NCBI RefSeq assembly: GCF_009745975.1
Contig: NZ_WHOL01000113.1
Span: 152,253 to 200,286 of the forward strand
Length of the DNA stretch: 48,034 nt
Reading direction: 5' to 3'
DNA from: Actinokineospora pegani
GTDB taxonomy: Bacteria > Actinomycetota > Actinomycetes > Mycobacteriales > Pseudonocardiaceae
Shown: positions 1-48,034 of the stretch, in pieces
How the letters are laid out: each line of letters opens with the position of its first letter
Position numbering within the stretch: the stretch's first letter is position 1
Position numbers and translations under genes: made by a program
The notes under the pieces: generated by a model
What the model saw: the letters and a program-made list of their open reading frames with translations, nothing else
The model's database searches: none
What the model was told of the DNA's origin: nothing

Positions 1-27
1 GTCTCACGACCCCGCCCCGCCCCTTTT

Positions 28-45
28 CCGTGGGCTAACCCACGG
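28..45. repeat. short hairpin upstream of the isochorismate synthase gene
   Basis: CCGTGGG, a 4-nt CTAA loop and CCCACGG form a perfect 7-bp stem. TTTT precedes it on the plus strand, which is the wrong side for a plus-strand terminator. It may end a gene to the left, or act as a 5' hairpin about 45 nt before the start at 91. The function is unknown. Confidence 0.35.
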
Positions 46-90
46 CCACCGGACACCGTCCGGTCCGGCGGCGCTGGGCATCATTGAAGG

Positions 91-1227
91 ATGAGTGCTG
101 CGCTCGTCCACGAGTACCGCCGGGGCGCGTTCCTGCTCGCCACCCCCGGGTCGACGCTGCTCGCGGAGGGTGAGCACCAGGTGGTCGCCGAGGCCGATCC
201 GGACGACCTGGCGACCGGTGTCGCCAAGGCCCTGGCCGACTCCGGGGCGCCGCTGGCGGTCGGCGCGCTGCCCTTCGACCCGGCCCGACCGGCCCACCTG
301 GTCGTCCCGGAGCACGTCCGGCAGGGCGATTCACCTCACTCGATCGAGGGAGATCCTGTTCGAGACGGCGTGCTCCCGGTCTCGGTCGAGCCGGTCCCGG
401 CCGCCGACGCCTACGCCCGCGCGGTGGCCACGGCCGTGGCGCGGCTGCGCGCGCCGGGGGAGCTGCGCAAGGTGGTGCTCGCCCGCGCGCTGCGGCTGGG
501 CTTCGCCGACCCGGTCGACCTGGCGGCGCTGCTGCCCGGCCTGGTCGCCGCCAACCCCACGGGCAACGTCTTCGCCGCGCCGCTGCCCGGTGGGCGCACG
601 CTGGTCGGGGCCACCCCCGAGCTGCTGGTCGCCAAGACCGGCACGCGCGTGGTGTCGAACCCGCTGGCCGGGTCGGTCCCGCGCGGGGCGACCCCGGAGC
701 AGGACCGGGCCCGCGCCGCCGCCCTGGTCGCCTCGGCCAAGGACCAGGCCGAGCACCGGGTCGTCGTCGAGGCCGTCGAGGCGGCGCTGCGGCCGTTCTG
801 CCGCGACCTGGTCGTGCCCGCGGTCCCGTCCCTGGTCGCCACCCCGACCGTCTGGCACCTCTCGACCCGGATCACCGGCGAGCTCGCCGACCCCGACGCC
901 TCCGCGCTGCGCCTGGCGGGCGCCCTGCACCCGACCCCGGCCATCTGCGGCGCGCCCGCCGCCGCGGCCAGGGCGGCCATCGGCGAGCTGGAGCCGTTCG
1001 ACCGCGGCTTCTACAGCGGCGCCGTCGGCTGGACCGCCGCCTCCGGCGACGGCGCCTGGTACGTGGCGATCCGCTGCGCGCAGGTCCTCGACCGGGAGGT
1101 GCTGCTCTACGCGGGGGCCGGGATCATGCCGGACTCGCGACCGGAGTCGGAGGTCGTGGAGACGGCGGCCAAGTTCGGGACCCTGCTGAGGGGTCTCGGG
1201 CTCGGAAAGGTTGCCGATTCGCTGTAG
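91..1227 (+). CDS. isochorismate synthase (chorismate-binding family)
   Basis: Predicted to convert chorismate to isochorismate, the entry step to menaquinone or to catecholate/salicylate siderophores. The 378-aa protein has the usual length for the family. The C-terminal two thirds carry the chorismate-binding signature: RKVVLAR near residue 125, GATPELLV, NPLAGSVPRG, the basic-acidic helix KDQAEHRVVVEAV, HPTPAICGAP, and a glycine-rich end YAGAGIMPDSRPESE. The HPTPAICG form favours isochorismate synthase over anthranilate or aminodeoxychorismate synthase. GAAGG abuts the ATG, so translation initiation may be weak or the start lies slightly downstream. No menaquinone or siderophore genes are adjacent, so the pathway stays open. 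Confidence 0.88.
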   Translation: MSAALVHEYRRGAFLLATPGSTLLAEGEHQVVAEADPDDLATGVAKALADSGAPLAVGALPFDPARPAHLVVPEHVRQGDSPHSIEGDPVRDGVLPVSVEPVPAADAYARAVATAVARLRAPGELRKVVLARALRLGFADPVDLAALLPGLVAANPTGNVFAAPLPGGRTLVGATPELLVAKTGTRVVSNPLAGSVPRGATPEQDRARAAALVASAKDQAEHRVVVEAVEAALRPFCRDLVVPAVPSLVATPTVWHLSTRITGELADPDASALRLAGALHPTPAICGAPAAAARAAIGELEPFDRGFYSGAVGWTAASGDGAWYVAIRCAQVLDREVLLYAGAGIMPDSRPESEVVETAAKFGTLLRGLGLGKVADSL

Positions 1228-1360
1228 TCGGCTTGGTCTCAACGGGGTGAGCGGCCGGGTTGCGCGTCCGGTGAGGGATTGGCCGGTAGCGCGTGTGGGC
1301 TGTGGACAGCTCCCTCACCGGCGGTAGGTCGACAGCCCTGGGCGGGATACGCTCCGGCCC

Positions 1361-2197
1361 GTGGTCGACCTCGCACCCGGGCCGGACAAGGCCGAGACGC
1401 CCCCGCCCGCCGACAACGTCACGGCGGACGTGACCGTCTACCGCGAGATCGGCGAGGTCCCCTCCGAGGAGAAGGTCCGCCGGGAGCTGATCGACCGCCT
1501 CCTCGACGGCCGCTTCACCCGCCGCAGCGAGCTCGCCGACGCCGCCCGCGTGCTGGAACTGCCCGAGGACGGCCTGTTCATCGTCCTCTACGGCGACGGC
1601 GCCATGGACGGCGACCGCCCCGAGGTCGGGGTCACCACCGTCGACCCGGAGCGCGGCCGGGTCATCGTCTGGCGCAGCCTGCCCGACGCCGAGATCGGCA
1701 TCGTCGCGGTGGAGAAGGCCGCCGACTTCGAGGGCCTGCGCGCCGCCCTGTCCTCCACCGGCCAGGTCGTCGGCATGAGCCGCCCCGTCTCCGGCCTGAC
1801 CAAGGTCCCCGCCGCCCTGCGCCGCGCCCGCATCGCCCGCCGCTGCATCCCGCCGAGCGAGACCGGTGTCGCCGTGTTCGGCGAGCACCCGCTGACGACC
1901 CTGGTCGCGGGCGCGCCCAAGCTGGCCCGCGAGTTGGCGGGCGAGATCTTCGCGGGACTGGCCGACACCTCCGTCGAGGAGCGCTCCGAACTCCTGGCCA
2001 CCCTCCGCCTCTGGTTCGAGCACGACGGCCAGGCCAAAGAGGTGGGCGACATCCTGCGCGTGCACCCCAACACCATCCGGTACCACCTCCGCCGCCTGCA
2101 CGACCTCACCGGTTTCTCCGCCGAACACCCCCGCGGCATCGCTCAGCTCTACCTGGCCATGGAGTCCCTGCGGCTGGACCCCGGCGAGGAGATGTAG
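1361..2197 (+). CDS. PucR/CdaR-type helix-turn-helix regulator
   Basis: A 278-aa transcription factor, GTG start. The C-terminal 60 residues form the PucR-type HTH: LLATLRLWFEHDGQAKEVG, then the recognition segment HPNTIRYHLRRLHDLTG. The N-terminal 200 residues resemble the degenerate GGDEF-like sensor of the PucR/CdaR family, with segments such as VGVTTVDPERGRVIVWRSLP. Residues 1-25 are Pro/Ala-rich and probably disordered, so the true start could be a little downstream. The Vsr gene starts 7 nt after its stop and is probably co-transcribed. The effector and targets cannot be read from sequence. Confidence 0.8.
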   Translation: MVDLAPGPDKAETPPPADNVTADVTVYREIGEVPSEEKVRRELIDRLLDGRFTRRSELADAARVLELPEDGLFIVLYGDGAMDGDRPEVGVTTVDPERGRVIVWRSLPDAEIGIVAVEKAADFEGLRAALSSTGQVVGMSRPVSGLTKVPAALRRARIARRCIPPSETGVAVFGEHPLTTLVAGAPKLARELAGEIFAGLADTSVEERSELLATLRLWFEHDGQAKEVGDILRVHPNTIRYHLRRLHDLTGFSAEHPRGIAQLYLAMESLRLDPGEEM

Positions 2198-2204
2198 GTC
2201 GGCA

Positions 2205-2618
2205 GTGGCCGAGCTCAGCACCACCCCCGCTGTCCGCTCCCGCATGAGCCGACAGCGCTCACGCGACACCACTGTCGAGTTGGCGTTGCGCAAGGAACTG
2301 CACGCCAGGGGGCTGCGCTACCGCGTCCACCGGCGTCCGCTGCCCGGCGTCCGGCGCGAGGCCGACATCGTCTTCGGGCCCGCGAAAGTCGCTGTCTTCG
2401 TCGACGGCTGCTTCTGGCACGGCTGCCCGCGGCACGCGACCTGGCCCAAGAACAACGCCGAGTTCTGGCGGGCGAAGATCGAGGCCAACCGCACCAGGGA
2501 CCGCGACACCGACCAGCGCCTGGCGGACAACGGGTGGACCGTCGTACGCGTCTGGGAACACGAGGACCCGATCGCGGCCGCCAATCGCGTCCAAGAGGTC
2601 ATCATCGACACCAAGTGA
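2205..2618 (+). CDS. vsr: very short patch repair (Vsr) endonuclease
   Basis: Vsr nicks DNA 5' of a T in T:G mismatches left by deamination of 5-methylcytosine, protecting methylated sites from C-to-T mutation. The 137-aa protein shows the family hallmarks: an N-terminal SRMSRQRSRDT segment, VELALRKELHARGLRYR, the catalytic strand EADIVFGPAKVAVFVDG, the signature CFWHGCPRH with zinc-binding Cys/His, and the C-terminal GWTVVRVWEHE. GTG start, AGGAG about 13 nt upstream. A cytosine-5 methyltransferase lies about 25 kb away at 27167-28192, whereas Vsr genes usually adjoin their methyltransferase. Confidence 0.93.
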   Translation: MAELSTTPAVRSRMSRQRSRDTTVELALRKELHARGLRYRVHRRPLPGVRREADIVFGPAKVAVFVDGCFWHGCPRHATWPKNNAEFWRAKIEANRTRDRDTDQRLADNGWTVVRVWEHEDPIAAANRVQEVIIDTK

Positions 2619-2690
2619 CCTGGATCACTTCAACGGTTGGTGCTGCTCGTCGCGTTACCCGGGGCGCACTCGACACGAGGAGGGGCCGCG

Positions 2691-3206
2691 GTGCGCCAGA
2701 GTTTCGACGAGTTCGTGGCGGAGAGGCTGGACCGGTTGTTGCGGTACGCCACTGCCATGACCTGTGACCGCCACTTGGCACAGGACATAGTGCAAGAGGT
2801 GTTGCTGCGCGTGCAGGGCAAGTGGGCGCGCATCGATGCCATGGATGCTTCTTACCTCTACGTCAAGAAGATGGTCACCAACGAGTACTTCTCGTGGCGG
2901 CGGCGCAAAGCGGCAAAGGACATCTCGGCCTCTCGGGCCACTCTGGAGGCCATGGCGCCCCCGACTGGCGACTTCGCGGGCGAGTTCGTGGAGCGGGACG
3001 CGATGCGGGCGCGGATAGCGGGGTTGCCGCGACAGCAGCGGGCGGCTGTAGTCCTGCGGTACTACGAGGACTGCACAACCGCCCAGATCGCCCAGGTCAT
3101 GGGGTGCACCGAGGGGACCGCCCGAAGCCACCTGTCCCGGGCGCTGTCGACGCTGCGCGCCCACCAAGCCACTGCTGACGCGCGGAGCCCGGAGGTTTTG
3201 CGATGA
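2691..3206 (+). CDS. SigE-family ECF RNA polymerase sigma factor
   Basis: A 171-aa ECF sigma factor of the actinobacterial SigE-like class, common in actinomycetes. Region 2 is FVAERLDRLLRYATAMTCD then AQDIVQEVLLRV; region 4 is GLPRQQRAAVVLRYYEDC and TAQIAQVMGCTEGTARSHL, an HTH that binds the -35 element. I chose the GTG at 2691 because GAGGAGG lies 8 nt upstream; the in-frame extension to 2637 has no ribosome site. Its stop overlaps the ATG of the LCP gene by 4 nt, so the two are translationally coupled and the downstream protein is a natural candidate regulator or output. Confidence 0.92.
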   Translation: MRQSFDEFVAERLDRLLRYATAMTCDRHLAQDIVQEVLLRVQGKWARIDAMDASYLYVKKMVTNEYFSWRRRKAAKDISASRATLEAMAPPTGDFAGEFVERDAMRARIAGLPRQQRAAVVLRYYEDCTTAQIAQVMGCTEGTARSHLSRALSTLRAHQATADARSPEVLR

Positions 3207-4258
3207 CCGACCACGAGATCCTCATTCGCCAGGCCGTCGAGGCCGAGGCTGACCAAGCCCCGCACGCCGAGGCTGTGCTGTCCCGGTTGCGGACGGCGCG
3301 CCGCAAGCCGGTGTGGCCCCGCTTCGCCATCGTCGCGGCGGCTGCCGCTGTCGTCGTCGCCGCTGTCGTGGTTCCGTCGATGCTCAAAGACAATGCGGCC
3401 ACCGACAGCCCTATCGCCGCGCCGCCTGCCCGGGTGGACCAGAACGTCCTGTTGGTGGGGATGGACGGGCAGGGCATGGCTGATTCCCTTGTGCTGGCCA
3501 GGGTCCGGGTCGATGGCGGGATCAGCGGGGTGTCGCTGCCCCGGGACACCGTGGTCGACGAGGAGAAGGGGTGGAAGCTCGGCTCGATCCACGGCCGGGC
3601 CGTGCAGGCCGCGGAGCAGGCGGGCGCCGCCGACGACGCTGCCGCACTCGCGGGTCGTGACGCGCTGGTCGCCTCGGTGCAGGCGCTGACCGGGGTGCGG
3701 GCCGAGCACGTCGCCATCGTGGACACGCTGTCGTTCGTGGGCTTGACCGACGCTGTCGGCGGGGTCCGCGTGTGCCTCGTCAACGCTGTCAAAGACAAGT
3801 ACAGCGGCGTCGACCTCCCAGCGGGTGAGCAGACCCTCTCCGGTGAGCAGGCTCTTGCATTCCTGCGCCAACGCCACAACCTGCCGAACGGGGACCTGGA
3901 CCGCATCGCGCGCGCGGCGGCGTTCCTCGGCTCGCTGAGTGAGCAGCTCCAGACGAGCGGTGTGCTCTCCGATCCCCAGCGGCTCAAGGGGTTCCTCGAC
4001 GCTGTGGGCCGCGCCGTGCGCACTGACCCCGGCTGGGACCTCGTGGCCTTCGCGGCCACCGTGACCGCGCAGGCCCCTATGGACACAAAGACGATCCCTT
4101 ACTTGAGCTCGGAGTTCAGGACCGAGACCGGGGCCTCCGGGATCTCTGTGGACAAGGAGGCGGTGCGGGCGTTCACGGCCGAGCAGCTATCCGGGGCCGC
4201 GGGCGGCGGTGGTGGCGCGGGGGGTGGGACCTCCACCGCTCATGGTTGCGTCAACTGA
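3203..4258 (+). CDS. LytR-CpsA-Psr (LCP) domain membrane protein coupled to a sigma factor
   Basis: A 351-aa protein with a cytoplasmic head of about 38 residues, one membrane helix at about 41-57, and an extracellular LCP core. LCP proteins transfer undecaprenyl-linked glycopolymers to peptidoglycan. Seen here: NVLLVGMDGQGMADSLVLAR, VSLPRDTVV, the GVRAEHVAIVDTLSFVGLTDAVGG segment, and LSGEQALAFLRQRHN with the family's conserved Arg. The Gly-rich tail ends in a Cys. The short cytoplasmic head and 4-nt ATGA overlap with the sigma gene are typical positions for an anti-sigma factor, but I see no zinc-binding HxxxCxxC motif. GGAGG precedes the ATG. Confidence 0.88.
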   Translation: MTDHEILIRQAVEAEADQAPHAEAVLSRLRTARRKPVWPRFAIVAAAAAVVVAAVVVPSMLKDNAATDSPIAAPPARVDQNVLLVGMDGQGMADSLVLARVRVDGGISGVSLPRDTVVDEEKGWKLGSIHGRAVQAAEQAGAADDAAALAGRDALVASVQALTGVRAEHVAIVDTLSFVGLTDAVGGVRVCLVNAVKDKYSGVDLPAGEQTLSGEQALAFLRQRHNLPNGDLDRIARAAAFLGSLSEQLQTSGVLSDPQRLKGFLDAVGRAVRTDPGWDLVAFAATVTAQAPMDTKTIPYLSSEFRTETGASGISVDKEAVRAFTAEQLSGAAGGGGGAGGGTSTAHGCVN

Positions 4259-4322
4259 GCGCTCGGGCGTTTCTGACGGTCCCTTGTGGTGAACTGGGGG
4301 AAACCACTGGGGAGGGTGTGCC

Positions 4323-4622
4323 GTGCCAGAATCCGAGATGCCAGATCCCGAGCTGTCAGGTCCCGGACCGGCGGAGCGCGCGCGCCGGGTCGCGGGGGAC
4401 GCGGTGGAGCGCTTGCTGACCAGGGAGGGCCACTTGCCCAGCGGCCGGGTGCTCACGCACGCGGTCCTGGTCTACCGCACCTTCGAGATCAGCGGTGAAG
4501 GCCGGGCCCTGTCCCGGCGCGGGCGCTGCTACCCGTTGGGAGAGCTCGATCCCGCGATGGAACGGGCCATGCTCGACGACGCCCTGTACGACGCCAAGCG
4601 GGCGCGCTCGGCGGGCGGTTGA
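4323..4622 (+). CDS. small conserved actinobacterial hypothetical protein
   Basis: A 99-aa protein with a GTG start and GGGGAGGG 6 nt upstream, so translation looks genuine. It is acidic and Pro-rich for the first 18 residues, then mostly helical. The part GRVLTHAVLVYRTFEIS, RRGRCYPLGELDPAMERAML and DDALYDAKRAR looks like a folded single domain with no signal peptide or membrane helix. I do not recognise a family with known function. It stands alone between the LCP gene and a strong hairpin that also ends the facing minus-strand gene. Confidence 0.7.
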   Translation: MPESEMPDPELSGPGPAERARRVAGDAVERLLTREGHLPSGRVLTHAVLVYRTFEISGEGRALSRRGRCYPLGELDPAMERAMLDDALYDAKRARSAGG

Positions 4623-4624
4623 CC

Positions 4625-4665
4625 GGTGGTGGGCGGCCCCCCGGGGGGAGGGGCAGCCCACCACC
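4625..4665. terminator. bidirectional terminator between convergent genes
   Basis: GGTGGTGGGC pairs with GCCCACCACC around an inner CCCC/GGGG stem. It lies 2 nt after the stop of the plus-strand small gene and 9 nt before the TAA of the minus-strand propeller gene, so it can serve both. There is no U-tract, as is common in high-GC actinomycetes. Confidence 0.75.
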
Positions 4666-4673
4666 TCAACCGC

Positions 4674-5146
4674 TTACCGCCACTCGGTCTGCGAGCTGGC
4701 GACGACCCGGCCGCTCTCGTTGAGCCAGCGGCCGTGGCTGGTCGGGCCGCCGCCGGTGTGGGTGGCACCGCCGCCGAGGTTGCCGATGTCGCCCCGGGTG
4801 CTGACCGGTGTGCCCGGACCCAGCTCCTGGCCTCCGGGAAGAGCCGCGCTCGGCGCCGCGCGCGAGCCGACGATCTCGTCGAGCAGGTAGCGCGGGTGGC
4901 CACGCTGAAGGCCACGGAGGATCCAGCAGGGTCGGCCGTGCCGTTGCGCCAGGTCACCGCGGCCGCGTTGCCCGCAGCCGTGTAGGCCCGGCCGAACAGG
5001 AGCCCGGTGGCGGTCTGCCCGCGACCCCCTTCCGGCGCGGGTAGCACCCGGGCCGTGGGCGGGGACTGCGGCGCGGCCGATGCCACCGCGGGCGTCAGCA
5101 CTGACGCCGCTAAGACAAGGGGCCGAACGGTTCTGAGCACTCTCAT
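4674..5146 (-). pseudogene. secreted HAF/WRDG-repeat protein with apparent frameshift
   Basis: The start is clear: ATG at 5146 with AGAGAAGG upstream, then a signal peptide (MRVLRTVRPLVLAASVLTP, AxA cleavage near residue 25). The first frame reads AYTAAGNAAAVTWRNG, a propeller-like blade as in the upstream gene. After about 4945 that frame degenerates into Arg/Ser-rich shadow sequence. The frame shifted by one base gives YLLDEIVGSR, then GDIGNLGGGATHTGG and WLNESGRVVASSQTEWR, ending at TAA 4674-4676 just before the terminator. That is a typical HAF-repeat end. At least one indel lies around 4890-4945; a real pseudogene or a sequencing error are both possible. Confidence 0.65.
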
Positions 5147-5159
5147 CGTGCCTTCTCTT

Positions 5160-6272
5160 TCACCGGGTGGAGGTGAAGAGGGTCGTGGTCGAGCCGTCGG
5201 GGGAGTGGTCGACGCCTGCGACCACCGGCAGCCGGGGGTGCAGGGCCGTGGGCGAGGTGAGGTGGCCGGGGGTGAGCCAGCCCAGGTGCGTCACGCCTTC
5301 GCGGTGCCACAGCGCGGCGCGGCTGCCCGGCCCGCCCGTCGCCGGGACCTCGCCCGCGATGTCGCCGCGCTCGTTGACGCCGTGGCTGGTGCTGTGCGCG
5401 GCGGCCGGGGTCAGGTCGGTCATCGTGCCGCCCCGCCAGCGGAAGGCGTGGTAGCGGCCGTCCCGGGTCGCGGAGACGCCGGTGACCTCGCCTGCGGCGT
5501 TGAGCCACGGGCCGGTCCTGGGCCCGGTGGCGGGCAGCCGGGTGTCGCCGCCGCCGAGCGAGCCGATGTCGGTCAGCCCGCCGTCGCGCCACAGCGCCAC
5601 CCGGCCGCGGCCGGAGTCCGCGCAGGACAACAGGACCTCGCCCGCCGCGTTGACCGCCACCGGCCGGGGCGCGGGGTCGCAGCCGAGGCCGGGCAGCCGG
5701 ATGCCGGGGCCGCGCCCGCGCGGGAACAGCAGCGTCCGGTCCGCCACCCGCACCGCGACGTCGCCGGTGGGACCGAGCACCGGGTCGTCGAACCAGCCGT
5801 CCTCGACCAGGGTCGTCCACCGCCCCAACCGCCACAGCGACAGGTCGCTGGCGGTGCTGGTCGGGTCGGCGCCGACGTGGTGGCTGATGACCAGCACCTC
5901 GCCCTGGCCCGCGATGGCGACCGCGCTGGACTCGAACGCGCCCGGCGGGTGCAGGTCGACGCGCTCGCCGCCGGTCCACAGCGCCGCCCTGGCGGCTTCC
6001 CCGGGGTGGCGGGTGTAGGCGCCGACGACCTGGTCCACGTCGTTGGCGGCGACGGTGTCGCTCGGGCTGCGGCGCTCCAGCACCACCACCCGCCCGTCGC
6101 GCCAGACCGCCGCGCGGGGCGGCCCACCCCGGTGGCGCAGGTAGCCGTGCAGCATGCCGGTCGCGGTCATCCCGCTGAGCCCGGCCTCGGTGGCGCGGTC
6201 GGGCAGCGGCAGCGGGCGCAGCGCCGGGGCGGGGCAGGCCGCGTGGGCAGCCGTCAGCTCCAGGGCGCGCAT
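5160..6272 (-). CDS. cytoplasmic WRDG-repeat (propeller-like) protein
   Basis: A 370-aa protein of unknown function. About six blade-like repeats carry an aromatic-Trp core: RAAVWRDGRVVVL, RAALWTGGERVDL, DLSLWRLGRWTTL, RVALWRDGGLTDIGSLGGG, HAFRWRGGTMTDL, RAALWHREGVTHLGW. These match the HAF-repeat style of extracellular beta-propellers, interspersed with xxNxxGEVxG turns. The start at 6272 is chosen because GAGAGG sits 6 nt upstream; the longer upstream reading is out of character. No signal peptide is visible, unlike its neighbour 13 nt downstream, so the pair appears to place related folds on two sides of the membrane. Metal or ligand binding is not evident. Confidence 0.75.
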   Translation of the reverse strand: MRALELTAAHAACPAPALRPLPLPDRATEAGLSGMTATGMLHGYLRHRGGPPRAAVWRDGRVVVLERRSPSDTVAANDVDQVVGAYTRHPGEAARAALWTGGERVDLHPPGAFESSAVAIAGQGEVLVISHHVGADPTSTASDLSLWRLGRWTTLVEDGWFDDPVLGPTGDVAVRVADRTLLFPRGRGPGIRLPGLGCDPAPRPVAVNAAGEVLLSCADSGRGRVALWRDGGLTDIGSLGGGDTRLPATGPRTGPWLNAAGEVTGVSATRDGRYHAFRWRGGTMTDLTPAAAHSTSHGVNERGDIAGEVPATGGPGSRAALWHREGVTHLGWLTPGHLTSPTALHPRLPVVAGVDHSPDGSTTTLFTSTR

Positions 6273-6306
6273 CGGACACCTCTCGTCGAAAAGGGAGGGC
6301 GGAGGG

Positions 6307-6456
6307 TCAGAGCTGCCCTGCCACCCAGGTCCAGTCCGGCGGCCGCGGGTGGGGGACCGGGTCCGACGGCTCGTCGACCTCGGGCCAGTCCACGTCGTCC
6401 TCGCCCGGGTCCGCCTGTGCCGCCAGCACCCAGGCCAACACCGCGTTGCAACGCAT
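6307..6456 (-). CDS. 49-aa peptide, first gene of the propeller operon
   Basis: A short reading frame with ATG at 6456 and GGAAGG 7 nt upstream. It begins MRCNAVLAWVLAAQ, a short hydrophobic stretch, followed by an acidic, Pro-rich segment (DPGEDDVDWPEVDEPSDP) and a Trp-rich end (PPDWTWVAGQL). It contains one Cys and four Trp. It starts 34 nt upstream of the propeller gene and shares the only visible upstream region. Possible roles are a secreted or signalling peptide, a partner of the propellers, or a leader peptide. I know no family for it. Confidence 0.5.
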   Translation of the reverse strand: MRCNAVLAWVLAAQADPGEDDVDWPEVDEPSDPVPHPRPPDWTWVAGQL

Positions 6457-6501
6457 GCGACACCCTTCCCCGCTGAGACCGGTCCCCGACGATTCCGAAC
6501 T

Positions 6502-6520
6502 GTAGCGATATCAATGCTAC
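6502..6520. promoter_or_regulatory. inverted repeat GTAGC-N9-GCTAC, candidate operator
   Basis: A 19-bp dyad in the only AT-rich patch between the iminopeptidase-like gene and the peptide-propeller operon. It lies 46 nt upstream of the 49-aa peptide start and on the minus strand overlaps a TTGAGT-like -35 candidate. It fits a dimeric repressor site, but no regulator gene is adjacent. Confidence 0.4.
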
Positions 6521-6581
6521 TCAAACAATGGCGTTATGTGAAAAACAGGCCAGTACCGGTCCACGGGTGAGCCCCGATGGC

Positions 6582-7493
6582 TCAGGCGAAGCGCTTGAGG
6601 GCCTGCGAGAGCGCGGCGTTCGCCGCCGCGGTGAAGCGGTGCCCGGAACCCTCGAGCACGTCGAGCTCGGCGGATTCCCACGACTCGGCCAGCCGCCACG
6701 CCGTGCGCAGCGGGCTGCCCAGGTCCAGCCGGCCGTGGATCAGCACGGCGGGCACCCCCGCCAGCACCTCGGCCGCCGAGCGGGCCAGCGCCCCCTGTTC
6801 CAGCCAGGCCGAGTGGGCGAAGTAGTGCGCGCAGATTCGGGCGAAGGCCAGCAGGTCGTCGGACACCTCGCCGCTGAACGCCGAGGGCGGCCCGGCCTCG
6901 TGCGAGAGCACGGCCTGCTCCCAGGCGCACCACCGCTCGGCGGCCTCCTGGCGCACGGCGGCGTCGTGCGAGCCCAGCCGCCGCACGTAGTCGTCGAGCA
7001 CCTCCGGCCACGCCAGCCCGCCGTGGAAGCGCTCGGCCTCCTCCGGGAACACCCTGGCCAGCTCCGCGTACCGCCACGCGATCTCGTCCGGGCCCGAGGT
7101 CGTGACCGCCGTCAGCACCATCTCGGTGACCCGCTCCGGGTGCGCCAGGGCGTAGGCCAGCGCCAGCGTCGACCCCCAGGCGCCGCCCGCCACCAGCCAC
7201 CGGCGGACGCCCAGGTAGCCGCGCAGCTCCTCCATGTCCGACACCAGCGCGGGCAGGGTGTTGGGCGACATGTCGACAGCCGGGTCGGCGGCGTGCGGGG
7301 TGCTCAGCCCGCACCCGCGCTGGTGGAACAGGATCGCCCGGTGCCCGTGCGCGGTCAGCCTGCGCCGCCAGCGCTCGGTCTGCGGCATACCGGGGCCGCC
7401 GTGCAGCCAGACCAGCGGCTTGCCGTCCGGGTCGCCGCAGCTCTCCCAGTAGATCGTCTGCCCGTCTCCGACGTCGAGGTGGCCGGAGTCCAC
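6582..7493 (-). CDS. proline iminopeptidase-like alpha/beta hydrolase lacking the nucleophile Ser
   Basis: A 303-aa protein, close to proline iminopeptidase length (about 310). It has the oxyanion-loop HGGPG at 31-35, DQRGCG-like FHQRGCGLSTP, HGRLD with acid Asp257 and GSGHR with His285. The nucleophile elbow reads VAGGAWGSTLALAYA, where active enzymes have GGSWGS. The catalytic Ser position is Ala105 (codon GCC at about 7180), one base from TCC. The enzyme is therefore predicted to be inactive as a peptidase although the rest of the site is intact. The GTG start is 1 nt after the stop of the VWA gene, so they are translationally coupled. Confidence 0.85.
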   Translation of the reverse strand: MDSGHLDVGDGQTIYWESCGDPDGKPLVWLHGGPGMPQTERWRRRLTAHGHRAILFHQRGCGLSTPHAADPAVDMSPNTLPALVSDMEELRGYLGVRRWLVAGGAWGSTLALAYALAHPERVTEMVLTAVTTSGPDEIAWRYAELARVFPEEAERFHGGLAWPEVLDDYVRRLGSHDAAVRQEAAERWCAWEQAVLSHEAGPPSAFSGEVSDDLLAFARICAHYFAHSAWLEQGALARSAAEVLAGVPAVLIHGRLDLGSPLRTAWRLAESWESAELDVLEGSGHRFTAAANAALSQALKRFA

Positions 7494-7494
7494 G

Positions 7495-9186
7495 TCAGCC
7501 CGTCCCGCAGGTGGGCGGTTGGCACAGGAACTTGCCGAGGGCGGTGTAGAACACGTCGGAGATCTTGGTCGGGTCCGCCGCCGTGTAGGCCTGGCCGCCG
7601 GTCGCCGCGGCGATCGCCGACAGCTCCTCCTCGTCGACGTCGGGCCCGATGCCCACCCCCACCAGCGGCAGCGGCCGGTTCGGGTCCTGCAACGCGGCCA
7701 GCTCGGTCAGCAGCTCCGACCGGCTGATGCCGTCGGCGTCCTCGTTGCGGCCGTCGGTCATCACGATCACGACGTTGATCCGGCCCGCCTCCCAGTTCGA
7801 CCGCGACGACCGGTAGGCGGCCAGCACGCTGTCGTAGAGCCCGGTCGCGCCGCCCTCGACGGCCTCGACCGCCTCGACCTTCTCCTTGGCCCCCGCCCCC
7901 AGGTGGTCCTTCACCAGCCCCATCGGCAGCAGCTCGCGGTAGTCGCGGTCGCCGTCGAGCTCGGTGGAGAACAGCCACAGGCTCCACTTGGACTCCGGCC
8001 GGAACAGCGTCATGCCCAGCGCGGCGGCCCTGGCGGTGACCTCCATCCGGGTGGCGCCCGCGCCCGGCACCTGCGCGGCCATCGACCCGGACACGTCCAG
8101 CAGCACCTGCGACCGCGAGGCCCGGTTCGCCCCGGCCCACTGGTTGAGCAGCTTGTCGATCGCGGCGGTGTCGGGCGCGTCGACCCTGGGCACCGGGTCG
8201 GTGCTGGTGCGCTGGTCGACCGACCGGTCGCGCAGCACGTCGCCGTCGGCCGCGCGGAAACCGGCGTCGCCCAGCGCCCGCACCGACGACTCGTCGAGCA
8301 GCCGCCCGGCGAACCTCAACGCCAGGTCTCGCTTGTCCTGCGCGGCGCTGGGCAGCACGGTGAACGGGTAGTCCATCGACGGCGCCCGCGGGTCGGCGTA
8401 GCCCGCGACGACCTTGTAGCCGGAGTCGGCGGCGTTGTGCCGCAACAGGTCCCGCTCGGTCGTGGCGATGACCGCCAGCGGCCGGTCCGGCGACCCCGTC
8501 CCGGGCAGCCGGTCGTAGAGCTCGCGCGCGGTGGGCGCGGTGTGCTCGGCGAGGCGGCGCAGCGACTCGGTGAGCGCCCCCTCGGGGTCGGGCGTCGTGT
8601 CGGCCACCGCCCGCACGCCGAAGACCGCCGCCGTGCCGACCGGGTCGCGCACCGGGTCCGGCGCGCCGATCGCCGTCTCGGCCGGGGTGGCCAGCACGTC
8701 GGCCCACGTGGGCTGCTTGCCCGGCCAGCCCAGCGAGGTCGCCGTCTCGTCGGTCATCGCCAGCACCACGGGGGTGCTGGCGATGGAGGTGCCGTTCACC
8801 GGACCGCTGAACGCCCCGTTGGCCTGCGCGCGGCGCAGCACCATCGTGCTCTCGGGGATCCACACGTCCGGCAGGGCGCCATCGGCCGAGACCGCCAAGG
8901 ACTCGGCCACCCCGGCGGAGTCCTTGGCGGTGACGGCGACGTGGTAGCAGGAGGCCTCGTCGCCCGCGCGGCCCTGTTCCTCGACCCGCTCGCCGATCAG
9001 CTCGACCAGCGGGGCGATGTCCGGCGCGGCGGTGACCGCCAGGGTCGGCGGCTCGTCGCAGGTGAACGCGAACCACTTCGGCACGACGTTGACCGCCGTC
9101 CAGGCGAGCAGGCCGACCGCCGCGGCGACCGCGACCAACCGCAGCGCCGGGCGCAACCGGCCCCGGCCCGACGAGTGCCGCCCCAT
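7495..9186 (-). CDS. membrane-anchored substrate-binding/VWA domain protein
   Basis: A 563-aa protein with an N-terminal membrane helix (about residues 16-34) and an extracytoplasmic body. The first 300 residues resemble periplasmic solute-binding proteins of the extracellular family 1 type (LPDVWIPESTMVLRRAQANG, GTSIASTPVVLAMTDETA). The C-terminal 230 residues are a von Willebrand A domain with intact MIDAS: DVSGSM, the later Thr in GGATGLYDSV, and MTDGRNED. Such fusions occur in actinobacteria without a known biochemical role. I chose ATG 9186 because GGGGAGGG is well placed; a GTG at 9195 is possible. Coupled to the dead iminopeptidase-like gene. Confidence 0.85.
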   Translation of the reverse strand: MGRHSSGRGRLRPALRLVAVAAAVGLLAWTAVNVVPKWFAFTCDEPPTLAVTAAPDIAPLVELIGERVEEQGRAGDEASCYHVAVTAKDSAGVAESLAVSADGALPDVWIPESTMVLRRAQANGAFSGPVNGTSIASTPVVLAMTDETATSLGWPGKQPTWADVLATPAETAIGAPDPVRDPVGTAAVFGVRAVADTTPDPEGALTESLRRLAEHTAPTARELYDRLPGTGSPDRPLAVIATTERDLLRHNAADSGYKVVAGYADPRAPSMDYPFTVLPSAAQDKRDLALRFAGRLLDESSVRALGDAGFRAADGDVLRDRSVDQRTSTDPVPRVDAPDTAAIDKLLNQWAGANRASRSQVLLDVSGSMAAQVPGAGATRMEVTARAAALGMTLFRPESKWSLWLFSTELDGDRDYRELLPMGLVKDHLGAGAKEKVEAVEAVEGGATGLYDSVLAAYRSSRSNWEAGRINVVIVMTDGRNEDADGISRSELLTELAALQDPNRPLPLVGVGIGPDVDEEELSAIAAATGGQAYTAADPTKISDVFYTALGKFLCQPPTCGTG

Positions 9187-9266
9187 CGCCCCCACCCTCC
9201 CCGGCCGTGGATTTCGGTCAGGTTAAGGCAGACCCCCGGCACCTGTGTACCCGGGAGAGCTGAATC

Positions 9267-9295
9267 ACCGTTACCAATCGGTTGGCAGGAACGGT
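9267..9295 (-). terminator. hairpin after the acyl-CoA synthetase gene
   Basis: ACCGTT and AACGGT form the outer stem, with CCAA/TTGG nested inside. It lies just past the stop of the acyl-CoA synthetase at 9301 on the minus strand. Its strength is moderate. Confidence 0.45.
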
Positions 9296-9300
9296 TTTGC

Positions 9301-11100
9301 TCACGAGTAGAGCGAATCGACCTCCGCGCCGAAGTCCTTCATGATCACGGAGCGCTTGAGCTTGAGCGACGGGGTCAGGTGGCCGGTCTCCGGGCTGAAC
9401 TCGGTCGTCAGCACCCGGAACTTGCGCACCGACTCCGCCGTGGACACCGCGGCGTTGCCCTCGTCGACCGCGGTCTGGATCTCGGCCTGCAGGTCGGCGT
9501 CGTCGACCAGGTCGGCCAGCGTGGCCGACTCCGGCTTGCCCGCGGACTTCTTCCAGTGCACGAAGAACTCGGGGTCGATGGTGATGAGCGCGGCGATGTA
9601 CTTCTGCCCGTCGCCGACGACCATGGCCTGCGCGATCAGCGGGTGCGAGGCGATCCGGTCCTCGATGACGGCCGGGGCGACGTTCTTGCCGCCGGAGGTC
9701 ACCAGGATCTCCTTCTTGCGCCCGGTGATCGACAGGAACCCGTCGGAGTCCAGCTTGCCCAGGTCGCCGGTGGCGAACCAGCCGTCGGCGTCGAGCACGT
9801 CCTTGGTGGCGGCGGCGTTGTTCCAGTAGCCGTTGAACACCTGCCCGCCCTTGAGCAGGATCTCGCCGTCGGAGGAGATCTTCACCGCGGTGCCCGGCAG
9901 CGGCTGGCCGACCGTGCCCGCCTTGAAGTTGTCCGGTGCGTTGACCGTGGCCGCCGCGGTGGTCTCGGTCAGGCCGTAGCCCTCGAGCACCACCAGGCCG
10001 ATTCCCCGGTAGAAGTGGGTCAGCCGCAGGCCGAGCGCGGCGCCGCCGGAGATCGCGTAGCGGGTCTTGCCGCCCAGCGCGTCGCGCAGCTTGCCGTAGA
10101 CCAGCTTGTCGAACAGCGCGTGCTTGACCTTCAGGCCCAGCCCGGCCTTGCCCTCGGCCTCGCTGTAGGCGATCGCGGTGGCCGCCGCGGCGTCGAAGAT
10201 CTTGCCCTTGCCGCCCGCGTGCGCCTTCTGCCGCGCCCCGTTGTAGACCTTCTCCAGCACGTAGGGCACCGAGAGGATGAACGTCGGCTGGAAGGCGGCG
10301 AGGTCGGGCAGCAGGTTCTTCACGTCCGGGCCGTGGCCCATCGTGGTCTGCGAGTACACGCAGCCGACCTGCACCATGCGGCCGAACACGTGCGCGATCG
10401 GCAGGAACAGCAGGGTGGCGGCGTCGTCGGGCAGCCCGGTCCCCTTGAACAGCCGGGTCAGCACCTCGCCGCCGTAGCCGACCTCGGCGAAGAAGTTCGC
10501 GTGCGTCAGCGACACGCCCTTGGGCTGGCCGGTGGTGCCGGAGGTGTAGATGATCGTGGCCAGGTCGTCGGCCCGCACCGCCGTGCGGCGGGCCTCGACC
10601 TCGGCCGCGTCGACCTCGGCGCCCGCGGCGGTGATCGCGTCGATCGCGCCGCCCTCGATCCGCCACACGTGCTTGAGCGCGGCCAACTCGTTCTGCACGG
10701 CCGCGACGCGCTTCTCGTGCTCCTCGGTCTCCACCACCACGGCCACCGCGCCGGAGTCGGAGAGGATCCACTGGATCTGCTCGGCGGAGGAGGTCACGTA
10801 GATCGGCACCGGCACCGCGCCCGCCGCCCACACGGCGAAGTCGAGCAGGGTCCACTCGTACCGGGTGCCTGCCAGGATCGCGACCCGGTCGCCCGCGCCG
10901 ACGCCCGACCCGATCAGGCCGCGGGCCACCGCGGTCACCTCGTCGGCGAACTCGGCGGCGGTGACGTCGGTCCAGTTCTCGCCGTTCTTCCGGCGGAACT
11001 GGACGTGCCTCGGCGTTGTCCTGGCATTGGTGAACACCAGGTCCGCGAGGCCGCCCGCCTCTTCTCGCACAGCGACAGCGGGGACGGCGAACTCGCGCAT
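9301..11100 (-). CDS. long-chain fatty acid-CoA ligase (AMP-forming, FadD15-like)
   Basis: Activates long-chain fatty acids to acyl-CoA through an acyl-adenylate, at the cytoplasmic side of the membrane. The 599-aa length fits the long-chain class. Motifs seen: P-loop TIIYTSGTTGQPKGVSLTH, the A4-type EGYGLTETTAAATVN, the A7 segment GWFATGDLGKLDSDGFLSITGRKKEILVTSGGKNVAP (split here for description) and C-terminal Lys in LKLKRSVIMKDF. GGAGGAG lies 6 nt before the ATG. It stands as a single gene with its own upstream region. The actinobacterial FadD15 group is the closest by eye. Confidence 0.92.
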   Translation of the reverse strand: MREFAVPAVAVREEAGGLADLVFTNARTTPRHVQFRRKNGENWTDVTAAEFADEVTAVARGLIGSGVGAGDRVAILAGTRYEWTLLDFAVWAAGAVPVPIYVTSSAEQIQWILSDSGAVAVVVETEEHEKRVAAVQNELAALKHVWRIEGGAIDAITAAGAEVDAAEVEARRTAVRADDLATIIYTSGTTGQPKGVSLTHANFFAEVGYGGEVLTRLFKGTGLPDDAATLLFLPIAHVFGRMVQVGCVYSQTTMGHGPDVKNLLPDLAAFQPTFILSVPYVLEKVYNGARQKAHAGGKGKIFDAAAATAIAYSEAEGKAGLGLKVKHALFDKLVYGKLRDALGGKTRYAISGGAALGLRLTHFYRGIGLVVLEGYGLTETTAAATVNAPDNFKAGTVGQPLPGTAVKISSDGEILLKGGQVFNGYWNNAAATKDVLDADGWFATGDLGKLDSDGFLSITGRKKEILVTSGGKNVAPAVIEDRIASHPLIAQAMVVGDGQKYIAALITIDPEFFVHWKKSAGKPESATLADLVDDADLQAEIQTAVDEGNAAVSTAESVRKFRVLTTEFSPETGHLTPSLKLKRSVIMKDFGAEVDSLYS

Positions 11101-11132
11101 GGTCTCTCCTCCGGATGGCTCCGTACGTTCCT

Positions 11133-11188
11133 GTTACTCCCGGGTAACTGCTACCTCGGGGTAACTTTGTCCGTATCTTGCCCGTAAC
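11133..11188. promoter_or_regulatory. GTAAC-repeat region upstream of the acyl-CoA synthetase
   Basis: GTTAC-N6-GTAAC forms a dyad at 11133-11148, and the GTAACT word recurs at 11161 and 11184, spaced 17 and 23 bp. This lies 33-88 bp upstream of the fadD-type start and is the obvious place for a fatty-acid-responsive regulator. The regulator is unknown. Confidence 0.4.
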
Positions 11189-11248
11189 TGCTCGGTTCAG
11201 CCAGAGTACGGTGCCAACTGATACCTCCGGCGTGACAACTTCACAGGT

Positions 11249-11291
11249 CAGGGCCCCGGGTGGTGGCTTGTGCGCACCGCCCGGGGCCCTG
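11249..11291 (-). terminator. strong hairpin after the P-domain trypsin gene
   Basis: CAGGGCCCCGGG and CCCGGGGCCCTG form a perfect 12-bp stem around a 19-nt loop, 54 nt past the stop of the protease at 11345. Confidence 0.7.
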
Positions 11292-11344
11292 CTCCCGCTG
11301 GTCTGGCCGAGCGGCCTGGGCCGAGTTCCGAAAGCCGCGCCGGG

Positions 11345-13531
<2,187 letters not shown>

Positions 13532-13541
13532 GAGTCGGTTG

Positions 13542-14828
13542 TCAGCAGGTCTGACCGATCGACCTCTTAGGACAATCGGCGTGGTCCAGCAGGTAGAACA
13601 GCGCGTCCTTGTTGCGCGCGGTCTCCGAAGCGATCACCTCGTCCGGCGGGTAGAAGCCGGACAGGCCCCCGCCGCTGGCCGGGTACATCTCGAAGGTGTA
13701 GCCGTAGATCTTGTGCACGCCCCACAGGTAGTCGTCGATGGAGCCGTCGGTGATGTAGAGGTCCGACGACTGCTGCGCGGTGTAGCCGTTGCGCGCGGCC
13801 ATGCCCCGGCCCAGTGTGGCGAACACCCGCTGGTCGGTGGAGTTCAAGTCCGCCGTGGTGTTGCTGTAGGTGTAGCCGTAGGGCCACAGCACCAGTTCGG
13901 AGTAGGTGTGGAAGTCCACGCCGGTGGTGATCTGCTGCCTGCCGCCGACCACCCGCGAGCTGATGAAGTCCTGCAACGCGGTGACCTCCGGGCTGCTCGC
14001 CGCCCGCGGCCCGCGGTAGGTCTCGCTCGACGGGCTGCCGGAGGAACCGCCGCAGCAGCCCCACTTGTGGTTCCAGTTGCGGTTGAGGTCGGTCCCCACC
14101 GCGGACGTGCCCGCGTTCGGCTGCCGGTTCTTGCGCCAGCCGCGGTAGGCGCCGGTGGCGATGTCGTACTCCCCGCCGTCGGGGTTGACGTCCGGCACCA
14201 CCCAGATCTCGCGCGTGTCGACGAGTCCCCTGACCCGGCTGTCGGTGGCGTAGCCGTCGGTCATGGTCTTGATGAGGTAGAGCGCCATCTCGACGGTCAG
14301 GTGCTCGCGGGCGTGCTGGTGCGCGGTGAACAGCACCTCGGGCTCGGCCTCGTCGGAAGCGGCGTTGTCGGAGATCTTGACCGCGACGATGTCCCGGTTC
14401 TGGTAGGTCTTGCCGATCACGCGCCGGGTGATGATCCCCGGGTGGTCCACGACCGCCTGGTTGATCTCCGCGTTCATCTCGGCGAAGGTGTGGTACCGCG
14501 AGTCCGCGCTCGGGAAGTCGTTGGCCGCCAACACCCCCAGGTCCCGCACCACCGCCGCCTCGGCGGCCACGGTCAGCCCCATCGCCCGGATCTCCGCCAC
14601 CTCCCGGGCCGTGGCGGAGATCAGCAGCCTGCTGTCCTCCACCCCGGTGACGGCCGCCCCGGTCGCCGCCACCGCACTGCGCTGCTGAGCCGTCGTCACC
14701 CCGCTCACGTGGTACTCGGCGGACTCCCGCCCACCCACCCCCCTCGCCGCCCCGACCGGCGAGCTCACCCCGACCACTGCCAGCGCGACCAGCACCCCAC
14801 CCAAGATCCCAAGCCGTCGACGTCGCAC
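13542..14828 (-). CDS. secreted M14 zinc carboxypeptidase
   Basis: A 428-aa secreted metallocarboxypeptidase removing C-terminal residues from peptides. The start at 14828 (GTG) is chosen because it is preceded by AAGGAA and opens a proper signal peptide ([20 protein letters not shown], AxA near 30). A propeptide of about 95 residues follows. Zinc ligands are [11 protein letters not shown] (HxxE) and a later His in [15 protein letters not shown]; substrate-binding RNWNHKWGC and the catalytic Glu in YGYTFEMYP are present. A CCGGSSGS loop suggests a disulfide. It probably acts with the two adjacent trypsins, which create Arg/Lys C-termini. Confidence 0.93.
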
Positions 14829-15128
14829 AGGCCGTTCCTTCCGCAGCACCGGTTCGCGTCCCGCGACCGGAGAAGGTGGATATCCCGCCGAACTGCCCCG
14901 CTGAGTCGTCCTGTTGGGCCGCCCAACCAACCCAACCCCCGCCTGGTCGAATCCTGACCGCCCGCCCGGCGTCGGACAAGCCCGCAAAGGGGCATGAGCC
15001 TTCCCGTTTATTTCCCACTTCCCCACGCAGACCCGCAGGTGAGCCACCGTCCACCCAGAACATTCACCCGAACGCAGGCTCAAGCCCGCCCTGCTGCCGC
15101 TGAGCGTGACGAGCGCGGCAAGCGGATG
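14829..15128. other. intergenic region without supportable gene
   Basis: A C-rich plus strand with no coding pattern in any frame. It must hold the promoter of the M14 gene and the 3' end of the XRE gene transcript. Longer reading frames here are extensions of the M14 frame. Confidence 0.5.
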
Positions 15129-15614
15129 CTAATTCGACGTGTCCGGTGCGCGGTCTTCCTCCGGGTCCGGTCCCCCGTCGGCGCGGGTGGCTCGGTCCTG
15201 GAGGCTGAGCAGCTTCTCGGCGACGTAGAGCACCATGTCCTGGGCCTCGGGCTCCAAGGCGCGGTAGATGCGCCCGATCTCCCGCTGGCCATCCGCCTTC
15301 GCCAGCTTGCGCCCCGCCGCCCGGATGCGTCGGGGCGTCGGCGAGTCCTCGTTCGACACGGCGGCCTCGCGCAGCGCGAGCGCCTCGGCCAGATCGATCT
15401 CCATCGCCGTCGCGGCGGCGGTGACGAGCTCCTCGGTGGGGCGGAACGGCCGTCCGTCGAGCCTGCTGCCGCGCTCCAGGTTCTGCCAGGACGACTTGGA
15501 GACAGCGGCCTCGAGGGCCGCCTCGATCTGGTTCAAACCCCGTCCCACGCGTGCGTTGGCGATCAACCTGGCCAGCTTCTGCAGCAGGTCGTCGTTCGGC
15601 AGGCCCTTGCTCAC
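15129..15614 (-). CDS. XRE-family HTH regulator
   Basis: A 161-aa DNA-binding protein, GTG start. An N-terminal XRE helix-turn-helix spans about residues 10-65 (LARLIANARVGRGLNQIEAA, VSKSSWQNLERGSRL). The rest is helical and charged, with an acidic tail (GGPDPEEDRAPDTSN). There is no clear Shine-Dalgarno sequence. A 20-bp dyad 23 bp upstream of its start suggests autoregulation. The small membrane peptide gene upstream ends in its own terminator, so the two are probably separate units. The target is unknown. Confidence 0.75.
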   Translation of the reverse strand: MSKGLPNDDLLQKLARLIANARVGRGLNQIEAALEAAVSKSSWQNLERGSRLDGRPFRPTEELVTAAATAMEIDLAEALALREAAVSNEDSPTPRRIRAAGRKLAKADGQREIGRIYRALEPEAQDMVLYVAEKLLSLQDRATRADGGPDPEEDRAPDTSN

Positions 15615-15637
15615 GGCCGCGATGATCTCGCAGCGAA

Positions 15638-15657
15638 TTCGCGGTGATCGCCGCGAA
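15638..15657. promoter_or_regulatory. TTCGCGG-N6-CCGCGAA dyad, candidate XRE operator
   Basis: A perfect 7-bp inverted repeat placed 23-43 nt upstream of the XRE start, next to an AT-rich TATAGG-containing promoter candidate on the minus strand (about 15661-15670). Autorepression by the XRE protein is the simplest reading. Confidence 0.45.
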
Positions 15658-15774
15658 ACACCTATACCTACCTGTAGCCAATTGAAGCTTTTCTGGTAGC
15701 CTCGCGGTGGTCGCTAGGAGCCACCGCTCGTCTTGCGATAAGCGGTGTTTCAACCCCAAAGACACAACCTGTCC

Positions 15775-15819
15775 AAGAAAAAGCCCGCTGCGACGCGTTC
15801 CCACGCGCCGCGGCGGGCT
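15775..15819 (-). terminator. rho-independent terminator after the 47-aa peptide gene
   Basis: AGCCCGC-GCG-CGCG pairs with its complement over 16 positions with two mismatches. On the minus strand it is followed by TTTTTCTT, one of the few classic U-tract terminators in the window. It sits 12 nt after the stop of the small gene, which supports that gene being expressed. Confidence 0.8.
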
Positions 15820-15831
15820 GGTCCCAGCCGA

Positions 15832-15975
15832 TCAGGGCAGTGGCACGACCGAGATCGCCGCCAGCAGAACCGCTGATCGGGAGAGCAGGAGCATGCTCAT
15901 GCGCAGGGTCGTCCCCCACCCGGCGCCTGCCACCTCGGCCAGCACCCCGATGGCGTCATTCCGTGGTTTCCTCAC
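15832..15975 (-). CDS. 47-aa peptide with a C-terminal membrane helix
   Basis: A small gene, GTG at 15975 with GGAAGGAA 6 nt upstream. The first 25 residues are basic or mixed (MRKPRNDAIGVLAEVAGAG), followed by a hydrophobic helix at 26-46 (MSMLLLSRSAVLLAAISVV) that ends the protein. Its size and shape resemble membrane-acting peptides or small regulators of membrane complexes. A dedicated terminator lies 12 nt downstream. No partner gene is coupled to it; the XRE gene is next on the same strand. The function is unknown. Confidence 0.55.
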   Translation of the reverse strand: MRKPRNDAIGVLAEVAGAGWGTTLRMSMLLLSRSAVLLAAISVVPLP

Positions 15976-16100
15976 CTGTGTTCCTTCCCGAACCGATGAT
16001 TGCTGCAACGCCGCCTGCGGTGACGTCGCGCATTCCTAGCCATTCGGTCCCGCGTTGTCTTGTCGATCGCGGAGAGCGGGGGAAATGGGGCGGTGAGCGG

Positions 16101-16772
16101 CTAGCGCATTGTCAGTCGCACGGCGAGCGCACGGGCGGCGCGCTCGGCCGTGGCGGCCAGGTTGGGGTCGAGGTGGGCGCGCAGGAGACGGACCGCGGAG
16201 CCCACGTCACCGGAGCCCAGGTGCTCCAGGATCTCGATGTGGTCGGCGATCGCGACCGCCACTGCCGCCGGGTCCGGGAACGAGTAGAGGTGGATCGGCC
16301 GCGTGCGGCGGTTGAGGGCGGTCAGGGCGCCGACGAGTTCGGTGTTGCCCGTGGCGGCCAGCAGCGCCGTGTGGAAGCGCTCGTCCTCCAGCGCGAAGTC
16401 GGGCCCCGGTGGGGGAGGCGCGGCCCGCAGCGCCCGCCAGCGCAGGAGTTCGGCGTCCAGGGCCGAGCGGTCATGGCCCAGGTCCGGGTCCTCGATGGCT
16501 CGGGTGATGCCGCGCAGCTCCACCGCCAGCCGCACCTCGTGCAGGTCGCGGACGGTGGCCAGGTCCGGCACCACGACGGAGTAGCCGTAGTCGTGGCGCC
16601 GGACCAGGCCGTCGGCGATGAGGCGGGTGAGGGCCTCGCGGACCGGGGTGCGGGAGACGCCGAGGGCGCGGGCGAGCTTGGGCTCGGTGAACCGGTCCGC
16701 GGGGGACCAGCGGGCGGCCAGGACCTCTTCGCGCAGGCGCAGGTAGACCTGGTCGCGCAGTGGCTCGGGCAC
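16101..16772 (-). CDS. GntR/FCD-family transcriptional regulator
   Basis: A 223-aa regulator. An N-terminal GntR winged helix occupies about residues 1-70 (DQVYLRLREEVLAARW, TEPKLARALGVSRTPVREAL, LIADGLVRR). The C-terminal FCD effector domain has the usual metal-site order (EVRLAVELRG, ERFHTALLAATGN, DHIEILEHLGSGD). GTG start, only 2 nt past the stop of urtE and without a Shine-Dalgarno sequence, so it is probably translated by coupling as the last gene of the urt operon. That position suggests it answers to urea or a nitrogen metabolite, but FCD effectors are usually carboxylates, so this is inference. Confidence 0.85.
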   Translation of the reverse strand: MPEPLRDQVYLRLREEVLAARWSPADRFTEPKLARALGVSRTPVREALTRLIADGLVRRHDYGYSVVVPDLATVRDLHEVRLAVELRGITRAIEDPDLGHDRSALDAELLRWRALRAAPPPPGPDFALEDERFHTALLAATGNTELVGALTALNRRTRPIHLYSFPDPAAVAVAIADHIEILEHLGSGDVGSAVRLLRAHLDPNLAATAERAARALAVRLTMR

Positions 16773-16774
16773 TG

Positions 16775-17470
16775 TCAGATGGCCATCGCCGCTCGGACGC
16801 CGTCGAGCGCGCCCGGACCGCCCTCGCCGGAGGCGGTGACGCGGCCCGCCTCGAGCACGTAGTACTTGTCCGCGGCCGACAGCGCGAACCCGATGTGCTG
16901 CTCCACCAGCAGCACCGACAGGCCCGACCCGGAGGCCAGGGACCGGATCGTCGCCTCGATCTCGGCCACGACCGAGGGCTGGATGCCCTCGGTCGGCTCG
17001 TCGAGCACCAGCAGCCGGGGCTGGGTGATCAGTGCCCGCGCGATGGCCAACTGCTGGCGCTGCCCGCCGGAGAGCAACCCGGCCCGCCTGCCCAGCATCG
17101 GCACCAGCGCCGGGAACATCTCCAGCGCCTCGCGGATCAGCCGCTTGCCGTCGCGGCGGGTGTCGGCGACCAGCTTGAGGTTGTCCTCGGCGGTGAGCTG
17201 CCCGAAGGACTGCTGGCCCTGCGGCACGTAGGCGAGGCCGCGCTTGACCCGCTCGTTGGGCCGCATCCTGGTGACGTCCTCGCCGTCGAGCACGACCTTG
17301 CCCGACGTCGGGCGCAGCAGCCCGGCCGCCGCGCGCAGCAGCGTCGTCTTGCCCGCCCCGTTGTGCCCGGTGATCGCCACGACCGAGTCGGCGGGCACCT
17401 CCACCGTGGCGCCGTGCACCACGGTCGTGCGTCCGTACCCGACGTTGACGTCGATCATCTCCAGCATCAC
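16775..17470 (-). CDS. urtE: urea ABC transporter ATP-binding protein UrtE
   Basis: A 231-aa ATPase energising branched-chain/urea-type uptake. Walker A GHNGAGKTT, Q-loop YVPQGQQSF, signature LSGGQRQQLAIARAL, Walker B LLVLDEPTEGIQP, H-loop VEQH. The GQQSFGQLTAEDNL stretch and EPTEGIQPS fit UrtE rather than LivF. It overlaps the urtD stop; GTG at 17470 or ATG at 17467 are both usable with GGAGGGGG upstream. Confidence 0.93.
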   Translation of the reverse strand: MMLEMIDVNVGYGRTTVVHGATVEVPADSVVAITGHNGAGKTTLLRAAAGLLRPTSGKVVLDGEDVTRMRPNERVKRGLAYVPQGQQSFGQLTAEDNLKLVADTRRDGKRLIREALEMFPALVPMLGRRAGLLSGGQRQQLAIARALITQPRLLVLDEPTEGIQPSVVAEIEATIRSLASGSGLSVLLVEQHIGFALSAADKYYVLEAGRVTASGEGGPGALDGVRAAMAI

Positions 17471-18213
17471 GCCACCCCCTCCGCCGCGCGTCCCAAGTAG
17501 ACCTCCTGCACCCTCGGGTCCGCCTGCACCTGCGCGACGGTGCCCTCGCTGAGCACCTTGCCCGCGTGCAGGACGGTCACCGACGTGGCGAACGAGCGCA
17601 TGAAGTCCATGTCGTGCTCGACCACCACGACCGTGCGCTCCGCGCCGATCCGCCGCAGCAGCAGCCCGGTCTCCTCGCGCTCGTGCGCGCTCATGCCCGC
17701 TACCGGCTCATCGAGCAGCAGCACCCGCGCGTTCTGCACGATGAGCATCCCGATCTCCAGCCACTGCTTCTGCCCGTGCGCGAGCACCCCGGCCTGCCGG
17801 TCGCGCAGGTCCTCGAGCCCGATCACCTCGAGCACCTGCTCCACCTCCTCGGGCACCGAGGTCCGGCGGCGCAGCATCGTCAGCGGCCCCCGCCCGGCGC
17901 CCGCGGCGATGTCGAGGTTCTGCAAGACCGACAGCTCCTCGAACACGCTCGCGGTCTGGAACGTGCGGCCGATGCCCAGCCGGGCGATCTTGTGCACCTT
18001 CTTGCCCAGCAGTTCGGTCGCGCCGAACGTCGCCGACCCGGTCGCCGGGACCAGCCCGGTGATCGCGTCGACCAGGGTCGTCTTGCCCGCGCCGTTGGGG
18101 CCGATGAGGAACCGCAGGTCGCCCTGCAGCACCGTCATCGACACCCCGTCGACGGCGACGAACCCGTCGAAGCTCACGCCGACGTCGGTCAGCTCCAGGT
18201 AGTCGCCGTTCAC
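17467..18213 (-). CDS. urtD: urea ABC transporter ATP-binding protein UrtD
   Basis: The second ATPase of the transporter, 248 aa. Walker A GPNGAGKTT, signature region LAHGQKQWLEIGMLI (the degenerate signature typical of UrtD), Walker B VLLLDEPVAGMS, switch VVVEHDMDFM. It begins with a GTG that overlaps the urtC stop (GTGA); the longer upstream reading is the shadow of urtC. Order and overlaps with urtC and urtE support one operon. Confidence 0.94.
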   Translation of the reverse strand: MNGDYLELTDVGVSFDGFVAVDGVSMTVLQGDLRFLIGPNGAGKTTLVDAITGLVPATGSATFGATELLGKKVHKIARLGIGRTFQTASVFEELSVLQNLDIAAGAGRGPLTMLRRRTSVPEEVEQVLEVIGLEDLRDRQAGVLAHGQKQWLEIGMLIVQNARVLLLDEPVAGMSAHEREETGLLLRRIGAERTVVVVEHDMDFMRSFATSVTVLHAGKVLSEGTVAQVQADPRVQEVYLGRAAEGVA

Positions 18214-19313
18214 GCCTTGGCCTCCTTGCGCTTGCGGAATGCCCCCACCGAGGCGAAGCCCTTGGGCAGGAACGCCACCACGAGCACGAACATCGCCCCC
18301 TGGAAGTAGGTCCAGAACGACGGGAACGCCTCCGACAGCGACGTCTGCGCCCACGCCACCGCGATGGCCCCGACGACCGGGCCGAACAGCGTCGACCGCC
18401 CGCCGATGGCCACCCCGATCAGGAACGCGATCGAGGGCACCACGCCCACGCTGGCGGGCGAGATGATCCCGACGATCGGCACGAACAGCGCCCCGGCGAT
18501 CCCGGCCATGGCGGCGGCGACCACGTAGGCGACGATCTTGACGTTGGCCGGGTCGTAGCCCAGGAAGCGCACCCGCTCCTCCTGGTCGCGCACGGCCACC
18601 AGCAGCTCCCCGTAGCGGGACCGGTAGAGCTGCCAGACCACCAGCACCATCACCAGCAGCACCGACGCGGCGATGTAGAACAGCATCCGCTTGTTGACCG
18701 GGTCGTAGAGGTTGAACCCGAAGAACGACCGGAACCCGTTGAGCCCGTTGGTGCCGCCGATGGAGGCCTGCTGCCCGATGAGCAGGATCGCGAACGCCGC
18801 CGCCAGCGCCTGGGACAGGATCGCGAAGTACGCCCCGCGCACCCGCCGCCGGAACACCGCCGCGCCCAGGCCGAAGGCGACCAGCGCCGGGACGGCCACG
18901 ATCGCGATGACCGTGAAGACCGGCGAGCGGAACGGCTCCCACCAACCGGGGACCTGGCCCGAGCCGTAGAGCTTCATGAAGTCGGGCACCCCGTCCGCGC
19001 CCGCGTCGGCGAGCTTGAGGTGCATGGCCATCGCGTACGCGCCGAGCCCGAAGAACACGCCCTGGCCCAGCGTCAGCATCCCGCCCCGGCCCCAGGCCAG
19101 GCCGATGCCCACCGCGACGATGGCGTAGCAGACGAACCGGCCCAGCAGCGACAGCCGGAAGTCCGACAGCACCGCGGGGGCCAGCACCAGCAGCGCCACC
19201 GCCAGCGCGATGAACCCGAACGCGGTGGCCCACTCCTTGTTGAGCTTCCTCTTGGGCGGGGTCCGCGCCACCGCTGTGCCTGTCTCGTCGGCCTTGTCCA
19301 GCTCCATCGTCAT
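18210..19313 (-). CDS. urtC: urea ABC transporter permease UrtC
   Basis: A 367-aa membrane permease of the branched-chain amino acid permease family with about ten hydrophobic helices. Family segments: GIGLAWGRGGMLTLGQGVFFGLGAYAM (described in parts: GMLTLGQGVFFG), FMKLYG, RGAYFAILSQALAAAF and the cytoplasmic loop GYDPANVKIVAYV that contacts an ATPase. The N-terminus (KADETGTAVARTPPKRKLN) is a charged cytoplasmic tail. ATG at 19313 with AGGAG; the ATG overlaps the urtB stop by 4 nt. Confidence 0.93.
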   Translation of the reverse strand: MTMELDKADETGTAVARTPPKRKLNKEWATAFGFIALAVALLVLAPAVLSDFRLSLLGRFVCYAIVAVGIGLAWGRGGMLTLGQGVFFGLGAYAMAMHLKLADAGADGVPDFMKLYGSGQVPGWWEPFRSPVFTVIAIVAVPALVAFGLGAAVFRRRVRGAYFAILSQALAAAFAILLIGQQASIGGTNGLNGFRSFFGFNLYDPVNKRMLFYIAASVLLVMVLVVWQLYRSRYGELLVAVRDQEERVRFLGYDPANVKIVAYVVAAAMAGIAGALFVPIVGIISPASVGVVPSIAFLIGVAIGGRSTLFGPVVGAIAVAWAQTSLSEAFPSFWTYFQGAMFVLVVAFLPKGFASVGAFRKRKEAKA

Positions 19314-20194
19314 GCCAGGCTCCTCGTCCTGATGCTGAAGATGCCCTGCGGCCGGATCTGCAGGAACACGACGATCACCACGAACACCGCCACCTTGGCC
19401 AGGCTGGCCGTGGTCGAGTACTCGAAGGTGGCCTGCAGCAGGCCCAGCCCGAACGCGGCGATCACGGTGCCCTTGATCTGCCCGATGCCGCCGGCGACGA
19501 CGACCAGGAACGCGTCGACGATGTAGTTGGTGCCCAGCGTCGGCCCGGTCGAGCCGAGCAGGGTCAGGGCGACACCCGCCACGCCCGCGAGCCCGGAGCC
19601 GATGAAGAACGTCAGCTTGTCCGTGGCCCGGGTGGAGATGCCGACCGTCTCGGCCAGGTCCCGGTTCTGCACGACCCCGCGCACCCGGCGGCCCAGCGCG
19701 GTCCGCGCCAGCACCAGCGAGAGCCCGCCCACGGCGACCACCGCCAGCACCAGGATGAACAACCGCGACGCGGGCACCTGCGCCACACCCAGGTCGACGC
19801 TGCCCGACAACCACGACGGCGCCTTCACGTCAACGTTCGGCGCGCCGAAGATGTCGCGCGCCACCTGTTGCAGGATCAACGCCACACCCCAGGTGACCAG
19901 CAGCGTGTCCAGCGGCCGGTGGTACATCCGCCGGATGAGCGTCATCTCCAGGACGAGCCCCAGCACGCCACCCACCAGGAACCCCAGCGGGATCGATAGC
20001 AGCAGCGACACCCCGGCGTCGGAGACCGCGCCCTGTACCACGTAGGCGGTGTACGCGCCCGCCATCATGAACTCGCCGTGCGCCATGTTGATGACGCCCA
20101 TCTGACCGAACGTCAGCGCCAGGCCGAGCGCCGCCAGCAGCAGCACCGACCCGAGCGACAAACCCGCGAACAACTGCCCGAACAAGGCTTCCAC
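19310..20194 (-). CDS. urtB: urea ABC transporter permease UrtB
   Basis: A 294-aa permease with about eight membrane helices. It shows the LivH/UrtB pattern GLALTFGQMGVINMAHGEF, RRVRGVVQNRDLAETVGI (cytoplasmic coupling loop) and VAGGIGQIKGTVIAA. MGVINMAHGE and the short length fit UrtB without the long N-terminal extension seen in some proteobacteria. GTG start; 70 nt separate it from urtA. Confidence 0.93.
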   Translation of the reverse strand: MEALFGQLFAGLSLGSVLLLAALGLALTFGQMGVINMAHGEFMMAGAYTAYVVQGAVSDAGVSLLLSIPLGFLVGGVLGLVLEMTLIRRMYHRPLDTLLVTWGVALILQQVARDIFGAPNVDVKAPSWLSGSVDLGVAQVPASRLFILVLAVVAVGGLSLVLARTALGRRVRGVVQNRDLAETVGISTRATDKLTFFIGSGLAGVAGVALTLLGSTGPTLGTNYIVDAFLVVVAGGIGQIKGTVIAAFGLGLLQATFEYSTTASLAKVAVFVVIVVFLQIRPQGIFSIRTRSLA

Positions 20195-20264
20195 GCGCGT
20201 TGCACCCTTCCGTGGGCGAGGGGCGGGCCGCTCCCAGGGTGGGGCGGCCCGCCGCCGGGGACGG

Positions 20265-21515
20265 TCAGCCGGCCAGGCCGGAGGCCCAGGGGTAGCCCTT
20301 GAGGAACGGGTCGGGCTCGATCGGCTGGCCCGAGCTCCACTCGGTGTGGATCAGGCCGTCCGCGCCGACCTTGCCGATGAGGGCGGTCTTGGCGATGTGG
20401 TGGTTGTCGCCGTTGACCGTGACGGTGCCCTCGGGGGCGTCGTAGCTGGTGCCGCCCGCCGCCTTCTTGATGTCGTCGGGGGTGAAGGACTTGGCCTTCT
20501 CCACCATCGACTTCCACAGGTAGAGGCTGGTGTAGGCGGCCTCCATCGGGTCGGAGGTGACCCGGTCGGCGCCGTACTTGGCCTTGAACGCCTCGACGAA
20601 CTTCTTGTTGGTGGGCGAGTCGACCGTCTGGTAGTAGTTCCACGCCGTCAACTGCCCGGCGAGGTTGTCGACGCCCACGCCGCTGACCTCCTCCTCGGCG
20701 ATCGAGACGGAGACGACGGGCATGGCCTCGGCGGTCAGCCCGGCGTTCTTGTACTCCTTGAAGAACGCCACGTTGGAGTCGCCGTTGAGGGTGTTGAACA
20801 CCGCCGCCGCGCCCGCGCCCTTGACCTTGTTGACGATCGTGGCGAAGTCGGTGTGCCCCAGCGGCGCGTACTCCTCGCCCTTGACCTCGATCCCGTTGGC
20901 CGCGGCGTAGGCGTTGATGATCTTGTTGGCCGTGCGCGGGAAGACGTAGTCCGACCCAACCAGGAACAGGGACGTGACGCCCTTCTCCTTGAGGTAGTCC
21001 AAGGCCGGGACGATCTGCTGGTTGGTGGTCGCCCCGGTGTAGAAGATGTTCGGCGAGGACTCCAGCCCCTCGTACTGCACCGGGTAGAACAGCAACCCGT
21101 TCGCCCCCTCGAACACCGGCAACATCGCCTTGCGCGACGACGAGGTCCACCCGCCGAACACTGCGGCCACGCAGTCCGCGCTGATCAGCTTGTTGGCCTT
21201 CTCGGCGAACACCGTCGGCTCCGAGGCCCCGTCCTCGGTCACGATCGACAGCTTCTTGCCGTCCACGCCCCCAGCCGCGTTGATCTCCTCCGCGGCCAGG
21301 TTCAACGAGTCGTTCACCGTCTTCTCGCTGATCGCCATCGTCCCCGACAACGAGTTCAAGAACCCGATCTTCACGGAGTCGCCCGACGTGTCCACACAGG
21401 ACGCACCACCGCCCCCGGACGCGGTGTCCCCGGTGCGGCTCCCGCAGGCGGCGGTCAGCACGGCCACGGACAACAGGGCGGTGACGCCGAGCAGGCGTCG
21501 TTGGGTTCTGCGCAC
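20265..21515 (-). CDS. urtA: urea ABC transporter substrate-binding lipoprotein UrtA
   Basis: A 416-aa extracellular lipoprotein that binds urea. The start at 21515 (GTG, GAAAGGG upstream) gives an exact lipoprotein signal: [15 protein letters not shown] then lipobox LTAAC with Cys24. The mature protein has the type-I solute-binding fold with UrtA motifs [57 protein letters not shown] in parts, and [23 protein letters not shown] and the GGWTS loop separate it from LivJ-type binders. It is first in the urtABCDE-gntR operon. Confidence 0.94.
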
Positions 21516-22087
21516 GGGTAACCCTTTCGGGGAGTTCCAGGTGGGGTATCGCCGCCCATCGCCACAGCGATGACCGGGCAGGGGTGGCACCCGGGAGAAG
21601 CGGTCCATCCTGCCGCCAGAACCGGCCGCACCTCCTGCGACCTGCTGTGTCCAGTCCTGTCGACCGGCGTGTGTCCAGCGGCGTTGGCGCAAAAGCTAGG
21701 GCCGCCATGTTTCTGGGACAGCGCCGTTGTGATCACCTGGATGTGTCCCCCGGTTAAGCGGGAGGGTGGTTTGGCGTAACACGAGGGGGGTCAGGTGCTT
21801 GTCAAGGGCCGTGGTGCCCGGACGTGGGCGCGGAGGTCCCAGCGGGGCTGTGTTGTTTGTCGCCGTCGACCCTGCCCCTGTGATCGTCGAAGACGACGGC
21901 CATCGACGCGGACTAAGTGGTGTTCACCGCCCCCGACATCGAGTCGGCGTGGCGCGAGGGGCAGCCCGCGATCCCGCACCCCGCACCCGTCGAGCGGCGA
22001 ACCGGCTTTGTCATCGACCCGGCGTGGCTCGCGGACCCGCTGCCGACTTGCCGCGTCTCGTCGTATTCCCTGGCAGGCCAGGCCCCG
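21516..22087. other. urtA upstream region plus possible gene remnant
   Basis: Positions 21516-21780 hold the urtA promoter region. The nonamer TGTGTCCAG is repeated at 21646 and 21670 (24-bp period), with related GTCC words nearby. I looked for a full GlnR box and did not find one. From 21917 the plus strand reads protein-like (GTG, VFTAPDIESAWREGQPAIPH, RRTGFVIDPAWLADP) but runs into the fadH-like gene with no stop of its own, so it may be a truncated remnant. Confidence 0.4.
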
Positions 22088-24609
<2,522 letters not shown>

Positions 24610-24626
24610 GCCGAGCACGCTACATA

Positions 24627-24655
24627 TGCAACTAGGTGCAGTGCAACTAGCTGCA
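24627..24655. promoter_or_regulatory. tandem palindromes TGCA-A-CTAG-S-TGCA, candidate PadR operator
   Basis: Two 14-bp near-palindromes (24627-24640 and 24642-24655) repeat with a 15-bp period directly upstream of the PadR gene, the second extended to AGTGCA/TGCACT. They abut the TATGTA -10 candidate at 24621-24626, so binding would block transcription. Confidence 0.65.
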
Positions 24656-24844
24656 CTTGCCAATCAGGCTCGCGCAGAGGTCGCCGAACTCGTCCAGCGG
24701 GCCGAAGTCGTGCGCATCCGCCTCCAGGGAGGCCACCGCCGCGTCGGCGGCATCGGCGAGCACCCTGAGAGCGGCCGCGAGATCACCGATCAGCCCCGTC
24801 ACGAGGGTGAGTTTCTGCTGGTGGTCGTATGCGCCTGGTGGCAT
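24647..24844 (-). CDS. 65-aa helical protein divergent from the XRE-DUF397 genes
   Basis: A small protein with ATG at 24844 and AGAAGGGG 8 nt upstream. After MPPGAYDHQQK it is largely helical and acidic (LTLVTGLIGDLAAALRVLAD, AADAAVASLEADAHDF) and ends FGDLCASLIGKCS, with two Cys. It has no signal peptide. Its 3' end overlaps the upstream side of the PadR operator. It shares a 144-bp palindrome-bearing gap with the divergent XRE gene, a common place for small partners of XRE-DUF397 systems. The function is unknown. Confidence 0.6.
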   Translation of the reverse strand: MPPGAYDHQQKLTLVTGLIGDLAAALRVLADAADAAVASLEADAHDFGPLDEFGDLCASLIGKCS

Positions 24845-24873
24845 GGCGGTGCCCCTTCTGTCGGAGAGCTTGG

Positions 24874-24898
24874 CGAGTACAGCTTAAGGCTGTACTCG
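24874..24898. promoter_or_regulatory. 25-bp perfect dyad in the divergent promoter
   Basis: CGAGTACAGC-TTAAG-GCTGTACTCG has 10-bp perfect arms. It lies 29 bp upstream of the 65-aa gene start and 90 bp upstream of the XRE start. It fits a shared operator for the XRE protein. Confidence 0.6.
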
Positions 24899-24926
24899 AA
24901 GCGATGCATGACCCAATCGAGTGAAG

Positions 24927-24938
24927 TTACATATGTAA
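24927..24938. promoter_or_regulatory. TTACATATGTAA palindrome upstream of the XRE gene
   Basis: A perfect 12-bp palindrome, AT-rich in a GC-rich genome, 50 bp before the XRE start. It can serve as a -10 region or as a second operator. Confidence 0.5.
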
Positions 24939-24988
24939 GAACTTGGCCAGTGCGGACGCGTCGGCTCGGTACGGCAGACTTCGCGTTC

Positions 24989-25816
24989 ATGAGCGCTGTT
25001 CCTCGCGACCCGCAGTTGTGCCGTGTGATCGTCGGCGACACCCTGCAACGGCTCCGGAACGCCCACGGCTTCACGCAGAAGCAGGTCGCCGAGGCGACGG
25101 GCATCACCCTCACGCGGATCATGAACCACGAGAACGCCAGGGCCACGCTGACCGAGAAGGAAGCTGACCTGCTCCTGGGCCTCTACAAGGCACCCGCCGA
25201 GGTGGCCGACCGGGCTAGGGAGCGGCTGGTGGTCGCCCGAGGCCGCGCGAAGCCTTCGGACAAGGAAGACCAGCTCTACACCGCGCACGAGGAGAACGCC
25301 GAGAGCATCGCCTACGTGTACGGGTCCGTGCCCGGCCCTCTTCAGACCGAGGCGTACGCGGCTCATCAGTACCGGCGGTCGCCGATGGTCGCGCCTTACC
25401 AATCGGGAGCGTTCGCCCGGAGCCGGATTGAGCGCGGTGCGTTCCTCCGAGCGCGGACCAACTGCGCCATCACGGCGGTCATGGGTGAAGAAGCGATCCG
25501 GAAGCACCGGGGAACCCCGGCGGACATGGTCGAACAGATCGACCGGCTGATGGAGTTCGCCGCCCTGGACCACATCCACGTGTTGATCGTCCCGGACTCC
25601 ACTGGCGAGGTGCCGGGGCACGTCACGCCGTACGCCCTCATGCGCATCGCCGACGACTACCAGGCCGCCTTTGCGGACGTTCTGACCGGTATATTCCGAG
25701 TTGGTGACCCCAGCGCTTACGCCGCCGCGACGCAGACCGCGCTTGAGTTGGCGCTGTCGGACGAAGATTCACTCGCAGTGTTGGAGAGGTACCGAGGTGC
25801 GTTCCGCAAGCTCTAG
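24989..25816 (+). CDS. XRE-family regulator with DUF5753 domain
   Basis: A 275-aa regulator. The ATG at 24989 opens a standard XRE helix-turn-helix (LCRVIVGDTLQRLRNAHGFT, KQVAEATGITLTRIMNHENA). The C-terminal 180 residues form the DUF5753 domain (SIAYVYGSVPGPLQTEAYA, FLRARTNCAITAVMGEEAIR in parts, LIVPDSTGEVPG). Such genes nearly always precede a DUF397 gene, as here, where the next start lies 20 nt inside this one. In Streptomyces this pair is linked to development and antibiotic control (BldB/WhiJ-like systems). The 65-aa protein divergent from it completes a three-gene set. Confidence 0.9.
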   Translation: MSAVPRDPQLCRVIVGDTLQRLRNAHGFTQKQVAEATGITLTRIMNHENARATLTEKEADLLLGLYKAPAEVADRARERLVVARGRAKPSDKEDQLYTAHEENAESIAYVYGSVPGPLQTEAYAAHQYRRSPMVAPYQSGAFARSRIERGAFLRARTNCAITAVMGEEAIRKHRGTPADMVEQIDRLMEFAALDHIHVLIVPDSTGEVPGHVTPYALMRIADDYQAAFADVLTGIFRVGDPSAYAAATQTALELALSDEDSLAVLERYRGAFRKL

Positions 25817-25994
25817 CGCAGACTTCGCCCCCGCAGGACCTTTTCGGAAGTCGAGCCGCTCCGGGGGCGGTCCCAACTGCGTCGAGCTAGCCCCGGCTGC
25901 CGCCGGGTGGGTTGTCCGGGACTCCAAGCAGCCCAACGGCCCTGCCCTGCACCTGAGCCACGCCGCCGTGGCCGCTCTGGTCTACCGCTCGTAG
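25797..25994 (+). CDS. DUF397 small protein
   Basis: A 65-aa DUF397 protein; GTG start with GAGAGG upstream, overlapping the XRE-DUF5753 gene by 20 nt. Hallmarks: PFRKSSRSGGGPNCVELA, VVRDSKQPNGPAL and a C-terminal LSHAAVAALV. DUF397 proteins pair with XRE-DUF5753 regulators and probably bind or modulate them. Its stop overlaps the facing minus-strand gene by 13 bp. Confidence 0.92.
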   Translation: MRSASSSADFAPAGPFRKSSRSGGGPNCVELAPAAAGWVVRDSKQPNGPALHLSHAAVAALVYRS

Positions 25995-26488
25995 CCGAAC
26001 CAGACCTTTCGGCTTCGTGGTCCCGTGTCCCCGTCGCGGGGCCACAGCCGGAGGCGGTACGAGTCCAACCCCTCCGCCCCGTCGGCGACCTCCGCGTACC
26101 CGCGTCCCGACACGCGGGCGCGGTAGGTGCCCGGCGGGACGTCGCAGGGAATCGGGTCGCGTCCACCGGAGCCCTCGAACCACACCCTGCCATCGGGAAC
26201 ATCGAGGTCAACGTCGACGACCTGGTCCCAGGCGTCATCGTCGGCAGGCGGCTCGAGCGGCCAGACCTCGACCCTCATGGGTGCGTGGAAGTTCCACTGG
26301 GCCGGGCTCACAAGATCGACCAGGCCATCCGACACGCCGACGAAGCGTCCCGACTGCCTTGCGTCGTCGAGCGCGCGGAGGACAGCGTCGCTGTTCGGGT
26401 CGTCGGCCCAGGGAGCCGCGCCGTAGATGTAGATTTGACCGTGGTTGACCTCGACGTCCAGGTCGACGGCATGACTCGGCTGGCTCAT
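25982..26488 (-). CDS. 168-aa protein, candidate inhibitor of the adjacent nuclease
   Basis: A soluble 168-aa acidic protein that looks beta-rich (VDLDVEVNHGQIYIYGA, SGRFVGVSDGLVDLVSPAQW, VPPGTYRARVSGRGYAE, LRLWPR). ATG at 26488 overlaps the stop of the nuclease gene by 4 nt; the longer reading is a shadow. The order nuclease then small protein mirrors Bacillus nucA-comJ(nin), where ComJ inhibits NucA, and the alternating strands with a DLPxGxY-like VPPGTYRARV motif are reminiscent of ComJ. Homology is not proven. No signal peptide, as expected for an immunity protein. Confidence 0.6.
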   Translation of the reverse strand: MSQPSHAVDLDVEVNHGQIYIYGAAPWADDPNSDAVLRALDDARQSGRFVGVSDGLVDLVSPAQWNFHAPMRVEVWPLEPPADDDAWDQVVDVDLDVPDGRVWFEGSGGRDPIPCDVPPGTYRARVSGRGYAEVADGAEGLDSYRLRLWPRDGDTGPRSRKVWFGYER

Positions 26489-27114
26489 CCGCAGGTCTGG
26501 TCCTCCGCGATGTCGACCCCTTGGAACGGGCCGGAAGCGATCTGGTCCGGATGGATGATGACGACCAAGTAGTCGTCCCCGTCCTTGATCCCAGCCGCAC
26601 GATACCGCGTGGACAGGGTGCCGCCCTGGCACTGGTTCTCCCGCGCCGGAACCTCGTGCTCCTGCGCGCCTGCTCCACCCTGGCGAGTGCCCGCGAACGG
26701 GTATTCGTCGCACTGTCCGCCATGCGGCCTGGCAAAGCTCGGGAGGCAGACCTGCTTGCGGTTCGCCGCCTCCGCACTGGAGTCCTTCGTCAACACGCCC
26801 GGCTTGCCCGCGGCCCATGCTGTGGAGATGTTGCGAGTGATGAAGGGCATCCGGGCCGCATCGAAGATCACGAACTTCACATCGTCGCACTCCTCGTGGG
26901 CTAGTCCCTGCTGCGCGGTGCATTTGTGAACGTCTGACGATGCCGACTTCGCGACCATGAACTGGGTCTCTCCGTCGCCTACCAGTTCGGTCCCGCCGGT
27001 CAGGCCATCGACAAGACCCAGGGTGTGATCTCTGAGTTCGGGAACAGCGACAACGGCCGTTACGGCAATGAACACGACGGGCAGCAGCAGCCCGCCCTTG
27101 GTCCTAGTGGCCAC
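26485..27114 (-). CDS. secreted or membrane-anchored NucA/NucB-type deoxyribonuclease
   Basis: A 209-aa protein with an N-terminal membrane helix or uncleaved signal (about 8-26, GLLLPVVFIAVTAVVAV). The C-terminal 130 residues resemble the NucA/NucB nuclease domain: FVIFDAARMPFITRNI, GQCDEYPFAGTRQGG (CDEYPF at 135-140, the family signature), then PARENQCQGGTLST. Six or more Cys suggest an extracellular fold. NucA/NucB enzymes cut DNA outside the cell, in DNA uptake or biofilm DNA turnover, and the domain also serves as a toxin. The start ATG at 27114 follows a TA-rich patch. Coupled to a candidate inhibitor. Confidence 0.78.
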   Translation of the reverse strand: MATRTKGGLLLPVVFIAVTAVVAVPELRDHTLGLVDGLTGGTELVGDGETQFMVAKSASSDVHKCTAQQGLAHEECDDVKFVIFDAARMPFITRNISTAWAAGKPGVLTKDSSAEAANRKQVCLPSFARPHGGQCDEYPFAGTRQGGAGAQEHEVPARENQCQGGTLSTRYRAAGIKDGDDYLVVIIHPDQIASGPFQGVDIAEDQTCG

Positions 27115-27166
27115 CCGAGGATAGTGGCTGCTACTACTCTTTGTGACTATTGCCCAACTGGGTGAG

Positions 27167-28192
27167 CTAAGCGCCCAGGTGGTCGGCCACCCGGTCGGCC
27201 ACCGCGCGCGCCAGCAGCGGCGGCACCGCGTTCCCGATCTGCTTGGCCACCTCGATCTTGGTCCCGCACCACCGGAAGCTGTCCGGGAACGACTGCAACC
27301 GCGCCGCCTCCAAGTGCGTGATCGGCCGATGATGCTCCGGGTGCAGGTAGCGCCCCTTCTCCGGCTTGTAGAACTCGGTCCGGATGGTCAGCGACGGCTC
27401 CGCCCACCGCATCCGCCCCATCACGTCGGTCGTCCCCGTCTTCTTCTCCCGCCAGCACCTCGGCAGCAGCTCGTCCGGCAGGTCGAACCGCCCACCCCCA
27501 GGCGGGATCGCGCGGTACCGGCGCAACGACAGCGGCGTCGGGTTGCGGCCCAGGTGCAGCTCGGCCCCGCTGAAGCTGCCCGCCACGCTGCGCCCGAACA
27601 CCTCGACCCGGCGTTCCGGCAGGGCAGTCCCAGCGGGCACCGGAGGCAGTCCACTCAGGACCGAGTCGACCCCCAGCCACGTCCCCTTGCGGTGGGTCGG
27701 CTCCGGCAGCGGGACCCGCCCCACCCGCGAGCCGATGACGAACGCCCGCTTGCGCCGCTGCGGCACCCCGAAGTCCGCCGCCAGCAGCAGCCCCGAGGTC
27801 AGCTCGTAGCCCAGCTTCCCCGCCTCGACCACCAGCAGCCCGAACTCGGCCGAGCCCAGGAAGCGGTCCACGTTCTCGATCACGAACACCCGGGGCCGCG
27901 CCGCCGCCACGATCCGGAAGTACTCGCGCCACAGCGCGTTGCGCGGGTCGTCCACATCCCGCGATCCCAGGTTGGAGAACCCCTGGCACGGCGGCCCGCC
28001 CACGACCAAGTCCGCCGAGGGCACCTCGCCGACCTCGGCGATGTCGCCCCAGTGCACGTGCTCGGTCCCGAAGTTCGCCGCGTGCGTCGCCGCCGCCGCG
28101 AGGTCGTGCTCGACGGCCAGCACCGGTGTGAACGCGGTGCGGAAACCCTCGGTCAGGCCGCCGCAGCCCGCGAACAGGTCGATGAAGTGCAC
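27167..28192 (-). CDS. DNA (cytosine-5-)-methyltransferase
   Basis: A 341-aa C5 methyltransferase. All core motifs are in order: I IDLFAGCGGLTEGF, IV GGPPCQGFSNLG with the catalytic Cys, VI VIENVDRF, VIII QRRKRAFVIG, a target-recognition region around 180-270, IX-X RLQSFPDSFRW and QIGNAVPPLLA. GTG start without a clear ribosome site, diverging from the nitrate reductase gene over 168 bp. No restriction enzyme gene is adjacent, so it is either solitary or linked to the Vsr gene at 2205. The recognition site cannot be read from sequence. Confidence 0.94.
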   Translation of the reverse strand: MHFIDLFAGCGGLTEGFRTAFTPVLAVEHDLAAAATHAANFGTEHVHWGDIAEVGEVPSADLVVGGPPCQGFSNLGSRDVDDPRNALWREYFRIVAAARPRVFVIENVDRFLGSAEFGLLVVEAGKLGYELTSGLLLAADFGVPQRRKRAFVIGSRVGRVPLPEPTHRKGTWLGVDSVLSGLPPVPAGTALPERRVEVFGRSVAGSFSGAELHLGRNPTPLSLRRYRAIPPGGGRFDLPDELLPRCWREKKTGTTDVMGRMRWAEPSLTIRTEFYKPEKGRYLHPEHHRPITHLEAARLQSFPDSFRWCGTKIEVAKQIGNAVPPLLARAVADRVADHLGA

Positions 28193-28360
28193 CGGAACAC
28201 ACTAGCCGGCCGGGGGTGTGAGCAGCGCCGCAGTCGCGCACAGACCTCCCCCCGCACAGGAGAGAGCCATGTAACCCGCGCACCCGGCGCGGACATCCAG
28301 GCGTAACGAGCCGTCCTTAGCTTGATCCGGGACAGGGTGAGCGGAGGGAGACGGGCTGCC

Positions 28361-31300
28361 GTGGCGGCTGAGTCGGTGCGCACGGTCTGTTCCTATTGCG
28401 GTGTCGGGTGCGGGATCGTGCTCGATGTCGGGATCGGACCCGGTGGGAAGCGGACGGTCCTCAAGGCCTCCGGCGACAAGCGGCACCCGACCAACGCCGG
28501 TCGACTGTGCACCAAGGGCGCGACGAGCGCCGAACTGCTCGCGGTCGGGGACCGGCTCGACACCGCGCTGGTCCGCGCCGACCGGGGCGCGGAGCCGGAG
28601 CGGACACCGGTGGACGCGGCGATCACCGAGACCGCGCGCAGGCTGCGGGCCATCTGGGACGAGCACGGCCCGGACTCGGTGGCGCTCTACGTCTCCGGGC
28701 AGATGACGCTCGAGGCCCAGTACCTGGCGACCAAGCTGGCCAAGGGCCACCTGCGCACGACGCGGATCGAGTCGAACTCCCGGCTGTGCATGGCCAGCGC
28801 GGGCACCGGCTACAAGCTGTCCCTGGGCGCCGACGGGCCGCCGGGGTCGTACGAGGACTTCGACCGGGCCGACGTGTTCCTGGTCACCGGCGCGAACATG
28901 GCCGACTGCCACCCGATCCTGTTCCTGCGGATGATGGACCGGGTCAAGGCGGGGGCCAAGCTCATCGTCGTCGACCCCCGGCGCAGCGCGACCGCCGCCA
29001 AGGCCGACCTGTTCCTCCAGATCAAGCCGGGCACCGACTTGGCGCTGCTCAACGGCCTGCTGCACCTGATCGTCGAGTCCGGACACGTCGACGAGGACTT
29101 CATCGACCGACACACCGAGGGCTGGGCGGCCATGCCCGGGTTCCTGGCCGAGTACACCCCCGAGCACGTCGCCGAGGTGACCGGCCTGGCCGAGGCCGAC
29201 ATCCGCGCCGCCGCCGAGCTGATCGGCGCGGCGGGGGAGTGGATGAGCTGCTGGACGATGGGGCTCAACCAGAGCACGCACGGCACCTGGAACACCAACG
29301 CCCTGGTCAACCTGCACCTGGCCACCGGGGCCATCTGCCGCCCGGGCAGCGGCCCGTTCTCGCTGACCGGCCAGCCCAACGCCATGGGCGGGCGCGAGAT
29401 GGGCTACATGGGACCCGGCCTGCCCGGCCAGCGCAGCACCATGGTCGAGGCCGACCGGGCGTTCGTCGAGGACGTCTGGGGCCTGCCCGCAGGCACGCTG
29501 CGGGCCGAGCCGGGCACCGGGACCATCGACCTGTTCGAGCGGATGGCCGCGGGCGAGGTCAAGGCCTGCTGGATCATCTGCACGAACCCGGTCAGCTCGG
29601 TGGCCAACCGCAAGACCGTGCTCGCGGGCCTGGAACGCGCCGAGTTCGTGGTCACCCAGGACGTCTTCGCCGCCACCGAGACCAACGCCTACGCCGACGT
29701 GGTGCTGCCCGCCGCGATGTGGGTCGAGGGCGAGGGCGTGATGATCAACTCCGAGCGCACCCTCACCCACGTGCCCGCCGTCGTCGACCCACCGGGGGAG
29801 GCGCTGCCGGACTGGCTGCTGATCGCGCGGGTCGCCCAGGAGATGGGCTTCGCCGAGGACTTCACCTACGCCAGCGCCGAGGAGGTCTACGCCGAGATCC
29901 AGCGGTTCGCCAACCCGGTCACCGGCTACGACCTGCGCGGCGCGGACTACGAGCGGCTGCGCGCCGACCCCGTCCAGTGGCCCAGCGCCGAGGGCGGCCC
30001 GGCCCGCAACCCCATCCGCTACCGCACCGACGACGGCCTGGTCTTCCCCACGCCCAGCGGCAAGGCGCGGTTCTTCGCGCGCCCGCACATGCCGGCCAAG
30101 GAGATGCCCGACGACGACTACCCGTTCGTGCTCAACACCGGCCGCGTGCAGCACCAGTGGCACACGCTGACCAAGACCGGCAAGGTCGACAAGCTGACCA
30201 AGCTCAACCCGGGGCCCTTCCTCGAACTCCACCCGGAGGACGCGGCGGCGCTCGAGGTGGTCGAGGGCGACTCGGTCGAGGTGGCCTCACGCCGGGGCCG
30301 TGCCGTGCTGCCCACCGTCGTGACCGACCGGGTGCGGCCGGGTGCGCTGTTCGCCCCGTTCCACTGGAACGACCTGTTCGGCGAGTACCTGAGCGTCAAC
30401 GCCGTCACCAACGACGCCGTCGACCCGCTGTCGCTGCAACCCGAGCTGAAGGTGTGCGCGGTGGCGCTGACCAAGGTGAGCACAGCCGCCAAGGCCCCGG
30501 TCGAGCTGCCCGCCGAGCCCGCGCCCGCCGCGGCGCTGGCCGCCGCGCTCGGCCTCCCGCCCACCCCGCCCGCCCTCGACGACCAGGCCAGGAGCTACCT
30601 GTCGGGGTTCCTGTCCGGGGTGTCGACCGAGGGCGCGGCGGCCGGGGTGCCGGTGCTGCCGCCGGGCTCGCCGCTCTCGGCCGGGCAGCGCGACTGGGTC
30701 AACGGGATGCTCGCCGGGCTGTTCTCCCGGGCCGCCGAGCCCGACGGCCGCGAGATCGTCGTGCTCTGGGCGTCGCAGACCGGCAACGCCGAGGAGGTCG
30801 CCACGACCGTGGCCGCCGAGCTGGCCGGGGCGGGCCACCGCGCGCGCGTGCTCTGCATGGCCGACGCCTCGCCGCGGACCCTGCCCAAGGAGGCCGACCT
30901 GCTGCTGATCAGCAGCACCTTCGGCGACGGCGACGCCCCGGACAACGGCACCGGGTTCTGGTCCGACCTGGCCTCGGCCGAGTCGTCGGCGTTCGCCGGG
31001 GTCCGCTACTCGGTGCTGGCGCTCGGCGACTCGAACTACGACAACTTCTGCGGGCACGGCCGCCGCCTCGACGAGCGGCTCGGCGAGCTCGGCGGGTCCC
31101 GGCTGGTGACCCGCGCCGACTGCGAGCCCGACTACACCGACTCCGCCCGGCGCTGGCTCGACCAGGTGCTCACCGCCCTGGCCGGGGCCCGCTCGCCCGC
31201 CGTGGTGACCGCGCCCGCCCCCGCGCCGACCGGGCGGGCCAAGGTCGGGGTGCGCACGGCGACCCTGGTCGACAACCGGCTGCTGAGCCTGCCCGGGGCG

Positions 31301-32344
31301 GCCAAGGAGGTCCGCCAGTTCACCTTCGAGGCCCCCGGCCTGGCCTACGAGGCGGGCGACGCGCTGGGGGTGTGGCCGGACAACGCCCCCTCGGTCGTGG
31401 CCGAGTGGCTGGCCGTCGTGGGGCACGACCCGGGGGAGCCGGTGGAGCTGCCCGGCATCGGCGTCGTCGGCCTCGGCGAGGCGCTGAGCAGGCACCTGGA
31501 GGTCTGCCGCGTCACCCCCACCCTGCTGCGCTTCCTCGCCGACCGCACCGGCGACCGGGACCTGGGCATCCTGCTGCGCCAGGACGACCGGGACGCGGTG
31601 GCGAAGTGGGCGTGGGGCTCCTCGGCGGTCGACGTCGCCGCCCGCTACCCGCTGCGCGCGTCCGCCCAGGACTGGGTCGGGGCGTTCAAGAAGTTGCGGC
31701 CCCGGCAGTACTCGATCTCGTCGTCACCGCTGGCCGACCCCGACCTCGTGCGGCTCACCGTGTCGGTCGTGCGCTTCCGGACCGGCTCGGGCACGGCCCG
31801 GGCGGGCGTGTGCTCGGCCCACCTCGCCGACGCCCCGCTGGGCACCGAGGTCCCGGTGTTCCTGCAGCGCGCGCCGCACTTCCGCCCGCCCGCGCCGCAC
31901 GTCCCCGCGATCATGGTCGGGCCGGGCACCGGCATCGCCCCGTTCAAGGGCTTCCTCGACCACCGCCGCGCCCGCGGCGACCAGGGGCCCAACTGGCTGT
32001 TCTTCGGCGAGCAGCGCCAGGCCACCGACTTCTACTACCGCCCGGAGCTGACCAGCTACCTCGACCAGGGCCTGCTGACCCGGCTCGACACCGCGTTCTC
32101 CCGCGACCAGCGGGCCAAGGTCTACGTCCAGGACCGCATCCGCGAGCACGGCGCGCACCTGTGGAACTGGCTGGAGGAGGGCGCCCACCTCTACATCTGC
32201 GGGGACGCCGCGCGCATGGCCAAGGACGTCGACCGCACCCTGCACGAGGTGATCGCCCACCACGGCCACCTCAGCTCGGGCGAGGCCGAGGCGTACGTGA
32301 AGTCGCTGACCGCGGCGTCGCGGTACGCCCGCGACATCTACTGA
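28361..32344 (+). CDS. fused assimilatory nitrate reductase / diflavin reductase
   Basis: A 1327-aa fusion. Residues 1-700 form a molybdopterin oxidoreductase of the assimilatory nitrate reductase (NasA/NarB) type with an N-terminal 4Fe-4S cluster (Cys10, 13, 17, 50; CSYCGVGCG and RLCTKG), SRLCMASAG, and the Mo-bisPGD C-terminal domain ([16 protein letters not shown]). A linker of about 90 residues leads to a flavodoxin FMN domain (about 796-945; [32 protein letters not shown]) and a CysJ-type FAD/NADPH module ([35 protein letters not shown]). The protein can thus carry electrons from NAD(P)H to nitrate by itself. GTG start with GGAGGGAG upstream. Confidence 0.92.
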
Positions 32345-32452
32345 CCGGGTTCATGCCCTGAGCGAACGGGGGCCCAGCGGCGGGCGCGCACCCCGGCCCG
32401 CTCGCTAGAGTCGACCCAGGCACTACCCGTCAGAGCGGAGAGAAGGCGCAAC

Positions 32453-33076
32453 GTGACGAAGCACTACCCGGAGGCGCGGTACATCCTCCCGTCGGCGACG
32501 GAGCGCACCAGCTACGGCACGGTCGAGACCAACCCGTACAACAAGCTCTACGACGAGCGGCAGATCATGCTCGGGGTGCAGATCGACGACGCCTCCGCCA
32601 ACGACGTCATGGCGCAGATCCTGCACCTGGAGAGCGTTGACCCCGACCGCGACATCACGATCTACATCAACTCCCCCGGCGGCGCGTTCTCGTCGATGAT
32701 GGCCATCTACGACACGATGCAGTACGTGCGCCCCGACATCCAGACCGTCTGCCTCGGCCAGGCCGTCGAGGCCGCCGCGCTGCTGCTCGCCGCGGGCACC
32801 AAGGGCAAGCGGATGGCGCTGCCGCACTCCCGCCTGATGATCCACCAGCCCGAGGTCGGCGGCATCCGCGGCCAGGTCTCCGACCTGGAGATCCAGGCCC
32901 GCGAGATCCAGCGGATGCGCGACCTCACCGAGGACACCCTCGCCCAGCACACCGGCCACACCCGCGAGCAGATCCACACCGACATCGAGCGCCGCAAGAT
33001 CCTCACCGCCGAGCAGGCCAAGGAGTACGGCCTGATCGACACGGTCCTGCCGTACCGCAAGCTCTCGGCGCAGTAG
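32453..33076 (+). CDS. ClpP-like protease subunit with destroyed catalytic triad
   Basis: A 207-aa ClpP paralogue of the actinobacterial ClpP2 type (NPYNKLYDERQIMLGVQIDD, YINSPGGAFSSMMAIYDTMQ). The nucleophile site reads CLGQAVEAAALLLAAG where active ClpP has GQAASxx: Ser is Glu106. His131 (MIHQP) is kept, but the catalytic Asp in the E-R-D motif is Arg181 (DIERRKIL). Two of three catalytic residues are therefore gone while the structural core is intact, so it is predicted to be an inactive ring subunit. GTG start with GGAGAGAAGG upstream. It converges on an active ClpP gene at 33141-33725. Confidence 0.9.
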   Translation: MTKHYPEARYILPSATERTSYGTVETNPYNKLYDERQIMLGVQIDDASANDVMAQILHLESVDPDRDITIYINSPGGAFSSMMAIYDTMQYVRPDIQTVCLGQAVEAAALLLAAGTKGKRMALPHSRLMIHQPEVGGIRGQVSDLEIQAREIQRMRDLTEDTLAQHTGHTREQIHTDIERRKILTAEQAKEYGLIDTVLPYRKLSAQ

Positions 33077-33088
33077 GCCCCAGCCGGA

Positions 33089-33127
33089 CAGAGGACCCGC
33101 CCCCGATCGCCCGGGGCGGGTCCTCTG
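33089..33127. terminator. bidirectional terminator between the two clpP genes
   Basis: CAGAGGACCCGCCCC and GGGGCGGGTCCTCTG form a perfect 15-bp stem with a 9-nt loop, 12 nt after the plus-strand stop and 13 nt before the minus-strand stop. Confidence 0.88.
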
Positions 33128-33140
33128 TGGTTTCCGCCGC

Positions 33141-33725
33141 TCAGCCGCCCGCACCCCGGGCGATGTGGTCGGCGAACCCGTAGGCCAGCGCCTCCTCGGT
33201 GGTGAACCACCGGTCCCGGTCGGAGTCGGTCGTGATCCGCTCCACGGTCTGCCCGGTCTGCCGCGCCGTGATCTCCGCGACCTGCCGCTTGGCGTGGTTG
33301 AACGCCTGCGCCTGGATCTGGATGTCACTCGCCGTCCCCCCGACCCCCGCGGACGGCTGGTGCATCAGCACCCGCGTGTGCGGCAGCAGGAACCGCTTCC
33401 CCGGCGCCCCCGAGGACAACAGGAACTGCCCCATCGACGCGCACAACCCCATCCCCCAGGTCTGCACGTCCGGCTCGATCAGTTGCATCGTGTCGTAGAT
33501 GGCCATTCCCGCGGTCACCGACCCGCCGGGGGAGTTGATGTAGAACTTGATGTCCTCGACCGGGTCGGTGGCCGCCAACAGCAAGAGCTGCGCCGTCAAC
33601 CGGTTCGCCACCTCGTCGGTGACCTCCGTGCCCAGGAACACGATCCGCGAACTCAACAACTGCCGGAACACCGAGTCGTCGAGCGCGTGCGAGGACTCCG
33701 AGTTCATCACTGCGGTGCTGGTCAT
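33141..33725 (-). CDS. clpP: ATP-dependent Clp protease proteolytic subunit (active-site intact)
   Basis: A 194-aa ClpP serine peptidase that would degrade substrates fed by ClpX/ClpC. Catalytic Ser97 (GLCASMGQFLLSSG), His122 (LMHQP) and Asp171 (DSDRDRWF) are all present, with YINSPGGSVTAG for the oxyanion loop. ATG at 33725 has AGAGG upstream; an in-frame GTG at 33746 would add seven residues. It faces the triad-less ClpP across a shared terminator. The usual clpP1P2-clpX locus is not here, so this is an accessory ClpP pair. Confidence 0.9.
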   Translation of the reverse strand: MTSTAVMNSESSHALDDSVFRQLLSSRIVFLGTEVTDEVANRLTAQLLLLAATDPVEDIKFYINSPGGSVTAGMAIYDTMQLIEPDVQTWGMGLCASMGQFLLSSGAPGKRFLLPHTRVLMHQPSAGVGGTASDIQIQAQAFNHAKRQVAEITARQTGQTVERITTDSDRDRWFTTEEALAYGFADHIARGAGG

Positions 33726-33913
33726 GGTGGGGACGCCTCTCTCCACTGGATTCCGGGCCTGTCCCAGCGACGCTACCGGCGGGAGGACTCCCCATCGCCG
33801 ATGTTCGCTCGCAGCTCACAAGACGGAGAGTCATTGTGGCGCAAGGGGTTTCACTAAGAGCGCAAAGATGTTCTTTCCACAGTGGACTTCTCGGGCCTCG
33901 CTGCCCCTGCCGG

Positions 33914-34453
33914 TCACACAGCCTTGAGCGGCACGTGCGGGCCATCCGGCAACTCCACCCGGATCACGTCCCCGACCCGCGTCTCGCCCCCCACCAGGAC
34001 CACGGCCATGATCCCCGCCCGCCGCACGACGTTGCCCGCCTCGTCCCGCCCCACCACGTGCTGGAGCAACCCCTCCTGGAACGCCTCGATCTGCGGGCAC
34101 GGATTCCGCAGCCCGGTCACCTCGACGACGGCCTCGGCCCCGAGGCGCAGCCGAGTCCCGGTGGGCAGCCCGAGCAGGTCGACCCCCCGGGTGGTGACGT
34201 TCTCGCCCAACTGCCCCGCGGCCACCGAGAACCCGAGCCCGTTCAGCTCGTCGTGCAACTCGGCGTGCATCAGGTGGACCTGGCGGAGGTTGGGCTGAGT
34301 GGGGTCGCGCCGCACGCGGGAGCGGTGCTTCACCAGCTCGCCCGCGTGCACGTCCCCCTCGACCCCGAGACCGGCGAGCAGCGTGATGCTGTCCCGGTTC
34401 GGCTTGGTGAACGTGTACCGCTCACTCTGGCTCACAGCCTGAATCGTCCCCAT
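33914..34453 (-). CDS. MOSC-domain protein
   Basis: A 179-aa MOSC protein, the fold of molybdenum-cofactor sulfurases and of YiiM-type molybdoenzymes. Seen: AVSQSERYTFTKPNRDSITL, GLGVEGDVHAGELVKHRSRV in parts (GVEGDxHxG), LHDELNGLGFSVAAGQLGEN in parts (GxxGEN) and the conserved Cys in GLRNPCPQIEAF, which ligates molybdenum in active members. ATG start with a weak CCAGG ribosome site. It lies near the molybdenum nitrate reductase fusion but on the other strand, so a shared role is only suggestive. Confidence 0.88.
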   Translation of the reverse strand: MGTIQAVSQSERYTFTKPNRDSITLLAGLGVEGDVHAGELVKHRSRVRRDPTQPNLRQVHLMHAELHDELNGLGFSVAAGQLGENVTTRGVDLLGLPTGTRLRLGAEAVVEVTGLRNPCPQIEAFQEGLLQHVVGRDEAGNVVRRAGIMAVVLVGGETRVGDVIRVELPDGPHVPLKAV

Positions 34454-34766
34454 GACCTGGAGACACTAGTTCCCAGTCGCCGTCCCACACCAGCCTGACG
34501 ACGACGAGCGGGGCAGGGTTGAGTACTTCCAACCCTGCCCCGCTCGCAATCCATGACGGAATCCGCTGCTGCGCCTGGGCGCAAGATTCACCGCACCGAC
34601 TCTGCCAGTAAGTGTTCCTTACTATGCGCCCACGCGTCAGTGCAACTAAAGATCCCGTCGGATTTTTCATCACGTCTTGTTGCAATGACGAGAAGTCATT
34701 CCAACACGCTTCGATCGTTGTGCCGGTGACCCGCCGAAGCGACGATCACCGACGGGGAGAGCTTGC
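34454..34766. other. intergenic region with a strong hairpin
   Basis: No gene is supportable; an 87-codon minus-strand frame has no coding character and no ribosome site. It contains the hairpin at 34505-34546 and the MOSC gene promoter. Confidence 0.5.
34505..34546. terminator. 17-bp perfect hairpin
   Basis: CGAGCGGGGCAGGGTTG and CAACCCTGCCCCGCTCG flank an 8-nt loop. It is the strongest stem in this gap, about 220 nt past the secreted small protein gene and 52 nt before the MOSC start. It probably ends minus-strand transcripts. Confidence 0.65.
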
Positions 34767-35114
34767 TCAGTTCTCCTGCGAGGTGCCACCGTCGACCAGG
34801 CCGGCCGCGGCGCAGACGGAGGGGGTGTTGCCCTCGGCCTCGGACTCGCCCGGGGACAGGATCGGGACGCTGAGGCCGTTGGCGACGTCCTCGACCGGAA
34901 CCTGAACGCCCAGCACGTTGATGTTGTTGTCGCACACGCCGACGTTGGCGTTCACGTTGTGCAGGATGTCGGTGTTGTTGAGGTTCACCAGACCAACCTG
35001 GCCAAAGTCGTCGTCGTGCTCCTGGACATCGGCCGCCTGCGCGGTAGCGAAACCACTCAGCATGACCATACCCGCGGCAACACCCGCAGTGACAACGCCG
35101 ATCTTCTTCAACAT
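34767..35114 (-). CDS. small secreted Asn-rich protein
   Basis: A 115-aa secreted protein; ATG at 35114 with AAGGAA 6 nt upstream. The signal peptide (MLKKIGVVTAGVAAGMVMLS, AxA near 28) precedes a mature 87-aa chain rich in Asn and Val: LVNLNNTDILHNVNANVGVC, DNNINVLGVQVPVEDVANGL, ending GLVDGGTSQEN, with two Cys (about 60 and 100) that could form one disulfide. The hydrophobic-Asn pattern recalls rodlin and chaplin surface proteins of filamentous actinomycetes, but it matches neither clearly. It is monocistronic with an AT-rich promoter region upstream. Confidence 0.75.
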   Translation of the reverse strand: MLKKIGVVTAGVAAGMVMLSGFATAQAADVQEHDDDFGQVGLVNLNNTDILHNVNANVGVCDNNINVLGVQVPVEDVANGLSVPILSPGESEAEGNTPSVCAAAGLVDGGTSQEN

Positions 35115-35700
35115 TTCAAGTTCCTTAATTTGACAATCGCTAACTTCGCTGCGGTCGATGCCTTGCATGACCGATCGAAACCGTAACGCAGCCCCGATTG
35201 TGAATCTACCGCTGACACACTTAAGAACACCGCTGTAATCCATTGATGTACTTTTTGACCCATAACAGCGTCAAACTATTACCCTTGGTGATCGATTGCG
35301 CGCTGGCGCGCAACTGTCGTGTCGGACCGGTGTTCTCGTTGATCACTCCGAGTCACACCGAGGAGGCGTCGCGGTCCAGGCGCGGGTGGGACCGGGGCCA
35401 CGGGCTTGTGAGGTGCCAGGCTGGCCTGCGGTTCGAGCCGCTGGACGCGGTGGCGCCGCGTACTCCGGCTCAACGAGCGCGAGGAGCCCACCGCTCACGC
35501 GGCCGACGCGTGGATTCGCCGCGTGCGGCTGGCGACCGTGGTGAACGGGGGCCTCCTGGAGGGGAGTACGCCCTGACCGGGCACGGCGTCGAGTTCGTGC
35601 GGTTGAGACACCACTGCACGTCCCGGCCGCAGCCGGTGGAGATCGTTGACCTGCGGTCCGCGAGGTTGGGCTCCCAGCAGCGAACCGGCCAGATCGGCCG
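35115..35700. other. long intergenic region, no supportable gene
   Basis: The first 150 nt (35115-35290) are AT-rich and hold the promoter of the secreted protein. A frame at 35411-35575 ends WIRRVRLATVVNGGLLEG then stop and looks partly protein-like, but has an upstream stop, no start and no ribosome site. It could be a decayed gene end. Confidence 0.4.
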
Positions 35701-36753
35701 TCAGTCGGGCCGTCGGGTGTGCCGCTTGTCAGCGATCTCTTCTTCGACAATCTCCGCGATGCGGATCGTGTCGCCGACCAGGTCGAGGTCATCGCCCTTC
35801 GCGGTCACGGTGACATCGACCGTCTTGAGGCCGTACTTCTCGCGCAGGAACCGCTCGCGGTAGAGATGCTCGGCGTCACTGGTCAGGTTGGACAGCAGCC
35901 GCGCATTGAGTCCGGCGCCGATCACGACGCCGACGACCGGCACGGCCTGTCCGAGCTTCTGCTTCGTCAACTGGGTCGCGAACCGCTCGTAGAACGCTTT
36001 GACGATCCGCGTGACGCCGTTCTTGTTCAGTTGCGCCCACGTCGCCCTGCGGGCGAGGTCGTTCACGATCTTGTTCAACTGCACGTAGGCGATGCTCTTG
36101 CCGGTCTGCTGGGCCATCCCGAAGTTGAGGACCCCGAGCGCGAACACCCTCTCCTGCGGCAACTCGGTGTCGTAGCCGTAGTACGCGGCGGTGTGGGCGA
36201 TGGCCCTCGTCATCGCACCCAGCACCAGCGCGGCGTCGGCAGCCATCGCCGCGGCGACCGTGCCCGCCCCGGGCGCCGCACCGGCGCCCGCGCCGAAGAC
36301 GCCCCCGGCTGCCGCGAGCAACTCGCCACCGGCAACCGCCAGGCCTGCGCCCGCGCCCTCGATCGTGCTGAAGGTCGTGTAGCCCAGCCCCAGACGAGGC
36401 TTGGCCTTGTCGATGTCGCGCAGATCGAGCGTGTGAACGTCGTTCAGCTCGCTGACAGCGTGCCCGCGCTTGGCATAGGCCGCGACGACCGCCTTGCGTC
36501 GGAGCGTCGCTTCGCTGGCTTTGTTCACCAAGCTCAGCAACCCATCGATCGATCGGTGAACGATCGCGGTCACCTGCTCCGAGCCAGGCACTTGCTCGAG
36601 CCGTCCTCTGGCGATCTCACCGCCCCTGGCCAGGCGATCACGAACGCGCCGCGGCAGCAGGTGACGCTCGTTGGCCGCCAACCGCTCGCCGCGCCAGCGC
36701 TCGATGTCCTTCCACGCCGCACACTCGTACGGGCTCATCTGCTCGATGCCCAC
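35701..36753 (-). CDS. EcsC-family protein
   Basis: A 350-aa protein of the EcsC family, whose members are membrane-associated helical proteins of unclear role, named from a gene of the Bacillus ecs operon. Seen: the N-terminal MSPYECAAWKDIERWR, a long Ala/Gly-rich hydrophobic stretch at about 145-205 (AVAGGELLAAAGGVFGAGAG), then YYGYDTELPQERVFALGVLN and LGQAVPVVGVVIGAGLNARL, the family core. The acidic tail ends DKRHTRRPD. GTG at 36753 is chosen because GAGGGG lies 6 nt upstream; ATG at 36738 is possible. It stands alone upstream of the tRNA. Confidence 0.8.
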   Translation of the reverse strand: MGIEQMSPYECAAWKDIERWRGERLAANERHLLPRRVRDRLARGGEIARGRLEQVPGSEQVTAIVHRSIDGLLSLVNKASEATLRRKAVVAAYAKRGHAVSELNDVHTLDLRDIDKAKPRLGLGYTTFSTIEGAGAGLAVAGGELLAAAGGVFGAGAGAAPGAGTVAAAMAADAALVLGAMTRAIAHTAAYYGYDTELPQERVFALGVLNFGMAQQTGKSIAYVQLNKIVNDLARRATWAQLNKNGVTRIVKAFYERFATQLTKQKLGQAVPVVGVVIGAGLNARLLSNLTSDAEHLYRERFLREKYGLKTVDVTVTAKGDDLDLVGDTIRIAEIVEEEIADKRHTRRPD

Positions 36754-36918
36754 GGCCACCCCTCGACGAAGACCGCTCCGCCTGCTGCTGGCGAACCCAT
36801 GGAGCACGGAAAGCGAGACCGGCGCTGCCGACAGTCAGCGCGCGCACTCCTCTGCCGCCGAGCGGGCGGCCGGAACTGCGGAACAGAGTCGGCCTGCGGA
36901 AATGCTTGAACAGTTGAG

Positions 36919-36991
36919 TGCCCCCGGCAGGATTCGAACCTGCGACACACGGTTTAGGAAACCGATGCTCTATCCCCTGAGCTACGAGGGC
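36919..36991 (-). tRNA. tRNA-Arg (anticodon CCT)
   Basis: The minus strand folds into a full cloverleaf. The acceptor GCCCTCG pairs with CGGGGGC (one G-T pair), the D arm is GCTCAGGGGATAGAGC, the anticodon loop TTCCTAA gives CCT for AGG codons, and the T arm is GCAGGTTCGAATCCTGC. The discriminator is A and CCA is not encoded. No integration-type direct repeat of the 3' end was noticed in the window. Confidence 0.95.
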
Positions 36992-37164
36992 CGCTGCCGC
37001 GACACCCTACCTGGTCGCCCTCCAGGGGGTGCGCGAGGACCTGCCCGCGGGGTGGGGGATGGGGGCGTCCACTAAGGGGTGTCCCCGATGTCCGGCGGGC
37101 CGCGCTCGGGCAGGGTGTCGTACGACCTGTCCACCAGGGGTTTTGTCGAAAGGGGTGTGGGTGC

Positions 37165-38073
37165 GTGGGGCGTCAGTTGGAGATCGACTCCGTCAGCAAG
37201 CGGTACGGGGAGGTGGTGGCCCTGGACCGGATGTCGTTCTCGGTGGCGGCCGGGGAGGTGTTCGGGTTCGTGGGGTCCAACGGGGCTGGGAAGACCACCA
37301 CGATGCGGATCGCGTTGGGGGTGTTGGCGGCTGATTCCGGGGAGGTGCGGTACTCGGGGGCGGTCGTCGACCAGGAGACGCGGCGGGTCATCGGGTACAT
37401 GCCGGAGGAGCGGGGGCTCTACCCGAAGATGAAGGTGGGGGAGCAGTTGACCTACCTGGCGCGGTTGCACGGGCTGTCGTCCGGGCAGGCGCGCAAGGCT
37501 GTGGGGGAGTGGACCGAGCGGCTGGGGGTGGCGCAGCGGGTGGGGGATGAGGTGCAGAAGCTGTCGCTGGGCAACCAGCAGCGGGTGCAGTTGGCCGCGG
37601 CGCTCGTGCACGACCCGCAGATCCTGGTGCTCGACGAGCCCTTCTCGGGGTTGGACCCGGTGGCGGTCGACGTGATGAGCAAGGTGCTGCTCGACAAGGC
37701 CGCCGATGGGGTGCCGGTCGTGTTCTCCAGTCACCAGTTGGACCTGGTGGAGCGGTTGTGCCACCGGGTGGGGATCGTGCGCGGCGGGCGGATGGTCGCC
37801 TGCGACACCGTCGACGCGCTGCGCGACGGCGGGGGTGTGCGGCTGGTGGTCGAGGCGCCGGGGGCCGGGGTCGGGTGGGCCGAGGGGATCGCGGGGGTGA
37901 CGGTGCGGGAGCACGTGGGGGCGCGGACCGTCCTCGAGTTGGCCGAGGGGGCTGATGACCAGGCGGTCCTGCGGGCGGCGTTGGCCACCGGGCCGGTGTC
38001 GGAGTTCCGGCGGGGCAGGCAGTCGTTGACCGAGCTGTTCCGCAGCGTGGTGTCCGAGGAGGAGCAGGCATGA
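37165..38073 (+). CDS. ABC exporter ATP-binding protein (NatA-like)
   Basis: A 302-aa ATPase of the ABC-2/NatA type. Walker A GSNGAGKTT, Q-loop YMPEERGLYP, signature LSLGNQQRVQLAAAL, Walker B ILVLDEPFSGLDP, H-loop FSSHQ. A C-terminal DUF4162-like domain (VVEAPGAGVGWAEGIAGVTV in parts, SLTELFRSVVSEE) is typical of the NatA group. GTG start with AAGGGG about 9 nt upstream. It overlaps the permease gene by 4 nt (ATGA). Substrates of such exporters include sodium and small toxic molecules. Confidence 0.93.
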   Translation: MGRQLEIDSVSKRYGEVVALDRMSFSVAAGEVFGFVGSNGAGKTTTMRIALGVLAADSGEVRYSGAVVDQETRRVIGYMPEERGLYPKMKVGEQLTYLARLHGLSSGQARKAVGEWTERLGVAQRVGDEVQKLSLGNQQRVQLAAALVHDPQILVLDEPFSGLDPVAVDVMSKVLLDKAADGVPVVFSSHQLDLVERLCHRVGIVRGGRMVACDTVDALRDGGGVRLVVEAPGAGVGWAEGIAGVTVREHVGARTVLELAEGADDQAVLRAALATGPVSEFRRGRQSLTELFRSVVSEEEQA

Positions 38074-39281
38074 GCGGGTCGGACGTGCGGATGAGCGCCT
38101 GGGGCGCGGTGGGGCTGGTCGCCGGTCGGGAGGTCAACACGCGGATCAGGTCGAAGGCCTTCCTGGCCACGACCGGGGTGACGCTGCTGGTGCTTGTGGC
38201 GTTCACGCTGGTCATGAAGTTCCTGAGCGGGACAGGCGGCGCCGATGCGACGGTTGGGTTCGCCGGGCAGGCCTCGGCGCTGGAGGCGTCGTTGAAGGCC
38301 ACCGCGACCAGCGTCGGGCAGGAGGTCGAGACCAGGGCCGTCGGCGACGAGGCGCAGGGGCGCCAGCAGGTCTCCGACGGCGACCTCGACGCGCTGCTGG
38401 TCGGTGACGGGACGAGCGTCCAGGTCGTGGTCAAGGAGGACCTCGACGCCCAGCTCCGGACCACGCTGACGGTGCTGGCGGGCAACATCGAGCTCAACCG
38501 GCAGATCGTGGACCTCGGTGGCGACCCGGGACAGGTGAACCAGCGGATCGGCCAGGCCGCCATCGACGTGCGGCCGATCGAGGCGCCCCGGGACTTCAAC
38601 GGCGAGCAGATGGTGCTGGGGATGGTCGCGGGCATCCTGATCTACATGTCGCTGCTGATCAACGGGCAGTCGGTGGCCCAAGGCGTGGTCGAGGAGAAGT
38701 CCAGCCGGGTGGTGGAGCTGCTGCTGGCCACGATCCAGCCGTGGCAGCTCATGGCGGGCAAGGTCCTGGGCATCGGCGCGGTCGGCCTGCTGCAGATGGG
38801 GGTGATCGGCGGCGTCGGCATGGGGCTCGCCCTGGCCGTGGGGGCGCTGACGATCGAGGTGTCCGCCGCGGTGGGGACCGTGATCTGGCTGGTGGTGTGG
38901 TTCCTGCTCGGCTTCGTGGCGTACTCGCTGGTCTTCGCCGCGCTGGCCGCGCTGGTGTCCCGGCAGGAGGACGTCGGCGGGGTGATCATGCCGCCGCTGA
39001 CGCTGGTCATCCTGGGCTACGTGCTGGGCATCTCGATCCTGCCCGGCGACCCGGGCAACCAGCTCGTCGAGGTGCTCTCGATGGTCCCGCTGTTCGCGCC
39101 GATGCTGATGCCGATGCGGCTGGCGATGGGCGGGGTGCCCGCGTGGCAGGCCGGGCTCGCCGTCGTGCTGGTGGTCGCGCTCATCCCGGTGCTGGTGTGG
39201 CTGTCGGGCCGGGTGTACCGCAACGCGGTGATGCGCAGCGGGGCGAAGGTGAAGCTCACCGACGCGCTGCGGTCCGCCTGA
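38070..39281 (+). CDS. ABC-2 type permease (NatB-like)
   Basis: A 403-aa permease partner of the preceding ATPase. One N-terminal helix (about 28-50), a large extracytoplasmic loop (residues 50-185, GADATVGFAGQASALEASLK in parts), and a C-terminal block of five to six helices (YMSLLINGQSVAQGVVEEKS, AYSLVFAALAALVSRQEDVG, MPPLTLVILGYVLGI). The EEKSSRVVELLLA coupling helix is characteristic of NatB/ABC-2 exporters. No dedicated regulator is inside the pair, but a NarL-type response regulator follows 240 nt later. Confidence 0.92.
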   Translation: MSGSDVRMSAWGAVGLVAGREVNTRIRSKAFLATTGVTLLVLVAFTLVMKFLSGTGGADATVGFAGQASALEASLKATATSVGQEVETRAVGDEAQGRQQVSDGDLDALLVGDGTSVQVVVKEDLDAQLRTTLTVLAGNIELNRQIVDLGGDPGQVNQRIGQAAIDVRPIEAPRDFNGEQMVLGMVAGILIYMSLLINGQSVAQGVVEEKSSRVVELLLATIQPWQLMAGKVLGIGAVGLLQMGVIGGVGMGLALAVGALTIEVSAAVGTVIWLVVWFLLGFVAYSLVFAALAALVSRQEDVGGVIMPPLTLVILGYVLGISILPGDPGNQLVEVLSMVPLFAPMLMPMRLAMGGVPAWQAGLAVVLVVALIPVLVWLSGRVYRNAVMRSGAKVKLTDALRSA

Positions 39282-39522
39282 GCTGGACGTGCGTGAAAAG
39301 CTCTCATGTTTCAACTGTGGACGGTGCGGGAAACCCACAGGTGAGAGCCCTGGGATTCGGGGACCCGGTGACGAAGAACGGCCGGGTACCCGACTTCCGG
39401 ACAGGTAGCATCCCAACAACCCCGGCGCCTCACCCGCGCCCTCCGACCGGACCCCGGGGGCGGCTGAGGCAGCGGGGCGACAAGGCCCGTCGGCGGGCCG
39501 TGCACGCCAGTCGGGAGGCGCT
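39282..39522. promoter_or_regulatory. upstream region of the NarL-type regulator
   Basis: A 241-nt gap without a gene. TAGCAT at about 39407-39412 is a plausible -10 element for the regulator gene, leaving a leader of about 105 nt. I see no clear operator. Confidence 0.3.
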
Positions 39523-40170
39523 GTGATCAAGGTGATGATCGCGGACGACGAGGACCTCGTCCGCTCCGGCCTGCGGACCATCCTGTGCAGCGCGGGCGAC
39601 ATCGAGGTGGTCGCCGAGTGCGACGACGGCTCCCACGTCGCCGACCTGGCCCGCAGCCACCGCCCGCACGTCGTCCTGCTCGACATCCGCATGGGCGCCT
39701 CGGACGGCATCGCCGCCCTGCGCAGGCTCAAGGCCCTCCCCGACCCGCCCGCCGTGTCGATGCTGACCACCTTCGACGTCGACGAGTACGTGCAGGTCGC
39801 CCTCCGCACGGGCGCCTCGGGCTTCCTGCTCAAGGACACCGAGCCGGTCCAACTGATCAAGGCCGTCCGCGACCTGGCCCGGGGCGGCGCCGTCCTCGAC
39901 CCCAAGGTCGCCGCCCGCGTGGTCTCCGCCGTGGCCGACGGCGAACGCGCGGCCGAGCCCGCCCGACTGCTGCTGTCGTCGCTGTCGGACCGCGAGCTGG
40001 AGGTGGTCGGGCTGATCGGGCAGGGCATGTCGAACGCCGAGATCGGGGCGTCGCTGCACCTGTCGGAGGCGACGGTGAAGGGGTACGTGTCGGCGGTGCT
40101 GGGCAAGATCGGGGCGGCGAACCGGGTGCAGGCGGCGCTGGTGGCGTACCGGGGCGGGCTGATCGCCTAG
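39523..40170 (+). CDS. orphan NarL/LuxR-type response regulator
   Basis: A 215-aa response regulator. The receiver domain has the acidic pocket DDE at 8-10, phospho-acceptor Asp54 (VLLDIRMG), Thr in MLTTFD and Lys in FLLKDTEP. The C-terminal LuxR HTH is LSDRELEVVGLIGQGMSNAE, IGASLHLSEATVKGYVSAVL in parts. GTG start with GGGAGG 6 nt upstream. No histidine kinase gene is adjacent on either side, so its kinase is elsewhere or it is phosphorylated by another route. It may control the NatAB-like exporter before it or the DHA2 transporter facing it. Confidence 0.92.
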   Translation: MIKVMIADDEDLVRSGLRTILCSAGDIEVVAECDDGSHVADLARSHRPHVVLLDIRMGASDGIAALRRLKALPDPPAVSMLTTFDVDEYVQVALRTGASGFLLKDTEPVQLIKAVRDLARGGAVLDPKVAARVVSAVADGERAAEPARLLLSSLSDRELEVVGLIGQGMSNAEIGASLHLSEATVKGYVSAVLGKIGAANRVQAALVAYRGGLIA

Positions 40171-40305
40171 AGGTCGCGCGGGCAGGTCAGGGTCAACGCC
40201 TTGCCTCCAGCGCTGACCGGTGCAGCCGCGTGAAGACACGGCACGCCGCTGGTGTGGGGGGAGGCCTTCGCTCGGCCGTTGAGGACGTGACCAGCGAGCC
40301 CCGCC

Positions 40306-40341
40306 GGGGTGCGCCGCCTTGGCGATCGGGCGGCGCACCCC
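40306..40341 (-). terminator. hairpin after the DHA2 transporter gene
   Basis: GGGGTGCGCCGCC and GGCGGCGCACCCC form a perfect 13-bp stem with a 10-nt loop, 14 nt past the transporter stop. Confidence 0.75.
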
Positions 40342-40354
40342 GCGGGGGCGAGGG

Positions 40355-41782
40355 TCACCCGGCCTGTTCCCGCAGGTCCGCTGCGCGAGCTGGCGCGGGT
40401 ATGCGCCAAGCCACGACCACACCGGTCACGAGCCCTCCGGCGGCCAGCAGGGTGGCGACCAGGAACGGGTCGAGGGAGTGCAGGGTTGGGGCGAACCCGA
40501 TCCCGACACAGACCGCGACCCCGGTCGCACCGCCGAGTTGGTCAGCCGCGCGCTGGATGCCCGACGCGATCCCGGCGTCGTCCTCGGTGACTCCGCTGAC
40601 CGCGGCGTACTGCAGCCCCACGAGGCCGAGCCCCATCCCGGCCGCGAGCAGGAGCATGGCCGGGACCATCGCCACCCCGCCTGCCCGCGAGGCCGAGACG
40701 AGCGCGATCGCGGCCATCGCGGCCGCGGTGAACCCGATGCCGGCGAGCACGCACGCGCGCGCCCCCCAGCGGCCCAGCAGACGGGGCACGAGCATCGAGA
40801 ACACGATCAGCGAGACCGCCAGGGGCAGCATCGTCAGGCCCGCGCCCAGCGGTCCGATGCCCAAGCGGTCCTGCAGGTAGAAGGTGAACAGCAGGAACGA
40901 GGTCGACAACCCCCCGCTCAGCAGCATCGTGGTCAGGTTGGCCGCCACACGCGTGCGGTTGGCGAACAAGCGCAGCGGCAGCAACGGGTTGCGCGAGCGC
41001 GCCTCGACGCGCACGAACCCGGCTCCGGCGGCCACCGCCCCGGCCAGCGCCCCCGGGACCACCCACGCGGGCGTTCCGGGTTCACCCGCCCCGACCACGC
41101 CGAAGGTCAACAGCAGCGGGCAGGCGGTCAGCAGCAGCGCGCCGAGGAGGTCCAGCGGTGGGGCGTCCTCGGCCACGGGCCGGTCACCCCCGACCAGGAA
41201 GACGGCCGCCAGCAGCACGACCAGGATGAACGGGACCGAGACCAGGAAGATCCACCGCCACCCCAGGTGGGCGGTGATGATCCCGGACAGGACGAACCCG
41301 AGCACGAGACCGCAGCTCGCCACCGCCGCCCACACGCTCAGGGCCCGCGTCCGACGCGGGCCCTCGGGGAACATCAGGACGATGGTGGCCATCGCAGCGG
41401 GCAGCGCGATGGCCTCACCGGCGCCCTGCAGCAGGCGCGCGACCACCAGCAGGGCGAACGTGGGGGCCAGGCCCGCCAGCAGGGACGCGGCGCCGAACAG
41501 GCCGGTGCCGAGCAGCAGCACGCGCCGCCGCCCGAGCAGGTCGCCCAGCCTGCCGCCGAGCATCAGCAGCCCGCCACCGGTGACTGTGTACCCGACCACG
41601 ACCCAGGTCAGAGTGTGCCCGTCGACGTCGAAGTCGGCGCCGATCGAGGGCAGGGCGATGTTGACCACGGTCACGTCGACCGCGATGAAGAACTGCAACA
41701 TGGACATCGCGCACAAGACCAGCCATGCGCGTGCAGGGGACGGGCTTTGCCCGCGTGGAGACAGAGGGGTGCCTGGGAACAT
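40355..41782 (-). CDS. MFS transporter, DHA2 (14-TM) drug exporter family
   Basis: A 475-aa proton-driven exporter. Motif A is GGRLGDLLGRRRVLL, motif C-like is FFIAVDVTVVNIALPSIGADF in parts (FIAVDVTVVNIALP), and the DHA2-specific tail has AGIASGIQRAADQLGGATGV. The hydrophobicity pattern gives about fourteen helices. I prefer ATG 41782 over 41794 because GGAG lies 6 nt upstream of it. There is no regulator gene beside it in the usual divergent position. Substrates could be antibiotics or dyes; none can be named. Confidence 0.9.
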   Translation of the reverse strand: MFPGTPLSPRGQSPSPARAWLVLCAMSMLQFFIAVDVTVVNIALPSIGADFDVDGHTLTWVVVGYTVTGGGLLMLGGRLGDLLGRRRVLLLGTGLFGAASLLAGLAPTFALLVVARLLQGAGEAIALPAAMATIVLMFPEGPRRTRALSVWAAVASCGLVLGFVLSGIITAHLGWRWIFLVSVPFILVVLLAAVFLVGGDRPVAEDAPPLDLLGALLLTACPLLLTFGVVGAGEPGTPAWVVPGALAGAVAAGAGFVRVEARSRNPLLPLRLFANRTRVAANLTTMLLSGGLSTSFLLFTFYLQDRLGIGPLGAGLTMLPLAVSLIVFSMLVPRLLGRWGARACVLAGIGFTAAAMAAIALVSASRAGGVAMVPAMLLLAAGMGLGLVGLQYAAVSGVTEDDAGIASGIQRAADQLGGATGVAVCVGIGFAPTLHSLDPFLVATLLAAGGLVTGVVVAWRIPAPARAADLREQAG

Positions 41783-42060
41783 CAGGTGCTCCATTGCTCA
41801 GAGGAAGCTCCAAGCAGCACGAACGTGCCGCTCCGGTCTGATCACGAAGCGGTTGGACGTCCAGGAAGGGTGTGCGTCGAACGTCCCGCCGCTAGCGGGG
41901 CGTCCTGGTCACCGCGGCGCAAGCGGCCGCGCACGAAGCAGCAGACATGCCGTGAACGCTATCAGGGGCACCCGGTCAGGCACCTGCTTTGCCGTCCCAT
42001 GCCCCCACTCGCGGGCTCACCTCGCGCGACCTCTGAAGGGGCTGCGGAAGCGGAGATGAC

Positions 42061-42106
42061 AGAGCCGCAGGGGGGACCAGGGGTGGGGTCCCGCTCCTGC
42101 GGCTCT
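42061..42106 (-). terminator. second hairpin downstream of htrA
   Basis: AGAGCCGCAGG and CCTGCGGCTCT pair over 11 bp, with inner GGACC/GGTCC words that may extend the stem. It lies 80 nt past the htrA stop. Confidence 0.55.
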
Positions 42107-42158
42107 TGTCTGCTCCGGGGATGGAGCTCCGGTCCGGGGGCAGCGGACCGGGGTTGGT

Positions 42159-42182
42159 CTGGGCCGCGCGATGGCGGCCCAG
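42159..42182 (-). terminator. hairpin directly after htrA
   Basis: CTGGGCCGC and GCGGCCCAG form a perfect 9-bp stem with a 6-nt loop, starting 3 nt past the htrA stop. Confidence 0.6.
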
Positions 42183-42185
42183 CGT

Positions 42186-43733
42186 CTACTCGACCTCCAC
42201 CGGTTGGCCGCCGAGGGTCACTTCCACGGTGTTGTTGTCGCCGATGACGAGGGAGACCTTGTCGCCGGGGGCGTGGGAGCGGACCGCGGCCACCAGGGCG
42301 TCGGCGGATTCGATGCGGCGGTCGTTGAGCTTGGTGACGATGTCGCCCTGCTTGATGCCCGCGGCCTCGCCCGCGGCGCCGCCGACCACCTCGACGATCA
42401 GGGCGCCCCGGGAGCCCTGATCGGCGTCTCGGACGGAGACGCCGAGGACGGTCTGGGTGGCTTTGCCGGTTCTGACGATCTCGTCGACGGTGCGGCGGGC
42501 CTGGTTGATCGGGATGGAGAAGCCGATGCCGACTGAGCCGCCCTGGGCGCTGGCGGAGCTGGTGGGGCTGTAGATCGCGGAGTTGATGCCGATGATCTGC
42601 CCGGCCATGTTGACCAGTGGGCCGCCGGAGTTGCCCGGGTTGATCGCGGCGTCGGTCTGGATGGCGTCGAGCACGGTGGCCTGGCTGCCGTCCTGGCCGC
42701 CCGCGCGGGTGGGGCGGTTGAGCGAGCTGACGATGCCCGAGGTGACCGTGCCCGCCAGTTCGAACGGCGAGCCGATGGCCACCACGCCCTGCCCGACCCG
42801 CAGGTCGTCGGAGCGGCCCAGGTCGGCCACCGGCAGGTCGGTCACGCCGCGCGCGCGGACCACGGCCACGTCCGATGTCGGGTCGCGGCCGACGATGATG
42901 GCCTCGGCGGTGCGCCCGTTCTGGAACACGACGGTGATCTGGCCGCCGCCTGCCGCGCCCTCGACCACGTGGTTGTTGGTGATGATGAGGCCGTCGCCGC
43001 TGACGATGAAGCCCGTTCCCGCGCCCGCGGAGTTGCGGCCGACGACCCGGAGCTGCACCACGCTGGGCAGCACCTTCTGCGCCACCGCCTCGACCGACCC
43101 GGCCGGGGCCGACCCGGTCTGGCTCGCGGTGGGCGGGGTGTCCAGCGCGAAGGGCGCGGAGCTGCTGCTCGCGCGGTCGGCGGCGAGGTAGCCGCCGACA
43201 CCGCCGGACACACCGCCGACGACCAGCGCCAGCACGGCGATGCCGACGACGAGACCGCCCGACCGCCGGGGTGGCGCGGCCTGCTGCGGTTGCGCCTGCT
43301 GGAACGGGGTGGCGATGTTCTGGCCCGCGTAGCTGTGGTGCGGCACGGCGGAGCCGTGGAGCGCGCCGCCGTAACCCTGCTGGGGTTGACCCTGCTGGGC
43401 CCACGGGGACCACTGCTGCTGGTGGCTGGGGACCGGTGTCTCACCCGTGCCGTACGCGGCGTGAGCCGTCGCCTGCCCGCTCGCGGCGTCGTGGGGCGAG
43501 TGCTCTTGGGCGGAGTGCCCGGCCCCCGGCGCCCCGGGGCCCTGCTCCCCGGTCGCCAGGGGGCCGGACTCCACTCGACCGGGGCCCTGCTCCCCGGCCG
43601 GAGTCCGATCACCCGACTCGCCCGCCTGCCCGCCGCGCGGCGCCGCGGAGGCCCCTGGGCCCCCGTGCGCCGACCACGGGCTGACCGCACCGGGTTCCGC
43701 GCCGGCGGGGCTGTCGTGGTTGTTCTCGGTCAT
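42186..43733 (-). CDS. HtrA/DegP-family membrane serine protease (PepD-like)
   Basis: A 515-aa envelope protease. Residues 1-158 are a Pro/Gln/Gly-rich disordered cytoplasmic tail (PSHQQQWSPWAQQGQPQQGY), then one membrane helix at 160-182, then a trypsin-like domain with His255 (ITNNHVVEG), Asp288 (TSDVAVV) and Ser369 (NPGNSGGPL), and a C-terminal PDZ domain (425-515; LGVSVRDADQGSRGALIVEV, AGIKQGDIVTKLNDRRI). It degrades or refolds misfolded exported proteins. ATG at 43733 with AAGGTGG. In mycobacteria pepD lies beside mprAB and is activated by MprA; here an MprA-type box lies 21 nt upstream of the start. Confidence 0.93.
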   Translation of the reverse strand: MTENNHDSPAGAEPGAVSPWSAHGGPGASAAPRGGQAGESGDRTPAGEQGPGRVESGPLATGEQGPGAPGAGHSAQEHSPHDAASGQATAHAAYGTGETPVPSHQQQWSPWAQQGQPQQGYGGALHGSAVPHHSYAGQNIATPFQQAQPQQAAPPRRSGGLVVGIAVLALVVGGVSGGVGGYLAADRASSSSAPFALDTPPTASQTGSAPAGSVEAVAQKVLPSVVQLRVVGRNSAGAGTGFIVSGDGLIITNNHVVEGAAGGGQITVVFQNGRTAEAIIVGRDPTSDVAVVRARGVTDLPVADLGRSDDLRVGQGVVAIGSPFELAGTVTSGIVSSLNRPTRAGGQDGSQATVLDAIQTDAAINPGNSGGPLVNMAGQIIGINSAIYSPTSSASAQGGSVGIGFSIPINQARRTVDEIVRTGKATQTVLGVSVRDADQGSRGALIVEVVGGAAGEAAGIKQGDIVTKLNDRRIESADALVAAVRSHAPGDKVSLVIGDNNTVEVTLGGQPVEVE

Positions 43734-43754
43734 GTGTCCACCTTGCGCCTCTCG

Positions 43755-43773
43755 ACTGAGAATGACCTGAGAT
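43755..43773 (-). promoter_or_regulatory. MprA-type box upstream of htrA
   Basis: On the minus strand ATCTCAGG-TCA-TTCTCAGT: two 8-bp direct repeats with a 3-bp spacer, 19 bp in all. It lies in the 56-bp galT-htrA gap, its near edge 21 nt from the htrA ATG. An identical layout precedes mprA at 47098-47116. Known MprA sites are two loosely conserved 8-bp direct repeats in 19 bp. Confidence 0.75.
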
Positions 43774-43789
43774 GTGCCTGTGCGACTGC

Positions 43790-44884
43790 CTAGGAATCGG
43801 CCCCGTAGCGGTCGGGGGCCGAGCGCAGCCGGGCGGCGAGGTCCTCCGGGGCGACGTCGTTGATCCAGACCGCCATCCCGGACTCGGAGCCCGCCAGGTA
43901 CTTGAGCTTGTCCGCCGTGCGCAGCACCGAGAAGACCTCCAGGTGCAGCCAGGCCAGGTCCCGGCCGGTGCGCACGGGGGCCTGGTGCCAGGCCGCGATG
44001 TAGGGCAGTTGGCGGTCGTGCAGCCCGTCCAGCCTGCCCAGGACCTTGAGGTAGAGCACGGCGAAGTCGTCGCGCTCGGCCTCGGTGAGGGCGGGCAGGT
44101 CGGGGACCTGCCGGTGCGGCACGACGTGCACCTCCACCGGCCACCTGGCCGCGGCGGGCACGAACGCGGTCCAGTGCTCGGACTCGAACAGCACCCGGGA
44201 GCCGTCGGACCTCTCCCCGGCCAGGACGTCGCCCATCACCGGCCGCCCGTGCTCGCCCAGGTACCGCTCGGCCTCGGCGAGCATCAGCGCTGTGCGCGGG
44301 GTGACGAACGGGTAGCCGTAGATCTGCCCGTGCGGGTGGCTCAGCGTCACCCCGATCTCGTCGCCCCGGTTCTCGAACGGGAAGACCTGCTCGACACCGG
44401 GCAGCGCGCCCAGCGCCCCGGTCCGGTCCGCCCACACGTCCACCACGGTGCGCACCCGGCTCGCGGGCAGCTCGCCGAACGACGTCGTGTGCTGGTCGGT
44501 GAAGCACATGACCTCGCACCGGCCCAGGCCCGGTCCGACCGCGACCAGCCCCGGTTCCACCTGCCCGGTCGCGTGCTGGGAGAAGGACGGGAACCGGTTC
44601 TCGAACACGACGACGTCGTAGCCCGCCTCCGGCACCTCCGTCGGCTTGCCCTCGGCGGACGGGCACAGCGGGCACAGCCCGGCCGGGGGCTTGTAGGTCC
44701 TGGTCTGCCGGTGGGCGGCGAGCGCGACCCACTCGCCGGTCAGCGGGTCGCGCCGGATCTGCGACGCGGTGGTGCTGGGCGGCAGGTCGCGCGAGTCGAC
44801 GGCTCTGCGCTCCGGGGCGCCCGGGGAGTCGTCGAAGTAGATGATCTCTCGGCCGTCGGCCAGGCCCCGGACTGTTCGCCTCAC
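43790..44884 (-). CDS. galT: galactose-1-phosphate uridylyltransferase
   Basis: A 364-aa Leloir-pathway enzyme exchanging UDP between glucose-1-phosphate and galactose-1-phosphate. It has RRDPLTGEWVALAAHRQTR, the zinc site CPLCP, VVFENRFPSFS, the active site HPHGQIYGYP with the catalytic His, and the second-half PVEVHVVPHRQVPDL and YIAAWHQAP. GTG start. No galE or galK is adjacent; it is inserted between mprAB and htrA on the same strand. Confidence 0.93.
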   Translation of the reverse strand: MRRTVRGLADGREIIYFDDSPGAPERRAVDSRDLPPSTTASQIRRDPLTGEWVALAAHRQTRTYKPPAGLCPLCPSAEGKPTEVPEAGYDVVVFENRFPSFSQHATGQVEPGLVAVGPGLGRCEVMCFTDQHTTSFGELPASRVRTVVDVWADRTGALGALPGVEQVFPFENRGDEIGVTLSHPHGQIYGYPFVTPRTALMLAEAERYLGEHGRPVMGDVLAGERSDGSRVLFESEHWTAFVPAAARWPVEVHVVPHRQVPDLPALTEAERDDFAVLYLKVLGRLDGLHDRQLPYIAAWHQAPVRTGRDLAWLHLEVFSVLRTADKLKYLAGSESGMAVWINDVAPEDLAARLRSAPDRYGADS

Positions 44885-44968
44885 CCTGGCAGCTTAGGTC
44901 GGGTCGTGGGGGCCGCGCCGATCACGACTATCGCGGACACGGACCCCGCAACCCGACCTGGGGGATGC

Positions 44969-46378
44969 TCAGCCCGGCTCACCGGGGAGCCGCAGCGCCA
45001 TCAGCGCGCCGCCGTCGGCGGAGCGGCTGGCGAACACCGACCCGCCGTGCCGCTCGGCCGCCTGCTTGACGATGGCCAGGCCCAGGCCGGAGCCGGGCAG
45101 CGTGCGCGCCTCCTCCGACCGGTAGAACCGCTCGAACACGTGCGGCAGGTCCGCGTCGGCGATGCCCGGCCCGGCGTCGGCGACCTGCAGGAAGGCGTGG
45201 CCGTCCCCGGTCGGGGCCAGCTCGACCCGCACCACGCCGCCGGGCGGGCTGAACTTGACCGCGTTGTCCAGCAGGTTCAGCACCGCGCGCTCCAGCGACG
45301 CCGCGTGCCCGATCAGGTGCCACGGCTGCAGCGCGACCTCGAACCGGATGTCGCCCGCGCGCCTGCGGGCCCGCTCCAGCGCGGCGTCGACGACCTCGAC
45401 CAGCTCCACGTGCTCCTGCACCGTGGGCGCGGCGTCCTCGCGGGCCAGGTCGACCAGGTCGCCGATGAGCTGGGTCAGCTCGTCGAGCTGGGCCTGCAGG
45501 TCCTCCTGGATCTCGCGCTTGTCCTGCGGGTCCAGCGTCGGCGCGCCGGGCTGCTCGGAGGCCATCATGAGCTCCAGGTTGGTGCGCAGCGAGGTCAGCG
45601 GGGTGCGCAGCTCGTGGCCCGCGTCGGCGACGAGCCTGCGCTGCCGCTCCTGCGATTCGGCGACGGCGCCGAGCATGGTGTTGAAGCTGCTGGACAGCCG
45701 CGACAGCTCGTCGTCGCCGGAGACCGGGATCGGCCGGAGGTCGCCGGTCCTGGCCACCCGTTCGGTCGCGGCGGTGAGCCGCTGCACGGGCAGCAGGCCG
45801 CCGCGGGCGACCGCCGTGCCCGCCAGCGCGGCGACGATGATGCCCGCGCCGCCGATCACGATGAGCACTACGGAGAGCTTGCCGAGCAGGCTCTTGGTCG
45901 AGTCCAGCGGCTGGGCCAGCACCAGCGCGGTGTTGGGCAGGAACGGGTAGGGCTTGGTGAGGATGCGCGAGTCGGTCGCGGCGTCGGTGCGGATCGAGCT
46001 CTCCGACCGGCCCGAGGCCACCGCGACCTCCTGCTCGGCCACCGCGGGGTGCTCGATGTCGACGTTGAACACCGAGTTGCCGCGCGCGTCGATGACGTCG
46101 AACTTGATGTCGCTGAGCTCGAGGAACACCTGCGGGATGCGGGTCTGGGTGGCGTCGACGACCTCGGTGCTGCGGACCAGCGCCGTCGCCCGCTGCTCCA
46201 GGTTGAGGTCTACCTGCTCGTAGATGCCGAGGAAGACGGTGTAGTAGGCGCCGAAGGACACCAGCGCCACCGCTCCGCCGACGCACAGCGCGGCGAGCAG
46301 CGTGATCCGGGAGCGCAGCGAGACCCGCTGGCGCTCGCGGGGGGTCGTGTCCTCGTGCTGGCCGAGGAACATGCTCAC
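44969..46378 (-). CDS. mprB: sensor histidine kinase MprB
   Basis: A 469-aa membrane kinase. TM1 at about 24-48, an extracytoplasmic sensor loop (50-165), TM2 at about 166-190, a HAMP domain ([20 protein letters not shown]), the H-box [19 protein letters not shown] with His255, N-box [16 protein letters not shown] boxes ADAGPGI and [20 protein letters not shown] in parts. GTG at 46378 overlaps the mprA stop (GTGA). In mycobacteria MprB senses envelope stress and is held in check by chaperones and HtrA-family proteins, fitting htrA being nearby. The homologue name rests on architecture and neighbourhood. Confidence 0.9.
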
Positions 46379-47076
46379 GGAGGCGTCTCGCGCAGCACGT
46401 AACCCACGCCGCGCACGGTGTGCAGCAGGCGGGGCTCGCCATCGGCCTCGGTCTTGCGGCGCAGGTAGCCGACGTAGACCTCCAGCGCGTTGCCGGAGGT
46501 GGGGAAGTCGTAGCCCCACACCTCCTCCAGGATGCGGCTGCGGGTCAGCACCTGCTTGGGGTGCGACAGCAGCAGCTCCAGCAGCGCGAACTCGGTGCGG
46601 GTCAGGCTGATCTCGCGCTCGCCCCGGCGCACCTCGCGGGTGCCGGGGTCCATCTCCAGGTCGGCGTGGGACAGCTTGGCCGCCTGCGGCCCGCCCGCCT
46701 GCTCCGCGGTGGCGCGGCGCAGCAGGGCGCGCAGCCGGGCCAGCAGCTCCTCGAGGGCGAAGGGCTTGGGCAGGTAGTCGTCAGCCCCCGCGTCGAGCCC
46801 GGCGACCCGGTCGGAGACCAGGTCGCGTGCGGTCAGCACGAGGATGGGCAGGTCGTCGCCGACGCCGCGCAGCCGCCTGCAGACCTCCAGGCCGTCGAGC
46901 CTGGGCATCATGACGTCGAGCACCATGGCGTCCGGCCTGGTGGCGTCGGCGCCGAGCACCGACTCCAGCGCCTGCTGGCCGTCGCTGGCGAGGTCTACCT
47001 GGTAGCCGTTGAACTGCAGCGACCTGCGTAGTGACTCGCGCACGGCCCGATCGTCGTCGACAACGAGGATGCGCAT
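46375..47076 (-). CDS. mprA: OmpR-family response regulator MprA
   Basis: A 233-aa response regulator. Receiver pocket DDD at 7-9, phospho-acceptor Asp54 ([12 protein letters not shown]), Thr in LVLTARD, Lys in [16 protein letters not shown] winged-helix DNA-binding domain follows ([47 protein letters not shown]). The mprA-mprB order with 4-nt overlap and a nearby htrA match the mycobacterial stress operon. No ribosome site is obvious before ATG 47076; the 21-nt stretch after the MprA box contains the start region. Confidence 0.92.
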
Positions 47077-47097
47077 GTGGTCAGTGTGTCTCGCTCT

Positions 47098-47116
47098 GCT
47101 GAGACGCGCCTGAGAA
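47098..47116 (-). promoter_or_regulatory. MprA-type box upstream of mprA
   Basis: On the minus strand TTCTCAGG-CGC-GTCTCAGC: 8-bp direct repeats with a 3-bp spacer, near edge 21 nt from the mprA ATG. TCTCAG occurs in all four half-sites of this box and the htrA box. It indicates autoregulation. Confidence 0.75.
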
Positions 47117-47289
47117 GGGGTTCTTAGTGCCTCTGGGGCTGGGGCCTGTCCCGTGGGGCCGTGGAGCTACAAGCGGCCAGGACTGGGTCGAGGCCCAGGG
47201 ATGACAGGGCTTGTTCTGTGGGGAGTGGTCGTGGGGTGCTGGGTTAGGTGGGTGAAGTGCTTTTGGACGGGGTGGGTGGGGAGTGGGGG

Positions 47290-47895
47290 CTAGAAGGCGT
47301 CGGCTAGGCGGGGGTGGCCGGGGGCGCCTGTTAGGCGGTCTAGGGCTTGGGCGGTGGAGGGGTCGCCGGTTAGGAGGCCTGCTCGGCGTAGTTGGGGGGT
47401 GGTGGCTGCGCCGGTGTACCAGGGGCCCAGGGCTCGGGTGGACAGGCGGACCGTGCCTGCGCCGCCTCGGTGGGCGGTGACGTGGCCTGATTCGGCGGTG
47501 AGGCGCCAGCGGCCTGCTTGCCAGGGGGCGTGCTCGTCCGCGACCTCGATGTCGACGGTGAGGTCGGGGGCGTGGGGCCAGCCCCGGGCGGCTACGGCGG
47601 TGGGGAGGTCGACCACGCGCAGCATCCACGATTCGGCGACCGCGCCTCGGGTGGCGGGTTCGGGGAGGACCAGGTCGAGCAGGGTTGGGTCGACCACGTG
47701 GACGGTGGCCTCCGTGGTGCCGCCGGACCAGGAGGCGAGTTGGCGGAGCAGGGCGTGGGCGGTGTCGACGTCGTCGGCTACCAGGTCGTAGACGCGGAGG
47801 GTCTTGCCGTCGGGGCGGTTGGCGACCAGGTAGCCGGTTGGGCCGTCGGGGCCTGGTGCGACGGTGAAGACGTCCAGGCGCAGGGCGCGGCTCAT
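47290..47895 (-). CDS. Eis-like acyltransferase C-terminal half (possibly frameshifted or incomplete)
   Basis: A 201-aa frame matching the middle and sterol-carrier-like end of Eis-type GNAT acyltransferases: GYLVANRPDGKTLRVYDLVA, ESWMLRVVDLPTAVAARGW, HAPWQAGRWRLTAE, then the end GPWYTGAATTPQLRRAGLLT and HPRLADAF. ATG at 47895 is only the first start codon in frame. The coding pattern continues upstream (GAIHRLYLRTASGIDGALDR, 47896-47970), where a second frame (TTFTESLI) meets a stop at 47973. The frame itself stops at 48016. Either a frameshift near 47975 or the window edge hides the N-terminal GNAT domain. Confidence 0.65.
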   Translation of the reverse strand: MSRALRLDVFTVAPGPDGPTGYLVANRPDGKTLRVYDLVADDVDTAHALLRQLASWSGGTTEATVHVVDPTLLDLVLPEPATRGAVAESWMLRVVDLPTAVAARGWPHAPDLTVDIEVADEHAPWQAGRWRLTAESGHVTAHRGGAGTVRLSTRALGPWYTGAATTPQLRRAGLLTGDPSTAQALDRLTGAPGHPRLADAF

Positions 47896-48034
47896 GGTGA
47901 AGGCGGGGGTGCCCCGGTCCAGGGCGCCGTCGATGCCGCTGGCCGTGCGCAGGTAGAGACGGTGGATGGCGCCTAGATGAGTGATTCCGTGAAGGTGGTG
48001 TGAGGCGGGTCGGTGTCACCGCGTGGGAGGAGGG

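What the first reader, a model, noticed from the sequence alone, without database searches (positions are those of the whole stretch)
32453..33725. Convergent pair of ClpP subunits, one with Ser-to-Glu and Asp-to-Arg catalytic replacements
The plus-strand ClpP has Glu106 for the nucleophile and Arg181 for the acid, keeping His131, while the facing ClpP has an intact Ser97-His122-Asp171 triad. Inactive ClpR subunits are known from cyanobacteria, plastids and Apicomplexa, but a ClpP2-like actinobacterial subunit with these two charge-bearing replacements is, to my knowledge, not described. A mixed heptamer-heptamer complex with one dead ring could change substrate gating, or a Glu106-Arg181 salt bridge could stabilise the site. 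The convergent pair lies outside the normal clpP1P2-clpX locus.
Basis: partly seen in the sequence, partly recalled or inferred. Interest (0 to 1): 0.8.

Follow-up and report, generated by a model that had tools for sequence, protein, structure and literature searches.

The report
Dead ClpP ring with swapped triad
A soil-type actinobacterium carries a spare protease subunit whose cutting site has been replaced (serine by glutamate, aspartate by arginine) while the rest of the protein stays intact, and wider comparison suggests that this half of the paired protease often loses its cutting site in these bacteria while its partner hardly ever does.

Summary
The plus-strand gene (32453-33076) is a ClpP2-type subunit with Glu106, His131, Arg181; the facing gene (33141-33725) is ClpP1-type with Ser97-His122-Asp171. 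Of 62 positions nearly invariant in 154 intact ClpP2-type rows, the gene changes four, two of them triad positions; the unfoldase-docking cleft is kept. This looks like selective loss of catalysis, not decay. It groups with rare extra ClpP2 copies of Pseudonocardiaceae that have other triads (LQA, SRQ, SHN). Among the loci I collected (a targeted, not random, set), 51 of 219 ClpP2-side rows have altered triads, at least 12 changes, against 1 of 225 ClpP1-side rows. Ser-to-Glu arose separately in genus g127, again with Asp lost (9 of 9 read). Streptomyces operons taken as clpP3clpP4 carry His-to-Gly on the P2 side (9 of 9 read). Altered operonic subunits are under purifying selection. Best model: a catalytically inactive unfoldase-docking ring on an active ClpP1-type ring, since the ClpP2 serine is dispensable in Streptomyces (PMC9765437). 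Partner, expression and assembly are untested. New variant of a known kind (ClpR-like).

The parts
32453..33076 (+). ClpP2-type subunit P2' (207 aa) with Glu106-His131-Arg181 in place of Ser-His-Asp
   Evidence: best matches among solved structures are chains named ClpP subunit 2; AF2 monomer model, mean pLDDT 82.0
32768..32770 (+). codon GAG, Glu106 at the nucleophile position
32843..32845 (+). codon CAC, His131, catalytic His kept
32993..32995 (+). codon CGC, Arg181 at the catalytic Asp position
33141..33725 (-). ClpP1-type subunit P1' (194 aa from ATG 33725; GTG 33746 also open) with intact Ser97-His122-Asp171
33088..33128 (.). perfect 16-bp inverted repeat with 9-nt loop between the convergent stops; probable shared terminator (inferred)
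   Evidence: z = -4.50

Best explanation
P2' is a functional but non-catalytic ClpP2-type subunit. Its ring docks the AAA+ unfoldase through the kept hydrophobic cleft and stacks on a ring of an active ClpP1-type subunit, most simply the neighbouring P1', whose seven triads do the cutting. It takes to fixation the division of labour measured in Streptomyces ClpP1P2, where the ClpP2 serine is dispensable. Shown here: the triad replacement, conservation elsewhere in the protein, conservation of the docking cleft, recurrence almost only on the P2 side, purifying selection on comparable operonic subunits. Inferred: loss of activity, assembly, the partner, and use of the general Clp ATPases of this genome.
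For: 62 positions are at least 97% invariant in 154 intact ClpP2-type rows; P2' changes F39M, S78A, S106E, D181R only. Tyr71 is kept and position 91 is aromatic in P2' and in the 9 other altered P2 copies of that analysis, and each of the 10 cleft residues is one also seen in intact copies. 51 of 219 P2-side rows altered (window gene counted twice) with at least 12 changes on a FastTree tree, against 1 of 225 P1-side rows. Median pN/pS of altered operonic P2-side subunits: 0.154 (g127), 0.216 (g109), 0.228 (Pseudonocardiaceae), intact partners 0.129, 0.210, 0.216. PMC9765437 section 6 (read): ClpP1 with ClpP2 S131A keeps full activity, ClpP1 S113A does not, unfoldases act through ClpP2. PMC4416901 passages: an inactive ClpP2 ring with an active ClpP1 ring processes somewhat faster than wild type.
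Against: No expression or assembly data. No close orthologue, so selection on P2' itself cannot be measured. P1' and P2' converge, so they are not one operon. P1'-type orphans occur in genomes with only one ClpP2-type match (G015, G016, G034), and G385, G444 and G028 have an altered extra P2 without an orphan P1-type gene in the lists. The own genome holds a second ClpP1-type gene that could be the partner. Duplication alone does not bring the loss: 16 of 18 operonic extra copies are intact, and 10 of 33 P2-side rows are SHD. Among P4-type rows one altered copy (G056) has His at pocket position 91. Housekeeping ClpP1 of the genus is more constrained (pN/pS 0.096) than any altered group. My loci were chosen while looking for extra copies or best hits, so the counts are not a random sample.
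Confidence: 0.68

Rival explanations
1. P2' is a regulatory or protective subunit: by entering the housekeeping core it displaces the active ClpP2 or caps ClpP1, as ClpP-ADEP of Streptomyces hawaiiensis enters the core to protect against a ClpP-directed antibiotic.
For: PMC12607617 (section 3 part 1 and passages): an accessory ClpP1-like subunit blocks ClpP1 and forms a new core with ClpP2. The strain's tig-clpP2-clpX locus lacks clpP1, as in congener G008, so the ClpP1 side here is unusual.
Against: ClpP-ADEP is ClpP1-like; P2' is ClpP2-like. No search for biosynthetic clusters was run in this genome, so this is weak evidence either way.
Confidence: 0.17
2. P2' is a pseudogene in early decay.
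For: Two triad residues are gone; best other match in 390 family genomes is 75% identical.
Against: Intact frame, GC3 of 1.00, only 4 of 62 near-invariant positions changed, two of them in the triad, each triad change two or more bases from the usual codons; comparable losses elsewhere are kept under selection.
Confidence: 0.08
3. P2' works as in the best explanation, but with the relocated divergent ClpP1-type gene of the same genome (G000:C116:75081-75623) and not with P1'.
For: That gene is the ClpP1-type gene nearest the housekeeping locus. P1'-type orphans occur without an altered P2, so P1' may pair with the housekeeping ClpP2.
Against: P1' and P2' are neighbours; three of the four genomes of the P2' clade (G000, G023, G166, not G385) hold an orphan of the wider P1' group (that wider group has support 91/77).
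Confidence: 0.25
4. The Glu106-His131 pair still hydrolyses something by another chemistry.
For: His is kept in both separate Glu lineages.
Against: Glu is no serine-protease nucleophile; the Asp is gone in both lineages; other P2-side lineages lose His as well (SGD, LQA, DTT).
Confidence: 0.03

Closest known systems
Actinobacterial ClpP2 (Mycobacterium, Streptomyces)
   Same: Sequence family, docking cleft, predicted fold; serine dispensable in Streptomyces ClpP1P2 (PMC9765437 section 6)
   Different: Catalytic Ser and Asp replaced; gene outside the clpX locus and convergent with its ClpP1-type neighbour
ClpR of cyanobacteria, plastids and apicoplast
   Same: Non-catalytic ClpP paralogue kept beside active ones
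   Different: ClpR architecture is recalled (starts of the abstracts of PMC6508832 and PMC4673316 seen in listings); P2' is nearest to actinobacterial ClpP2
Listeria ClpP1 (Asp to Asn)
   Same: Altered triad in one ring of a hetero-tetradecamer; heterocomplex has raised ClpX affinity (PMC5361862 passages)
   Different: Listeria ClpP1 lacks the N-terminal chaperone-binding motif; P2' loses Ser and keeps the docking cleft
Streptomyces clpP3clpP4-type operon
   Same: Intact P1-side and altered P2-side subunit (SGD, once SGE) in 9 of 9 g109 loci read and SGD in S. fungicidicus
   Different: Its P2-side subunit is 53% identical to the own housekeeping ClpP2; operonic; His lost, not Ser. That it is clpP3clpP4 is taken from arrangement, not checked against S. 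lividans
ClpP-ADEP of S. hawaiiensis
   Same: Accessory ClpP entering the core
   Different: ClpP1-like and linked to an ADEP cluster (PMC12607617)

Membership tests
Actinobacterial ClpP2 subunit | Closest to ClpP2, not ClpP1, by sequence and tree | tested here: met
   Best matches among solved structures are chains named ClpP subunit 2; places among ClpP2-type rows
Actinobacterial ClpP2 subunit | Hydrophobic cleft for LGF/IGF loops of unfoldases | tested here: met
   T69, Y71, Y91 (positions after PMC9765437) and seven further positions mapped with recalled E. coli numbering
Active S14 peptidase | Ser-His-Asp triad | tested here: not met
   Glu-His-Arg
ClpR | ClpP paralogue lacking the triad | tested here: met
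ClpR | Descent from the cyanobacterial/plastid ClpR lineage | tested here: inconclusive
   NCBIfam PRK12552 (recalled as a ClpR-type model) scores 160 against a cut-off of 263, PRK12553 scores 296.4 against 228; nearest rows are actinobacterial ClpP2, but no ClpR sequence was in the trees
ClpR | Assembles with active ClpP subunits | not testable with these tools
   no complex prediction or experiment
ClpP-ADEP type resistance subunit | ClpP1-like accessory subunit | tested here: not met
   P2' is ClpP2-like
ClpP-ADEP type resistance subunit | Linked to an ADEP biosynthesis cluster | not tested
   no cluster search was run
clpP3clpP4-type operon | Two same-strand adjacent genes, P1-side then P2-side | tested here: not met
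   window genes converge; P2' falls with ClpP2, not with the P4-type rows

The most novel reading that the evidence does not exclude
Swapped-acid ring. In both separate lineages with Glu at the nucleophile position (window EHR; g127 EHN or EHH, 9 of 9 read) the catalytic Asp is lost and His kept, so the carboxylate has moved to the other end of the relay. The built-in Glu may act as a permanent active-site ligand that holds the dead docking ring in the extended, occupied-like state. Active-site modification of ClpP is reported to raise ClpX affinity (PMC5361862 passages), so such a ring would be a constitutive high-affinity loading dock feeding an active ClpP1-type ring. More generally, actinobacteria evolve one-sided proteases by losing catalysis on the unfoldase-docking ring.
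Probability: 0.3. Interest if true: 0.78.

Novelty: new variant of a known kind. Interest (0 to 1): 0.62.

Why it matters
It gives natural experiments for a question open in Clp biology: why two-ring ClpP1P2 proteases keep two kinds of active site. Here one ring loses catalysis repeatedly and its partner almost never does, with the unfoldase dock preserved. It also flags that the P2-side subunit of clpP3clpP4-type operons in Streptomyces genomes lacks the catalytic His, and that one actinobacterial genus has Glu at the nucleophile, which can be tested for an effect on unfoldase affinity.

Tried and rejected
Pseudogene: held unlikely on frame, GC3 and selective conservation. Sequencing error: held unlikely because each change differs from the usual codons at two or more bases. 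Unique oddity: rejected after searches found many altered P2-side subunits. Shared neighbourhood between the P2' loci compared: none apart from the ClpP genes. ClgR box (motif recalled) in front of the window pair: no match at 2 or fewer mismatches for P1', one at 2 mismatches for P2', about background (the shorter pattern matched at chance level); 7 of 21 upstream regions scanned, one of them the own housekeeping clpP2, match at 1 or fewer mismatches where 0.03 per region was the window background, so the idea stays open for relatives. Dedicated unfoldase: own genome shows ClpX beside clpP2, two long Clp ATPase frames (882 and 885 aa, ClpB and ClpC not told apart) and three weak matches, none on the window's contig. 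Rfam at 32000-35000: no match at gathering scores. Structure library search: library absent. Glu-Arg salt bridge: no coordinates, not tested. Genus name of the window genome: not resolved.

Full report
What is there. The plus gene at 32453-33076 encodes 207 aa of ClpP with Glu106, His131 and Arg181 at the triad positions; the minus gene, from 33725 (ATG) or 33746 (GTG) down to 33141, encodes a ClpP with an intact triad. They converge on a perfect 16-bp inverted repeat. I call them P2' and P1'. P2' is ClpP2-type: its best matches among solved structures are chains named ClpP subunit 2, and its monomer model has mean pLDDT 82.0. P1' is ClpP1-type.

The rest of the genome. A Pfam search finds four ClpPs. 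The third is an intact ClpP2 between tig and clpX; the fourth is an intact ClpP1-type gene 14 kb away (tig recognised by eye). So the usual tig-clpP1-clpP2-clpX order is broken here, and in congener G008 too no ClpP1-type gene lies between tig and clpP2. Six matches to the Clp ATPase domain are ClpX, two long frames and three weak ones; none is on the window's contig. Family f1 is Pseudonocardiaceae: G034 matches the named Kutzneria viridogrisea contig by position, and G385 the named Amycolatopsis xylanica contig by length and position.

No close orthologue. In 16 genomes of the genus the best other match is 73% identical.

Selective loss. Among 154 intact ClpP2-type rows, 62 positions are at least 97% invariant. 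P2' changes four: F39M, S78A, S106E, D181R. By hand arithmetic, drawing two or more of three triad sites in four changes out of 62 has a chance near 0.009. The cleft that takes the unfoldase loops is kept: Thr69, Tyr71, Tyr91, and all ten cleft residues are ones used by intact copies. The three named positions follow PMC9765437 section 6; the other seven rest on recalled E. coli numbering.

A degenerate ClpP2 lineage. 25 of 390 family genomes have two ClpP2-type matches at E <= 1e-57 (counted by eye; only the 8 best candidates per genome were scored there, so copies may be missed). I read the extra copy in all 25. In G036, G097 and G301 I took the copy beside tig and clpX (checked in G036 only) as housekeeping and the operonic one as extra. 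9 of 25 have altered triads: EHR (window), LQA (G385), SRQ (G023), SHN (G166), DTT (G091), SHE (G028), PRE (G444), SRE (G469), SHN (G033). All 7 that do not stand in an operon with a ClpP1-type gene are altered; 2 of 18 operonic ones are (Fisher p = 7.5e-5; the split was made after seeing the data and the rows are related). On an IQ-TREE tree built without the triad columns, P2' groups with LQA and SRQ (99/83) and with SHN of G166 (89/80); DTT is unresolved and the rest fall elsewhere (bootstrap not settled). An earlier FastTree put DTT in the same group. SHN and SHE copies may keep some activity; altered does not always mean dead.

P1' has its own lineage. It groups with G036, G097, G301, G015, G016 and G034 (98/94) and, at 91/77, with orphans of G166, G023, G031, G044 and G057. 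About 136 of 390 family genomes have two or more ClpP1-type matches at E <= 1e-60 (table, my transcription, counted). So extra ClpP1-type genes are common and extra ClpP2-type genes rare. Three of the four genomes of the P2' clade also hold an orphan of that wider P1' group; G385 does not.

The asymmetry. Sides were assigned by which window protein scored higher. Over everything collected, 167 of 219 ClpP2-side rows are SHD, 51 altered (the window gene counts twice) and 1 is cut off by a contig end, with at least 12 changes on a FastTree tree. On the ClpP1 side 224 of 225 rows are SHD; the exception is an SRG subunit of G166 that follows an intact ClpP1-type gene; 3 short rows were dropped. 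clpP3clpP4-type operons show it most: AHD in 15 P2-side rows, 12 of them of family f1, SGD in 8 and SGE in 1 of the 9 g109 loci read (15 g109 genomes were searched) and SGD in the named S. fungicidicus plasmid locus, GHQ in a Prescottella equi plasmid locus, EHN or EHH in 9 of 9 g127 loci read (10 g127 genomes were searched). g109 is taken as Streptomyces because these proteins are 82-91% identical to the S. fungicidicus one. Not all lose it: 10 of 33 P2-side rows of that set are SHD. The loci were fetched while looking for extra copies or best hits, so the frequencies are not population estimates.

The altered subunits are kept. Median pN/pS is 0.154, 0.216 and 0.228 for three altered operonic groups (9, 9 and 12 genes) against 0.129, 0.210 and 0.216 for their intact partners, and 0.201 and 0.096 for housekeeping ClpP2 and ClpP1 of the genus. 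This cannot be measured for P2' itself.

Two Glu events. Glu at the nucleophile needs two changes on the tree. In both lineages His is kept and Asp replaced, by Arg, Asn or His. That is the basis of the swapped-acid idea, which is inference.

Mechanism. In Streptomyces the ClpP2 serine can be removed without loss of activity and the unfoldases act through ClpP2 (PMC9765437, section 6 read and passages seen). In mycobacteria an inactive ClpP2 ring on an active ClpP1 ring processes somewhat faster than wild type (PMC4416901 passages). In Listeria the heterocomplex, and partial active-site alkylation, raise ClpX affinity (PMC5361862 passages). A docking-only P2' ring on an active ClpP1-type ring follows from these. 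The partner, expression and activity are not shown.

In print. Ten searches of the open PMC library (several lists capped, one returned nothing) listed no paper whose title or abstract start describes catalytically altered ClpP2-side subunits in actinobacteria. I saw passages or sections of six papers (PMC9765437, PMC12607617, PMC5361862, PMC10149685, PMC9775585, PMC4416901) and none whole. Subscription papers, among them the original clpP3clpP4 work, were not available, so prior notice is possible.

Verdict. A real, selective and functional-looking loss of catalysis in a ClpP2-type subunit, one case of a recurrent one-sided loss. New variant of a known kind.

Noticed in passing
L264-L272 and L261 (P2-side genes): Streptomyces P2-side subunit of the clpP3clpP4-type operon has Gly at the catalytic His (SGD in 8, SGE in 1 of 9 g109 loci read; SGD in S. 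fungicidicus).
   Followed up: partly
L279-L283, L285-L287, L290: Genus g127 of family f34 has Glu at the nucleophile with Asn or His at the Asp position in 9 of 9 loci read.
   Followed up: partly
L145:1055-1675 and 15735-16367; L164:3623-4249: Own genome and congener G008 have no ClpP1-type gene between tig and clpP2; a divergent ClpP1-type gene lies elsewhere.
   Followed up: partly
L161:1-3145 and L149:1-3707: Two ORFs that match each other and look by eye like peptide-synthetase genes lie near the ClpP1 of G008 and near the SVE ClpP2 of G044; no family search was run.
   Followed up: no
G014 (congener, 7.3 Mb, 1 contig): No ClpP match at E <= 1e-3 with either window protein in a genome given as 99% complete; may be masking.
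   Followed up: no
L253:2274-2927: The only altered ClpP1-side subunit seen (SRG), after an intact ClpP1-type gene in G166.
   Followed up: no
G001:C4, G021:C47, G385:C5: P4-type matches of these genomes are flagged with one in-frame stop inside the aligned stretch.
   Followed up: no
window 28322-32344: 1340-aa ORF whose front matches formate dehydrogenase/assimilatory nitrate reductase and whose end matches a CysJ-type flavoprotein.
   Followed up: no
upstream of clpP genes in L146, L149, L151, L157, L180, L240: ClgR-box-like sites (motif recalled) at 1 or fewer mismatches; none at the window pair at that level.
   Followed up: partly
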